From: Methanosuratincolales archaeon
Lineage (GTDB): Archaea; Thermoproteota; Methanomethylicia; Methanomethylicales; Methanomethylicaceae
Assembly: GCA_014361445.1 (NCBI GenBank)
Contig: JACIVQ010000006.1
Span: 1-48,038, forward strand
Direction: 5' to 3'
Length of the DNA: 48,038 nucleotides
In this document: one piece after another, positions 1 to 48,038 of the stretch
Layout of the letters: each line of letters opens with the position of its first letter
Numbering within the stretch: position 1 is the first letter of the stretch
Notes under the pieces: generated by a model
Seen by the model: only the letters and a program-made list of their open reading frames with translations
The model's database searches: none
What the model was told of the DNA's origin: nothing
Made by a program: the position numbers and the translations under genes

Positions 1-200
1 ACGTAATCATACATATGCAAAAGTTTGTTAAGGGCGGGCACCTCTTCAGGAGGGTCGCCAGAATCTCGGAGATCGTGTCCGCTCCTAATGATCTGCCCAA
101 GATCGTTGATATATTTGTCTGGGACGACGCCTCTGGGAGTCTCGTACCAGTCTTTAAAATGATTGGCGGAGGCAGATGTTATGATGAAAAAATACCTTAA
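1..200 (+). CDS. C-terminal end of a type IV pilus/secretion ATPase (partial)
   Basis: The frame is open from the left edge and ends in a stop at 198-200, so only about 65 C-terminal residues are present. The sequence FVKGGHLFRRVARISEI followed by a short tail that describes VFVWDD-like beta strands is what the C-terminus of archaeal GspE/VirB11-type ATPases looks like: a segment reporting on tRNA-independent ATPase C-domain strands just before the stop. The Walker motifs lie outside the window. The next gene starts inside its last codons and encodes a T2SF-type platform protein, the usual partner, which supports the call. Inference rests mostly on gene order; the family assignment of the fragment alone is weak. 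Confidence 0.55.
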   Translation, partial: VIIHMQKFVKGGHLFRRVARISEIVSAPNDLPKIVDIFVWDDASGSLVPVFKMIGGGRCYDEKIP

Positions 201-816
201 AGCCTTGGCCCTCATCATGCTGGCTGCGTTTCTGATCCTATTTATGCTCATTCACAACACCATCATCTCTGCAATTATTATCGGAGCGCTCCTTCTGTTT
301 CTTCTCTATATAAAGCGGGCCGGAAACCCCTCCATACACGCGCTACTTCTTGTCACATACATTATGGAACTCCTTGCAGCCGCCTATGCACTGAGCGGAT
401 CTTTTAAACAATCAATATGCCAACTGTGCCGAATCGAATGCCCCGTCTCAGGGCAATTCCGGTCTGCCCTCCTTCAGATCAGGAACGGTGTTGACCCTAT
501 AGAATCTTTAAAGGCCGCATTCCAGGGCAACCCGTGGTACGGCGAGTGGCTCGAATCTCTACTCAAGGGCTCGGTAAGCGATGCACAGGATCTCTTTTCA
601 GCGTGGAGCATCAAGGCAGAAGAAGTCATACTGAAAGTGGACGACCTTCTTTCATTTGTAATGGTCTTCTCCACGATCTTGCCAATGATACTCCTGATAA
701 TTTTAATGGTCTTTGGGGTAGAGCCTCCACTTATTTACTTACTGGTGGTTTTCCAATTCATACTCTTTCAGGGGGTTTACCATTGGATAAGAGGTCTACT
801 CTCCTTACTCTACTGA
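181..816 (+). CDS. Type II secretion F/TadC-like membrane platform protein (first of two)
   Basis: A 211-residue protein with two hydrophobic segments at the N-terminus, a third around residues 50-75, a soluble middle region (about 80-150) and two C-terminal membrane helices separated by a GVEPP turn. This pattern matches half of a GspF/TadC-type inner-membrane platform protein, on which the pilus ATPase acts. A GGAGG at 168-172 sits 8 nt before ATG 181, so I prefer this start to TTG 163. The gene overlaps the ATPase gene upstream and the second platform gene downstream, suggesting translational coupling. No residue-level signature is diagnostic, so the call depends on topology and context. 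Confidence 0.6.
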   Translation: MMKKYLKALALIMLAAFLILFMLIHNTIISAIIIGALLLFLLYIKRAGNPSIHALLLVTYIMELLAAAYALSGSFKQSICQLCRIECPVSGQFRSALLQIRNGVDPIESLKAAFQGNPWYGEWLESLLKGSVSDAQDLFSAWSIKAEEVILKVDDLLSFVMVFSTILPMILLIILMVFGVEPPLIYLLVVFQFILFQGVYHWIRGLLSLLY

Positions 817-1673
817 GGCCTCACCCACTTGGAGTTGTCCTCGCGGGTGGGTTAGTCTTGACACTTCAAAACTACTGCGAATTTATTGAAGTCGTCGCTG
901 CGGGCACGGCTTACCTCCTCCTCTTGAATAGTGCATTCAATCTTGAAAAATTCAATCCAAGAGAACGGGAGGTCCTGACAACCTCCTTCTTATTATCGTT
1001 CGCAAAAACTCTGGGAAGATCTTCGCCCGAGGCTGCCTTCTTGAGGGCGCTGGGCGCAGAAAATAAACTGGAAACAGGTTTAGAAGGTTCAAAATCAAGG
1101 TTTGGATCGGGTTCAAAAAATGGGTCAAAAATATCATCAGGGTGCATTCTGGCACAAGTACTCAGACGAATAAGGGATGGCGTACCGCTCTCCGAGTCGC
1201 TCAAGCAGATAAGGGGCCTGAGGGGCACCGACGCCCTGTTGCCCGGTCTGCTCTCGGATCTGATCTCCTTCAGCTCGGAGGAGACCTCCAAGAGGATTTG
1301 TAACTACGTGAAATATCGCCAGGAGAAGGAAAGACTCAAGTCCTCATTGTCTATAAAGTTGGCGGTCGTCTCTTTGAGGTTCAAGGTGCTGACCCTCATA
1401 TGTTCTTCCTCTCTGGCAGTCATAGCCTTTGCATCCCCGATCTTTTATTCTATGGCAGGTTTGAGATGGACAGTGATCTCTTTGGGCTATCAAACTGCAT
1501 TCTCTTTTAACGCAGACATCTTTATCCCCTCCTTATCTGCGGCGGTATTCTCAGCATACGCATACTCCAAGCTCCTGCCAGATGTGAGCGGACTTAAGCT
1601 CTCGATCGCGTCCGCATCATTGTTCTTTGCCACCGAAGTTGCTCTGCTGTTGGTTATCGGATGGCACATTTAA
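783..1673 (+). CDS. Type II secretion F/TadC-like membrane platform protein (second of two)
   Basis: About 296 residues: one or two membrane helices near the N-terminus, a long soluble region with the pattern SFAKTLGRSSPEAAFLRAL and RRIRDGVPLSESLKQI, which resembles the cytoplasmic helical domain of T2SF proteins, then three C-terminal membrane helices. I place the start at TTG 783 because AGGGGG at 770-775 lies 7 nt upstream; the frame remains open further upstream but runs through the preceding gene. With its neighbour it gives the two T2SF modules that many archaea carry in one protein. A split by frameshift is possible but both parts have ribosome sites and overlap cleanly. Confidence 0.6.
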   Translation: MDKRSTLLTLLRPHPLGVVLAGGLVLTLQNYCEFIEVVAAGTAYLLLLNSAFNLEKFNPREREVLTTSFLLSFAKTLGRSSPEAAFLRALGAENKLETGLEGSKSRFGSGSKNGSKISSGCILAQVLRRIRDGVPLSESLKQIRGLRGTDALLPGLLSDLISFSSEETSKRICNYVKYRQEKERLKSSLSIKLAVVSLRFKVLTLICSSSLAVIAFASPIFYSMAGLRWTVISLGYQTAFSFNADIFIPSLSAAVFSAYAYSKLLPDVSGLKLSIASASLFFATEVALLLVIGWHI

Positions 1674-1701
1674 ATATGGTCTGTTTATAACTGGGTGAAA
1701 A

Positions 1702-1917
1702 ATGAAACGTAAGAGCATTAGAGGTTCCCCCCTTGTGGAGGAGGGTCTGCTTCTTGGTTTGTCCATAATCACTTTGACCGTCGTACTCTCAATAATCGTG
1801 GGTTTACTCTCCGGCGTAAAGGACACCTTCGACCTTTCGGTATTCAGAGGTGAGGAATTCATGAATCAGCTTCAGCAGGCGATTCAGAGGATCCTGCAGT
1901 ACTTTAGGATCGGATGA
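1702..1917 (+). CDS. Small pilin-like protein
   Basis: A 71-residue protein: a short basic leader KRKSIRG, then SPLVEEG and a single hydrophobic stretch of about 23 residues (LLLGLSIITLTVVLSIIVGLL), and a polar amphipathic tail. Cleavage after RG would leave Glu at +5 of the mature protein, the position conserved in type IV pilins and important for subunit assembly. A prepilin peptidase gene exists at 34415. A Shine-Dalgarno-like GGGTGA lies at 1692-1697, and TTTAAATA at 1669-1676 could be a local TATA box. Its stop overlaps the start of the HerA-type gene (ATGA). It could alternatively be a small membrane subunit of a DNA transfer channel. Confidence 0.55.
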   Translation: MKRKSIRGSPLVEEGLLLGLSIITLTVVLSIIVGLLSGVKDTFDLSVFRGEEFMNQLQQAIQRILQYFRIG

Positions 1918-3719
1918 ATATGCCCGTCCTTCCCTCCCTTCTCCTTTTATTGATCATATTCATATCTCTTTACGGTTTTCTGGACCCGATACTTCTCTTT
2001 TCCATATCATGCGCCTCAATTTCTATCATTATAATTGTGTCTCTAAGGGTCTGGGACCTCAATCCATTGAAGGCGTTGGGCATAAAGAGGGACATAATAA
2101 ATCCTGACCCGCAGGGGGAATACAAAGCATCAGCAATAATACTTAATTCCCCTCCGAATGAGAGTTGGAATGGGAACAGACTCGACTACGAGCGCCTCTC
2201 CAACTTCTCAGAGACCTTGGCATCACTTGGAGTGCCTATGGCATATGTATCTTTTTTCTACCCCTCTTGCTCCTTTGGCTCACGTGGTCCTTCAATATGT
2301 CGCACCTTCCTTATGGTCTGGTCAGACGGAAAAGATAGGGGCGATCGCCGCCCCTCCGATTACATATCACAACTGGAGGGGATCTGCGAGATAGCCCTCC
2401 CAGGGGTAAATGCGAGGAAGATGGATGATCGCGATCTATCCTACCTAATGAACTATCCCATCCATATCGCGGTAGCCAAACTGGTAAAGCCATTGGACCA
2501 TATAAGGAACAGTCCGGGGGAGTCCCCCCTCCTGCCTCCCCCTCAATCCAAGGATCCATCAGACGTTTTTCCATTCCCTGAACCTGAGGCTATAAACGGC
2601 GACGGACCCCTTTTGGGGATGGTCCTTTCTAATGGAAAGGATATTGCGCCCCTCGCTTTATATCTCAAGGATATACGCCGCCACGTCTCGATATTCGGAA
2701 CAACAGGCAGCGGGAAGTCCACAACAGCCATCTCATTGGCACTCCGCCTCTTCTCCATAGGTGTCTCAGTACTCATCCTCGACTGGCATGGCGAACACAC
2801 GAAAATAGTCAGGGCTGCCGGCGGGAAAGTCTACTCTCCGGGATCTGCAGAAAATGGTCTGACCATAAATCCAATGTATTGCCCCTATATGAGCGAGATA
2901 GACTTCCAGATAGAGTTCATCACCGATATCTTTTCACAGATATTTCAATTCACGCCCCCTCAGGCATACATGTTCCGGGAGGCTTTGAGGTCCTCCTTCA
3001 AAGTCAAATCCAATCCGACGATATCTGATGTAATAAACGAGTTATCACTCATGCCAATACGGTCAAGTTGGGATCACGAGACCAGAATGGCTCTAATGCG
3101 GAGATTAAAGATATTCACACAGGGGACTTGTGGCATGGCATTAGATGGCAACGACTCCTTCTTCAGGGAGGAGATCTTTAGAGGTTTGGTGTCGATAGAC
3201 CTTAGCAACTTGAAGGACGTCAACAGCCGGGCTATATTCTCTAACTTTATACTCAAGATCGTCTACGACCACGCGGTGAGTAGTGAAGCACAAGAGAGAT
3301 TGAGGCACGTTTTGGTGGTAGAGGAAGCCCAAAACATCATCCCTCCCAGGAGGCCGGAGGCGCCCAGAACAGTCGGGGAACGCATACTCGGAGAGCTCAG
3401 GAAGTTCGGTGAGGGCGTTGTAGTTATTTCTCAGTTTCCATCCTCAATATCCCAAGAAGTCATAAAGAACACCTCTATTAGGATAATCCATACCGTAAGG
3501 TCGGGCGAAGACTTGGAAGTTTTGGGCGAGTGCATGTCATTGGACGAGCGGCAGAAGGAGGCTCTAACGCTACTCTCCACCGGCGAGGCTGTCGTGAACC
3601 TCCCCTATAGATCCTCAAACCTCCTAGTCAAGATCTCTCCTGACCCTATCCTCTCCAACCCAGCCTTGGAACTTTCTAAAGCAACTCCATTATCCTACCT
3701 TCCTTCTCCAGCGTCCTGA
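1914..3719 (+). CDS. HerA/VirB4-like ATPase with N-terminal membrane anchor
   Basis: A 601-residue protein. Residues 5-45 form two hydrophobic segments; residues 230-560 are a HerA/FtsK-type ATPase with Walker A GTTGSGKST near residue 262, the LDWHGEH segment after it, and Walker B VLVVEEAQN near 466 followed by the arginine-finger region LGELRKFGEG. Family members are hexameric pumps for DNA or proteins. Membrane-anchored HerA/VirB4-type ATPases include CedB of the crenarchaeal DNA import system. Here the gene is coupled by an ATGA overlap to a pilin-like gene and sits in a pilus operon, so a role in DNA or substrate transport through a pilus-like machine is an inference. Its 3' end overlaps the convergent kinase gene by 44 nt. 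Confidence 0.75.
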   Translation: MNMPVLPSLLLLLIIFISLYGFLDPILLFSISCASISIIIIVSLRVWDLNPLKALGIKRDIINPDPQGEYKASAIILNSPPNESWNGNRLDYERLSNFSETLASLGVPMAYVSFFYPSCSFGSRGPSICRTFLMVWSDGKDRGDRRPSDYISQLEGICEIALPGVNARKMDDRDLSYLMNYPIHIAVAKLVKPLDHIRNSPGESPLLPPPQSKDPSDVFPFPEPEAINGDGPLLGMVLSNGKDIAPLALYLKDIRRHVSIFGTTGSGKSTTAISLALRLFSIGVSVLILDWHGEHTKIVRAAGGKVYSPGSAENGLTINPMYCPYMSEIDFQIEFITDIFSQIFQFTPPQAYMFREALRSSFKVKSNPTISDVINELSLMPIRSSWDHETRMALMRRLKIFTQGTCGMALDGNDSFFREEIFRGLVSIDLSNLKDVNSRAIFSNFILKIVYDHAVSSEAQERLRHVLVVEEAQNIIPPRRPEAPRTVGERILGELRKFGEGVVVISQFPSSISQEVIKNTSIRIIHTVRSGEDLEVLGECMSLDERQKEALTLLSTGEAVVNLPYRSSNLLVKISPDPILSNPALELSKATPLSYLPSPAS

Positions 3720-4245
3720 TCCAGTTTATGGTTCCTGCTTTCTTTCCTCTCCCCTCTTTTATCACACTCAAGATCTCGTCTACAACTGTCTCCGTGTCAC
3801 GATCCGTGTTATCCACCTCAAACACTCTTTCATCGCCAAACTCCTCGACCGCCTTAATTAAGCAGTAGTCAAGCAACTCCGCCTGGGCATTTTCCTTAAT
3901 TTTTCCCTCCCTATACCCTTTCTTCTTAAGCCTCTCCATTAGAACGAGTGGGTTGGTTCTGAGGACTATGGCGCACTTCACATACTCTTCTGGCACCAAA
4001 TCTCCCCAGTGCCCCTCTATTATGAAATCGCCTCCCTCTCTGAGAAGCGCATGGAGCTTCTTCCTGATCTTTTCCTCCTTTATCTTCCAAGTGTCCCTTT
4101 TAGCATCATAATCGCCGATCCCGCCGACCTCTTCTGCCAACTTGTTTAGTTCTATCAGTTTGAACCCCAGAATTTCAGCGAGTTTTCTGGCAATGGTGGT
4201 CTTCCCTACCCCTGGCGTGCCGGTTATGACAATCGAATTCTTAAT
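3676..4245 (-). CDS. AK6/Fap7-type adenylate kinase-like NTPase
   Basis: The protein has an N-terminal P-loop, VITGTPGVGKTT, then NKLAEEVGG, the acidic segment FIIEGHWGDLVP, and LRTNPLVLMERLKKKGY, the layout of the AK6/Fap7 family. These small NTPases act in adenine nucleotide balance and, in eukaryotes and archaea, in final maturation of the small ribosomal subunit. The C-terminus is a short conserved WIRTLEKEGRIMELL-type tail. No ATG/GTG/TTG precedes the P-loop in frame. Either ATT at 4245 (GGGG seven bases upstream) is the start, or one base too many in the A5 run at 4245-4249 hides an ATG at 4252, which would give a normal MKIKNSIVITG start. Function is confident, the start is not. Confidence 0.8.
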   Translation of the reverse strand: MKNSIVITGTPGVGKTTIARKLAEILGFKLIELNKLAEEVGGIGDYDAKRDTWKIKEEKIRKKLHALLREGGDFIIEGHWGDLVPEEYVKCAIVLRTNPLVLMERLKKKGYREGKIKENAQAELLDYCLIKAVEEFGDERVFEVDNTDRDTETVVDEILSVIKEGRGKKAGTINWIRTLEKEGRIMELL

Positions 4246-4475
4246 TTTTCATCCCCAGTCTCCCTAACGCCCCCATATAGATAAATTTTGGTCGTCTTAA
4301 CTGAGCCAATTTGGTCATGACTAGTTAGAAGATTTTGAGGACGCCTGTGATCCCCGATGGAAACAAAAAGTAACCACTGACGTGTGGTATTGGATTAAAA
4401 TGAGATAAAAATGAGGTCGAGACCTACAATAAAGCAATAACAAAATAAAACTAACTAAACACAAAATGGCCGATC

Positions 4476-4505
4476 TTAAAAATAATAAAAATTAAAATAA
4501 AAATT
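4476..4505 (-). terminator. T-rich terminator downstream of the thermosome gene
   Basis: On the minus strand, 23 nt after the thermosome stop, a run of TTTTTATTTTAATTTTATTA followed by TTTTT fills this interval. Oligo-T tracts on the non-template strand are the main intrinsic termination signal in archaea. No hairpin is needed or seen. Confidence 0.5.
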
Positions 4506-4528
4506 GGGTTTTAGCTTTAATCTGCACC

Positions 4529-6175
4529 TCAGTCGAATTCGCCAGCTCCGCTCTCACCGGGCTTCTCTGGCATCTTTGGTGCACCAGTGGTCTTTGCCGC
4601 GGCAATGACGTCGTCGATCCTCAATATCATGGAGCTCGCTTCAGTAGCAGATTTGATCGCTTGTAGCTTCACCGCCAAGGGCTCAACAACGCCAGCCTCC
4701 AACATGTTCGCAGTCTTGCCTTCCAAGACGTTTACGCCTGCCCAGATCTCGCCTCTCTCATGAAGCGACCTCAGTTCCACGAGTATGTCTATCGGGTCAA
4801 GTCCGCCGTTCTCAGCCAACGTCCTAGGTATCGCCTCTAGGCTGTCTGCGAATGCCTCGATCGCCAACTGCTCTCTACCGCCGACGCTGGCTGCATACTC
4901 TCTCAAAGCCTTTGCAGCCTCAAGCTCTGGGGCGCCTCCGCCAGCCACAATCCTCCCGTCTTCCACAACATCCGCGACTGTGCAGAGTGCATCATGTAGA
5001 GTCCTCTCAGCCTCGTCAACGACGCGCTGCAGCCCTCCCCTTATCAATATGCTCACGGCCTTGGGGTTCTTGCAACCCTCGACGAAGGTCAGTTTGTCCT
5101 CTCCATACTTCTTCTCCTCGACGATCTTTGCAGAGCCCAAGTCTGCAGGGGTCAGGTCGTCTAGGTTGGTGACGATCCTTGCACCAGTAGCCCTTGCTAG
5201 CTTCTCCATGTCTGACTTCTTCACCCTCCTCAGCGCCACTATGCCCTCCTTTGCCAAGTAATGCTGGGCTATGTCATCTATGCCCTTCTGGCAGAAGACA
5301 ACGTTTGCACCTGTCGCCTTTATTTTGTTCACCATTTCCTTCAGCATTCTGCCCTCTTCTTCTATGAAAGCCTTCATCTGAGTTGGGTCCGAGATCCTTA
5401 TCTCAGCGTCAAACTCAGTCTTCTCGATCTCGAGCGGCGCATCGATGAGCGCTATCTTGGCATCCTCTACCTTCTTTGGCATTGCAGGGTGTACTATCTC
5501 TTTGTCTACGATAACCCCGTATACCAGTGTGCTATCGGTTACACTCCCGCCCTGCTTCTTAACAACCTGGATATAATCGATGTCTGCGACGTACTTGTCA
5601 CCACGCTTCTCGGCGACCTGCTTGACAGCCTTCACAGCCATCTCTGCAAAGTAGTCCTGAATTCCAACAGAGGCCTTGCTATTCATCGCCGTGTAAGCTA
5701 TCTTCTTGAGCGTCTTTTCATCATTAATATCTACTGGTATGGCTATCTTCGAGAGCGTCTCCACAGCCTTCTCCGTAGCCTTCTTGTACCCTTGAACTAT
5801 TAGGGTGGGATGTATGTTCTTCTCAATGAGCTCCTCAGCCCTCTTCAGGAGCTCGCCCGTAAGGACAACCGATGTAGTTGTTCCGTCGCCGACCTCCTCG
5901 TCCTGGGTCTTGGAGACTTCGACCATCATCTTTGCGGCTGGATGCTGCACCTCGATCTCTCCGAGGATTGTGGCACCATCGTTGGTGACAGTCACATCCC
6001 CAAGAGTGTCGACCAGCATCTTGTCCATTCCCTTTGGCCCAAGGGTAGTCCTAACAGCCTCAGCGACTGCCCTCGCAGCCATCATATTTACTCTCTGCGC
6101 ATCCCTTCCTTGCGTGCGCTGAGTCCCTTCTTTCAATATTAAAACCGGAACACCACCAAGTTGAGCAGCTGCCAT
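4529..6175 (-). CDS. thsA: Thermosome subunit (group II chaperonin)
   Basis: A 548-residue group II chaperonin subunit that folds cytosolic proteins in an ATP-driven double ring. Visible family marks are the N-terminal [42 protein letters not shown], the nucleotide-binding GDGTTT, the apical-domain region, and DDVIAAAKT near the C-terminus. The tail, [12 protein letters not shown], is short and acidic rather than the GGM repeat of many thermosomes. I choose ATG 6175, the classic MAAAQ start with GGTGA 5-6 nt upstream, over GTG 6187. It is a single-gene unit with a strong TATA box and a T-rich terminator, as expected for an abundant heat-responsive protein. Whether the genome has other subunits cannot be seen. 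Confidence 0.97.
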
Positions 6176-6218
6176 AGAATTCACCACAACTAAATTTCAA
6201 AAAGAAAGAACTACCACT

Positions 6219-6230
6219 TCTATATATAGA
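6219..6230 (-). promoter_or_regulatory. TATA box of the thermosome gene
   Basis: The minus strand reads TCTATATATAGA, an excellent archaeal TATA element, centred about 50 nt upstream of the thermosome ATG. The predicted transcription start about 25 nt downstream (near 6199) leaves a leader of roughly 25 nt containing the ribosome site. Confidence 0.65.
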
Positions 6231-6265
6231 TTTCTATAATGGGGCTGGGGGGTCCTTCCACGAGA

Positions 6266-6496
6266 TCAGACGCCAAGTTTCGTCATGGCAAGCAACTTTC
6301 GGCTTGCCAGCTTTATATCTTCTGCATTGACGGTCTTTCTACCTGCGTGTTTTGCGAGGGCTATCGCCTCCCGCGAGATGTCCAGCGCGAGTGTTTCCAA
6401 CACCTCCCTAAGCATCATGGCGCCCTCCTCGCTGACCCTCTCAGCTCCTGCCTTTCTCATTAACCTGTCTATTGCCGATATTGATATATCTGCCAT
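6266..6496 (-). CDS. Archaeal histone
   Basis: A 76-residue histone-fold protein of the HMfB family that wraps DNA as dimers and longer multimers. The three-helix fold is readable: helix 1 ISAIDRLMRKAGAERVSEE, the long central helix EGAMMLREVLETLALDISREAIALAKHAG, and the RKTVNAEDIKLASRKLL loop-helix with the DNA-contacting RKTV. A short AMTKLGV tail makes it slightly longer than the usual 66-69 residues. GGGGAGAGG lies just upstream of ATG 6496, and TTTTATATGG around 6527-6536 on the minus strand is a likely TATA box. It lies between the thermosome and S17e genes, transcribed away from S17e. Confidence 0.95.
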   Translation of the reverse strand: MADISISAIDRLMRKAGAERVSEEGAMMLREVLETLALDISREAIALAKHAGRKTVNAEDIKLASRKLLAMTKLGV

Positions 6497-6636
6497 AAAC
6501 CTCTCCCCTCATGTATTTTTGTCAACCATATAAAATCTTTGCCTCTGCCATCTCGTCCGCCCTTTCTGGCTGCATATTAAAATCAAAAATCTTAAATTGT
6601 CGTTTTTATATCGGTTCTCTAAACGTGGTGTGCTAC

Positions 6637-6975
6637 ATGGGTAAAGTCAGGATCGGCAAGGTGAAAGCAATAGCCGTTGAGCTTACCGAACGTTATCCCA
6701 ACGTATTCACTACAGACTTCGAGACTAACAAGAAGCTTGTTTACCAATATTCCAATATCAGGAGCAAGCACTTGGGGAACAGGGTAGCTGGATACATAAC
6801 AAGGCTCCTAGTCTCGAAGAAGAAGAGGGAAGAAGCAATCGCGGCAGAGGAGGCAGAGCTGGCAAAGATGGCTGGGAGTGAAGAGAAGGCGCCAGAGGCG
6901 CCCTCCGAGCCCGCCCCCCAAGAGACCAGCTCCGCAGAGGAGACTACTGTCGGAACTGAAAAGACCACAGAGTAA
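6637..6975 (+). CDS. rps17e: Small ribosomal subunit protein eS17
   Basis: A 112-residue protein: residues 1-62 are the S17e domain (MGKVRIGKVKAIAVELTERYP, then FETNKKLVYQYSNIRSKHLGNRVAGYITRL), which binds the head of the 30S subunit. The remainder is an unusual Glu/Ala/Pro-rich tail (about 40 residues) beyond the length of most archaeal S17e. The ATG 6637 start is preceded by GTGGTG and a TATA-like TTTTTATA at 6604-6611. S17e is shared by archaea and eukaryotes. The low-complexity tail is seen directly; its function is unknown. Confidence 0.93.
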   Translation: MGKVRIGKVKAIAVELTERYPNVFTTDFETNKKLVYQYSNIRSKHLGNRVAGYITRLLVSKKKREEAIAAEEAELAKMAGSEEKAPEAPSEPAPQETSSAEETTVGTEKTTE

Positions 6976-7033
6976 GAATGGTTTCGACTTTCGCGATAGC
7001 ACTCTTTTTATACCATAACCTCCTTACTTTATA

Positions 7034-7097
7034 TTGGGATGAGGAGGTTGACCTGCCCTGAGGCTACTATGAAGAGCAAGCACCTCCACTGACCAAA
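7034..7097 (+). ncRNA. C/D box small guide RNA (candidate)
   Basis: In the S17e-SerK gap, boxes occur in the order and spacing of archaeal C/D sRNAs: C-like ATGAGGA (7039-7045), 12-nt guide, D' CTGA (7058-7061), 7-nt spacer, C'-like ATGAAGA (7069-7075), 13-nt guide, D CTGA (7089-7092). A terminal stem TTGG/CCAA closes the ends, and a TATA-like TTTTTATACC lies about 25 nt upstream. Such RNAs direct fibrillarin to 2'-O-methylate rRNA or tRNA at the base paired five nt upstream of D or D'. The D' guide would recognise GGCAGGTCAACC and the D guide TGGAGGTGCTTGC. Both C boxes have one mismatch to the consensus, so this is a good but unproven call. Confidence 0.6.
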
Positions 7098-7111
7098 AAG
7101 CGGGGAAGTTT

Positions 7112-7978
7112 ATGTCTCAACAAATTCCTCGCCTGGTTATTCTCCCAATAGACGACATACGCCCGCATGAAGAATACGACCGCTGGATACTTTTGAGGAT
7201 CGTCGGCTCCCTAAAGCTCGAGGGCGCCGTGCACGATCCAATATTAGTGGACGAAAGTTCGCTCACAATACTGGACGGCACCCACAGGTACTGGGCGCTA
7301 AAGAAGCTCGGCTGCAACTCAGTCCCGGCAGCCCTCTACAACTACAACTCTCAGAGTATCAAGGTGGGCTGTTGGTACCGCTGCCTAAACAAACCGCCGC
7401 CTACTGACCTGTTCCGCCTCCTGAAGCTCAGACCAACCAATAGGGACGAAGCGCTAAGGTTGCTGAATGGAAGGTATGTCTGCCTCTCAATACTCACGAG
7501 AGATGAGTCCTACGTCTTCGACTGGGAGCCAGAAATGGAAATCGATGTTTATGATGCATACCAGTTTATGGCTTTCCTTGAGGGAGGCTTCAAGAGCAGA
7601 GGGTACGGAGTGACCTATGCTACCGAGATGGACGCGGTAGAAATGCTCTCCTCAGGAGAGGCGGCGGCGGTGATCGCTCCGCCATCCATAACAAAGGAGG
7701 AGGTCATCCTTACCATAAGGCACAACAAACTCTTCCCAAAAAAATCGACTCGCCACGTCCTGCCATACAGACCCATGGGCATAAATGTGCCCCTCTCTTG
7801 GCTCCAAGGCAGCGCCGAGGAAGCCTCCAAGAAACTCCAACAACTGCTCTCGAAGGGAACTTTTCAAAGGATGAGGAGCGGCATCGTCATAGGCGGGAGG
7901 AGGTACGAGGAGGAAGTTTATATCTTTGAACTAAGAACGTCTGGTGGGGGTCTCAGCGATACCAACAGTCAGGCTTAG
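7112..7978 (+). CDS. SerK-like ParB/sulfiredoxin-fold protein (possible free serine kinase)
   Basis: A 288-residue protein whose first 100 residues are a ParB/sulfiredoxin-type domain: VILPIDDIRPHEEYD, the helix LKLEGAVHDPILVD, and the signature LDGTHRYWALKKLGC near residue 54. This arrangement is that of archaeal SerK, the ADP-dependent kinase that phosphorylates free L-serine for cysteine synthesis, with an acidic residue in the HEE segment and the DGTHR loop in the active site. Residues 150-270 form a second part without an obvious motif. The start is ATG 7112 with GGGGAAG upstream. Its end overlaps the MoaD/ThiS-like gene by 35 nt, so the two are coupled. SerK is an inference; a DNA-binding ParB role is less likely for a solitary chromosomal gene of this form. 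Confidence 0.6.
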   Translation: MSQQIPRLVILPIDDIRPHEEYDRWILLRIVGSLKLEGAVHDPILVDESSLTILDGTHRYWALKKLGCNSVPAALYNYNSQSIKVGCWYRCLNKPPPTDLFRLLKLRPTNRDEALRLLNGRYVCLSILTRDESYVFDWEPEMEIDVYDAYQFMAFLEGGFKSRGYGVTYATEMDAVEMLSSGEAAAVIAPPSITKEEVILTIRHNKLFPKKSTRHVLPYRPMGINVPLSWLQGSAEEASKKLQQLLSKGTFQRMRSGIVIGGRRYEEEVYIFELRTSGGGLSDTNSQA

Positions 7979-8243
7979 GTACCTTGCCGTCCTAAAGGGT
8001 TTATCAAACGAGCCAACTAGAGCCGTCACTGTAAATGCCAGTACCTTGGGCGACCTGTTCAACTACCTGAGAGAGATAGAACCCCCTCAACTGAAGTCTA
8101 GGCTCTTCGAAGATGACGGCAGCCTGAGGCCCGACATTGTAGTTTTCTTAAACGGTGTCGATGCATCGCTACTTGGCGGGATGAAAGCCCAGCTGAAGGA
8201 AGGCGATGAGATAACAATTCTCCCCTCCGTGCATGGGGGATAA
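7944..8243 (+). CDS. MoaD/ThiS-family ubiquitin-like sulfur carrier
   Basis: A beta-grasp protein of at most 99 residues: VRLRYLAVLKGL, LGDLFNYLREIEP, DIVVFLNGVDASLLGGMKAQLKEGDEITILPSVHGG. The C-terminal Gly-Gly is the site that an E1-like enzyme adenylates and then thiocarboxylates or conjugates (SAMP-like). It could serve molybdopterin or thiamine synthesis, tRNA thiolation or protein tagging; no enzyme of those pathways adjoins, so the pathway stays open. The start is uncertain: GTG 7944 lies inside the SerK gene, and the conserved part begins about nine residues later. Confidence 0.8.
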   Translation: MGVSAIPTVRLRYLAVLKGLSNEPTRAVTVNASTLGDLFNYLREIEPPQLKSRLFEDDGSLRPDIVVFLNGVDASLLGGMKAQLKEGDEITILPSVHGG

Positions 8244-8255
8244 GGGGGTCTACCT

Positions 8256-8840
8256 ACGAAAATAGTCGCGCTGACTTGGGATGACATTCACTCTTCCCTT
8301 CTCACACTAGCAAACAAGATCTCAGAGAGCAACTTCTACCCCGAGATGATAGTCGGGATAGCCAGGGGTGGTTGGGTAGTTGCGCGGATCTTGTCCGACC
8401 TCCTCAACGTCCAAGACCTTGCATCACTCAAGATAGAGTTCTACAAGTCGATAGGGGAGAGAGATCGGAAACCACAGATAACACAACCAGTCTCTGAATC
8501 ACCTGCAGGCAAAGTCGTGCTAATAGCCGACGATGTAGCAGACACCGGTGAGAGCCTGATTCTGGCAAAGGACCACGTATCGTCCCAAGGTGCCAAAGAG
8601 ACTAGGGTGGCGACCATTCACTACAAGCCTTGGTCAAAAATAAAGCCTGACTACTACGTGAGCATGACCGATGCGTGGATAATATACCCGTGGGAGATCA
8701 GGGAGACAATAGAGCACCTAATAAAAATGTGGCGCGAGGAGACGAAGGACCCCTTGGAACTCAGGTCCAGACTAGCCTCCACCGGTCTACCGCTGGAACT
8801 CATAGATAGGTACTTTTTCCAAAAGAACTCCCAGAAGTGA
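8256..8840 (+). CDS. Phosphoribosyltransferase family protein (hypoxanthine/xanthine type)
   Basis: A type I PRTase of about 194 residues. The first part, VALTWDDIHSSLLTLANKI, is the N-terminal hood typical of Gpt-like archaeal enzymes; MIVGIARGGWVVARILSDLL binds pyrophosphate; VVLIADDVADTGESLILAKDH is the PRPP loop with the paired acids. It should attach a purine base to PRPP in salvage. The hood is in frame from just after the upstream stop but contains no ATG, GTG or TTG. ACG 8256 (GGGGGT six nt upstream) or ATA 8262 are the likely starts; the first ATG, 8346, would delete the hood. Substrate specificity cannot be read. Confidence 0.8.
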   Translation, partial: TKIVALTWDDIHSSLLTLANKISESNFYPEMIVGIARGGWVVARILSDLLNVQDLASLKIEFYKSIGERDRKPQITQPVSESPAGKVVLIADDVADTGESLILAKDHVSSQGAKETRVATIHYKPWSKIKPDYYVSMTDAWIIYPWEIRETIEHLIKMWREETKDPLELRSRLASTGLPLELIDRYFFQKNSQK

Positions 8841-8846
8841 GGTCCT

Positions 8847-9395
8847 TTGCTGACTGGCTACCATGAGGGAATCCACTTCGCCATAATCCCTATGCGACTT
8901 TACGACCCTTCAAAAATCCAAGAGATCCTCTCACTATCGCAAAGAGACGGTTTCGGACTCCAAATAATGGACGCTGATCTTGTCGCCGGATACGAGCATT
9001 TGATATTGGCAATAAAAATGGCAACCAAGGCTTGGAAGGAAGGCAGGAATATTGCAAAGTCACTTACCATGGAGGCTCTGCTTTACGCCTCGGCAAAGAG
9101 GCAGATAAAGGACGCGATCAACACAGTTGGTCCCTCTGCCTCAGGGAGATGTGTGATCTTGGTGCTATCAGACTCCAAGGAGCTTCTGGAAACCGAGCTG
9201 GTCAAACTCAGAAATTACGGTATAGAGGACGACTCTCTCATGGAGCTGGGCGAGGAAAAGATCCGCAAGATAATCAGCGCCTTTGGAATAGGCGAGCCTG
9301 AGCTCTCAATAGCAAAAAATCTCCACCCGTCAATGACATCGACGATCCAGTCCCTCGTCATGGAGAGGGTCTCTATGTCTGACCTAAACCGTTAG
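8847..9395 (+). CDS. KEOPS complex subunit Cgi121
   Basis: A 182-residue protein with the Cgi121/TPRKB fold: AYEHLILAIKMA-type region, the characteristic SLTMEALLYASAKRQIKDAINTVGPSASG-like segment (split here around residues 70-100), and the C-terminal ERVSM part. Cgi121 presents the CCA end of tRNA to the KEOPS complex (Kae1, Bud32, Pcc1), which transfers threonylcarbamoyl to A37. The start TTG 8847 has GAGGT only 3 nt upstream, so it may be a little off. It ends the four-gene run after the PRTase. The TC-AMP synthase Sua5 is convergent only 590 nt away, which supports a t6A role. Confidence 0.75.
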   Translation: MLTGYHEGIHFAIIPMRLYDPSKIQEILSLSQRDGFGLQIMDADLVAGYEHLILAIKMATKAWKEGRNIAKSLTMEALLYASAKRQIKDAINTVGPSASGRCVILVLSDSKELLETELVKLRNYGIEDDSLMELGEEKIRKIISAFGIGEPELSIAKNLHPSMTSTIQSLVMERVSMSDLNR

Positions 9396-9454
9396 CGCCT
9401 CACAGCCTCGGTGAAAAATGTCGCAGGAGGTCCAAAACCTTATTTGGACTAACC

Positions 9455-9985
9455 TTAACCTTCCAAGGCCCTCTCTTGGAGTTTCGTGAGGGAAACTATG
9501 TCATCTTCCGACAACAAGGATATACCAGTATTCTCATCAATGATCTCCACCTGCAGCAAAACCTCGGGCCTCTCCAGATCTACCCTCCTATCTATCAGTG
9601 CGGCTAATTCTCTTATTATATCGTCCCTCCTGAGCGTACTTCCCCTCTTGCTCACCACGACCTTGAATGAGGATTGTTGTGGTATTTTATCCACGAGCTC
9701 CTTCACAACCTCCTTCATCGCCGAGATCTCCGTCTGGCAGACCTTTTGCACTGGCACCAGCCTCTGTATGTACTTAAAGGCCCACGGGTCCTTCTCCATC
9801 ACCATCTTGGCCCTTCTCACGAATTCTAATGGGTCTCCTATTAGCTTTGCAACCAGTAGCCCAGGAAATCTGGTCCTGACAAAATCTATGTCCTCCACAT
9901 CCAAGCTCTTCGCGAGGACCATGACTTCCTTAGCGCACCTTGTCTCGTTCCCTCTCTGGGTCGTTATTATCAGGTTAAAATCCAT
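9455..9985 (-). CDS. THUMP-domain protein (TAN1-like, tRNA modification)
   Basis: A 176-residue protein. The start NLIITTQRGNETRCAKEVMVLAKSL followed by RTRFPGLLVAKLIGDPLEFVRRAKMVMEKDPWAFKYIQRLVPVQ is typical of stand-alone THUMP proteins related to TAN1, which bind tRNA and help place N4-acetylcytidine. SFKVVVSKRGSTLRRDDIIRELA is the core THUMP RNA-binding part, and EVLLQVEIIDENTGISLL closes the domain. There is no methyltransferase domain attached. It overlaps the sua5 stop by one base and shares its operon, so two tRNA-modification functions are co-transcribed. Confidence 0.78.
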   Translation of the reverse strand: MDFNLIITTQRGNETRCAKEVMVLAKSLDVEDIDFVRTRFPGLLVAKLIGDPLEFVRRAKMVMEKDPWAFKYIQRLVPVQKVCQTEISAMKEVVKELVDKIPQQSSFKVVVSKRGSTLRRDDIIRELAALIDRRVDLERPEVLLQVEIIDENTGISLLSEDDIVSLTKLQERALEG

Positions 9986-10674
9986 TAAGGCTCTACCCCT
10001 CTAACCGCTTTGATCAAATCCTCAGCTTTTATGGCGCCTTCCCTAATTACCTTAATCCCATCACTGCAGTCCTCTTCGCCCGAGATCAACTCAACAACTG
10101 TTGAAGCCACTCCAAGTTCCGTCCTTCCACCATCAACGACAAGGTCCACCTCATTTTCTATTACTGGGTCAAGCTCGTCGACGCTTCTCGGCGGGGGTCT
10201 GCCGGATATGTTGGCACTCGTCCCTATAATAGCTCCACCCGATGCCTCTATTATCTTTAGGGCAATAACGTTCTTCGGAACCCTAAGCCCCAACTTATCC
10301 CTTCCCGCGGTCAACTCATATGGGAACCTGCCCCTCATCTTCAATACAAGGGTCAGCGGACCCGGCCAGAAGAGGCGTGCTAAAGTCAATGCCCTATCAT
10401 CGAACTCGGCGATCTCCATCGCCTTCTCTAGGCTTGAAACCAACACTGGCATCTCTTTATCCCCCCTCCGCTTGATCTGAAAGACTCTCCTGACGATATC
10501 CTCCCTGAAGGGATCCCCCCCGATCCCATAGACTGTATCGGTGGGGTATACTATGACGCCCCCTCTCCTTACGATATCTCCAATTTCCATTATCTTGTCC
10601 TCGTCGACCTCAGTCACCCTCACCCTTAAACCCAACTCTAGCACCCTTTCTAGATCATTTAACCTACTGACCAC
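9985..10674 (-). CDS. sua5: Threonylcarbamoyl-AMP synthase (Sua5/YrdC family)
   Basis: The 229-residue protein makes threonylcarbamoyl-AMP from threonine, bicarbonate and ATP, the first step of t6A37 synthesis. The YrdC domain is complete: GGVIVYPTDTVYGIGGDPF, IKRRGDKEMPVLV, FWPGPLTLVL, LGLRVPKN, and IIGTSANISGRPPP. It lacks the extra Sua5 C-terminal domain, as usual for the short archaeal form. The GTG start at 10674 has no ribosome site; a GTG near 10620, immediately before RVTEVDEDKI, fits the family length better. It leads an operon with the THUMP gene and converges on Cgi121. Confidence 0.93.
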   Translation of the reverse strand: MVSRLNDLERVLELGLRVRVTEVDEDKIMEIGDIVRRGGVIVYPTDTVYGIGGDPFREDIVRRVFQIKRRGDKEMPVLVSSLEKAMEIAEFDDRALTLARLFWPGPLTLVLKMRGRFPYELTAGRDKLGLRVPKNVIALKIIEASGGAIIGTSANISGRPPPRSVDELDPVIENEVDLVVDGGRTELGVASTVVELISGEEDCSDGIKVIREGAIKAEDLIKAVRGVEP

Positions 10675-10850
10675 TTAAAAGCCCACTCTCGCTATGCTGC
10701 GAGAGAGACCTGACCAACCCTCTTGCGTTAGGAGTCTGATCTTCACAGAATGAGTCAATAAAATAATACATCGTCCAACAAGAATAAAATCGGTAGACTT
10801 AAATACCACAACCCTGCCAAAATCTCATCGCGTTCTCGGAGGTTAAAAAA

Positions 10851-10988
10851 ATGTACCACCTAGAACTAGACGAAGACTTTGAGGAAGACTGGACCGAAGA
10901 GGAGGAGTTCGAGGAAGAGGAATGGCCTGAAGAAGAGGAAGAGGAATGGCCTGAAGAAGAGGAAGACTTCGAGGAAGAGGAATGGTAA
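10851..10988 (+). CDS. Hyper-acidic 45-residue protein of unknown function
   Basis: An ORF of 45 codons begins at ATG 10851, with a perfect GGAGG (10838-10842) 8 nt upstream and a TATA-like CTTAAATA about 45 nt upstream. About 27 of the 45 residues are Glu or Asp, with five Trp, only one basic residue (His3 aside none), and a repeated unit EEEEWPEEEE encoded by a near-perfect 24-nt direct repeat. The DNA is purine-rich on the coding strand. The good start signals argue that it is translated. It resembles acidic tails that mimic nucleic acid or bind basic proteins, but I recognise no family. It precedes a zinc-ribbon gene by 29 nt and is probably co-transcribed with it. Confidence 0.6.
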   Translation: MYHLELDEDFEEDWTEEEEFEEEEWPEEEEEEWPEEEEDFEEEEW

Positions 10989-11017
10989 CATCCTCTCCTA
11001 TTTTTAGGTGAACAATC

Positions 11018-11323
11018 GTGGAATTTTGTCCAAAATGTGGCAAACTTTTAATTCCTGACAGAAGGGACGAGAAGACCTACCTCATATGTAAATCGTGTGG
11101 TTTTGAGAAGCTCGCAAGCGAATCTAAGGGTTACAAGATCGTTCAAACCGTCGAGGAAGGGAAGAGAAGGAAGACCCTCATAGTGGAAGAGCCCACAAAG
11201 ATAGTTAAGAAGAGGAAGGAAGAAGAGCGCGAGCTTATGGCAGACTACTACGAGCTCTTCCTTGAGAACTATGAAGAGGGCGTCGAAGAAGAGAGTACAA
11301 GCGAAGAGACTGAGTTTGAGTAG
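11018..11323 (+). CDS. Zinc-ribbon protein related to the N-terminal domain of RpoM/TFS
   Basis: A 101-residue protein. Residues 1-35, MEFCPKCGKLLIPDRRDEKTYLICKSCG, form a four-cysteine zinc ribbon of the type at the N-terminus of Rpb9/RpoM and TFS. The C-terminal ribbon that carries the catalytic acidic pair of TFS is missing and is replaced by a basic stretch (EEGKRRKTLIVEEPTKIVKKRK) and an acidic tail. It can therefore bind polymerase at most; RNA-cleavage activity is not expected. The GTG start at 11018 has GGTGA at 11007-11011. It follows the hyper-acidic ORF and precedes ABCE1, all in the same direction. Confidence 0.7.
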   Translation: MEFCPKCGKLLIPDRRDEKTYLICKSCGFEKLASESKGYKIVQTVEEGKRRKTLIVEEPTKIVKKRKEEERELMADYYELFLENYEEGVEEESTSEETEFE

Positions 11324-11353
11324 AAGAACGATGGCCATTAATCGGTGGTCTCC

Positions 11354-13153
11354 TTGGTCAGAGTTGCGGTCCTCGATCCTGACTTTTGCAAGCCAGGAGA
11401 CTGCACCAAGGAGTGCATCAGGTTCTGCCCAATTGTGAGGACCGGGGCAGAGGCAATAAAATACGAGCCTGAGATGAACCGCCCCATAATTGCCGAGAAC
11501 CTATGCACTGGTTGCGGGATCTGCGTAAAAAAGTGCCCATTCGGGGCCATCAAGATAGTAAACCTCCCTGACGAGCTCGAGGAGCTCTGCGTCCACCGGT
11601 ATGGTCCCAACACCTTCAAGCTCTATCGCCTGCCAGTTCCCAAGGAGGGAATGGTCGTCGGTCTCTTGGGCCCAAACGGGGCGGGAAAGTCAACCTCCCT
11701 CAAGATTCTGGGAGGGGAGATCAGACCCAACCTGGGGCTCTACGACTGCCCCCCCGACTGGAAATCGATCCTCAGGTTCTTCAGGGGCTCTGAGCTCCAC
11801 GAGTATTTCAAGAAACTATCCGAGAAGAAGCTGAGGGTTGTTACCAAGCCTCAGTACATTGATGAGGCGCCCAAGAGGATCACAGGCACGGTCAAGGAGA
11901 TCCTTACTAGGATTGACGAGCGTGGGGCCCTCAACGAGATCTCAGAATACCTTTCCCTGCACCCCCTCTTGGATAAGGACATACACTCGCTCAGCGGCGG
12001 CGAGCTTCAGAGGGTCGCCATAGCAGCCGTTGCTATGAGGGATGCGGATGTTTACATCTTCGACGAGCCATCGAGCTACCTGGATATCTACCAGCGACTC
12101 AGGATGGCATCACTTATCAGGAACCTGGCAAGGGAATCAAAGTATGTACTTGTCGCGGAGCACGACTTGGCGGTCCTTGACTACCTCTCGGATCACGTCT
12201 GTCTCTTCTACGGCAAGGCTGGAGTCTATGGCATCGTCTCTAAGCCTCACGGCGTGAGGGTTGGCATCAACCTTTACATAGGGGGCTACATCCCCGACGA
12301 GAATATCCGCTTCAGAGCTTACCCGATTAAGTTCAACCTCTCCCCTGTGCCGAGCGAGTGGCGCTCGGAGGACACCCTAGTCAAGTGGCCTCCATTCAAG
12401 AAGTCGCTGGGGGCGTTCAAACTAACCGCCTTCCCTGGCTCCATCCACAAGGGCGAGGTCGTTGGCATTGTAGGCGCAAACGGAACCGGAAAGACAACAT
12501 TTGTCAAGGTAATTGCGGGTGTGACAAAACCAACCGAGGGCTACGTCGAAGACTTTGGCATTACCATTAGCTACAAGCCCCAGTACGTCGTCCCGAATAC
12601 AGATAAGACGATCAGGGAGATCCTTCAGTCTATAAACCCGAACATTCTAGAAGATCCATGGTTCAGGGAGGAGATTTACGGTCCTCTCGACATCGAGCCA
12701 CTCTTGGACAGACGGGCAGACTCTCTCAGCGGCGGCGAGCTCCAGCGGTCAGCGGTCGCTGCGTGCCTCTCGAGGGAGGCAAAGCTTTACCTGCTCGATG
12801 AACCCACCGCTCACCTTGATGTGGAACACAGACTCGCCGTCTCCCGGTGCATTAGAAGGGTCGCTGAGAAGCGTGGGGCAGCAGCACTCGTGGTCGAGCA
12901 CGACATAGTCGCCATAGACCTCATAGCCGACAGCATAATGGTATTTTCGGGCGAGCCTAGCGTTTATGGCATAGCAAACCCTCCAATCTCGCTGAGGAAG
13001 GGCATGAATCAGTTCCTGAAGGGGTTGGGAATAACATTCAGGAGGGATCCTGAGACCGGCAGACCTCGTGTCAACAAACAGGGCTCTTGGCTCGACAGGT
13101 ACCAAAAAGAGATCAATGAGTACTACTATACAGAGATAGCCGCCGAGAAATGA
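11354..13153 (+). CDS. Ribosome recycling ATPase ABCE1/Rli1
   Basis: A ~599-residue ABC-type ATPase that splits post-termination ribosomes. The N-terminus has eight cysteines for two 4Fe-4S clusters (CKPGDCTKECIRFCP and CTGCGICVKKCP). Then come two nucleotide-binding domains: Walker A GPNGAGKST with signature LSGGELQR and Walker B VYIFDEPSSYLD, and GANGTGKTT with LSGGELQR and YLLDEPTAHLD, then the hinge at the C-terminus. I prefer TTG 11354 (MVRVAVLDPD, with GGTGGT upstream), the usual family start, to GTG 11345. Complete and without anomalies. Confidence 0.97.
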   Translation: MVRVAVLDPDFCKPGDCTKECIRFCPIVRTGAEAIKYEPEMNRPIIAENLCTGCGICVKKCPFGAIKIVNLPDELEELCVHRYGPNTFKLYRLPVPKEGMVVGLLGPNGAGKSTSLKILGGEIRPNLGLYDCPPDWKSILRFFRGSELHEYFKKLSEKKLRVVTKPQYIDEAPKRITGTVKEILTRIDERGALNEISEYLSLHPLLDKDIHSLSGGELQRVAIAAVAMRDADVYIFDEPSSYLDIYQRLRMASLIRNLARESKYVLVAEHDLAVLDYLSDHVCLFYGKAGVYGIVSKPHGVRVGINLYIGGYIPDENIRFRAYPIKFNLSPVPSEWRSEDTLVKWPPFKKSLGAFKLTAFPGSIHKGEVVGIVGANGTGKTTFVKVIAGVTKPTEGYVEDFGITISYKPQYVVPNTDKTIREILQSINPNILEDPWFREEIYGPLDIEPLLDRRADSLSGGELQRSAVAACLSREAKLYLLDEPTAHLDVEHRLAVSRCIRRVAEKRGAAALVVEHDIVAIDLIADSIMVFSGEPSVYGIANPPISLRKGMNQFLKGLGITFRRDPETGRPRVNKQGSWLDRYQKEINEYYYTEIAAEK

Positions 13154-13235
13154 TCACATATTTGTGGCATTTCAATACAGGGCTAAGAAACCCAGGTCCC
13201 TAAAATTTATAAGAGTTCTGGGAATACTTCCTTAA

Positions 13236-14114
13236 ATGGTGGTCATAGTGTTACGTCTGGGCTTAATGATGACTGTACTTACAGCGATCTTCGTCATCTT
13301 GGGCTACGTAGTGGGCCTATTCTTTGGATACCCTGAGCTGGTATCCCTCGGGGCATTGGTACTGGCTGGAATAATGAACCTCGTTTCCTATCTGTACAGC
13401 GACAAGATCGTCCTCTCAATGTCTCGCGCCAAAGTAGTAAGCGAGAGTGAGTACCCAGATCTCCACCGTATTGTTACATCCTTAGCTACTAGCGCGGGTC
13501 TACCTAAGCCAAGGGTTGCGATAATAAAGTCAAAGGTCCCCAATGCCTTCGCAACTGGCAGGGGTCCTAAGAACTCTGTTGTGGCCGTCACCACTGGTCT
13601 ATTAGAAGTGTTAAACGAGAATGAGCTAGAGGGTGTCCTGAGCCACGAGATCTCACACATCAAGCACAGGGACGTTCTTGTGGCTTCGGTGGCAGCCACA
13701 ATAGCGGGTGCCATAAGCTACCTCGCCCTAATAGGTAGGTTCGGAGTCTTCTTTGGCGGCGGGGTTGACAGGAACCGCAACGCTGGGGCACTAACACTCC
13801 TCCTATCCCTACTCGCGCCGCTGGCAGCCTTCCTTATTCAGATGGCGATATCCAGAGGGAGGGAATATGAGGCTGACAGAGAGGGCGCCATGCTTAGCCG
13901 CAAGCCACTCTCCTTGGCAAGTGCCCTCGAAAAGATAGAGAGGACTATACGCTCTGCCCCACCGCTCAACGTCAACCCGTCCACGAGCCCGCTATGGATA
14001 GTCAACCCCTTCAGAGGGGACGCCCTGCTGGAGATGTTCTCCACGCATCCCTCTACTTGGAAGAGGATTGAGCGTCTCAAGGCTATGGCAATTAGCATAG
14101 GCAGCATGCGCTGA
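13236..14114 (+). CDS. htpX: HtpX-like membrane metalloprotease (M48 family)
   Basis: A 292-residue zinc protease of membrane quality control. Two N-terminal membrane helices (about residues 5-50) are followed by the catalytic helix LSHEISHIKHRDVL with the HExxH zinc motif near residue 136, two more membrane segments, and the third zinc ligand in REYEADREGAMLS. The C-terminal STHPSTWKRIERLKAM is typical. ATG 13236 has no Shine-Dalgarno, but AATTTATAAG at 13204-13213 is a TATA box about 25 nt upstream, so the mRNA is probably leaderless. Confidence 0.93.
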   Translation: MVVIVLRLGLMMTVLTAIFVILGYVVGLFFGYPELVSLGALVLAGIMNLVSYLYSDKIVLSMSRAKVVSESEYPDLHRIVTSLATSAGLPKPRVAIIKSKVPNAFATGRGPKNSVVAVTTGLLEVLNENELEGVLSHEISHIKHRDVLVASVAATIAGAISYLALIGRFGVFFGGGVDRNRNAGALTLLLSLLAPLAAFLIQMAISRGREYEADREGAMLSRKPLSLASALEKIERTIRSAPPLNVNPSTSPLWIVNPFRGDALLEMFSTHPSTWKRIERLKAMAISIGSMR

Positions 14115-14155
14115 ACATCCGTGATCGTTACTATCGGTTACTTGGAGGAAGGTCA

Positions 14156-14425
14156 TTGGAAAAAAAGATAGAGAAAGAGAAAGAACCATCTGCTCCCTCA
14201 ATTAAACGCAAACCCTACATTTACCCTCACAGGCACTGCATATACTGCGGCAGGATGATTGAGGTCAAAGGTAGGGATTACTGCCTAAGGTGTAAGCCCG
14301 AGTACCAGAAAGAGATCTCTAAGAGATCTAAAACCCAAAAATTCCAGAAATTCCTGAAGTTCTACGTTATCGGCATTATTATATTACTAGTGGGCATAGT
14401 TCTATACTCCTTCCGTTATCCCTAA
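14156..14425 (+). CDS. Small zinc-ribbon membrane protein (DUF2116-like)
   Basis: An 89-residue protein: a charged N-terminus, a four-cysteine ribbon HCIYCGRMIEVKGRDYCLRCKPEYQ, a basic linker, and a single C-terminal membrane helix (FYVIGIIILLVGIVLYSF). This matches the archaeal DUF2116 family of tail-anchored zinc-ribbon proteins, whose function is unknown. TTG 14156 has GGAGG at 14144-14148. It follows htpX by 41 nt and is likely in the same operon. Confidence 0.75.
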   Translation: MEKKIEKEKEPSAPSIKRKPYIYPHRHCIYCGRMIEVKGRDYCLRCKPEYQKEISKRSKTQKFQKFLKFYVIGIIILLVGIVLYSFRYP

Positions 14426-14615
14426 CATATATCTTGCTTGCGTCAGCCCTCACCATACGAATAATTGAATAATTCAAAATGAAATAGACCGCACTTTAAC
14501 CCGTTTTGGTTTTCTGCATTTTGTCTTTTATATGATCTTTTAATTCAGTCGCCAAAAATCCTAAAAAAAGTTTTTAAGAAGACGATCACACCCTCTACCC
14601 TCTAAGGTGGATCTC

Positions 14616-15890
14616 TTGAGTGTTAGGGACCTAGAATCCATAACCGAGATTGTAAAAGAGCATACTCGCTGGAGGGGCTCCTGCATAAATCTGATAGCGA
14701 GTGAGAATGTTGTCAGCAGGTCAGTAAAAGAGATGCTGATCTCAGATCTAGGAAACAGATACGCCATAGGTTTTCTTCACAACCGGTTTTACTCTGGGAC
14801 AAAGTACATAGACGAGTTGGAAGGGTATACCACAGAATTGGCCAAGATCGCGTTTAGGTCAGACCATGTGAACTACGTCCCAATCTCAGGCACAATGGCA
14901 AATCTGGTTATGTTCAACGCCATGACCGCCCCGGGGGACGTTGTAACGGCTCTGAGCGTCATTGATGGTGGTCATGCGAGCTTCAAGGAGTGCTCCAAGA
15001 TTCATGGGGTGAGTTTGGTTCCACTCCCTTACTCCATGGATGAGATGAACATTGATGTCGGTGAAGCAGAGAAGCTAATCGCCAGAGTGAAACCAAAAAT
15101 AGTACTGCTTGGAGCTAGCGAGATCCTCTTCCCGCACCCAGTCAAAGAGATAAGGGGCATAGCTGATGAAGTGGGCGCCATAGTTGCCTACGATGCCGCC
15201 CATGTTCTCGGTCTAATAGCAGGAGGCACCTTCCAGGACCCCCTGAGGGAGGGTGCGGAGGTAATGACTGGCAGCACGCACAAGACCTTTTTTGGTCCAC
15301 AAGGGGGCATAATCTTATGCAACGGAAAGCACGCGAGGGCTATTGACAACGCCGCCTGGCAGCTGGTAAACAACCACCACATCCACCGGGTTGCTGCCCT
15401 CGCTGTTGCCCTCACAGAGTTTATAGCCTTCGGGCACGATTACGCCAAGAACGTCGTCAAGAATGCCCAAAGACTTGCGGAAGAGCTATATAACCTTGGT
15501 TTTGACGTACTTGGGGCAAAATACGGCTTCACTAAATCCCACCAAGTCATATTCAAGGCACCAAACAACAACGGTGACGCAGCAGCAAAGAGGTTGGAAG
15601 ACGCCAACATAATAACCACAAAGACGCCGTTACCCACAGACAAAACTGAGGAGGGCTGCTCGGGGATAAGGCTGGGCACACAGGAGGTAACCAGAATCGG
15701 CATGGGAGAAGGCGAAATGGCTGAGATTGCAAGACTGATAAAGAGGGTTCTGCTCGACAGAGAGGACCCGTCAGACGTGAGGGCGGACGTCAAGGGGATT
15801 ATCGCCAATTTCAGAGAGGTAAAATATGCCTTCAACGGTGGACCCGCATACGAGTACCTAGATCTGCCGAGTCAAGGCTCGAACACATGA
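14616..15890 (+). CDS. glyA: Serine hydroxymethyltransferase (archaeal type)
   Basis: A PLP enzyme of about 424 residues converting serine and a tetrahydropterin to glycine and the methylene pterin. Visible are NLIASENVVSRSVKEML, the YIDELEGYTTELAK region, AYDAAHVLGLIAGG, the Schiff-base motif TGSTHKTFFGPQGG (Lys near residue 220), and GIRLGTQEVTRIGMGEGEM near the C-terminus. AAGGTGGATC at 14604-14613 is placed for TTG 14616 rather than GTG 14607. A T-rich TATA-like GTTTTTAAG lies about 45 nt upstream. The divergent sequence (GFLHNRFYSGTKYID) is the archaeal rather than the bacterial form. Confidence 0.95.
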   Translation: MSVRDLESITEIVKEHTRWRGSCINLIASENVVSRSVKEMLISDLGNRYAIGFLHNRFYSGTKYIDELEGYTTELAKIAFRSDHVNYVPISGTMANLVMFNAMTAPGDVVTALSVIDGGHASFKECSKIHGVSLVPLPYSMDEMNIDVGEAEKLIARVKPKIVLLGASEILFPHPVKEIRGIADEVGAIVAYDAAHVLGLIAGGTFQDPLREGAEVMTGSTHKTFFGPQGGIILCNGKHARAIDNAAWQLVNNHHIHRVAALAVALTEFIAFGHDYAKNVVKNAQRLAEELYNLGFDVLGAKYGFTKSHQVIFKAPNNNGDAAAKRLEDANIITTKTPLPTDKTEEGCSGIRLGTQEVTRIGMGEGEMAEIARLIKRVLLDREDPSDVRADVKGIIANFREVKYAFNGGPAYEYLDLPSQGSNT

Positions 15891-15931
15891 CACTACAATC
15901 TGTGAGGCTTGCGCACTTTCAATAACATTGC

Positions 15932-16552
15932 TCAATGGACAAGTACCAGCCCATAAAGCCCAGCACAAGGTATCAACTTCATATCCTTTGTCGGGCTTAT
16001 GGTGTGTATCTCCCACCCCGCCTTCTTTACAGTTGCGAATACATCTATACCGGCCGCTTCCATAGCAGGTCTTGCCTTAAAAGGGTACCTGCACCTCCCT
16101 GTCTTCAGGGCTTCGCACTCTAGGTTCTTTGATAAGCATAGGGAGCACTCCCCTGCAGCAAAGCCAAGAGCGAAGTAATAGCCCATGTTATGGGCTTCGC
16201 TCTCTACAAGCCCAACGACCTCCCTGAGTTTTAGTTCGTGGGGGACGTGCCTTTTCGCCCACTCCGGTCCCGCGAGGTCCTCAACAGGGGTTTCGAGCCT
16301 GATAAGTATTCCAAATCTGTACTTCCTCACGATCCTTTCGGTCATGCTGGGCACCAGTTCAAGGTGAGGCGGACACATTATGCTGCTCCCGTACCATCGG
16401 CAGGGAGGATACATGCACTTCAGTCTGGCCCTTTCATCCACTACTATATCCTTGGTATCTATTACCTTCGCCTCGCCTCCATGCCTCTCAACCAGCCTCA
16501 CAAGTTCCTCTAGGTCCCTCTTAAGTTTCTCTTCACCAGGGATTGGACCCAA
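15932..16552 (-). CDS. DUF2284 cysteine-rich metal-binding protein
   Basis: A 206-residue soluble protein with a first cysteine cluster CMYPPCRWYGSSIMCPPH and a second CSLCLSKNLECEALKTGRCRYPFKARPAMEAAGIDVF, the signature of DUF2284 proteins predicted to bind iron or an Fe-S cluster. Many anaerobic archaea and bacteria carry them; the function is unknown to me. TTG 16552 has GGAGG 7 nt upstream. It is divergent from the ThiW/ECF operon across about 100 nt that holds AT-rich elements of both strands. Confidence 0.8.
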   Translation of the reverse strand: MGPIPGEEKLKRDLEELVRLVERHGGEAKVIDTKDIVVDERARLKCMYPPCRWYGSSIMCPPHLELVPSMTERIVRKYRFGILIRLETPVEDLAGPEWAKRHVPHELKLREVVGLVESEAHNMGYYFALGFAAGECSLCLSKNLECEALKTGRCRYPFKARPAMEAAGIDVFATVKKAGWEIHTISPTKDMKLIPCAGLYGLVLVH

Positions 16553-16662
16553 ATGTGTATGCCTCCTACAATAAAACTTAACCTCATGTGTCCGAACAAC
16601 TATAATTCAGTTATGTATAGTTTATATAATCCCTTTATTTTAAACTTACGTGCGTGGTCTCT

Positions 16663-17199
16663 ATGAAGGCAACCAAAGGGGTCCCACTCACTAGAATGAT
16701 CGCGATGACTATCGGGCTGGCAGGTTTAGGTGTGGCTCTCTCCCCCTTCTTCATCCCCATAGGTCCAATAAAGGCTTACCCCTTCCAGCACATGATCAAC
16801 ATAATAGCCGGAATTCTCTTGGGTCCTTTCTGGGCCGCGGGCGCCGCCGCCCTAACTGGGATGCTCCGCAACATGCTTGGTCTCGGCACGCTTTTCGCCT
16901 TTCCGGGCGGGGTTCCTGGCGGCTTCGTAGTGGGATTAATCTACCACTATTTCAAGGTAAAGAGGGACTTGGTTGCTTTCACCGAAAACATAGGGACCAC
17001 CGTCATAGGTGCCACCCTTGCTTACTACCTGCTTGTACCGGCCATAGGCGTCACAGTTCCGCCCATAATGGGCGTCTCAGGCGTCTGGGCGCTCTGGATA
17101 ATGTTCGAGGTTAGCTGCGGTCCTGGGGCCGTAATTGGCTACTTGGTGATTAAGGCACTAAGAAAGGCTGGCATAACAGAATACTTCGCCCCTGATTAA
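16663..17199 (+). CDS. thiW: ECF transporter substrate-binding component, ThiW-like
   Basis: A protein of about 178 residues with five or six membrane helices. The conserved segments YPFQHMINIIAGILLGPFWAA, MLRNMLGLGTLFAFPGGVPGGFVVG match ThiW, an S component proposed to capture the thiazole precursor of thiamine. The complete energizing module (two ATPases and EcfT) follows at once, so this is a dedicated four-gene ECF importer for a thiamine precursor. ATG 16663 is preferred, with GTG 16654 as an in-frame alternative. TTTATATAAT at 16620-16629 is the likely TATA box. No thiamine riboswitch is visible. Confidence 0.82.
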   Translation: MKATKGVPLTRMIAMTIGLAGLGVALSPFFIPIGPIKAYPFQHMINIIAGILLGPFWAAGAAALTGMLRNMLGLGTLFAFPGGVPGGFVVGLIYHYFKVKRDLVAFTENIGTTVIGATLAYYLLVPAIGVTVPPIMGVSGVWALWIMFEVSCGPGAVIGYLVIKALRKAGITEYFAPD

Positions 17200-17211
17200 T
17201 GGTGCATAGCC

Positions 17212-18063
17212 TTGAATGCAATATCCGTGAAGGATCTCACTTACTACTACCCGAAAAGGAGAGACCCTGCACTCGTAGACGTCACCTTAGATATAAATAA
17301 AGGAGAATTCGTCCTGATCACTGGACCTTCAGGCGGGGGAAAGTCCACACTCTGCAGGTGCCTCAACGGGCTAATCCCAACTTTTTACGGTGGGAAGATC
17401 TCAGGTAAGGTTACTGTGATGGGAATTGACGTGAGCAGTGCGACAACAAGCGAACTCTCCCGTTATGTCGGCATGGTCTTCCAAAACCCTGAGGACCAAA
17501 TAACTAGGATGTCTGTCGAGGCGGAGTTAGCGTTCGGCCTAGAGAACCTCGGGGTGGAGAGGGAGGAGATGTATAAGAGAATCAGGGAAGTAGCCAGGTT
17601 ACTCCGGATAGAGAATCTTTTGAACAGATCAGTCGAGGAGCTTTCCAGCGGTCAACAACAGAAGGTCGCCATAGGCTCTATACTCGTAATGAGACCTGAG
17701 ATCTTGGTCTTGGACGAGCCGACCTCTGAGCTCGACCCAAAGAGTGCCCAGGACCTCATTGAACTGGTCGCGCAATTGAACAGAGAGCTGGGGATGACCA
17801 TTGTGATCGTGGAGCACCGCCTCAACTTCATTCTCGAAAAAGCTGACAGGCTCATCATTATCAATGGCGGGAGGGTTGCGGTGGACAAGAGTCCTCAAGA
17901 AGCCCTGAGGAGTCGCGAAGTGGAAAGACTTGGAGCATCTCTCCCGAAGGTCGTGCAGCTCTACCATGCCCTTTCTGAGATGGGGCTAAACCTCCCTAGG
18001 GTGCCACTCTCTGTTGAACAACTTGAGACCGAACTGAGGGGTGCATTGATACGGGTGCACTGA
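17212..18063 (+). CDS. ecfA1: ECF transporter ATPase (first)
   Basis: A 283-residue ABC ATPase: YYYPKRRDPALVDVTL, Walker A GPSGGGKST, Q-loop FQNPEDQI, signature LSSGQQQKVAIG, Walker B ILVLDEPTSELD, and switch His in VIVEHR. The FQNPEDQ motif is typical of ECF ATPases and contacts EcfT. TTG 17212 is 12 nt after the ThiW stop with GGTG upstream. Its TGA stop lies in CTGA shared with the next gene. Confidence 0.93.
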   Translation: MNAISVKDLTYYYPKRRDPALVDVTLDINKGEFVLITGPSGGGKSTLCRCLNGLIPTFYGGKISGKVTVMGIDVSSATTSELSRYVGMVFQNPEDQITRMSVEAELAFGLENLGVEREEMYKRIREVARLLRIENLLNRSVEELSSGQQQKVAIGSILVMRPEILVLDEPTSELDPKSAQDLIELVAQLNRELGMTIVIVEHRLNFILEKADRLIIINGGRVAVDKSPQEALRSREVERLGASLPKVVQLYHALSEMGLNLPRVPLSVEQLETELRGALIRVH

Positions 18064-18890
18064 TAGAGTTCGAGGGCGTGAGCTACACCTACCCGAATGG
18101 GAACGAAGCACTTAAGGATGTAAACCTGAAGATAAGCCGCGGCGAATCCGTCGCCATAATGGGTGAGAACGGCGCAGGAAAGACCACTATGGCTAAGCTC
18201 ATGCTGGGGCTAATCCGTCCGACCAGAGGCAGGGTCCTGATCGACGGCATCGACACTCGTGAGTCCACAACAGCAAGGATCGCGAGGAAGGTAGGCTACA
18301 TCTTTCAGAATCCCCTCTACCAGCTTTTCTCCGACACTGTTGAAAAGGAGGTCACGCTAGGTCCTAGGGCCATGGGCATGGACGAGAAGACCGTCTCAGA
18401 GAGGGTAACAGCTACCCTCCGCGAGATGGGGCTTGAGCGCCTGAGGGATGTGCCTCCGCTATCACTTAGCGAGGGTGAGCGGAAACGAGTAGCAATAGCC
18501 TCTGTCCTCAGCATGGATCCCCAAGCTCTGATCATCGACGAGCCTACGCTGGGACAGGACGAGGTGGAGAGGGTCAGGCTGATGCAAATACTTAGGAGGC
18601 AGCTAGAGAAGGGCAAGTCGGTCATAATAATCTCGCACGATGTCGACTTTGCCTACGAGGTTGCAGAGAGGTTCGTCATCATGAAGAGGGGCAGGGTTCT
18701 TGGGGCTTTAACGAAAGCCGAGCTTCTCAGCAACAGGGAAATGCTCGAGGAAGCAAATCTAGTGGTGCCGCAGCTCCTCGATATCGCGGATGTGCTGAAG
18801 AGGAACGGCATACTAGAGAACAACTCATCAATGGACATCAGGGGATTGGCATCCGCCATAATAAGCGCCATAAAGGGTGGGCAAAGGTGA
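18060..18890 (+). CDS. ecfA2: ECF transporter ATPase (second), CTG start proposed
   Basis: An ABC ATPase: IEFEGVSYTYPNGNEALKDV, Walker A GENGAGKTT, Q-loop FQNPLYQLF, signature LSEGERKRVAIAS, Walker B ALIIDEPTLGQD, and His in IISHDVD. The first beta strand IEFEGVSYTY is needed for the fold, but the first standard start (GTG 18078) lies within it. CTG 18060 gives the normal N-terminus and forms a CTGA overlap with the preceding stop, analogous to the usual ATGA coupling. I therefore propose CTG as start. Pairs with EcfA1 as the heterodimeric motor. Confidence 0.92.
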   Translation: MIEFEGVSYTYPNGNEALKDVNLKISRGESVAIMGENGAGKTTMAKLMLGLIRPTRGRVLIDGIDTRESTTARIARKVGYIFQNPLYQLFSDTVEKEVTLGPRAMGMDEKTVSERVTATLREMGLERLRDVPPLSLSEGERKRVAIASVLSMDPQALIIDEPTLGQDEVERVRLMQILRRQLEKGKSVIIISHDVDFAYEVAERFVIMKRGRVLGALTKAELLSNREMLEEANLVVPQLLDIADVLKRNGILENNSSMDIRGLASAIISAIKGGQR

Positions 18891-19642
18891 GCAGCCTCTT
18901 ACAGGCTCTGCAGTGGCAAAGGGGAGAGACCTCAATCCACAAGCTAGATCCTAGGACAAAGATCGCTTGGTGCCTCCTGACAGTGGCCTTCTCGGTCTAC
19001 TTCTTGACAATAGAGGCGCAGATAATACTTCTGATTACAATAATATCCTACCTTGCCGCCGCTAGGAGCATCAGGAGGTTCGCAGGGGGTCTCTGGTCGA
19101 TACTTTTTTTGGTAGCTTTCATAGCAGCCCTGAACTATCTTTACATGGGTCTCTACTACACAGTCGCGACCTCGCTCCGATTGATAAACATCCTGATGGC
19201 TTTTTCTGCGTTCTCCCTCACAACCCACCCTGACGACCTCAGCGCCGCACTTATCAAGCTCAGGCTCCCCTACAACTTCGCCTACATGCTCGTTGCTTCT
19301 GCCCGATATGCCGTTGTGATGAGCAGAGAGTTCTCGAACATCATCGACGCTTATAAGGCAAGGGGCATCGAGTTTGAGGGGCTTTTTCTTAAGAGGGTGA
19401 GGCAGTACGCCATGATATTGGTGCCCCTGATAATGTGCACAATTAGGCGGTCCTTCAGGCTAGCAGAGGCTATGGAAGCCAGGGCTTTTAGTTTGAAGTG
19501 CAAGAAGACCTACTACAGAGAGCTCTACTTCAAGAAAACCGATTTCGCGTTCATTTGCCTTGTGATTTTTTATCTTTCTATTATATCAATTCTCTACTAT
19601 TCCCTGATTGTTATTCCTATATGGCCGACAATCTGGGTTTAG
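18887..19642 (+). CDS. ecfT: ECF transporter transmembrane component EcfT
   Basis: A 251-residue membrane protein with about five to six helices. The two short coupling motifs of the family are visible, AYKARGIEF and EAMEARAFSLK, whose Ala-Arg-Gly-type segments seat in the ATPases. The N-terminal IHKLDPRTKIAW is also typical. GTG 18887 overlaps the ecfA2 stop (GTGA). A final membrane helix closes the protein. Last gene of the four-gene operon; a tRNA follows. Confidence 0.92.
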   Translation: MSSLLQALQWQRGETSIHKLDPRTKIAWCLLTVAFSVYFLTIEAQIILLITIISYLAAARSIRRFAGGLWSILFLVAFIAALNYLYMGLYYTVATSLRLINILMAFSAFSLTTHPDDLSAALIKLRLPYNFAYMLVASARYAVVMSREFSNIIDAYKARGIEFEGLFLKRVRQYAMILVPLIMCTIRRSFRLAEAMEARAFSLKCKKTYYRELYFKKTDFAFICLVIFYLSIISILYYSLIVIPIWPTIWV

Positions 19643-19723
19643 ATATCTCTGGGAGAGTGAAGCTTGAAAAATGTTCGAGTAACAATACAATAAAATATAT
19701 CCGACCGATCCAAATCTTTGAAT

Positions 19724-19815
19724 GGGCCCGTGGCCTAGCATGGATTAGGGCGTCGGCCTCCGGTGGCCTCGAAGAGAGTCGATGGTCGAGGGTTCAAATC
19801 CCTCCGGGCCCGCCA
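19724..19815 (+). tRNA. tRNA-Arg(CCG) with a 13-nt intron, CCA encoded
   Basis: Acceptor GGGCCCG pairs with CGGGCCC (19805-19811), discriminator G, then an encoded CCA. D arm, T arm GAGGG-TTCAAAT-CCCTC and a TGGTC variable loop are clear. The anticodon stem TCGGC (19753-19757) pairs with GTCGA (19778-19782) only if 13 nt are removed at 37/38; the mature loop is then CTCCGGA with anticodon CCG at 19760-19762. The intron is 19764-19776 (one base of play at the G). TATA-like AAAATATAT lies about 28 nt upstream. Decodes CGG. Confidence 0.9.
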
Positions 19816-19858
19816 ATTAACATAATCGGCGATAAAGCCCAAGCCTTTTAAGGGTAGG

Positions 19859-20310
19859 ATGAGCCGCCGTTTAAGTTTTAATGGAGCCGAGACGGTTTTA
19901 GGAGATCTCAAAGGCATCAGAAGGAACGGAAAAGGTAAAGGCAAAGATAAAAGTTTCAACAACGGCTTCCCATACTATAAAAGCCAATTCATAGAATATA
20001 AGGCAAAATAGCTTGGATCAAAAGCCATCAAAATAAGCGAGCGGAGCACTTCAAAGATATGCCATAAATGCGATTTGAAGGACTCAGTCAGAGTCGGGAG
20101 TCTCTTCAGATATTTAAAGTGTGGATACTCCTGCAACGCAGACTACAATGGAGCCATGAACACACTCAAGCGGGTTATGGGCTAAATTCTTATAGCATGG
20201 GCTGAATTGAAACAGCCCGGAACTCGGTATGATGAAGCTACAGACACAGAGGCTGAAGGACCGAGAATCTCCTTTAGTCATGGAAAGCGTCAAAATCCTA
20301 AATTTGAAGT
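19859..20310 (+). pseudogene. Decayed TnpB (IS200/IS605-IS1341 type) C-terminal half
   Basis: One frame reads as the C-terminal half of TnpB: VLGDLKGIRRNGKG, FPYYKSQFIEYKAK, a TAG stop at 20009-20011, then SERSTSKICHKC, YLKCGYSCNADYNGAMNTLKR, and a TAA at 20183-20185, after which the usual tail GTRYDEATDTEAEGPRI continues in frame. The zinc-ribbon cysteines and the last RuvC Asp survive, but the glutamate expected in the E-D-L motif is Gly and two stops break the frame. The N-terminal half and TnpA are absent. It lies immediately after the tRNA-Arg gene. The nuclease is dead. Confidence 0.8.
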
Positions 20311-20311
20311 A

Positions 20312-22270
20312 TTACATCCTCGTTGGTGCATTTATCCCCATCATACTCAACGCGTTAGCCAGGACAGTCTTGACTCCCTCCACTAACCCCAGCCTCGCTA
20401 TTTTCAACCTCTCATCCTCAGTCTTCAGTACTGGAACATTATCGTAAAAGATATTGAAGGTAGCCGAGAGTTCGTTTGCATACTCGGCTATCAACTCCGG
20501 TCTCAGACTCTTCGCAGCCTCGCTCACGACCTCTGGGAAAAGCGAGAGCTTCACAACTAGATCCCTCTCGTACCTCGTACTCATCCCCGCATAGTCTGCC
20601 TCGACGCCACCGAAACTTTGATGGGCTTTTGCAAGTATGTTGCTCGCCCTTGCATGTGCGTACTGTATGAACGGTCCACTATTCTGCTCGAAGTTCAACA
20701 CCCTCTCCCACGTGAATGTTATTGGCTTGTTCGGCGCTACGGCAACCAGCGCATACCTCACAGCCCCTACCCCGACAACCTCCGATATCTTCTTCCTCTC
20801 CTCCTCGCTCAGGTGCGGCGACCTCTTCGAGACCTCCTCATACGCCCTCTCCACAGCCTCGTCCATGACCTCGTCAAACGTGACGTACCTCCCCCTCCTC
20901 CCCGACATCTTCTTGCCTGGCAGGTGCACAAGTTCGTAGCTGAAGTGGACGAGATTCTCCGCCAAGCCCCCGAGCCCCAGCGCGTACAGTGCCAGCTTAA
21001 GTTGGAGCTGCGGCAGCTTCTGCTCCAGGGATATCACATTTATAACCCTCTCAGCCCTGTCAAACTTCCACAGCGTGTACGCTATATCCCTCGTTGTGTA
21101 CAGGGTCGTACCGTCAGACCTCTTGAGCGTAAGGGGCGGTACCTCTCCTTTAATTCCATACCTCTCCTTCAACCCATACCTCCTCGCTACCTCCTCGCAG
21201 TCTAGTATCGCCGTACCTTCCTCAACCCTGCCGAACCCAGTCCTAAGTAACCACTCAACAACCGTCTCAGCGCCTCCGTTCCATGACGTGAGCTCGCTCT
21301 CCCAGTCCCAGCTGTCGAACTCTATGTTTGCTCTCGCTAATGTCTCCCTGAACCCTGCCAGGGCGAGCTCAGAGACTCTCCTTATAAGCTTGACTGCCTC
21401 CTCTTCCTTCTTCTCGTACCTTCTGAGCAGGTCTGCGACCTCGCCTTCAGGGTTCTCTGATTCAGATATCGCTTGGTACACGGCGTCGAAGACCTTCTCA
21501 TTTTTAGCCCTAAGCTCTGATGCTACTCCAACCCAATCGTCCAGCTCGCCCAGCTTCTCCCTCACCCCCTCGTCTTTCCCCTCGCTCTTGAGCCTCTCTA
21601 TCTCCCTCTGGAGCGATTTTATGCTCATGGCACAGCTCGTCACTGCGTAAACAAAGCCCACAAAATGGTCGCTCTTTCCACTGACAGGAACATCACCCAA
21701 CTTCGAGTAACCATAACTCGCCTGGGCTACCTGTAACCCGACGTCGTCTATGTAGAAGTGCCTACTCACCTCGTAGCCCGCTGCCCTCAGAACCCTTGCC
21801 AGAGTGTCTCCTATTACCGCGTTTCTTGCTCCGCCCACATGTATGGGATGTATCGGGTTCACGCTCGTGTGCTCCACGATAACCTTTTCGTCCCTCTCCC
21901 CCAGCCTGCCAAACCCTTCTTTTATTTTGCGTATCGCCTCAAGCGTCACTTCTGCGAACTTCGTGTAGTTCACGAAGAAGTTCACATAGCCTGCCCCTGC
22001 AGATTCGACCCTCTCAACCAGAAACTTCTCATATGAGGCGATCCTTGAGGCTAGGCTATCCGCCAGGTCCTTTGGGTTCTTCCCGTTCTTCTTTGCTACT
22101 GAAAAAGTGGAAAAGCTCAGATTCCCGTAATCCGGAACAGACGGCACAGCCAGCCTCACATCATCCTCGACGAACTCCAACCCTTCCTCATTTAAAGCCC
22201 CTATGAGTAACCCTTTGCACTCTTCCCTGAATTCCGCAAATGGTCTCTCCACAACCCTCTCCTTTGCCAA
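20312..22270 (-). CDS. argS: Arginyl-tRNA synthetase
   Basis: A class I synthetase of about 652 residues charging tRNA-Arg. Visible are the N-terminal tRNA D-loop-binding domain (LAVPSVPDYGNLSF), the HIGH-equivalent HPIHVGGARN, the KMSKS-equivalent KKMSGRRG, TTRDIAYTLWKF, and the C-terminal anticodon-binding helical bundle ending MMGINAPTRM. There is a perfect GGAGG 8 nt before TTG 22270; ATG 22285 and GTG 22306 are in-frame alternatives. It lies between two tRNA-Arg genes. Confidence 0.96.
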   Translation of the reverse strand: MAKERVVERPFAEFREECKGLLIGALNEEGLEFVEDDVRLAVPSVPDYGNLSFSTFSVAKKNGKNPKDLADSLASRIASYEKFLVERVESAGAGYVNFFVNYTKFAEVTLEAIRKIKEGFGRLGERDEKVIVEHTSVNPIHPIHVGGARNAVIGDTLARVLRAAGYEVSRHFYIDDVGLQVAQASYGYSKLGDVPVSGKSDHFVGFVYAVTSCAMSIKSLQREIERLKSEGKDEGVREKLGELDDWVGVASELRAKNEKVFDAVYQAISESENPEGEVADLLRRYEKKEEEAVKLIRRVSELALAGFRETLARANIEFDSWDWESELTSWNGGAETVVEWLLRTGFGRVEEGTAILDCEEVARRYGLKERYGIKGEVPPLTLKRSDGTTLYTTRDIAYTLWKFDRAERVINVISLEQKLPQLQLKLALYALGLGGLAENLVHFSYELVHLPGKKMSGRRGRYVTFDEVMDEAVERAYEEVSKRSPHLSEEERKKISEVVGVGAVRYALVAVAPNKPITFTWERVLNFEQNSGPFIQYAHARASNILAKAHQSFGGVEADYAGMSTRYERDLVVKLSLFPEVVSEAAKSLRPELIAEYANELSATFNIFYDNVPVLKTEDERLKIARLGLVEGVKTVLANALSMMGINAPTRM

Positions 22271-22306
22271 GTGTGTATCCTCCATGTCCTTTTGATCTGC
22301 GCCCAC

Positions 22307-22608
22307 TTTGCTTTGGTATCTCTATCACGCCCACTCTCATAAATGATGCGGAGCCCCCTCGAAATTGAAGTTTTTATATTAATGAACTATTAGAGGCGGC
22401 ATCCACTCATATAATTACAACGAATGTAGGAGTACGACACAAGTTACTTTTAAAATATTTTTTAAGCTTTAGAATACTTTTAGTATACGTAAGTGTATTA
22501 TTATTACCATGAATCACTATGAATATGAGATGAAATCATACTATTTAAACTATCGTTGGGAATGCTCCCACCAATTTTAAATTCCATAATGGTTATGGAG
22601 GATCAGAA
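22307..22608 (+). promoter_or_regulatory. AT-rich upstream region of the PEP carboxylase gene
   Basis: No gene is visible in this gap. It is much more AT-rich than the coding sequence and holds several candidate TATA boxes (TATTTAAA near 22541, AATTTTAAAT near 22574, and TTTTTATATT on the other strand side near 22373). An inverted repeat GTATAC (22483-22488) sits within a short direct repeat TACTTTTAGTATAC. The strong GGAGGATC at 22598-22605 is the ribosome site of the next gene. Regulatory function is inferred from composition only. Confidence 0.35.
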
Positions 22609-24186
22609 TTGATTGAGGGTAGGAAGATCCCTGCAACAATATCCACACAGCACCCAGACAATGCCAACCTCCCACCTTGGTGCACGGGCAGCGTCATAGA
22701 GGGCAACGCCGAGATCCACGAGGTGTACTTTGCATTCCACGACCTGGGCTGCCAAGAGGTCATGTGGGACTCAGAGGGTAAGGATGTGGACACGCGCGTT
22801 GTGAGGAAGCTCCTCTCCAACTATCCCGAATACTTCTCAGCCAATCAGCTGGGTAGGGACGTCTTCCTGACTTACAGGATCCCCAACCCAAAGATAGAAG
22901 GCGCTGAGAGGAAGGTCGTGGTCGAGACCCTCCAGAACATGACAGTCGCTTGCGACGTGGCGTCCTCGTTTTACAAGAGAGAAGTCTCCCCAATCTTCGA
23001 AGTGATGCTCCCCTTCACGACGGACGCCAAGGACCTATTGTGGCTCCACAACTATTACAAAAAGGCCATAGCCGAGGCCGAGGAGATAAGGCTTGACGAG
23101 GAGATCACCGTAAGGGAATGGATCGGGTGCTTCCAGCCCAAGGCTATCGAGATAATCCCTATAGTAGAGGATTACGACAGCATATTCACGGTGGACAGGA
23201 TTTTAGATCCATTCATAATTTCTGTAAAGCCTAGGTACATGAGGGTCTTCATAGCCAGGTCCGATCCTGCCTTAAACTACGGGCTTTTATGTGCTGTTCT
23301 GCTAGCCAAGGTCGCCCTCTCAAAGCTCTATTCCCTCGCCCAGAGGCGTGGTATTTCCATTCACCCCATAATCGGCGTGGGATCCATGCCCTTCAGGGGG
23401 CACCTCTCGCCCACCAACGTAGAAAAATTCCTCGAGGAGTACAAAGGGTTATCCACTGTCACTATTCAGTCTGCCCTAAAGTATGACTACCCGTTGGAAG
23501 AGGTAAAGACCTGCGTGTCCACGCTAAACAGGTGCTTACCTAACAGCATTCCCCAAACTATCGACCATGATGAGGAGGAGGCGCTGGACTCGACCCTCCA
23601 GAAGAGCGCCACCCTTTATGGCAAGATCGTGGAGCGCCTTGCCCCCCTCATAAATAATGTTTCCTCCTACGTCCCCCCAAGGAGGGCAAGGAGGCTTCAC
23701 ATTGGTCTTTTCGGCTACAGTAGAAGGGTCGGTACTGTTACCCTTCCAAGGGCCATACCCTTTGCTGCAGCTCTTTACTCATTGGGAATCCCGCCTGAGC
23801 TACTCGGGGGAAGAATCTTCTCTGAGCTGAAGGAGAGCGAGTGGGAGATCGTTAGCAGACATTACATCAACCTAAGACATGATCTGGAAGTAGCGGGAGG
23901 TTTTCTCTCCTGGCGGAACATAGAGCTGCTCAGGCACGAGAGTAAGAGGGTTGCGAAGAGGGCAGGAATGGATGAAGAGTGCCTAAAAGAGGTCATAAAA
24001 GATATCTTGGGCGACCTCGAATCCATAGAGAGGACGTTGGGCATTAAACTAGGACCTACCAACCACCTTCAGATGAAACACGAAAACTTTGCGAACAACT
24101 TCTTAATATCATACTTAGAAGGCGACCACGTCGCCGCCTCCACATCGTTACTTGAGGCTGCAAAAACAAGGAGATGCCTCGGGTAG
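22609..24186 (+). CDS. ppcA: Phosphoenolpyruvate carboxylase, archaeal type
   Basis: A 525-residue enzyme that carboxylates PEP to oxaloacetate. It belongs to the short archaeal family (about 500 residues), not to the long bacterial/plant one: IPATISTQHPDNANLPPW, EIHEVYFAFHDLGCQEVMWDSEGKDVDTRVV, FEVMLPFTTDAKDL, the GVGSMPFRGHLSPTN region with the catalytic Arg, and QMKHENFANNFL near the C-terminus. TTG 22609 has GGAGGATC upstream. Anaplerotic; in an autotroph it feeds CO2 into the tricarboxylate pathway. Confidence 0.95.
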   Translation: MIEGRKIPATISTQHPDNANLPPWCTGSVIEGNAEIHEVYFAFHDLGCQEVMWDSEGKDVDTRVVRKLLSNYPEYFSANQLGRDVFLTYRIPNPKIEGAERKVVVETLQNMTVACDVASSFYKREVSPIFEVMLPFTTDAKDLLWLHNYYKKAIAEAEEIRLDEEITVREWIGCFQPKAIEIIPIVEDYDSIFTVDRILDPFIISVKPRYMRVFIARSDPALNYGLLCAVLLAKVALSKLYSLAQRRGISIHPIIGVGSMPFRGHLSPTNVEKFLEEYKGLSTVTIQSALKYDYPLEEVKTCVSTLNRCLPNSIPQTIDHDEEEALDSTLQKSATLYGKIVERLAPLINNVSSYVPPRRARRLHIGLFGYSRRVGTVTLPRAIPFAAALYSLGIPPELLGGRIFSELKESEWEIVSRHYINLRHDLEVAGGFLSWRNIELLRHESKRVAKRAGMDEECLKEVIKDILGDLESIERTLGIKLGPTNHLQMKHENFANNFLISYLEGDHVAASTSLLEAAKTRRCLG

Positions 24187-24304
24187 TATGAAAATTCTTT
24201 TTTAAACGGTCACTGAGTTTTATCGCTCGGCATTTCGATCCTTTGAAAATCATCATTCAGTTATCAACTAATCGCAGTCCTTCCTACAATTCGTTATTTC
24301 TGGT

Positions 24305-25159
24305 TTATAGACAATCTTTCAGAGGGGGCAATGGTATCGGTTTTAAAACAAACTTACATACTGGGTCGCCTTTCGCTATACACTCCTCCTCCATAACAGT
24401 GAATCCCTTTCCGAAGAGCTCCGCCAAGATCCCAGCAATCATCCCGCGGACGAACTGACTGTATGCAGTCACCCTGCCCTTTCCAAGCTCACACTCAAAA
24501 GAGTCCTCCACCTCAATCTCGCCATGGTCTTGAGAGAGTCTCTTCACATGCATCTTCCCGAAGCCTGCCCACTGGAACATTATAGCACTGACTTTTTTAA
24601 AGATCTCCATCGGCTCCTTCAGATTAATGAGTTCTGCTGTCTCTTTATGGAGCTTTGCAAATTCAATTCCGGTGGTAAATCCTGTATGGTAAAGTAATGC
24701 TTCGCCTCCCACACCAAATAACTTGCGGATCTCGGTCAATAGTCCTCTGTACCCGAGCTCCCTGAATATTACGATCCTATTCTTCCCTGCCTTTAGCGGA
24801 TGCGATAACGTGTCGGCTATAAACCCGTCAACCAGCGGCATTATCACTTCTAATTTAATAAGATATTCGGTTGATTTAAGCTCGGCAATTAAATCGTCAT
24901 GGGATATGTCTGCCTCTGTCATGTCTAAAAAGGCAAGGATAAGGGTCTCTTGATACCCAGTACTCGGATCATTACTTTTACTCTCGTCTTTTTTATTTTC
25001 ATTACTTATATTCCTTTCACCATTAAAATATCCATTATTACTACCATCAAAATAACAAGAGACAAATGCTTGGCGAAGTATGATCTTGTGCTTGGACAGG
25101 AGCACGGTCAATCCCGAAATGACGCCAGGACCATCTCGAACTACTCCTCTTATTCCAAT
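24305..25159 (-). CDS. V4R-domain protein with N-terminal ACT-like domain
   Basis: Residues about 110-285 form a V4R (4-vinyl reductase) domain: GFGGEALLYHTGFTTGIEFAKL-like, the Cys-containing ECELGKGRVTAYSQFVRGMIAGILAELFGKGFTVMEEEC, then AKGDPVCKF. The N-terminus GIRGVVRDGPGVISGLTVLLSKHKI is an ACT-type small-molecule domain, followed by a low-complexity Asn/Lys linker. No ATG/GTG/TTG precedes the ACT motif in frame; GGAAGG six nt before ATT 25159 makes this codon the best start. A TATA-like TGTATATAATG at 25222-25232 is close. Such proteins are sensors or carriers; the ligand is unknown. Confidence 0.75.
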   Translation of the reverse strand: MGIRGVVRDGPGVISGLTVLLSKHKIILRQAFVSCYFDGSNNGYFNGERNISNENKKDESKSNDPSTGYQETLILAFLDMTEADISHDDLIAELKSTEYLIKLEVIMPLVDGFIADTLSHPLKAGKNRIVIFRELGYRGLLTEIRKLFGVGGEALLYHTGFTTGIEFAKLHKETAELINLKEPMEIFKKVSAIMFQWAGFGKMHVKRLSQDHGEIEVEDSFECELGKGRVTAYSQFVRGMIAGILAELFGKGFTVMEEECIAKGDPVCKFVLKPIPLPPLKDCL

Positions 25160-25311
25160 TAGGCGCCTTCCAGGAGATACTAGGTACCTTCTAAGATCTA
25201 AATTATTATAGAGTTCTATACATTATATACAGATGCCCCTTTTTTATAAGGTGGCAAAGTCTCCCTTACTACTATATAAACTTATGTGGGGTATCATTCT
25301 CTCCCGAGAGG

Positions 25312-25671
25312 TTATCTCTTCCAAATCATCCTTACCATCGTTATTAATATTGTTATCAGGATCACTAAAAATACCATTATTAAATTGAGCACCTCAAAAC
25401 CCAACACAATAGACATTAACAAAGCCCCAACCAAGTACCCTATTGCATACATTAGCCCCCAATGCCCCAAGATCTCTATAATGGCAATTGCCAAGATTAT
25501 TAACAAAAATTTGTACCAAATGATTAAAGTCACATCATGCGTTGCCCAAAGATACCCTATTTGTGGGCTATGAAGTACTATGGCTCCTGCAATCTCAAGG
25601 GGGATGGATAAGGCAAACCCCAGTAACACGTCTTGGATCGCCGCCCCCAGCCCACCTTCACCTTCACGCAT
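25312..25671 (-). CDS. Small membrane protein of unknown function
   Basis: A 119-residue protein with four hydrophobic segments (residues about 15-35, 45-65, 72-92, 95-115) and a C-terminal RMIWKR. No family recognised. GGGAG seven nt before ATG 25671 supports translation. Codon and base use are somewhat AT-richer than the neighbours. It is transcribed in the same direction as the V4R gene. Confidence 0.6.
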   Translation of the reverse strand: MREGEGGLGAAIQDVLLGFALSIPLEIAGAIVLHSPQIGYLWATHDVTLIIWYKFLLIILAIAIIEILGHWGLMYAIGYLVGALLMSIVLGFEVLNLIMVFLVILITILITMVRMIWKR

Positions 25672-25832
25672 AATTAAGCTCCCAAGGGTAATACTCCTAT
25701 TTTTGCTAATCTTATCATATACTCTGAACTACTTAATCCTACCTCGACCTTTCAATAAAACCAGGATTTCTGCACATGGGAAAGGTCTCCCAAAATTTCT
25801 ACGGTTTGCTTAAAAATTGAATTGTACATTGA

Positions 25833-25951
<119 letters not shown>

Positions 25952-25973
25952 TCCGCATAAAGGTTAATTTGCG

Positions 25974-25987
25974 CCTATAAATATAGT
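25974..25987. promoter_or_regulatory. Shared bidirectional TATA element
   Basis: CTATAAATATAG lies about 25 nt upstream of the 5' end of tRNA-Arg(GCG) on the minus strand and about 25 nt upstream of GTG 26005 on the plus strand. The near-palindromic element can serve both genes; the right-hand mRNA would then be almost leaderless. Confidence 0.5.
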
Positions 25988-26004
25988 ATGCTCTGGGGAT
26001 AACA

Positions 26005-26220
26005 GTGGGGCGCGTCAAGAAGGGACAACCTTGCTCGGTTAAAGGATGTAACGAATCAGCAATCAGGTCGCTCTCTCCGTCGTATTCCAGTTTTCTTGTC
26101 AAGGCTGGCTTGGATGTTGCGGAGTCGAGCAGACTTTATCTCTGTGAGAGCCACTATAAGAAACTGAAGAAGCTGAGGTCCGAGGAGGAGAAACTAGAGA
26201 GGTGGCGCCTCACGGGATAA
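26005..26220 (+). CDS. Small conserved zinc-binding protein
   Basis: A 71-residue protein: CSVKGCNESAIRSLS, then YLCESHYKKLKKL, giving C-x4-C ... C-x2-H, a likely single zinc site, and a basic helical tail. Small proteins of this pattern occur in many TACK archaea, but I know no function. GTG 26005 is probably used on a near-leaderless mRNA. It precedes the polymerase gene by 33 nt and may be co-transcribed with it. Confidence 0.65.
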   Translation: MGRVKKGQPCSVKGCNESAIRSLSPSYSSFLVKAGLDVAESSRLYLCESHYKKLKKLRSEEEKLERWRLTG

Positions 26221-26253
26221 TACAAGCTGCCTGACTTGGGTTGGGTCCTCATA

Positions 26254-29200
26254 ATGGTGAGCTTGGACAGGTTCATTATCAAAGAGAAGAAAGCCGAGAA
26301 AGAAGAGCCCGCCCCCTCTCAGCCGAAGAAAAAGCCTGCCCCCTCAAAAAGGATGGAAAAGGAGCGAGAGGAAGAGATCCAAGAGGCTGAGACTGAAGTA
26401 GAGGGAGAGCTAGAAACAGAGGCAGAGGCAGAAATAGAGGCGGAACCGACAGAAGAGGAGATTGTGGAGCGGACGATATTTGAGGCTGAGACTCCGCAAA
26501 ATACTGGCACTCTCTATCTTCTCTCGGTAACCTACAGCGGGACGAAAAATTGTGCCCTCCTTAAACTATACGATCACGAGAGGGGTAAGATCGTCTTCTG
26601 GTACGACAACACAGGTCACAGACCCTACCTCCTAACAGACGTACCTCTTCAGGATCTACTCAATGACAGGCGAGTCGCCTCCCATCCTGGCTTTGACGGA
26701 AACCTCAGTACCGAGGTGGAGAAGTACGATCTGCTCTATGATAGAAAAGTGCGCATGACAAAGGTCGTGGCAAGGGACCCTCTCTCAATCGGCGGTCGCG
26801 GGAGCAGCCTCCGTGAGATACTCGAGAACTCTTGGGAGGACAACATCCGCTACCACGAGTGCTACACATACGACTTGGGGCTTATCCCTGGCTACACGTA
26901 CCGCATTAAGGAGGGTCGACTGGTCAGGGAAGATCGTCAGTTCAACCTAGACGACTTGGAGAACATTTTCAAGGGGCTTCCCTCTGAGCACATGAAGTCC
27001 CTAAAAGAGTGGTTCCCCCTATTTCTTACCCCAGTGCCAGAGTACAGGAGGGTGGCGCTCGACATAGAGGTTGCCACAGAGGCAGTTGACCGGATACCCG
27101 ATCCCAGCGTCGCAAGGAACCAAGTCATATGTGCATCGCTTGTAGCCTCGGACGGTCTTAACAGAGTCCTGCTCCTGAAAAGGTCAGGGACCGAGGAGGG
27201 CCTGAGACCCCCGGACCTACCCAGCAATGTCGAACTATCCTACTTCGACGACGAGCTCTCTCTGATCAAGGAGATCTTCAAGTACCTCCTCGAGTACCCC
27301 ATCGTCCTAACTTTTAACGGTGACAACTTTGACCTCCACTACCTTTGGAGGCGAGCACAGGTACTGGGCATGAAGAAGGAGGAGATCCCCATCCTGATGG
27401 GGAGAGAGATCGCACTTCTTCCCACAGGCATTCACATTGACCTATACAAGTTCCTGCACAACCACGCCATTCAGGTCTATGCCTTCGGCAACTCATACAG
27501 GGAGGTGACACTTGACTCGGTAGCAAGCGTCCTCCTCAACATTAAGAAGATCCCCATAGAAAAGACTGTCACCGAGCTGGACTACCTTCAGCTGGCGTCC
27601 TACTGCTACAGGGATGCCTTCATAGTCCTCAGACTCTCCTCCGAAAACTCGAGCCTGATCATGAACCTCGTCACCATGATCATGAGGATCTCCCGGATGT
27701 CTATGGAGGATGTGACCCGCCAGGGCATATCCAGATGGATCAGGAGCCTCTTCTTTTACGAGCACAGGGCGAGGAATTACCTCATACCCCGCCAGAGTGA
27801 CATCGAAGCCATGAAAGGCGAAGCCTCCACAACAGCCATAATAAAGGGCAAAAAATACCTCGGTGCCATTGTAATCAAGCCTGAGTCGAACGTCTACTTT
27901 GATGTGGTCGTCCTGGACTTTGCAAGCCTTTACCCCAGCATTATCTCCAGGTGGAACCTGAGCTACGAGACTGTGAGGTGCGTACACGAGTCTTGCAAAT
28001 CTAACCTCGTCCCAGACACTCGGCACTGGGTCTGCACGAAGAGGATCGGGCTGATGTCGTTGATCATAGGACTTCTTAAGGACGTGAGGGTAAGGTGGTT
28101 CAAACAGAAGTCGAAGGATCCCTCTCTCTCGCCTGAGGAACGGAACTGGTACAAGGTCGTCCAACAAGCATTGAAGGTGTTTTTGAATGCGTGCTTCACG
28201 GGTGACACAGATATACTCACAACTGATGGCGTTAAGAACGTCAAAGATGTCAAAGTCGGCGACAGAGTCATAAACGTCAATCCAGAGACCCTCGAGCCAG
28301 AAGTGGATGAGGTCGTTGAAACTCAAGAGTTCGACTACAACGGTTACCTCATACACTTCGAGAATAATAGATGCGCCGATCTCATAGTTACCCCCGAGCA
28401 CAGGTTTCTCGTCAAAGACCGGAAGAATGCAGTTAAGTTCGTGGACGCGGAGGCGATATACAACACAGGAGGACTGATAATACCAAGACTCAGAACATCC
28501 CTTAAACAATCTTCGAGGCACTTCTCATTCTTGGAATTTGGTAAAGAAGAGAAACTGGGGCTTGTTGTAAAGCTCCCCGCAGCAAAAACAGGGCATTTGG
28601 ACAACGAACATGCCGAGCTGAGGTCATTCCTGAAGAATCTAAATGGGTGCTGCGAGATAGACTCGAATGCGTTCTTCATCCCCAAAATAGACCAGATATC
28701 TGAAGAGACTCTTGACGCAATTATTGGGCTCGGTGGTATGCCATATCTAGCAAAATTCGATTCGGATCCAAAACTTGAGGATGCAAAACTCCTCCCGGTC
28801 AGGGTGGATCACGAACTTTTTGCCAAACTTTGTGGCTGGATCGTTTCAAAAGGAGGCCTTGAGTTAAATGGCAAGATGATTAATTCAAGTGGTGAGAGCC
28901 GCGGATACGACCTCCACTTCCACCTTAACCTCCACACTAACGGTTTTGGAGGGAAAGGTCTTGCGAGCTCAGACATTCAAGACCAGATCGAGGATGCACT
29001 CAATCAGATTAGCATCGGCTACAGCGTTGGCAAGAGGGGCTTCACGATCTCAAATGAAGTATTTTGCAGATGGGTAAGTAAAAACTGCTATACTGATGAA
29101 AAATGCGAAAAATGCCCACACGCATACTGTTCTCATAGGAAAAAAATTCCAAATGCAATAATGGAAGCAAGTGCGTCCACAATAAAATCATTCTTGGAGG

Positions 29201-30291
29201 CGCTCTGCGCTGGGGATCTGGCAAAAAGACCCAATATTTACTCGACACACAGCGCAAAACTTACAAACCAAATTTTAGTCCTACTGGCGAAGCTGGGTCA
29301 CTCATCAAAGCGCAGCTATGACCGAGGGCGCGATTTATTCAGGGTGAGCTGGAGAAACACTAACCAGCATATAGACCGCTGGAGAAAGGTCAAGATCCCG
29401 TATAACGGGAAGGTTTACTGCGTCACGACGAAGAAGAATCACACGGTCTTTGCCGGTCGTAATGGCAAACTAATCCCTTGCGGGCAGTCTTATGGCGTCT
29501 TCGGGGCTGAAATCTTCCCCCTCTACTGCCTCCCCCTCGCGGACAGCACCACAGCGATTGGTCGCCACATAATAAGGGAGACCATCAACAAGGCTAAGGA
29601 GCTTGGGGTCTCAGTCATATACGCCGACACAGACTCCCTCTTCCTCTACAAGCCAACAAAGGACCAAATCTTGCAGATACAGGAATGGGCAGAGTCCAAG
29701 TTCGGAATAGATCTCGAAGTCGACAAACGCTACACCTTCGTTACATTCTCTGGTAGGAAGAAGAACTACTTGGGGGTGATGGACACCGGCGTGGTTGACA
29801 TAAAGGGACTAATGGGCAAGAAGCGGAACACCCCTGTCTTCATAAAACTCGCCTTCAACGAGATGACGCAGGTCTTGAGGGACATCAAATCACCTCAAGA
29901 CTTCGACAGGGCAAAGACCAAGATCAAGGAGATAGTCCAGAACTGCTACGCAAACCTTAAGAACCGGAGATACACCCTCGACGAACTCGCCTTCAGGGTC
30001 ATGCTCTCGCGCCCAGTGGAGAGGTACCAGAAGACCACCCCTCAGCACGTCAAGGCAGCAAAGCAGCTCAAGGAAAAGGGCAAGGAGGTAAAGCCCGGCG
30101 ACATAATCTCATATGTCAAGGTTCAGGGTCCGATTGGGGTCAAGCCCGTCCAGCTTGCCAGGGTTGACGAGGTCGATGTCGACAAGTACGTCGGTCACAT
30201 CGAAACAACCTTCGGGCAGGTTCTCGATGCCCTCGGGATCGAGTTCGACGAGATAGTCGGAATAAAGAAGCTGGAGTTCTTCACCCGTTAG
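26254..30291 (+). CDS. polB: Family B DNA polymerase interrupted by an intein
   Basis: The 1345-residue precursor contains a 913-residue polymerase. After a Lys/Glu-rich low-complexity N-terminus (about 80 residues) come the 3'-5' exonuclease motifs: ExoI ALDIEVATE (Asp near 270), ExoII TFNGDNFD, ExoIII YCYRDAF. The polymerase motifs are A, DFASLYPSI (near 555); B, KVFLNA/SYG; and C, YADTDS (near 1123). A 432-residue intein (see separate entry) splits motif B. Removal rejoins LNA to SYGVFGAE, so activity needs splicing. ATG 26254 is chosen over TTG 26236. This is the replicative/repair PolB of the crenarchaeal type with a long N-terminus. Confidence 0.95.
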   Translation: MVSLDRFIIKEKKAEKEEPAPSQPKKKPAPSKRMEKEREEEIQEAETEVEGELETEAEAEIEAEPTEEEIVERTIFEAETPQNTGTLYLLSVTYSGTKNCALLKLYDHERGKIVFWYDNTGHRPYLLTDVPLQDLLNDRRVASHPGFDGNLSTEVEKYDLLYDRKVRMTKVVARDPLSIGGRGSSLREILENSWEDNIRYHECYTYDLGLIPGYTYRIKEGRLVREDRQFNLDDLENIFKGLPSEHMKSLKEWFPLFLTPVPEYRRVALDIEVATEAVDRIPDPSVARNQVICASLVASDGLNRVLLLKRSGTEEGLRPPDLPSNVELSYFDDELSLIKEIFKYLLEYPIVLTFNGDNFDLHYLWRRAQVLGMKKEEIPILMGREIALLPTGIHIDLYKFLHNHAIQVYAFGNSYREVTLDSVASVLLNIKKIPIEKTVTELDYLQLASYCYRDAFIVLRLSSENSSLIMNLVTMIMRISRMSMEDVTRQGISRWIRSLFFYEHRARNYLIPRQSDIEAMKGEASTTAIIKGKKYLGAIVIKPESNVYFDVVVLDFASLYPSIISRWNLSYETVRCVHESCKSNLVPDTRHWVCTKRIGLMSLIIGLLKDVRVRWFKQKSKDPSLSPEERNWYKVVQQALKVFLNACFTGDTDILTTDGVKNVKDVKVGDRVINVNPETLEPEVDEVVETQEFDYNGYLIHFENNRCADLIVTPEHRFLVKDRKNAVKFVDAEAIYNTGGLIIPRLRTSLKQSSRHFSFLEFGKEEKLGLVVKLPAAKTGHLDNEHAELRSFLKNLNGCCEIDSNAFFIPKIDQISEETLDAIIGLGGMPYLAKFDSDPKLEDAKLLPVRVDHELFAKLCGWIVSKGGLELNGKMINSSGESRGYDLHFHLNLHTNGFGGKGLASSDIQDQIEDALNQISIGYSVGKRGFTISNEVFCRWVSKNCYTDEKCEKCPHAYCSHRKKIPNAIMEASASTIKSFLEALCAGDLAKRPNIYSTHSAKLTNQILVLLAKLGHSSKRSYDRGRDLFRVSWRNTNQHIDRWRKVKIPYNGKVYCVTTKKNHTVFAGRNGKLIPCGQSYGVFGAEIFPLYCLPLADSTTAIGRHIIRETINKAKELGVSVIYADTDSLFLYKPTKDQILQIQEWAESKFGIDLEVDKRYTFVTFSGRKKNYLGVMDTGVVDIKGLMGKKRNTPVFIKLAFNEMTQVLRDIKSPQDFDRAKTKIKEIVQNCYANLKNRRYTLDELAFRVMLSRPVERYQKTTPQHVKAAKQLKEKGKEVKPGDIISYVKVQGPIGVKPVQLARVDEVDVDKYVGHIETTFGQVLDALGIEFDEIVGIKKLEFFTR
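28192..29487 (+). mobile_element. Intein in DNA polymerase motif B with degenerate LAGLIDADG domain
   Basis: 432 codons in frame. Block A: CFTGDTDILTTDG with nucleophile Cys1. Block B: VTPEHRFLV with the TxxH. Two LAGLIDADG-like helices follow: KLCGWIVSKGG, where the catalytic acid is Lys, and FLEALCAGDLAK, where the acid remains. A cysteine cluster (CEKCPHAYCSH) between them may bind zinc. Block F: KVYCVTTKKNHTVFAG. The end is IPCGQ before Ser of the extein, so the terminal residue is Gln, not Asn, and the penultimate is Gly, not His. Self-splicing is inferred from the intact polymerase halves; homing activity is probably lost. Confidence 0.93.
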
Positions 30292-30410
30292 CCCTTCATT
30301 ACTCGTAATTTTCTTGGTATATGTGAACTTTTCTAATCGTCTATGAGACCCAGTCTATATAGCTGGATCTTTGGTTGACCCGTCTCTATCTCTGCGTTCA
30401 GCCTGATAGG

Positions 30411-30554
30411 TTAGCTTGCCATCCCTGCTTTGTTGTATTTCAAAAGCCCAAAGAACCTCAAGTGCTGGAGGGCCTCCCTATACTCGGCCTTTATTTCATA
30501 CTTCATCCTCAACATATCAATTCTTGTATTGTTATACTTCTTACAGCCCTCCAT
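30411..30554 (-). CDS. Possible 47-residue protein
   Basis: The frame starts at ATG 30554 behind GAGGGG (spacing 6) and codes for MEGCKKYNNTRIDMLRMKY-type helical, basic sequence ending in FFGLLKYNKAGMAS. A TATA-like CTTATAAAT lies about 75 nt upstream. The ribosome site and clean codon use favour a real microprotein; the frame also continues open upstream without a standard start, so it might be the end of a decayed gene. No family recognised. Confidence 0.35.
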   Translation of the reverse strand: MEGCKKYNNTRIDMLRMKYEIKAEYREALQHLRFFGLLKYNKAGMAS

Positions 30555-30638
30555 CTTTATCCCCTCTAATTTGCAACAACCTACAGGTAATAATTTTGGG
30601 TTTGCCCCTTTTAAGGTTAAGGTTGTGATTTATAAGTT

Positions 30639-30812
30639 TTAGGGCGCCCAGAAAAGCCCCCAACTTCGGGACGGATGATAAGACTCAAAAATCAACAGTT
30701 CTGAGTTCTTCCGCTTTGCTACAATCTGGAACTCCGGCATCCAAACGCTTTGGTTCTTTGAACCTAATGACTTGAACCATAGGTAGTCCGCCAGAGGTAT
30801 GATCCCATTCAT
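30639..30812 (-). CDS. Possible 57-residue protein (weak)
   Basis: A frame from ATG 30812 to TAA 30639 encodes an aromatic-rich peptide (LADYLWFKSLG, SYHPSRSWGLFWAP). An overlapping frame on the same strand looks equally plausible (MVQVIRFKEPKRLDAGVPD), and the best TATA box lies directly over the ATG, which would place it before the transcription start. I list it only as a candidate. Confidence 0.15.
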   Translation of the reverse strand: MNGIIPLADYLWFKSLGSKNQSVWMPEFQIVAKRKNSELLIFESYHPSRSWGLFWAP

Positions 30813-30862
30813 TTATATATTTACATTATTAGACAGATCATCCATCACATCTGGTGAGTCAA

Positions 30863-32734
30863 ATGCGACTCCTCCTGATTCATGCTGATTACATTGAGTA
30901 CGCCGCCCTTAAACCTGCAGTCAAAGAACCCGAGACCATAGATAATGTGGGAAAGGTAGAACGAGTTGAGGAATGTCTGGTGGCATTCTGCTCAGCAGAA
31001 AAGTCTGACGAGCAAGACCCCAAAGAGATCGCCCGCCTTGCCTCTGATGCCATCTTGGAACATGTAAGGATGGTTAAGGCTGAGAGAGTGGTCATTTACC
31101 CGTACGCCCACCTCTCTCCAGAGCTAGCCTCACCAAGGGTCGCCCTCTCCATACTAAAAGCCCTCGAGGAGCGTCTCAAGGGGTCTATAGAGATTAAGAG
31201 ATCCCCATTCGGATGGTACAAGGCCTTCACTCTGAAGTGTAAGGGTCATCCGCTCAGCGAGCTATCAAGGAGCATAACCCTCTCCGAGAAGGTCCCCGCT
31301 GAGGAAAAAATCGAAAAGGTTGAGAAGGTCAAGCCAATCCCCAGCACATTTCTGGTCCTCACCCCAGACGGGGAAGAGCTACCGATAGATCTCTCTAAAC
31401 CCGAGACCTTTCTGAACCTGAAGATCGACGCCCCACTCCTCCAACTCATAAAGAACGAGGCTGGACTGAAGGGCGAGAGGGGCGCACCTGCCCACATCAA
31501 GCTGATGAAAAGACTCGAACTTGTGGACTATGAACCCGCCTCGGACGTCGGTCACTTCAGGTTCTACCCCAAGGGCACGGTCATCAAGGACTCCCTTGAG
31601 GAGTTTGCGTACGACATAGCAGTGAGGGACCTGAAAGCGTTCAAGATCGAGACCCCGTTCCTCTACAGGTTGGACGAGCCCGACATAGCCGAACAGGCAT
31701 CCAAGTTCCGCGAGCGGGACTACCGCTTGGAGGTCGACAATAAACCATTCACCCTCCGGTTCGCCGGTGATTTTGGGCTCTTCAGGATGATGAAGGACGT
31801 GACCATGAGCTACAGACAACTACCAGTTAGGGTCTACGAACTTTCCCCATCATTCAGGCTGGAGCAGAGTGGGGAATGCGTAGGGTTGAAGCGCCTCAGG
31901 AGCTTCACAATGCCAGACATACACTGCTTCTGTGCAAACCTAGAACAGGGGCTATCTGAGTACAGGGAGCTCTTCGAGAAGTACACAAAGCTAACAAACT
32001 CGATGGAGATAGAGTACGCGGTGGCCTTCAGGATTGTCAAGGATTTCTACTTGAATAACAAGGGGTGGCTGGTCTCGCTCCTAAAGATCGTCAATAAGCC
32101 CGCCCTCATTGAGCTCCTACCTGAGATGAAGCACTACTGGGTCCTGAAGCATGAGTACCAAGCCATAGACTCTGTGGGCGGCAACGTACAGCTGGTAACA
32201 GTCCAACTGGATGTGGAGGACGCGGCTCGCTACGGCATATTCTACACCGACGAGAAGGGGCAGAAGAAGGGTTGCATAATACTGCACAGCTCTCTTGGCT
32301 CCATAGAGCGCTGGATGGGTGCGATACTCGAGCAGGCGGCAAAGGATCAGAAAGCAGGAAAGCCGCCCAAGCTACCAGTCTGGCTCAGCCCCATTCAAGT
32401 GAGGATCATCCCAGTCAGCTCAAGCTACATCAACTACGCGGTCAACTTGGCTTCGAAGCTCTCCGAGAACTCAATCCGCGTTGATGTGGACGATAGGGAC
32501 GAATCCGTCGCCAAGAAGATAAGGGAGGCAGAGATGGAGTGGATACCATACATCGTTGTCGTAGGCGAGAAGGAAGCTTCTTCAGGCGAGCTGCCCGTGA
32601 GAGTCAGGGGAGGGAGCATGGTCACGGCCACAGCCGATCGTCTTGTTGCCATGGTCAATGAGAAAATTGGATCCAAGCCAAAACTACCCTCTTATACCCC
32701 CATGCTGCTATCACTGAAGCCGCGCTTCGCCTGA
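30863..32734 (+). CDS. thrS: Threonyl-tRNA synthetase (archaeal type)
   Basis: A 623-residue class II synthetase. The N-terminal 140 residues (MRLLLIHADYIEYAALKP ... FGWYKAFTLKCKGHPLSELSR) are the archaeal editing domain, similar to D-Tyr-tRNA deacylase, which removes Ser from tRNA-Thr. The catalytic core shows motif 2 (LEQSGECVGLKRLRSFTMPDIH) and motif 3 (SLGSIERWMGAILEQ); the anticodon domain follows (WLSPIQVRIIPVS). GGTGA six nt before ATG 30863 sets the start. Complete. Confidence 0.96.
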   Translation: MRLLLIHADYIEYAALKPAVKEPETIDNVGKVERVEECLVAFCSAEKSDEQDPKEIARLASDAILEHVRMVKAERVVIYPYAHLSPELASPRVALSILKALEERLKGSIEIKRSPFGWYKAFTLKCKGHPLSELSRSITLSEKVPAEEKIEKVEKVKPIPSTFLVLTPDGEELPIDLSKPETFLNLKIDAPLLQLIKNEAGLKGERGAPAHIKLMKRLELVDYEPASDVGHFRFYPKGTVIKDSLEEFAYDIAVRDLKAFKIETPFLYRLDEPDIAEQASKFRERDYRLEVDNKPFTLRFAGDFGLFRMMKDVTMSYRQLPVRVYELSPSFRLEQSGECVGLKRLRSFTMPDIHCFCANLEQGLSEYRELFEKYTKLTNSMEIEYAVAFRIVKDFYLNNKGWLVSLLKIVNKPALIELLPEMKHYWVLKHEYQAIDSVGGNVQLVTVQLDVEDAARYGIFYTDEKGQKKGCIILHSSLGSIERWMGAILEQAAKDQKAGKPPKLPVWLSPIQVRIIPVSSSYINYAVNLASKLSENSIRVDVDDRDESVAKKIREAEMEWIPYIVVVGEKEASSGELPVRVRGGSMVTATADRLVAMVNEKIGSKPKLPSYTPMLLSLKPRFA

Positions 32735-32783
32735 GCGATGAGTATTTAACGGGGTATTTCTCAAAAATCCAGAGGTGCATAAT

Positions 32784-33098
32784 ATGAATGTAGAGGGAAT
32801 CATCGCAGTTACAGCCGACTGGGAGAAGCGGAGTCAGTACGCCCTCCAGGTCTGTGAGGCCGTCTCCAAGGCTACGAACATCCCGCTGGAGGTCAGGAAA
32901 GAGGACTATGATCTTCTCATAAATTATGGTGAAAAGGATGAGTTTGGTGGGGTGGACATCCCCCAGATATTTCTCAAGCTGAAGGGTGGGGTTATCAAGC
33001 ACGTCATGACAAAGATACCAGACAACGAAAAAGGCATGCCTGACATAGAGAAGGGGATAAAGCTACTGACCGAAAGCATATCAGGCATGAGGGGTTAA
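32784..33098 (+). CDS. Conserved small protein, possible thioredoxin-like fold
   Basis: A 104-residue protein: VEGIIAVTADWEKRSQYALQVCEAVSKA, IPLEVRKEDYDLLINYGEKDEFGGVDIPQIFLKLKGGVIKHVMTKIP. The beta-alpha-beta start and the IPQ before a beta hairpin (a cis-Pro-like position) suggest a thioredoxin-like fold without the CxxC. Function unknown. GGTG upstream of ATG 32784. The stop TAA overlaps the ATG of the next gene by one base, so the two form a unit behind thrS. Confidence 0.65.
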   Translation: MNVEGIIAVTADWEKRSQYALQVCEAVSKATNIPLEVRKEDYDLLINYGEKDEFGGVDIPQIFLKLKGGVIKHVMTKIPDNEKGMPDIEKGIKLLTESISGMRG

Positions 33099-33544
33099 TG
33101 TTGCTCACCAAAGAAGTTTTGGTTGTGAGATCAAGAGAGGGATCTCTAGTCTCAAAGTCCAAGGTCCAAGGAGAGTTGAATGAAGCAGTCAAAAAGCAGG
33201 TCTTAGAAGCCCTCTCGCTTTGGGACGCCAACAGGGCCGACTTCACGGTCATTAGGGATCCCCAGTACCCGGTCTCGGTCAAACTCCCCATAACTAAGGA
33301 TCAGTACGACCTGTACTCAAAGTTTGGCATGTCGAGGACCTCCGACGGAAGCGTGGTATTTCACATCCCTGTCTACATAATCTCATTCGATAATGAATAC
33401 AAAGACGACAACTATGTGGACAAAGAGGTATTTGTGGTGGCACCTGCGCTGGACCAAAAGGTCGAAGATGCGGTAGTTGAGCTGGCTATTGAGTCAACAA
33501 AACCCGAGCCCGAGGAAGTTGAAGAAGAGGAAGACCTCGAGTAA
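33098..33544 (+). CDS. Conserved hypothetical protein with acidic tail
   Basis: A 148-residue soluble protein. Residues 1-125 look like one alpha/beta domain (EVLVVRSREGSLVSKSKV, DANRADFTVIRDPQYPVSVKLP, VVFHIPVYIISFDNEY), followed by an acidic tail EPEEVEEEEDLE. No family recognised. Tightly coupled to the preceding gene; co-conservation would help identify both. Confidence 0.6.
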   Translation: MLLTKEVLVVRSREGSLVSKSKVQGELNEAVKKQVLEALSLWDANRADFTVIRDPQYPVSVKLPITKDQYDLYSKFGMSRTSDGSVVFHIPVYIISFDNEYKDDNYVDKEVFVVAPALDQKVEDAVVELAIESTKPEPEEVEEEEDLE

Positions 33545-33856
33545 TTCACACCGCAGGAGATTATGTAGGTTTAATAGGCGGGCTCACACTTGTAGCGGCA
33601 TCTTCACAACTCCGAGCTTTGTCCCTCGATCATCGCCCAGATCTTTTTCGGTAAAAACAAAATATTATCACTTTCGCTTGAAAAGGGCTCAACTAGCCCG
33701 GTTCTTCATCTGTTCTCCGGACCCGAATTCCCAATCATCGCCCAAAAATTCTCTATTTAGATTTCAAAAATAAATGTTGTGTATTGAAGTCTTATAACCT
33801 GCCTCAACACAGTCAACCTTTTCAAGGTCTTAAGACCATTTAAATGCTGAAGCAAA
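33545..33856. other. Gap with a hairpin and a direct repeat
   Basis: No gene seen. GGGCTCAACTAGCCC (33688-33702) is a short inverted repeat. The 11-mer ATCATCGCCCA occurs twice, about 105 nt apart (near 33630 and 33735). TTTAAAT (33839-33845) or CTTATAA (33790-33796) can act as the TATA box of the next gene. Confidence 0.35.
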
Positions 33857-34315
33857 ATGAAAGGCGTATACGCCATCATCCTCAAGCTAGACCGCCATAT
33901 GTCCTTAAACCTCGGAAAAAAGCGGTTCGACCTCAATTCGGGGATATACATATATGCTGGCTCGGCCTTCGGTCCTGGCGGGATTTATGCCAGGCTAGGC
34001 AGGCACCTTAAAACCTTTAAGACAGGTGCCACAAAAAAGCACTGGCACATAGACTTCCTCCTTCCCCATTCTACAACATTCGTTCCTGTCTGTGCCCCTT
34101 CTACACGAAAACTAGAGTGTGAATTAGTCCGATCGCTGAGAGAATCGGGCTTTAAAACGGTTGATGGTTTTGGGAACACTGACTGCAGATCAGACTGTGG
34201 TGGGCATCTCATAATCTTGGGCGATCTAGATCTCAGATCTGCAATTGAGATTGTTGTCGCTGCTTTTGATAGGACTGGACTCAAAGCAAATCTGGAACAT
34301 GAATGCTTAAATTAA
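33857..34315 (+). CDS. DUF123 protein (GIY-YIG-like)
   Basis: A 152-residue protein: GVYAIILKLDRHMSLNLGKKRFDLNSGIYIYAGSAFGPGGIYARLGRHL, then KKHWHIDFLLPHS, CELVRSLRES, FGNTDCRSDCGGHLIIL. This is the DUF123 family, related in fold to GIY-YIG nucleases (IYIYAGSA corresponds to the YVG strand) and sometimes fused to endonuclease III. Role in DNA repair is suspected for the family, not shown. ATG 33857 follows a T/A-rich promoter without a clear ribosome site. Confidence 0.82.
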   Translation: MKGVYAIILKLDRHMSLNLGKKRFDLNSGIYIYAGSAFGPGGIYARLGRHLKTFKTGATKKHWHIDFLLPHSTTFVPVCAPSTRKLECELVRSLRESGFKTVDGFGNTDCRSDCGGHLIILGDLDLRSAIEIVVAAFDRTGLKANLEHECLN

Positions 34316-34414
34316 ATTGCCCTGATTTTTAAACATAAATCAACTTCGCCTATCCTCAACTTTCCCCCTCCTATCGCCCTAAATTTATGTTGAGTGGCAG
34401 AGTTGTGGTCCTTC

Positions 34415-35326
34415 TCATTTATACCAAAAGGTGAGGACTATACGAAAGACGAGATCTCCTACAAAGAAATAAAGTATGAATCCGGCTAGGAGGAAAACGA
34501 TCATGGGTATTGCTGGCGTCACCCAAACATAATCATAGTCATGTTTATAATTGTAATTATAATGATGTCCTCTCGGCGCATGAGGTCTTTCTTCATCGCC
34601 AAAACCCCTGCCTTCAACGTTCACTAAATCCTCACCGCCTCGTTTTACTTCTTCACCTTTAGTTATCCCTTCTCTCTCCTTACTTTTCTCATCCTCCTCT
34701 TTCCTTTCCCTATCCTCTTCTCCATCCTCGACTTTATGAATAAACCTTAAGCATCTTGTACCATCTTCTCTCACCTTCTCTATCAGGTTGAAGTGGACCG
34801 ACTCTGCTGTGGTAGCCTTCACTTTAACCCCAATCAGGACGGCAACCAGTTTTTCCCACCACCTCACGGCCAATCCTGAGAAGAGACTCTTCCCCCTCAA
34901 GTAAAAAAGTAAATTCCACATAAGGCATGCCGGTATCAGTAGCAGCGATAGGATTATTCCATTTCCTAGGACTGTCACCGGAAAGAAGGGTGACGCCCCA
35001 AAAATACCGTAGGGTGGCAGGGGAAAGGTGGCAGCTATCGCCGCCAGAGCCTTTGCATCGGCTCCTCCATACAAACCTAAGTAGTAGATGCCGAATGCCA
35101 GGGCCACCGAGAATGCCCCGCTCAACAGCGCCAAAATGTAAGGGTAACCTGGAGTTATGATGATCTCCAAAATAGTCAGCATTAGCCCTAGTGGTATGGC
35201 AACACCCCAAACCTTGTCACTGATCTCCCTGCTCTTCAAATCTTGTAATGAGGCCACGAATAAGGCGCCGCCCAAGAGCACAATTTTTATCGCCGCTATC
35301 CCCTCAAAGATTGACAACCAGACCAT
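34415..35326 (-). CDS. Prepilin peptidase (A24 aspartic protease) with a long charged insert
   Basis: A 303-residue membrane protease that cleaves class III signal peptides. The first catalytic Asp is in ASLQDLKSREISD (residue 29), the second in YGGADAKALAA (near 90). Several membrane helices surround them. Residues about 200-265 form an unusual hydrophilic insert, first Glu/Lys/Arg rich, then HHYNYNYKHDYDY, before a last pair of hydrophobic segments. The insert is absent from standard PibD/FlaK. It is far from the pilus operon but a likely processor of its pilin. ATG 35326 has no ribosome site; leaderless is likely. Confidence 0.85.
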   Translation of the reverse strand: MVWLSIFEGIAAIKIVLLGGALFVASLQDLKSREISDKVWGVAIPLGLMLTILEIIITPGYPYILALLSGAFSVALAFGIYYLGLYGGADAKALAAIAATFPLPPYGIFGASPFFPVTVLGNGIILSLLLIPACLMWNLLFYLRGKSLFSGLAVRWWEKLVAVLIGVKVKATTAESVHFNLIEKVREDGTRCLRFIHKVEDGEEDRERKEEDEKSKEREGITKGEEVKRGGEDLVNVEGRGFGDEERPHAPRGHHYNYNYKHDYDYVWVTPAIPMIVFLLAGFILYFFVGDLVFRIVLTFWYK

Positions 35327-35428
35327 CCCAATTATTCAATGGGGTTTTTATTCAAACTGATTAAAAAAGATTAAGTGGTCCAAAATTTGGATATTTGCAA
35401 AGCGCTTACTATCCCCTCGAAAATCGTG

Positions 35429-35989
35429 CTACCTGCACATTTTTACAAAGTTATTCAGAATCTCCTTCCCTTTAGGCGTCTCTGCCACTTCTACATGGAA
35501 CTGCACACCGTATATCTGCTTGCTCTCATGCTTCAGCGCCTCCACATCGCAGTAATCGCTTTTTGCGAGGACTCTGAACCTCCCTCCTTCCTGCCTAACC
35601 TCATCATTGTGTGATGCCCATGCCACAAACTCGCTTCCCACACCTTGGAAGATCTCGTCAGCTTCAATGACCCTTATTATAGTCCTACCATACTCAGGCT
35701 TCCTACCCTTCACGACTCGCCCACCGAGCAGTAACCCTAAGAGCTGGTGGGAGAGGCATATCCCTAGGATCGGGAACCATCCCCTCTCTATTATCTGTGG
35801 CAGATTTCCAAACCTTTCAAGACCATCATTGACGCTGTGTGGCCCTCCGCCCATTACGAGCCCGTCGACCTGTAGCTCTTCCAGCCTCACCTTGGGCGTT
35901 ATCATCCAACTCTCGACTCCAAGCTCCTTAAGTGCCCTCACTATGAGGTGGTTGTACTGCCCTCCCAAAAATACCACAGGTATCCGCAT
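35429..35989 (-). CDS. guaAA: GMP synthase glutaminase subunit
   Basis: A 186-residue class I glutamine amidotransferase that supplies ammonia to GMP synthetase. Nucleophile Cys in GICLSHQLLG, and the His/Glu pair in YGVQFHVEVAETPKG. The oxyanion loop is GGGPHS. ATG 35989 has GGCGG six nt upstream; GTG 36007 overlaps the synthetase stop. In archaea the two GMP synthase parts are separate proteins; here they are adjacent, synthetase first. Confidence 0.94.
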   Translation of the reverse strand: MRIPVVFLGGQYNHLIVRALKELGVESWMITPKVRLEELQVDGLVMGGGPHSVNDGLERFGNLPQIIERGWFPILGICLSHQLLGLLLGGRVVKGRKPEYGRTIIRVIEADEIFQGVGSEFVAWASHNDEVRQEGGRFRVLAKSDYCDVEALKHESKQIYGVQFHVEVAETPKGKEILNNFVKMCR

Positions 35990-36003
35990 CGAGACCCGCC
36001 TTT

Positions 36004-37221
36004 TCACTCATACTCCACGGTTGCTGGTGGCTTAGAGGTTATGTCATAGCAGACCGATGAGACGCCTTTGATCTCCAGCAGATCTCTGCAGAGCCTCTCA
36101 AGCAACTCCATGGGGACATGGTAGGGCTTAGCTGTCATGAAGTCTCTTGTCTCCACAGCCCTTACCAAGACCGCATATCTATTTACACTACCGCCGCCCA
36201 TGCCTGACCCCTCCCCCCCCAATTCGTACACTGCTCTGACCACATCACCATCCTCATGTATTATCCTCTCTGGAATTTTGAAGAGTTCCTCTATGTCCGC
36301 TTTTCCTCCGCTCACCACAGCTATTTTGCCGTAAGCCCTATTGTCCCCCTTGACGCCTGTAGCCCTGCAATTGAAGTATTGAACTTTCCCTCCTGGGAGG
36401 GCTTCCCACACAGCCCTCTCGACCGCTTGGCTGGCGTCTGACCTTTCGTCCTCAACGACCGCCGCGAAGTACTGGTTGGGGGGCGGTCTTAAACCGCCGA
36501 GAGCTCTCTCCACCACCGAGGTTGCTGCCCTCAGGACCTTGAGCTTCTCCTCCTTTACCTCACCAATGCACCTGACCATCAACCCGGGTCCGGGGAAAGG
36601 TTGCCGCTCAGAAGCCTCTAACCTCACGCCAAGGTACCTGGCAACCTCCCTCACCTGATCCTTGTAAAGCTCCAGGAGTGGCTCAAGTAGCCTGAAGCCA
36701 TACCTCTCCACTGTATTGAGTCCGAGCTGCTCTAGCACGTTGTGCTGGGTCTTTATCCCGCCCGAGGTCTCGATCCAATCTGGCGCTATGGTCCCTTGGA
36801 TGAGAACGTCGCACCCCTCCCTCTTAGCCTCCTCACTCAAAACCCTGTAGAAGGTCTCCCTGAAGGTGATCCGCTTCTCCTCGGCGTCCCTCTTCCCCCT
36901 GAGCGCCTCCATAAACCTATCTCTCACATAGAGCACCCTAAGGGGGAGCCCGAGGGACCTGAGAACTTCGCTGACCTCCTCTACCTCGCCCTCCCTCATG
37001 AATCCCGTGTCCATAAAGAAGCAGATCAGCCTCCCTCCCAGAGCTTTGTGGGCTAGGACCGCGCAGGTGGTGCTATCTACCCCACCTGAGGTGGCTATGG
37101 CAGCCTTGGACCCTCCCACATACTCTCTTATCTGCCTAACCTTTTCTTCAACAAAGGCTGACGGGTTGAAATTAATTGAAGTTATACTGTTAGCCCCCCC
37201 CGGAGAGATACTCTTCAGCAA
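36004..37221 (-). CDS. guaAB: GMP synthase ATP-pyrophosphatase subunit
   Basis: The synthetase that aminates XMP to GMP using ATP. PP-loop AIATSGGVDSTTCAVL near residue 42; IQGTIAPDWIETSGGIKTQHN; QPFPGPGLMVRCIGE; KPYHVPMELL; SKPPATVEYE at the C-terminus (substrate contacts). It is longer than most archaeal subunits (about 310). TTG 37221 is the only standard start before NFNPSAFVEEKV; the TATA-like TTTAAAAT at 37229-37236 would put transcription start close to 37205, after this codon, so ATA 37185 (8 nt after a G8 run) might be used. Confidence 0.93.
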   Translation of the reverse strand: MLKSISPGGANSITSINFNPSAFVEEKVRQIREYVGGSKAAIATSGGVDSTTCAVLAHKALGGRLICFFMDTGFMREGEVEEVSEVLRSLGLPLRVLYVRDRFMEALRGKRDAEEKRITFRETFYRVLSEEAKREGCDVLIQGTIAPDWIETSGGIKTQHNVLEQLGLNTVERYGFRLLEPLLELYKDQVREVARYLGVRLEASERQPFPGPGLMVRCIGEVKEEKLKVLRAATSVVERALGGLRPPPNQYFAAVVEDERSDASQAVERAVWEALPGGKVQYFNCRATGVKGDNRAYGKIAVVSGGKADIEELFKIPERIIHEDGDVVRAVYELGGEGSGMGGGSVNRYAVLVRAVETRDFMTAKPYHVPMELLERLCRDLLEIKGVSSVCYDITSKPPATVEYE

Positions 37222-37266
37222 ACTTAATTTTAAACATAACCATATATCCCAATCAAAGGTGGAACA

Positions 37267-37833
37267 ATGCTCAACAGAGTGAAGGAGCGCGTCTCCGCTG
37301 CCGTAAAACCCATAGCCGGTTCTATGGTCGCCCTAGGGCTATCCCCGAACCATGTAACCATTCTCGGCTTCGCACTCTCCTTGATCTCCGCATATGCGTT
37401 CTTCTCCTCTAGCGCCCAAATCGGGGGATTCTTCCTACTGATAGCGGGACTCTTCGATGTTTTGGACGGTGCAGTTGCAAGGATCTCTGGTAGGGTGACT
37501 AAATGGGGTGGAGTCCTGGACTCGACCCTCGACAGGTACTCCGACATTGCAATCATCTCCGGGATAATCCTTGGGGGGCTCTGCGATGCCTTCTGGGGTC
37601 TCCTTTCCATAATGGGCTCGGTTATGGTGAGTTACGTCCGGGCTAGGGGTGAGGTGGAGGGTGTAAAGCTCTCCTCGGTTGGGCTGATGGAGAGGGCTGA
37701 GAGGATGGTCCTAATCGCACTCTCGGCTCTCGTTGGCTACACATGGGCTGGAATAATCCTGTTGGCTATCTTAACAAACATCACTGTCTGCCAGCGTTTA
37801 TTGCATGTTAGGGCCTCTCTCCGGGGCCTCTAA
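37267..37833 (+). CDS. CDP-alcohol phosphatidyltransferase, probable archaetidylinositol-phosphate synthase
   Basis: A 188-residue membrane enzyme with about six helices. The family motif is complete: FDVLDGAVARISGRVTKWGG-VLDSTLDRYSD (DxxDGxxAR..G..xDxxxD). Length and the N-terminal LSPNHVTILGF are like archaetidylinositol-phosphate synthase, which joins inositol phosphate to CDP-archaeol. Other CDP-alcohol transferases cannot be excluded. AGGTGG five nt before ATG 37267. Its last 36 nt overlap the convergent PadR gene. Confidence 0.88.
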   Translation: MLNRVKERVSAAVKPIAGSMVALGLSPNHVTILGFALSLISAYAFFSSSAQIGGFFLLIAGLFDVLDGAVARISGRVTKWGGVLDSTLDRYSDIAIISGIILGGLCDAFWGLLSIMGSVMVSYVRARGEVEGVKLSSVGLMERAERMVLIALSALVGYTWAGIILLAILTNITVCQRLLHVRASLRGL

Positions 37834-38142
37834 CAGCTTGACTATCTTTTTGATAAATTCTCTGCCCGCCTCGAGAGTCTGGATCCCCTTCTCCGTTATG
37901 CGGTAGTATCTCCTGATAACGTTGTCTGAAGTCCCCTTCTCCTGCCTTGATTCTACCAGCCCCTCCCTCTCCAGCCTGTAAAGTACCACGTATGCCGTTA
38001 TTGTGGCCGGCTCAAAGCCGAACCTTTCCTTTATCCTTTCCTTAATCTCGTAGGCGTAGAGTGGTCTCTCCTTGAGCAGGCTGAGTATATAGATCCAAAG
38101 GTTCTCCTTTGTGATCTTCTCCTCGAGCCTTCTGAGGGCCAA
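37798..38142 (-). CDS. PadR-family transcriptional regulator
   Basis: A 114-residue winged-helix protein: LWIYILSLLKERPLYAYEIKERIKERFGFEPATITAYVVLYRLEREGLVESR, then RRYYRITEKGIQTLEAGREFI, the layout of PadR repressors with a short C-terminal dimer helix. Ligand and targets unknown. TTG 38142 with GAGGA upstream, which lies within the end of trmY, so it is coupled to trmY. Confidence 0.85.
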   Translation of the reverse strand: MALRRLEEKITKENLWIYILSLLKERPLYAYEIKERIKERFGFEPATITAYVVLYRLEREGLVESRQEKGTSDNVIRRYYRITEKGIQTLEAGREFIKKIVKLLEAPERGPNMQ

Positions 38143-38145
38143 GTT

Positions 38146-38721
38146 TCATTCCTCAACAATCATTTGGTCCAACTCGTTATTTATAATCACTATGCAGTGG
38201 CTTGCCAGATAGGAGATAGGACCTAAGCTTACCCTCTTGGCACCCGCCTCATCGAGCACCCTTTCCCCTTTCTCATCTATGCCCTTCTGATCTCCTAGAA
38301 CGAAGATGGGGTCTTTACCGATCTTCACCCTGCCGATCTCTTCCCCATTCTCGTGGAGGTAGTACAGGCTCCCCCGTGGCATCTCGCGTATCAGCCTCTC
38401 AAAACTCTTCCTCTCCACCCGCACACCCCCGACAGGTCTCCCAGAGAGCGCATCGCGTAAAACTTCCGCAGCCTCAACCTCGCTGATGATCCTTCTATTT
38501 AAATCCCTCCCGTCCATGGTAACCGTTACAGGTGGGTTTGGGGGACCTTCCAAGACTATTGATAGTATGGCATCCTTTCTAATACCGCGGGGAATTGCAA
38601 AGGTTGCTATAATACACCTCGCAATAAGATCCATCCTTCCCCCGCTTCCAGCAAGGGACTTGAGAGAAAAGTCAGGGGCGGTGCGCCCCTCCGAGGACTT
38701 TAAAATAAAAGTCCTGACCAA
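38146..38721 (-). CDS. trmY: tRNA (pseudouridine-54-N1)-methyltransferase TrmY
   Basis: A 191-residue SPOUT methyltransferase (DUF358) making m1-pseudouridine at position 54. Family segments: GRMDLIARCIIATFAIPRGIRKDAI, VLEGPPNPPVTV, YYLHENGEEIGRVKIGKDPIFVLGDQKG (SAM-binding knot), LGPISYLASHCIVIINNELD. TTG 38721 has AAGGTAG upstream. It is in an operon after rps26e. Confidence 0.93.
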   Translation of the reverse strand: MVRTFILKSSEGRTAPDFSLKSLAGSGGRMDLIARCIIATFAIPRGIRKDAILSIVLEGPPNPPVTVTMDGRDLNRRIISEVEAAEVLRDALSGRPVGGVRVERKSFERLIREMPRGSLYYLHENGEEIGRVKIGKDPIFVLGDQKGIDEKGERVLDEAGAKRVSLGPISYLASHCIVIINNELDQMIVEE

Positions 38722-38727
38722 AATTTT

Positions 38728-39015
38728 CTACCTTAATGGCTTGCTTACCTTCCTCTCTTCCTTTGCCCTAACCTTGACCACCCGCTGGAAGATCGCGCAG
38801 GATACGCAGTAGTACTTGGTAACGACCCTCTTATAGATCTGTGCCCCCTGCTTGGTCAGCTCCTTTGCCAGCTGGGGGTCAATTATCGAGACAGGCTTTG
38901 TAACCTTAATGACCTTGTCCCTGGGCACCCATGCCCCACAACCATCACATTGAATCCTCGATGACTTTCCTTTATCTCCCTTACTCCTGCCTCGGCTCTT
39001 CCTCTTTTTTGGCAT
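38728..39015 (-). CDS. rps26e: Small ribosomal subunit protein eS26
   Basis: A 95-residue protein: basic N-terminus PKKRKSRGRSKGDKGKSSRIQCDGCGAWVPRDKVIKV, and the second cysteine pair in YYCVSCAIFQRVVKVRAKEER, together a zinc site. eS26 binds the mRNA exit region of the 30S subunit. It is present in Crenarchaeota, related TACK/Asgard archaea and eukaryotes, and generally missing in Euryarchaeota, so it is a taxonomic marker here. Confidence 0.95.
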   Translation of the reverse strand: MPKKRKSRGRSKGDKGKSSRIQCDGCGAWVPRDKVIKVTKPVSIIDPQLAKELTKQGAQIYKRVVTKYYCVSCAIFQRVVKVRAKEERKVSKPLR

Positions 39016-39571
39016 CTTTTAATCCTCCGTCGTATCAAGTGGTTAGACAAATTGCTTATTAAAGTTATTTATCGGTTACCTTTTGGGGGCGCCCTGAGGA
39101 GCTGTCTCTGAGAAAGGCCCCTCAAAATATGGTCTTTCTCATCTTTACATAAGGCTCGACAAGAAAGCCCAGAACTTTCTTGAGCTGGCAATTCACCACC
39201 TATAGCGAGGAAGCCGCACTCTTTAGATGTTGATAGCTATGGGCTATGCTCTAAATACCAGAATATGGCAAAACACTAAAACATGTACCTCAAACAAATT
39301 TTGCTTGTTGCATGCAACTTCATTTTCGGTTTTGACCCAACATCCCGCCAAAAAGACACACAATTGAATCCGATAGAGATTTAAACGCTGCCCTAAAAAT
39401 AGCCCATGGGGTATCTAAGTTTATGAGGATTAAAATGCCCCTCCCCTCCACATTTATGAAATTTGTAATTATACAACCTCAACCTCAACGTTACTCTAAC
39501 AATGAACCTCCTAACGTCTCATTGATTTGTGCCCTTCAAAAATTAAAACTCAGAGTCACGGGGGTTTGCAT
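39016..39571. other. Gap upstream of gatD with transposon relics
   Basis: No intact gene. One TnpB relic is listed separately. Near 39134-39210, a plus-strand frame reads HLYIRLDKKAQNFLELAIHH before stops, which looks like a scrap of a DDE-type transposase C-terminus but is too short to name. Candidate promoter elements (TTTAAA, TTATACAA near 39472) lie before gatD. Confidence 0.35.
39321..39428 (+). pseudogene. TnpB C-terminal relic
   Basis: In one frame the sequence reads HFRF, a TGA, PNIPPKRHTIESDRDLNAALKIAHGVSKF. The tail SDRDLNAALKIA is the last RuvC motif of TnpB-like proteins, and F-x-PN-x corresponds to the second zinc-ribbon knuckle with both cysteines lost. Only about 35 codons remain. 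Confidence 0.45.
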
Positions 39572-40888
39572 TTGACATCAACATACGGTTATAGAGGACG
39601 AGCCTTGGACTTAATCACCAAGTACGGAATAAAGGTTGGAGACCGAATAATGGTGAGGAATGAAAGGTCTTCTTTCGTCGGGGTGCTTATGCCTAGGTCA
39701 GAGCTTGACGATGACGCACATATTGTCCTGAAGCTGGACGATGGGTACAACTTGGGGATCTCGATAGATTCGCTGCAGATAGAGAAGATCCCTCAAGAAG
39801 AAGTCTCTCCACCGCCCCCAAAGGCGCCGACTTCAAGACCCGGTCTACCTAGGGTCTCCATCATAAGCACTGGCGGGACTATCGCCAGCAGGGTTGATTA
39901 CAGGACTGGGGCAGTCAGCCCCGCCCTCTCTGCCGAGGATCTTTACCAGTCAGTCCCTGAACTTGGGGAACTGGCAGAAATCAGGACCGAGATCCTCTTC
40001 AGCTTGCTGAGCGAAAACATCGTACCAGAGAACTGGACTGCCATGGCAAAGAGCATCGAGAGGCACATCAAGAACGGGGCCCATGGGGTAGTGGTGACAC
40101 ACGGCACCGACACAATGGGATACACCGCGGCTGCCCTCTCTTTCGCCCTTAGAAACCTCCCCGTGCCGGTGATACTGGTGGGCTCTCAGAGGTCCTCCGA
40201 TAGACCTTCCTCAGACGCATACCTCAATCTAAAGGGGGCTGTGCTCGCTACCGCAAAGGCACCATTCGCTGAGGTTGGCGTCTTGATGCACTCAACCTCC
40301 TCAGACGATGAGTTGGTCATACACAGGGGTACTAGGGTCAGGAAGATGCACACGAGCCGGAGGGACGCGTTTGTCTCTATAAACTCATCACCCCTTGCGC
40401 GGGTCGTAGATGGAAGGATCGAGACTTTAGGGAAGTACAAGGAGAGGGGCGGGGATCTTGAGCTTAAGGCAGGTTTTGATGAGGACGTCGTCCTGATAAA
40501 GTCATTCCCAGGAATTCCCACAGACATCTTCGACCCCATAATCCATAGGGGTTTCCATGGCATTGTTCTGGAGGGCACTGGACTAGGTCATGTTCCGGAG
40601 AGGATATTCCCTGCAATAAAGAGGGCGGTACAGAGTGGAATAGCGGTTGTTATGACCTCCCAGTGCATCTACGGGCGGGTCAACATGAACGTGTACAGCA
40701 CCGGCAGGGAACTACTCTCCTTAGGAGTGATACCTGGCGGAGATATGCTGCCAGAGACCGCACTAGTGAAGCTGATGTGGGTCCTGGCGCAGACGAGGGA
40801 CCTAGAAGAGGTCCGTCGCCTATTTCTCACCAATATAGCGGGGGAACTCTCCGATAGGAGTGAGTACGAAGAGGTGTGGCACCCATGA
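39572..40888 (+). CDS. gatD: Glu-tRNA(Gln) amidotransferase subunit D
   Basis: A 438-residue L-asparaginase-like subunit that frees ammonia from glutamine for conversion of Glu-tRNA(Gln) to Gln-tRNA(Gln). An N-terminal GatD-specific barrel (VGDRIMVRNERSSFVGVLMPRS) precedes the asparaginase core: VSIISTGGTIASRVDYRTGAV (catalytic Thr), VVTHGTDTMGYTAAALS (Thr-Asp), HTSRRDAF, MTSQCIYGRVNMNVY. TTG 39572 with GGGGGT upstream gives the family N-terminus; the frame extends to 39527. Coupled to gatE by ATGA. The archaea-specific GatDE system replaces GlnRS. Confidence 0.95.
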   Translation: MTSTYGYRGRALDLITKYGIKVGDRIMVRNERSSFVGVLMPRSELDDDAHIVLKLDDGYNLGISIDSLQIEKIPQEEVSPPPPKAPTSRPGLPRVSIISTGGTIASRVDYRTGAVSPALSAEDLYQSVPELGELAEIRTEILFSLLSENIVPENWTAMAKSIERHIKNGAHGVVVTHGTDTMGYTAAALSFALRNLPVPVILVGSQRSSDRPSSDAYLNLKGAVLATAKAPFAEVGVLMHSTSSDDELVIHRGTRVRKMHTSRRDAFVSINSSPLARVVDGRIETLGKYKERGGDLELKAGFDEDVVLIKSFPGIPTDIFDPIIHRGFHGIVLEGTGLGHVPERIFPAIKRAVQSGIAVVMTSQCIYGRVNMNVYSTGRELLSLGVIPGGDMLPETALVKLMWVLAQTRDLEEVRRLFLTNIAGELSDRSEYEEVWHP

Positions 40889-42777
40889 GCGGTAGCGGCG
40901 GCGTGAGAGTTGGTATAGAGATTCACCAGCAACTCGACACATCAGAGAAGCTCTTCTGCGGCTGCCCGACGGTCCTGAGGGACGACGAGCCGCACTTCAC
41001 AGTAGTGAGGCGCCTGAAGCCAACCACAAGCGAGCTCGGCGAGGTCGACAGGGCAGCACTCTTTGAGTCTGAGAAGGGTAAGGTATTCTACTACCAAGGC
41101 TACAAGGATTCCACATGCTTGGTTGAGCTGGACGAAGAGCCTCCTCATGCCCTCAACGGTGAGGCGGTCTCCATAGCCCTCACTGTTGCTTTGCTCTTGA
41201 ATATGAAGCCAGTAGACGAGATCCACGTCATGAGGAAGATCGTTATCGACGGCTCGAACACCACAGGCTTCCAGAGGACAGCAAAGATCGCACTCGACGG
41301 GTGGATAGACGACGCTGGCCAAAGGATATCCATACAATCCCTATGCTTGGAAGAGGACGCGGCGAGGAAGATCTCGGAGACTGAAGACCACGTGGTGTAC
41401 AGACTGGATAGGCTCGGAATCCCACTCGTTGAGATCTCCACCGGTCCGGACATACACAGTGCTGAGCAGGCCCGCCGCGTCGCCCTCAAGATCGGCAGGA
41501 TCCTGAAGGCAACTGGGAAGATAAAGAGAGGCCTGGGCACAATAAGGCAGGACCTAAATATCTCTATAGAGGGGGGCGCCCGGGTCGAGATAAAGGGCGT
41601 CCAGGAGTTGGGTCTGATCCCCGCAGTTGTAGAATACGAGGTTATGCGCCAGAGGCGCCTCTTGGAGATAAGGGACGAACTGAAGAGGAGAGGGGCGCCA
41701 CGACCAAAGTCTGAGATCTCTGATGTAACTGACCTCTTTATTCACACAGAGAGCAAGTTGATAAAGAAGGCACTCCAGTCGGGTGGGAAGGTCATGGCAG
41801 TCCCGCTGTTTGGCTTTGGCGGACTGCTGAGGGAGGAGATCCAGCCGGGGAGGCGGCTCGGCACAGAACTCTCCGACCACGCCAAAGTCTACGGGGGCGT
41901 GGGCGGGATATTCCACACGGACGAACTCCCTGCCTTCGGGATAACCGATGCTGAGGTCAAATCAATTAAAGAGAGGTTTGGCGCCGGCGAAGATGACTCC
42001 GTCGTCATGGTCGCAGGAGGGGAGCGATCTTGCAAGAATGCCCTGATTGCCGTAGTCAGGAGGGCAGAGGCGGCACTCGATGGCGTCCCACCAGAGGTTA
42101 GGGCTGCCAACCCAGACGGAACCACGCACTTCATGAGGCCCATGCCAGGCTCCGCCAGGATGTACCCCGAAACTGACGTCCCATCCATTGTGGTCACAAG
42201 GGAGATCCTTGAGAAAATCAAGTCAAATCTGCCTGAGCTCTTGGAGAATAAGATCGAACGTTACACCAAGGAGTTCGGGCTCAGTCCAGATTTGGCGTCC
42301 CTTATAGTGGACTCTCCCTATTCCGTAATCTTCGAGGACCTCGTCAAGAGCTACGGTCTGCCTCCTTCGTTCGTGGCAGCCACTTTCGAGTACACCTTCA
42401 AAATGCTCAGGCGCGAGGGGATCGATGTGGACATCTTGGACAGAAATGCAATCAAGGAGGTCCTCATAAGGGTTCACAAGGGTGAGTTCGCCAAGGAGGC
42501 GGTGCCCGAGATCTTCCGCTGGCTCGCACTCAACAAGGGCAGAGGCGTCAGCGAGGCTGTATCAGCACTTTCACTATCCGCAGTCGACCTAGATTCAGTC
42601 AGGAGGTCGGCAATCGAGATCGTCGAGAAGAACATGGAGACTGTAAGGAGGGAAGGAGAGCGGGCGGTGAGCCGTTTAATGGGCGACCTGATGAAGCTCT
42701 ACAGGGGGAAGGTCGATGGTAAAGTCCTGCACGATCTCCTATCCGAGGAGGTCCGGAGAGCCCTCCAGAAGAGATGA
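40885..42777 (+). CDS. gatE: Glu-tRNA(Gln) amidotransferase subunit E
   Basis: A 630-residue kinase/amidotransferase subunit that binds Glu-tRNA(Gln), phosphorylates the glutamate and amidates it. VGIEIHQQLDTSEKLFCGCP, VMRKIVIDGSNTTGFQRT, GLGTIRQDLNISIEGGARVEIKGVQEL, an inserted AspRS-like domain in the middle, MYPETDVPSIVV, and a C-terminal YqeY-like helical region. ATG 40885 overlaps the gatD stop. Confidence 0.96.
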   Translation: MSGSGGVRVGIEIHQQLDTSEKLFCGCPTVLRDDEPHFTVVRRLKPTTSELGEVDRAALFESEKGKVFYYQGYKDSTCLVELDEEPPHALNGEAVSIALTVALLLNMKPVDEIHVMRKIVIDGSNTTGFQRTAKIALDGWIDDAGQRISIQSLCLEEDAARKISETEDHVVYRLDRLGIPLVEISTGPDIHSAEQARRVALKIGRILKATGKIKRGLGTIRQDLNISIEGGARVEIKGVQELGLIPAVVEYEVMRQRRLLEIRDELKRRGAPRPKSEISDVTDLFIHTESKLIKKALQSGGKVMAVPLFGFGGLLREEIQPGRRLGTELSDHAKVYGGVGGIFHTDELPAFGITDAEVKSIKERFGAGEDDSVVMVAGGERSCKNALIAVVRRAEAALDGVPPEVRAANPDGTTHFMRPMPGSARMYPETDVPSIVVTREILEKIKSNLPELLENKIERYTKEFGLSPDLASLIVDSPYSVIFEDLVKSYGLPPSFVAATFEYTFKMLRREGIDVDILDRNAIKEVLIRVHKGEFAKEAVPEIFRWLALNKGRGVSEAVSALSLSAVDLDSVRRSAIEIVEKNMETVRREGERAVSRLMGDLMKLYRGKVDGKVLHDLLSEEVRRALQKR

Positions 42778-42953
42778 TTTGGGACCACATGAACGACTAA
42801 TATCTCATCCTTTCTGCACTCCAAAGATGCTGCCCGCTTCCCTATCTATCTTTTGTACTCTTCCATTACGGGGCTTAAAGCCACTTCTAGTATTGCAAGA
42901 GAAGATAACTTTTTTACACCATCTCTCAGAATAATTTCTGTCTGGTGTTGTTA

Positions 42954-44750
42954 TTGTGCGGGATCTTTGGTTGCCTTTGTGAGGGTGCCCCCAGCATATT
43001 GCTCCAAGGACTCAAAAGGCTCGAGTACAGGGGTTACGACTCGGTAGGCATAGCACTCATCAACGGGAAAGATCTTGTTGTGGAAAAAAATAAAGGAAAG
43101 ATCGACGAATTTATATCAGGTCTAGATGAGGCTAGACTGAAAGGGGAGATTGGGGTAGGCCATACAAGGTGGGCAACTCATGGAGCTCCTTCTAAAGAGA
43201 ACGCCCACCCTCATCTAGACTGTTCCAAGAGAATTGCTGTCGTCCACAATGGCGTTTTGGAGAATTTCCTTCAGATCAAGGAAGAGCTCGTGAGAAGGGG
43301 GCACACTTTCTCATCAAGGACGGACAGCGAGGTCATCCCGCACCTCATAGAGGAGTACATGAATGAAGGGCTCACTCTGAAGGATGCCTTAATCAAGTCT
43401 ATGGAGAGAGTGAAGGGATCTGCCGCTATCGCAGTCATCAGCACAGTGGAGCCTAACAAGATCTTTTGCTACAGGAGGGAAAGTCCACTAATCGTAGGAA
43501 TTGGCGATAATGGAGTATTTTGCGCATCTGATATACCTGCGATTATGCCCTACACCCGCAGGGTAATGGTCGTTCCCGAGGATAGGCTCGTCATCCTTGA
43601 AAGAGGCTCGATTCATGTGGAGGACCTTAAGGGTGTTACCTACGAGACTGAGTTCACCGAGATCACATGGGATCTGGAGCTAGCCGAGAAGGGCGGATAT
43701 CCTCACTTCATGATAAAGGAGATCTTTGAACAACCTAGAGCGATAAGAGACACACTGAAGATTCCAACAGTATTCTTGGACAAGGCTGCCAGGCTCATGA
43801 GAGGGCGCATCTACCTGATCGGATCCGGAACATCCTATCACGCCTGCCTCTCAACCTCATACACGGCCTCGGCATTAATTGACATGGAGATGAGGCCGGT
43901 GATCTCTTCGGAGTTCGCAGACGCTCTCCTTTCATTGGAGGATTCAACAGTTATTGCGGTCTCCCAGTCTGGCGAGACGGCCGACACTCTGAATGCCGTG
44001 AAACACGCAAAATCCAAAGGCGCAAGGATTGTGGGCATCACTAACACACTAGGTTCCTCCATTACAACCCTCTCGGACGCATACATATGCACACAGAGCG
44101 GACCTGAGATAGGGGTTGCGGCTACAAAGACTTTCCTGACGCAGCTAGTCGCCCTAGACCTCCTCTTACTGCGCCTTGGTCTAATCTCAGGGAAACTTAG
44201 TGAGCCCGAGCACGACTTGATTACCAAGGAACTTTCGAACCTCCCGGGAATGGTGGAGCAGATCCTCAGCCGTTCCAACAGAGTGAAGGATCTCGCCCTC
44301 AAATATTCTACAAAGGAGAACGCTTTCTTCCTTGGGAGGGGCGCCAATGTAGCCACGGCGCTGGAGGGCGCCCTCAAGCTCAAGGAGATAAGCTACATAC
44401 ACGCGGAGGGGTATCCGGCAGGGGAGTCAAAGCACGGGCCCATATCCCTGGTCGAGCCAAACTTTCTCTGCGTCTTCATAGCCCCCCGAGACAGGACCAG
44501 GGACAGGATCATAGGCAACATAATGGAGATGAAGGCAAGGGGAGCCGAGGTATTCTCCGTCATAACAGAGGGGGACAAGGAACTTAAAGAGATCTCCGAC
44601 GAGTATTTCGAGGTCCCCATATCCAGCGAGATCCTCTACCCTATACTCTGCACAGTCCCTCTACAACTCCTTGCATACTATGCCGCCACCTTTAGGGGCT
44701 TTGACCCAGACAAACCCAGAAATTTGGCAAAGTCCGTAACAGTCCTATGA
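42954..44750 (+). CDS. glmS: Glutamine-fructose-6-phosphate aminotransferase
   Basis: A 598-residue enzyme making glucosamine-6-phosphate. After Met removal, Cys1 of CGIFGC is the glutaminase nucleophile; LKRLEYRGYDSVGIAL and GVGHTRWATHGAPS follow. Two SIS sugar-isomerase domains: IYLIGSGTSYHACLS with SQSGETADTL, and FFLGRGANVATALEGALKLKEISYIHAEGYPAGESKHGPI. The end DKPRNLAKSVTV is the conserved tail. TTG 42954, directly before the Cys codon, has GGTG six nt upstream. Confidence 0.96.
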   Translation: MCGIFGCLCEGAPSILLQGLKRLEYRGYDSVGIALINGKDLVVEKNKGKIDEFISGLDEARLKGEIGVGHTRWATHGAPSKENAHPHLDCSKRIAVVHNGVLENFLQIKEELVRRGHTFSSRTDSEVIPHLIEEYMNEGLTLKDALIKSMERVKGSAAIAVISTVEPNKIFCYRRESPLIVGIGDNGVFCASDIPAIMPYTRRVMVVPEDRLVILERGSIHVEDLKGVTYETEFTEITWDLELAEKGGYPHFMIKEIFEQPRAIRDTLKIPTVFLDKAARLMRGRIYLIGSGTSYHACLSTSYTASALIDMEMRPVISSEFADALLSLEDSTVIAVSQSGETADTLNAVKHAKSKGARIVGITNTLGSSITTLSDAYICTQSGPEIGVAATKTFLTQLVALDLLLLRLGLISGKLSEPEHDLITKELSNLPGMVEQILSRSNRVKDLALKYSTKENAFFLGRGANVATALEGALKLKEISYIHAEGYPAGESKHGPISLVEPNFLCVFIAPRDRTRDRIIGNIMEMKARGAEVFSVITEGDKELKEISDEYFEVPISSEILYPILCTVPLQLLAYYAATFRGFDPDKPRNLAKSVTVL

Positions 44751-44762
44751 GGCAAAAATTCC

Positions 44763-45122
44763 ATGATAGACCATGGGGAAAAAATCGAATTCTCTATAAG
44801 ACGTGCCCTGTCGCTCCTGGAGAGGCTCTCGGAGCTCAAAGAGGACCAGTGGGACATTTCCGCATACAAGAATGCCCTCCTCGCCAGAATGGAAATCCAG
44901 TACATTATGGCGGTGATAAGACTCAAAACTAACAACTCCCTAAGAACTACTGCCCGGTCTAAGATAAATGCCCATGCGGCGGTCCAGCTCCTCAAATCCT
45001 TACTCGCTGCCCCGATCTCAGAGAAAACCTTAGACTCCCTCAGCCAAGTCGATCTTTTCCTAGGAAGGTTTATACTGTCCATGAGGAGGAGGCTGGACAG
45101 GAATCAAAAATATAGAATATAG
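44763..45122 (+). CDS. Hypothetical helical protein
   Basis: A 119-residue, mainly helical, charged protein (ALSLLERLSELKEDQWDIS, KNALLARMEIQYIMAVIRLK, FLGRFILSMRRRLDRNQ). No family recognised. ATG 44763 lies 12 nt after the glmS stop with GAGG upstream, so it is probably co-transcribed with glmS. It faces purA tail to tail. Confidence 0.55.
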   Translation: MIDHGEKIEFSIRRALSLLERLSELKEDQWDISAYKNALLARMEIQYIMAVIRLKTNNSLRTTARSKINAHAAVQLLKSLLAAPISEKTLDSLSQVDLFLGRFILSMRRRLDRNQKYRI

Positions 45123-45164
45123 AAACCAGGAGTCAAAATATAAAATATAGTTATAAAATACTGG

Positions 45165-46202
45165 CTACTTTTTCGCTCTCCTATCTATGACGTCTAAAGT
45201 TGATGGTCCTGTCCCAATTATTGTGACTGGTACTTTGAGCCTATCCTCTAATTCCTCGACAAAATTCTTTGCACCCTCCGGGAGCTTATCGTAATCTCTC
45301 AGACCTCTGCACTCGGGGAAGACTGCGTCTAACTTCGTCAGTGCGATCTGGGTCGCAGAGTTGATCTTTATGGACCTTTCAGCTAGTTTGTAGTTGAACG
45401 GGGCAGCCCTCCTCTTCCTCCCAGTCACAGAGGCTATCTCCAACCAGCCCCTCCTCGCCGCTTCCTCCTCTGGCAACTCGCCTTCGAGGGGCCCTCCGCC
45501 CACTCTGGTCACGTACGACTTGAAGACTATTATTACCTCATCAACGTCCTTTGGGCCAACTCCGACCTCACTGCACACACCTGAAGCAGAGACGTCCCTG
45601 CTCGTCACATATGGATAAGTCCCATGGTATAGCGAAAGGTAGAGTCCTTGGGTTCCCTCTATTAGGACTCTCCCGCCCTTATCAATGCACTCGTGCACCT
45701 CTGCACAGACATCAGTCACGAAGCCCCTCAGTTCCTCGTAATCCCTGGCGAGCTTCAGAAGTCGTAGTGTCCTGTCCACCGTTGCCGAGCCAACGCCAGA
45801 ACCTGTCGATCCAACAACCTTCATTAAAAATTCGTCACTCTTTTCCTTCTGGATGTGTTCAGGTCTTATTATCCCGCTCTTCTCGTCTACTCCTATCCTC
45901 CCAGAGGTCTTTGTCATCTCTACTTCTTTAAGGAAAGTCTCGATGCTGTAGAGGGCGCCCGCTCCCACAAGTAACCTTGTCTTTGGGTTGACAAACGCGC
46001 ATGGCACGATCCTAAGCTTCAGCTCCCTACCCTCATGAACCAGAGTGTGCCCGGCATTTATCGACCCTGTTCTCACAGCTATATCATAATCGTCAGAATA
46101 ACCCAAGTAGGCGGCTATCTTTCCTCTGGGGGGCGCCCGCTACTGCGGTTCGCCTTTCCCCTCGTCTCCGAAGAAGCCGCCGACTAGTACTGTCACTCCC
46201 AT
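45165..46202 (-). CDS. purA: Adenylosuccinate synthetase with a 30-nt intron in the 5' part
   Basis: The enzyme joins IMP and aspartate with GTP, the first step from IMP to AMP. Exon 1 (46202-46156) encodes [16 protein letters not shown]; exon 2 (46125-45165) continues [27 protein letters not shown]. In the genome they are separated by 30 nt with an in-frame TAG (46142-46140). Removal restores the invariant GDEGKGK of the family and gives 335 residues, the archaeal norm. Later motifs are normal: [71 protein letters not shown] precedes ATG 46202. Without removal only a 20-residue peptide, or an N-truncated protein from TTG 46106, would result. Confidence 0.93.
46126..46155 (-). other. Predicted bulge-helix-bulge pre-mRNA intron in purA
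   Basis: The transcript can fold as GGGG, bulge AAA, GGCG, AA, CCGC, loop AGUA, GCGG, G, CGCC, CCCC, bulge AGA: central helix GGGG/CCCC and inner stem GGCG/CGCC plus CCGC/GCGG. Cuts at AA^A and AG^A, the positions used by archaeal tRNA splicing endonuclease, excise exactly 30 nt. The flanking exons add a 7-bp stem GGCGGCU/AGCCGCC, with an internal loop. The single-base ambiguity at the junction does not change the product. Confidence 0.8.
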
Positions 46203-46296
46203 AAAACCACCCTGAAGAGAGGTGAGTTTAAATATACAATATAAATCTTCTTTTTTGCTGCAACCCCTCCACGATAAAAATGGAGTAGATAACGAC

Positions 46297-47058
46297 TTGC
46301 AGATATTTGGGATAAAGTTACCCTTAGTACAGCCAGGCGACGACCTCGTATCCCTCACCATCGAGAGCTCTAAGAGATCTGGCACTCAGATCCTGGACAG
46401 AGACATTCTAGTATTCTCCGCCAAAGTTGTGGGCGTCTCACAGGGGCGCCTCCTTGAACTATCAAAGATCTCTCCCTCGGAGAAGGCGAAGGCGCTCGCC
46501 ACCCTTTACAACCTAGACCCGTCCTTTACAGAGGTGGTGCTCCGCGAGTCTGATGTTATTCTGGGGGGAGTGGAGTACGCCCTCCTCACTATTAAGAAGA
46601 ATGTGGTGATCGCCAACGCCGGCGTTGACCAGTCAAATGCCCCTCTTGGGTATGTAGCCCTTTGGCCGGAAGATCCCCAGAAATCCGCCGAAGATCTCAG
46701 GAGGCGCTTCAAGGAGAACGGGCTTGATGTTGCAATACTGATAACGGACAGCAGAACCCTGCCCATGAGGATGGGGAACAGCTCGGTGGCGCTCGGAGTA
46801 TCCGGTTTCAAACCGATTGAGGACTTAAGGGGGCGGAAGGATCTTTATGGGCGCACGATGAGGGTCAAGCGCCTAGCCGTGGCCGACAACATCGCCTCAG
46901 CCGCCCAGCTTGTAATGGGCGAGACCTCGGAGCAGACTCCTGTTGCGGTAGTGAGGGATGCACCGGTATTATACGGCGAGGGCTTCCGCATAGATGAGGC
47001 GATTATCCCAATGGATGAGTGCCTTATAATGCACATTGTTGGAAAGCGATCCCTCTAA
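46297..47058 (+). CDS. cofE: Coenzyme F420-0:L-glutamate ligase
   Basis: A 253-residue GTP-dependent ligase that adds gamma-linked glutamates to F420-0. Segments: IFGIKLPLVQPGDDLVSL, DILVFSAKVVGVSQGRLLEL, RESDVILGGVEYALLTIKKNVVIANAGVDQSNAP, ITDSRTLPMRMGNSSVALGVSGFKPIEDLRG with metal-binding residues, AQLVMGETSEQTPVAVVRDAP. TTG 46297 with GGAG upstream gives the family length; the frame is open to 46222. F420 is used by methanogens and other archaea. Divergent from purA. Confidence 0.93.
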   Translation: MQIFGIKLPLVQPGDDLVSLTIESSKRSGTQILDRDILVFSAKVVGVSQGRLLELSKISPSEKAKALATLYNLDPSFTEVVLRESDVILGGVEYALLTIKKNVVIANAGVDQSNAPLGYVALWPEDPQKSAEDLRRRFKENGLDVAILITDSRTLPMRMGNSSVALGVSGFKPIEDLRGRKDLYGRTMRVKRLAVADNIASAAQLVMGETSEQTPVAVVRDAPVLYGEGFRIDEAIIPMDECLIMHIVGKRSL

Positions 47059-47151
47059 AAAATTAAAATTATTTACCGCATCTAGCATAATTTCACAGAA
47101 ACATTTAATTATACTATTTAAACCTTAAAAATAATATTAGGGGGTTTGACT

Positions 47152-47604
47152 TTGTCCTACGACCTTGACGAATTGGACAGAATGATCCTTAATCAGCTCC
47201 AGGCAAACGCGAGGACCCCGTTCTCTAAGATAGCCAAGGAGGCAGGTGTTAGTGAGGCGACTGTATTCCTCAGGGTCAGGCGTCTCCAACAGAATGGAGT
47301 TATAAAGGCTTTCAGGGCGATTGTTTCACCGCCACATGTTGGTAGGAGCCTTTCGGCTTTCATTCTCGTAAAGGCTGATCCCCGGAAGTATGGCGAGGTA
47401 CTAAACGTTGTAAAGAACCTAAATGAGGTGACAGAGGCATACGACGTCACAGGTCCATATTACCTTATTTTGAGGGTCGATGTGGCAGACAAGGAGTCTT
47501 TAGCAAAGGTGATCGACCTGATCGGATCGGTGGACGGAGTCTCAAGCACCGAGACTGCTATCGTCCTCAAAGAAGTAAAGGAGAACGTCGGTCTTAAAGT
47601 TTAA
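47152..47604 (+). CDS. Lrp/AsnC-family transcriptional regulator
   Basis: A 150-residue regulator: winged helix ELDRMILNQLQANARTPFSKIAKEAGVSEATVFLRVRRLQQNGVIKAFRA, then the RAM effector domain with SLSAFILVKADPRKYGEVLNVVKNLNEVTEAYDVTGPYYLILRV. GGGGG seven nt before TTG 47152; TTG 47146 is in frame but too close. A TATA-like TATTTAAA lies near 47116. Target unknown. Confidence 0.92.
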   Translation: MSYDLDELDRMILNQLQANARTPFSKIAKEAGVSEATVFLRVRRLQQNGVIKAFRAIVSPPHVGRSLSAFILVKADPRKYGEVLNVVKNLNEVTEAYDVTGPYYLILRVDVADKESLAKVIDLIGSVDGVSSTETAIVLKEVKENVGLKV

Positions 47605-47625
47605 AGGTAAATTAACATTGCGAAA

Positions 47626-47660
47626 GAAGTCCCAGCCCCTTCAGAGGAGGGCAGTTCACC
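47626..47660 (+). repeat. Possible solo end of an IS200/IS605-type element
   Basis: GAAGTCCCAGCCCC-TTCAGAGGAGGGCAGTTCAC in the gap after the Lrp gene has the shape of the right ends of archaeal IS200/IS605-IS1341 elements: a GC-rich imperfect hairpin (GCCC...GGGC) flanked by GAAGT and TTCAC. No transposase is near. The match is to a remembered pattern, not to a computed alignment. Confidence 0.35.
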
Positions 47661-47763
47661 AATTTCAGCAGCCTCACCGCTGAGACACGGATCAACCACA
47701 TTTATTGGTGGGCGTGTCACACATTCGACAAAAATAAAACCCCCTCCCTCCATATCTTAATTT

Positions 47764-47985
47764 ATGGCAAATGAAGTGGTGCCCCTCGTCCTTTTTGGCA
47801 CGTTCCTCATAATCGCTGGTCTCATGCTCCTAGCCCTCAAGAACAAGGAGAAAGTAGAGGGGGGCGCTTTAATTATGATAGGTCCAATACCTATTGTCAT
47901 TGGAAGTAGTCCAAGGATCGTAAAAGCACTTATAATCCTTGGAGTTGCCCTCTTCCTCATAATTCTCCTCGCAATGGTGGTGTGA
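47764..47985 (+). CDS. DUF131 small membrane protein
   Basis: A 73-residue protein with two hydrophobic segments around VEGGALIMIGPIPIVIGSS, the hallmark of the archaeal DUF131 (TIGR00304) family. Function unknown. No ribosome site; AAATAAAA about 25 nt upstream suggests a leaderless mRNA. A second start follows one base after its stop. Confidence 0.85.
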   Translation: MANEVVPLVLFGTFLIIAGLMLLALKNKEKVEGGALIMIGPIPIVIGSSPRIVKALIILGVALFLIILLAMVV

Positions 47986-47986
47986 A

Positions 47987-48038
47987 ATGAACCTCTCAGA
48001 CAAGTTTGCCTTTCTGCTCATAATTGCAGGGATTTCAA
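47987..48038 (+). CDS. Start of a small membrane protein (partial)
   Basis: ATG 47987, with GGTGGTG upstream, begins MNLSDKFAFLLIIAGIS and runs off the right edge. A hydrophobic helix starts at once. DUF131-type genes often occur in pairs, so this is likely the partner, but the fragment is too short to prove it. Confidence 0.5.
   Translation, partial: MNLSDKFAFLLIIAGIS

Follow-up and report, generated by a model that had tools for sequence, protein, structure and literature searches.

Gly-Gln looks like the normal C-terminus of an archaeal intein allele at the PolB1 motif-B site

The window, a 48,038-nucleotide stretch of DNA from a Methanosuratincolales archaeon (genome G000, of which it makes up all of contig C56; other G codes denote the genomes of relatives), contains a TACK-type PolB1 gene interrupted by an intein that ends in Gly-Gln. 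Judged from sequence, this is with about 80% probability a working class 1 intein belonging to an archaeal allele at the PolB1 motif-B site, the normal C-terminus of which is Gly-Gln. The dipeptide ended 23/23 same-site archaeal inteins (7 CGQ, 15 VGQ, 1 IGQ), a count that falls far below 23 independent events because the inteins are related, and it looks like the regular terminus of the allele and not a private oddity of this copy. The original prediction had read the terminus as altered chemistry. Gln cyclisation without a penultimate His does follow from the sequence, but it is a rule for the allele rather than a peculiarity of the window copy.

The host flanks KVFLNA and SYGVFGAE place the intein in motif B (LNA/SYG), as originally proposed, and 11 of 18 family orthologues have no insert at this very position (Table 1). 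Translation of 28192-29490 runs from CFTGDTDIL to GRNGKLIPCGQ/S (slashes mark splice junctions), giving 432 aa plus the +1 Ser and bearing out the CGQ end in place of His-Asn. An ATG a few codons inside the TTG of the ORF may be the true start. The Pfam DNA_pol_B match in the ORF was split in two around the intein. On the intein itself, Pfam Intein_splicing scored 26-30 bits, under its 35.8-bit cut-off, and NCBIfam intein_Nterm scored 29.1 bits, above its cut-off of 24.5. The intein_Nterm model matched 23/23 same-site inteins and intein_Cterm matched 16/23 at E up to 1, the window copy not among them.

Table 1 Features of the PolB1 precursor gene and its intein in the window.
Feature	Coordinates	Strand	Remarks
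PolB (TACK-type PolB1) precursor ORF	26236..30291	+	1351 aa; first codon TTG
Intein, 432 aa, C1...G431-Q432	28192..29487	+	Translation; empty sites in relatives
Block A, CFTGDTDILTTDG	28192..28230	+	Nucleophile C1 invariant, 23/23
Block B, DLIVTPEHRFLV	28378..28413	+	T67, H70 invariant, 23/23
LAGLIDADG motif 1, LCGWIVSKG	28828..28854	+	K220 (codon AAA) in place of Glu
Cys/His cluster C299-X5-C305-X2-C308-X4-C313-X-H315	29086..29136	+	Between the two LAGLIDADG motifs
LAGLIDADG motif 2, FLEALCAGD	29191..29217	+	D342 retained
Block F, VYCVTTKKNHTVFAG	29413..29457	+	C410, H417 invariant, 23/23
Block G, GKLIPCGQ	29464..29487	+	G431, Q432 invariant, 23/23
+1 Ser, C-extein nucleophile (SYGVFG)	29488..29490	+	Cys instead in 3/23 relatives

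Class 1 features of the window intein were C1, the block B pair T67-x-x-H70, S+1 and a precise in-frame insertion. The canonical block G with Asn and a penultimate His was absent from 23/23 same-site inteins, and the window copy is Gln-terminated (Q432/S). Class 3 was ruled out, as C1 is present and Phe72, Cys410 and Cys430 stand where Trp-Cys-Thr is required (B:12, F:4 and G:5, positions as given in the available text of PMC5050341). Sequencing error was excluded because the CGQ end and the Lys of LAGLIDADG motif 1 recur in the independent genome G001. Elsewhere in the host genome, an IscU/NifU-like gene contains an intein with the canonical His-Asn end.

Searches of 151 related genomes recovered seven with a same-site intein, all within the host's family, and 400 genomes of the class containing Thaumarchaeota Centralia_MAG_53 yielded 16 more, so that the allele spans 23 genomes (7 Methanomethylicota and 16 from the class of the MAG). 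The final extraction of the 23 demanded GQ; a pattern allowing N or Q gave only GQ for L094-L109. The PolB C-extein was found at E<=1e-40 in 365 of the 400 class genomes, and among the matches listed for this class there was no same-site archaeal intein with a non-GQ end. Long PolB frames among the matches listed were the GQ set, G086 and G465 (both at the SLYPSII site) and G416, whose match begins at query residue 37 and is consistent with an insert near YGD/TDS. The terminal Gln was encoded by CAG in 18 inteins and CAA in 5, and all four Gly codons were used for the preceding residue. Thirty-three residues were invariant in the 23-intein alignment, among them C1, T67, H70, C410, H417, G431 and Q432. 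Gly-Gln was retained in the two true mini-inteins, which have no endonuclease (G007, 169 aa; G005, 177 aa), in a mostly deleted copy (G695, 262 aa) and where both endonuclease acids were gone (G724 and G538).

Termini with Gln and termini lacking the His have both been described before; an allele that combines the two invariantly while its endonuclease passes through a full series of decay apparently has not. Work on inteins of either kind has mostly dealt with isolated oddities and taken them for transitional states. In the available text of PMC4031507, splicing with Gln is slow in the PolII inteins of Pab and Mmar, and in the CIV RNR intein it works better than splicing with Asn. About 5% of functional inteins have a penultimate residue other than His, restoring His helps some of them and impairs others, and Gln-ending inteins are treated as class 1 with an altered step 3. 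On those statements, a His-Asn end is a common and not a defining feature of class 1. The PolII (DP2) inteins of Pyrococcus abyssi, P. horikoshii and Methanoculleus marisnigri are, like the window intein, class 1 with C1 and a terminal Gln, and they splice experimentally (available text of PMC4031507, PMC8175363 and PMC8229266). Their polymerase and insertion site are different, two of them (Pho and Pab) are mini-inteins, and the Pho intein ends His-Gln (H165-Q166, PMC8229266, as available). The Chilo iridescent virus ribonucleotide reductase intein shares the native terminal Gln in another host gene (PMC4031507). According to the available text of PMC5050341, splicing of a phage intein whose native penultimate residue is Gly goes to completion, and a Gly-to-His change slows it; the class 1 Bethlehem gp51 (RDF) intein resembles the window intein in its native penultimate Gly, with His dispensable, and differs in its phage host gene and in the terminal Asn cyclisation that the paper gives for its class 1 inteins. 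By analogy with these precedents for Gln and penultimate Gly, Gly-Gln splicing is likely.

The original prediction had also raised the case that CGQ is the normal end of a known functional subfamily. As to the family this is so, with GQ in every member; the words "known functional" do not apply, as no laboratory splicing of any allele member was found in openly licensed PMC papers, nor was a description of a Gly-Gln allele at the PolB1 motif-B site. The 23 archaeal members, invariant in Gly-Gln and ranging from both endonuclease acids through one or two lost to a deleted domain, form a natural series on which to ask whether cyclising Gln can serve stably and efficiently. The natural mini-inteins of 169-177 aa are practical test material.

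The closest inteins at other sites ended in Gly-Asn in 16/17 readable termini and in Ser-Asn in the remaining one (20 non-allelic stretches taken; L131, L142 and L143 not readable; two more pattern hits, in L128 and L129, fell in host protein). Two further Cys-Gly-Asn termini were read besides these 17, and CGN was also frequent in relatives within other genes. The missing penultimate His is therefore common to a wider group, and the change from Asn to Gln alone marks the allele. These archaeal Gly-Asn inteins (RNR, helicase, PolB SLYPSII site and others) were the closest HMM neighbours of the window intein; their block F is of the same style (VYC/VWC) and Gly is likewise penultimate, but they differ in the terminal Asn and in insertion point. 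Nitrososphaera gargensis, in the available text of one 2014 paper, was the sole source of PolB1 inteins known (PMC4104785), and its inteins share the host gene family of the window intein. Genome G389, presumed to be this species, had two inteins at SWE/C..GN/S and YGD/S..HN/T, and its motif-B site was empty.

The same termini bear on the suggestion that the intein is conditional, that is, slow to splice by design and gated by redox state or temperature, with a disulphide linking C430 or C410 to C1 as one conceivable mechanism. Three Cys do occupy catalytic-block positions, and C410 and C1 are invariant in the 23 inteins. However, the Cys of CGQ (C430) is Val or Ile in 16/23, and the frequency of CGN in other-gene relatives means that this Cys is not tied to a PolB host. 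A redox switch was dropped as the main reading since C430 is not conserved outside Methanomethylicota, and we regard conditional splicing as improbable.

With C1, S+1, the block B Thr and His and the block F His all present, the class 1 route fits. An acyl shift at Cys1 would be followed by transesterification to Ser+1, after which Gln432 would cyclise to a glutarimide where Asn would give a succinimide. The invariant block F His (H417) probably aids this cyclisation, covering the share of the task that otherwise falls to a penultimate His; ligation of the exteins would then give active PolB. A dead intein, whose precursor never splices while PolB is lost or functions unspliced, could explain the non-canonical terminus and the partly decayed endonuclease, yet it is highly improbable: the insertion divides DNA_pol_B, all 23 inteins keep the nucleophiles and assisting residues unchanged, endonuclease-free copies retain every splicing block, and dN/dS between G000 and G001 was 0.044 for the N-extein and 0.026 for the C-extein. 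On the favoured reading, this intein has been passed down mainly with the host gene and would persist now through clean splicing.

A first scan of viral contigs gave no match, and a second one using the 23-sequence alignment gave 33 loci; a search of phage records returned weak partial matches at most, in 10 records. Where block G was readable, viral Gly-Gln ends were found in two epimerase-like genes (L159 and L160), a terminase-like gene (L162, with an identical C-terminal stretch in L163) and two PolA genes (L164 and L172). Other viral inteins ended in Gly-Asn (L165/L166 and L180) or His-Asn (L189 and L190). In the viral PolB L158 the matching site (VVNS/C...IPN/CYGVFG) is occupied by an intein ending in Pro-Asn, which shows that the position does not demand a terminal Gln. 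In a 35-row intein tree an unstarred branch (90/93) separated the 23 archaeal inteins from the rest, and a starred group (100/98) united them with the viral PolB and epimerase inteins; long branches meet elsewhere in the tree, which leaves deeper relations unsure. We tentatively raise the possibility, which we think doubtful on balance, that Gly-Gln is an adapted end state and not a defect, with an active site tuned for glutarimide formation without a penultimate His, spanning archaeal PolB1 and viral epimerase inteins (perhaps, independently, those of viral terminase and PolA) and spread between viruses and archaea. If true, Q-to-N or G-to-H changes would slow splicing or uncouple cleavage.

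The homing domain of the window copy is half-dead, as the original prediction held, with K220 for the catalytic acid of motif 1 and D342 in motif 2. Among the 20 copies retaining motif 1, the residue was Glu in 16, Lys in 2 (G000 and G001) and Gly in 2 (G724 and G538), and G002 reads SEG with codon GAG; the ancestral residue was evidently Glu, given its presence in 16/20. Motif 2 Asp was found in 16 copies, replaced by Gly in G019, G724 and G695 and by Ser at the aligned column in G412 and G538, and the motif was absent from G007 and G005. Both acids were present in 14/23 copies, and the window copy has an acid in one motif only. The predicted Cys/His cluster (C299, C305, C308, C313 and H315) occurred in no copy outside the three genomes of the host genus that carry the intein.

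Endonuclease dN/dS between G000 and G001 was 0.277 (95% bootstrap 0.196-0.387), and that of the splicing domain was 0.106 (0.046-0.202). For G635/G700, which have both acids and lie at similar dS, the values were 0.119 (0.076-0.177) and 0.050 (0.020-0.103), which puts the endonuclease of the Lys pair at about 2.3 times that of the both-acid pair. The remaining pairs, with dS saturated or very small, were little informative. On these ratios, constraint on the endonuclease in G000/G001 is relaxed, not absent. From the sharing of E220K with this one sister genome we infer that Glu220 changed to Lys before the two split, and the endonuclease would then make no normal double-strand breaks. A dN/dS of 0.28, well under 1, may reflect some remaining role of the domain. 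That the endonuclease is not dead, and that Lys at motif 1 leaves a nicking, DNA-binding or structural role under selection, would account for this value and for the Cys/His cluster retained in both Lys-bearing genomes. We consider it unlikely in view of the elevated ratio relative to the both-acid pair and the loss of acids or of the entire domain in other copies.

Fixation of the intein, as had been suggested, is not supported. Among 18 family genomes with a close PolB orthologue, seven had the intein and 11 were cleanly empty at the exact insertion point, including G003, which lies within the host genus and is sister to the intein-bearing G002 in the host tree. On the 17-genome host (extein) tree, which omits G001, intein presence required at least 5 changes, versus 5.1 for shuffled labels. 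The intein tree grouped the genus together, then G007. Between G000 and G001, dS was 0.51-0.56 for the intein, 0.50 for the N-extein and 0.31 for the C-extein. The similarity of intein and N-extein dS suggests that the intein was inherited along with the host gene, with losses, and did not recently home between the two genomes. PolB1 as the sole replicative polymerase of the host genus was considered and dropped, with DP1 in 4/4 genus genomes and a C-terminal DP2 part on G000:C38; the DP2 N-domain was missing from 4/4.

AlphaFold models of the full intein and a mini-intein (mean pLDDT 70.8 and 65.2) matched intein and LAGLIDADG folds, the latter a two-motif fold. The C-terminus was of low confidence in both, and we claim no active-site geometry because pLDDT was below 50 at residues 422-432. 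Thermococcus inteins near motif B lie one residue away (N/S rather than A/S). The best structural match was PI-TkoII (2cw7; Z 18.8, rmsd 7.2, 336 aligned), a polymerase intein endonuclease that like the window intein combines splicing and LAGLIDADG domains, at 16% identity. Residues 206-393 matched I-DmoI (1b24) with Z 14.6 and rmsd 3.0 over 152 aligned residues.

The PolB gene of genome G005 (L009) and those at L095, L108 and L109 were interrupted a second time, by an insert at YGD/YSD|S(V)... whose downstream junction was HN|TDS in L009 and KN|TDS in L095; several such genes therefore carry two inteins. A viral family B polymerase (L158) was interrupted at the matching motif-B site by an intein that ended in Pro-Asn and had an endonuclease with both acids kept. 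Viral epimerase, terminase, and PolA genes also had inteins ending in Gly-Gln (L159, L160, L162, L164, L172).

The N-domain of DP2, the large subunit of PolD, was found in 0/4 host-genus genomes (G000–G003), despite the presence of DP1, and contig C38 of the source genome G000 bears a C-terminal piece of DP2. The missing N-domain may reflect an assembly break, a split gene, or loss.

Another intein of the source genome interrupted an IscU/NifU-like Fe-S scaffold gene (L002), with the junctions GNPV|CVLPDT...LALHN|CGDLM, a canonical His-Asn end, and the CGD motif of the protein adjoining the insertion point. The window PolB began with a long, charged, Glu/Ala/Lys-rich N-terminal extension.

Locations of the polymerase and scaffold gene features
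Feature	Location
PolB N-terminal extension, upstream of first conserved part	window 26236-26520
Intein-interrupted IscU/NifU-like gene (L002)	G000:C37:595-3858
Intein-interrupted viral family B polymerase	L158:1264-5127
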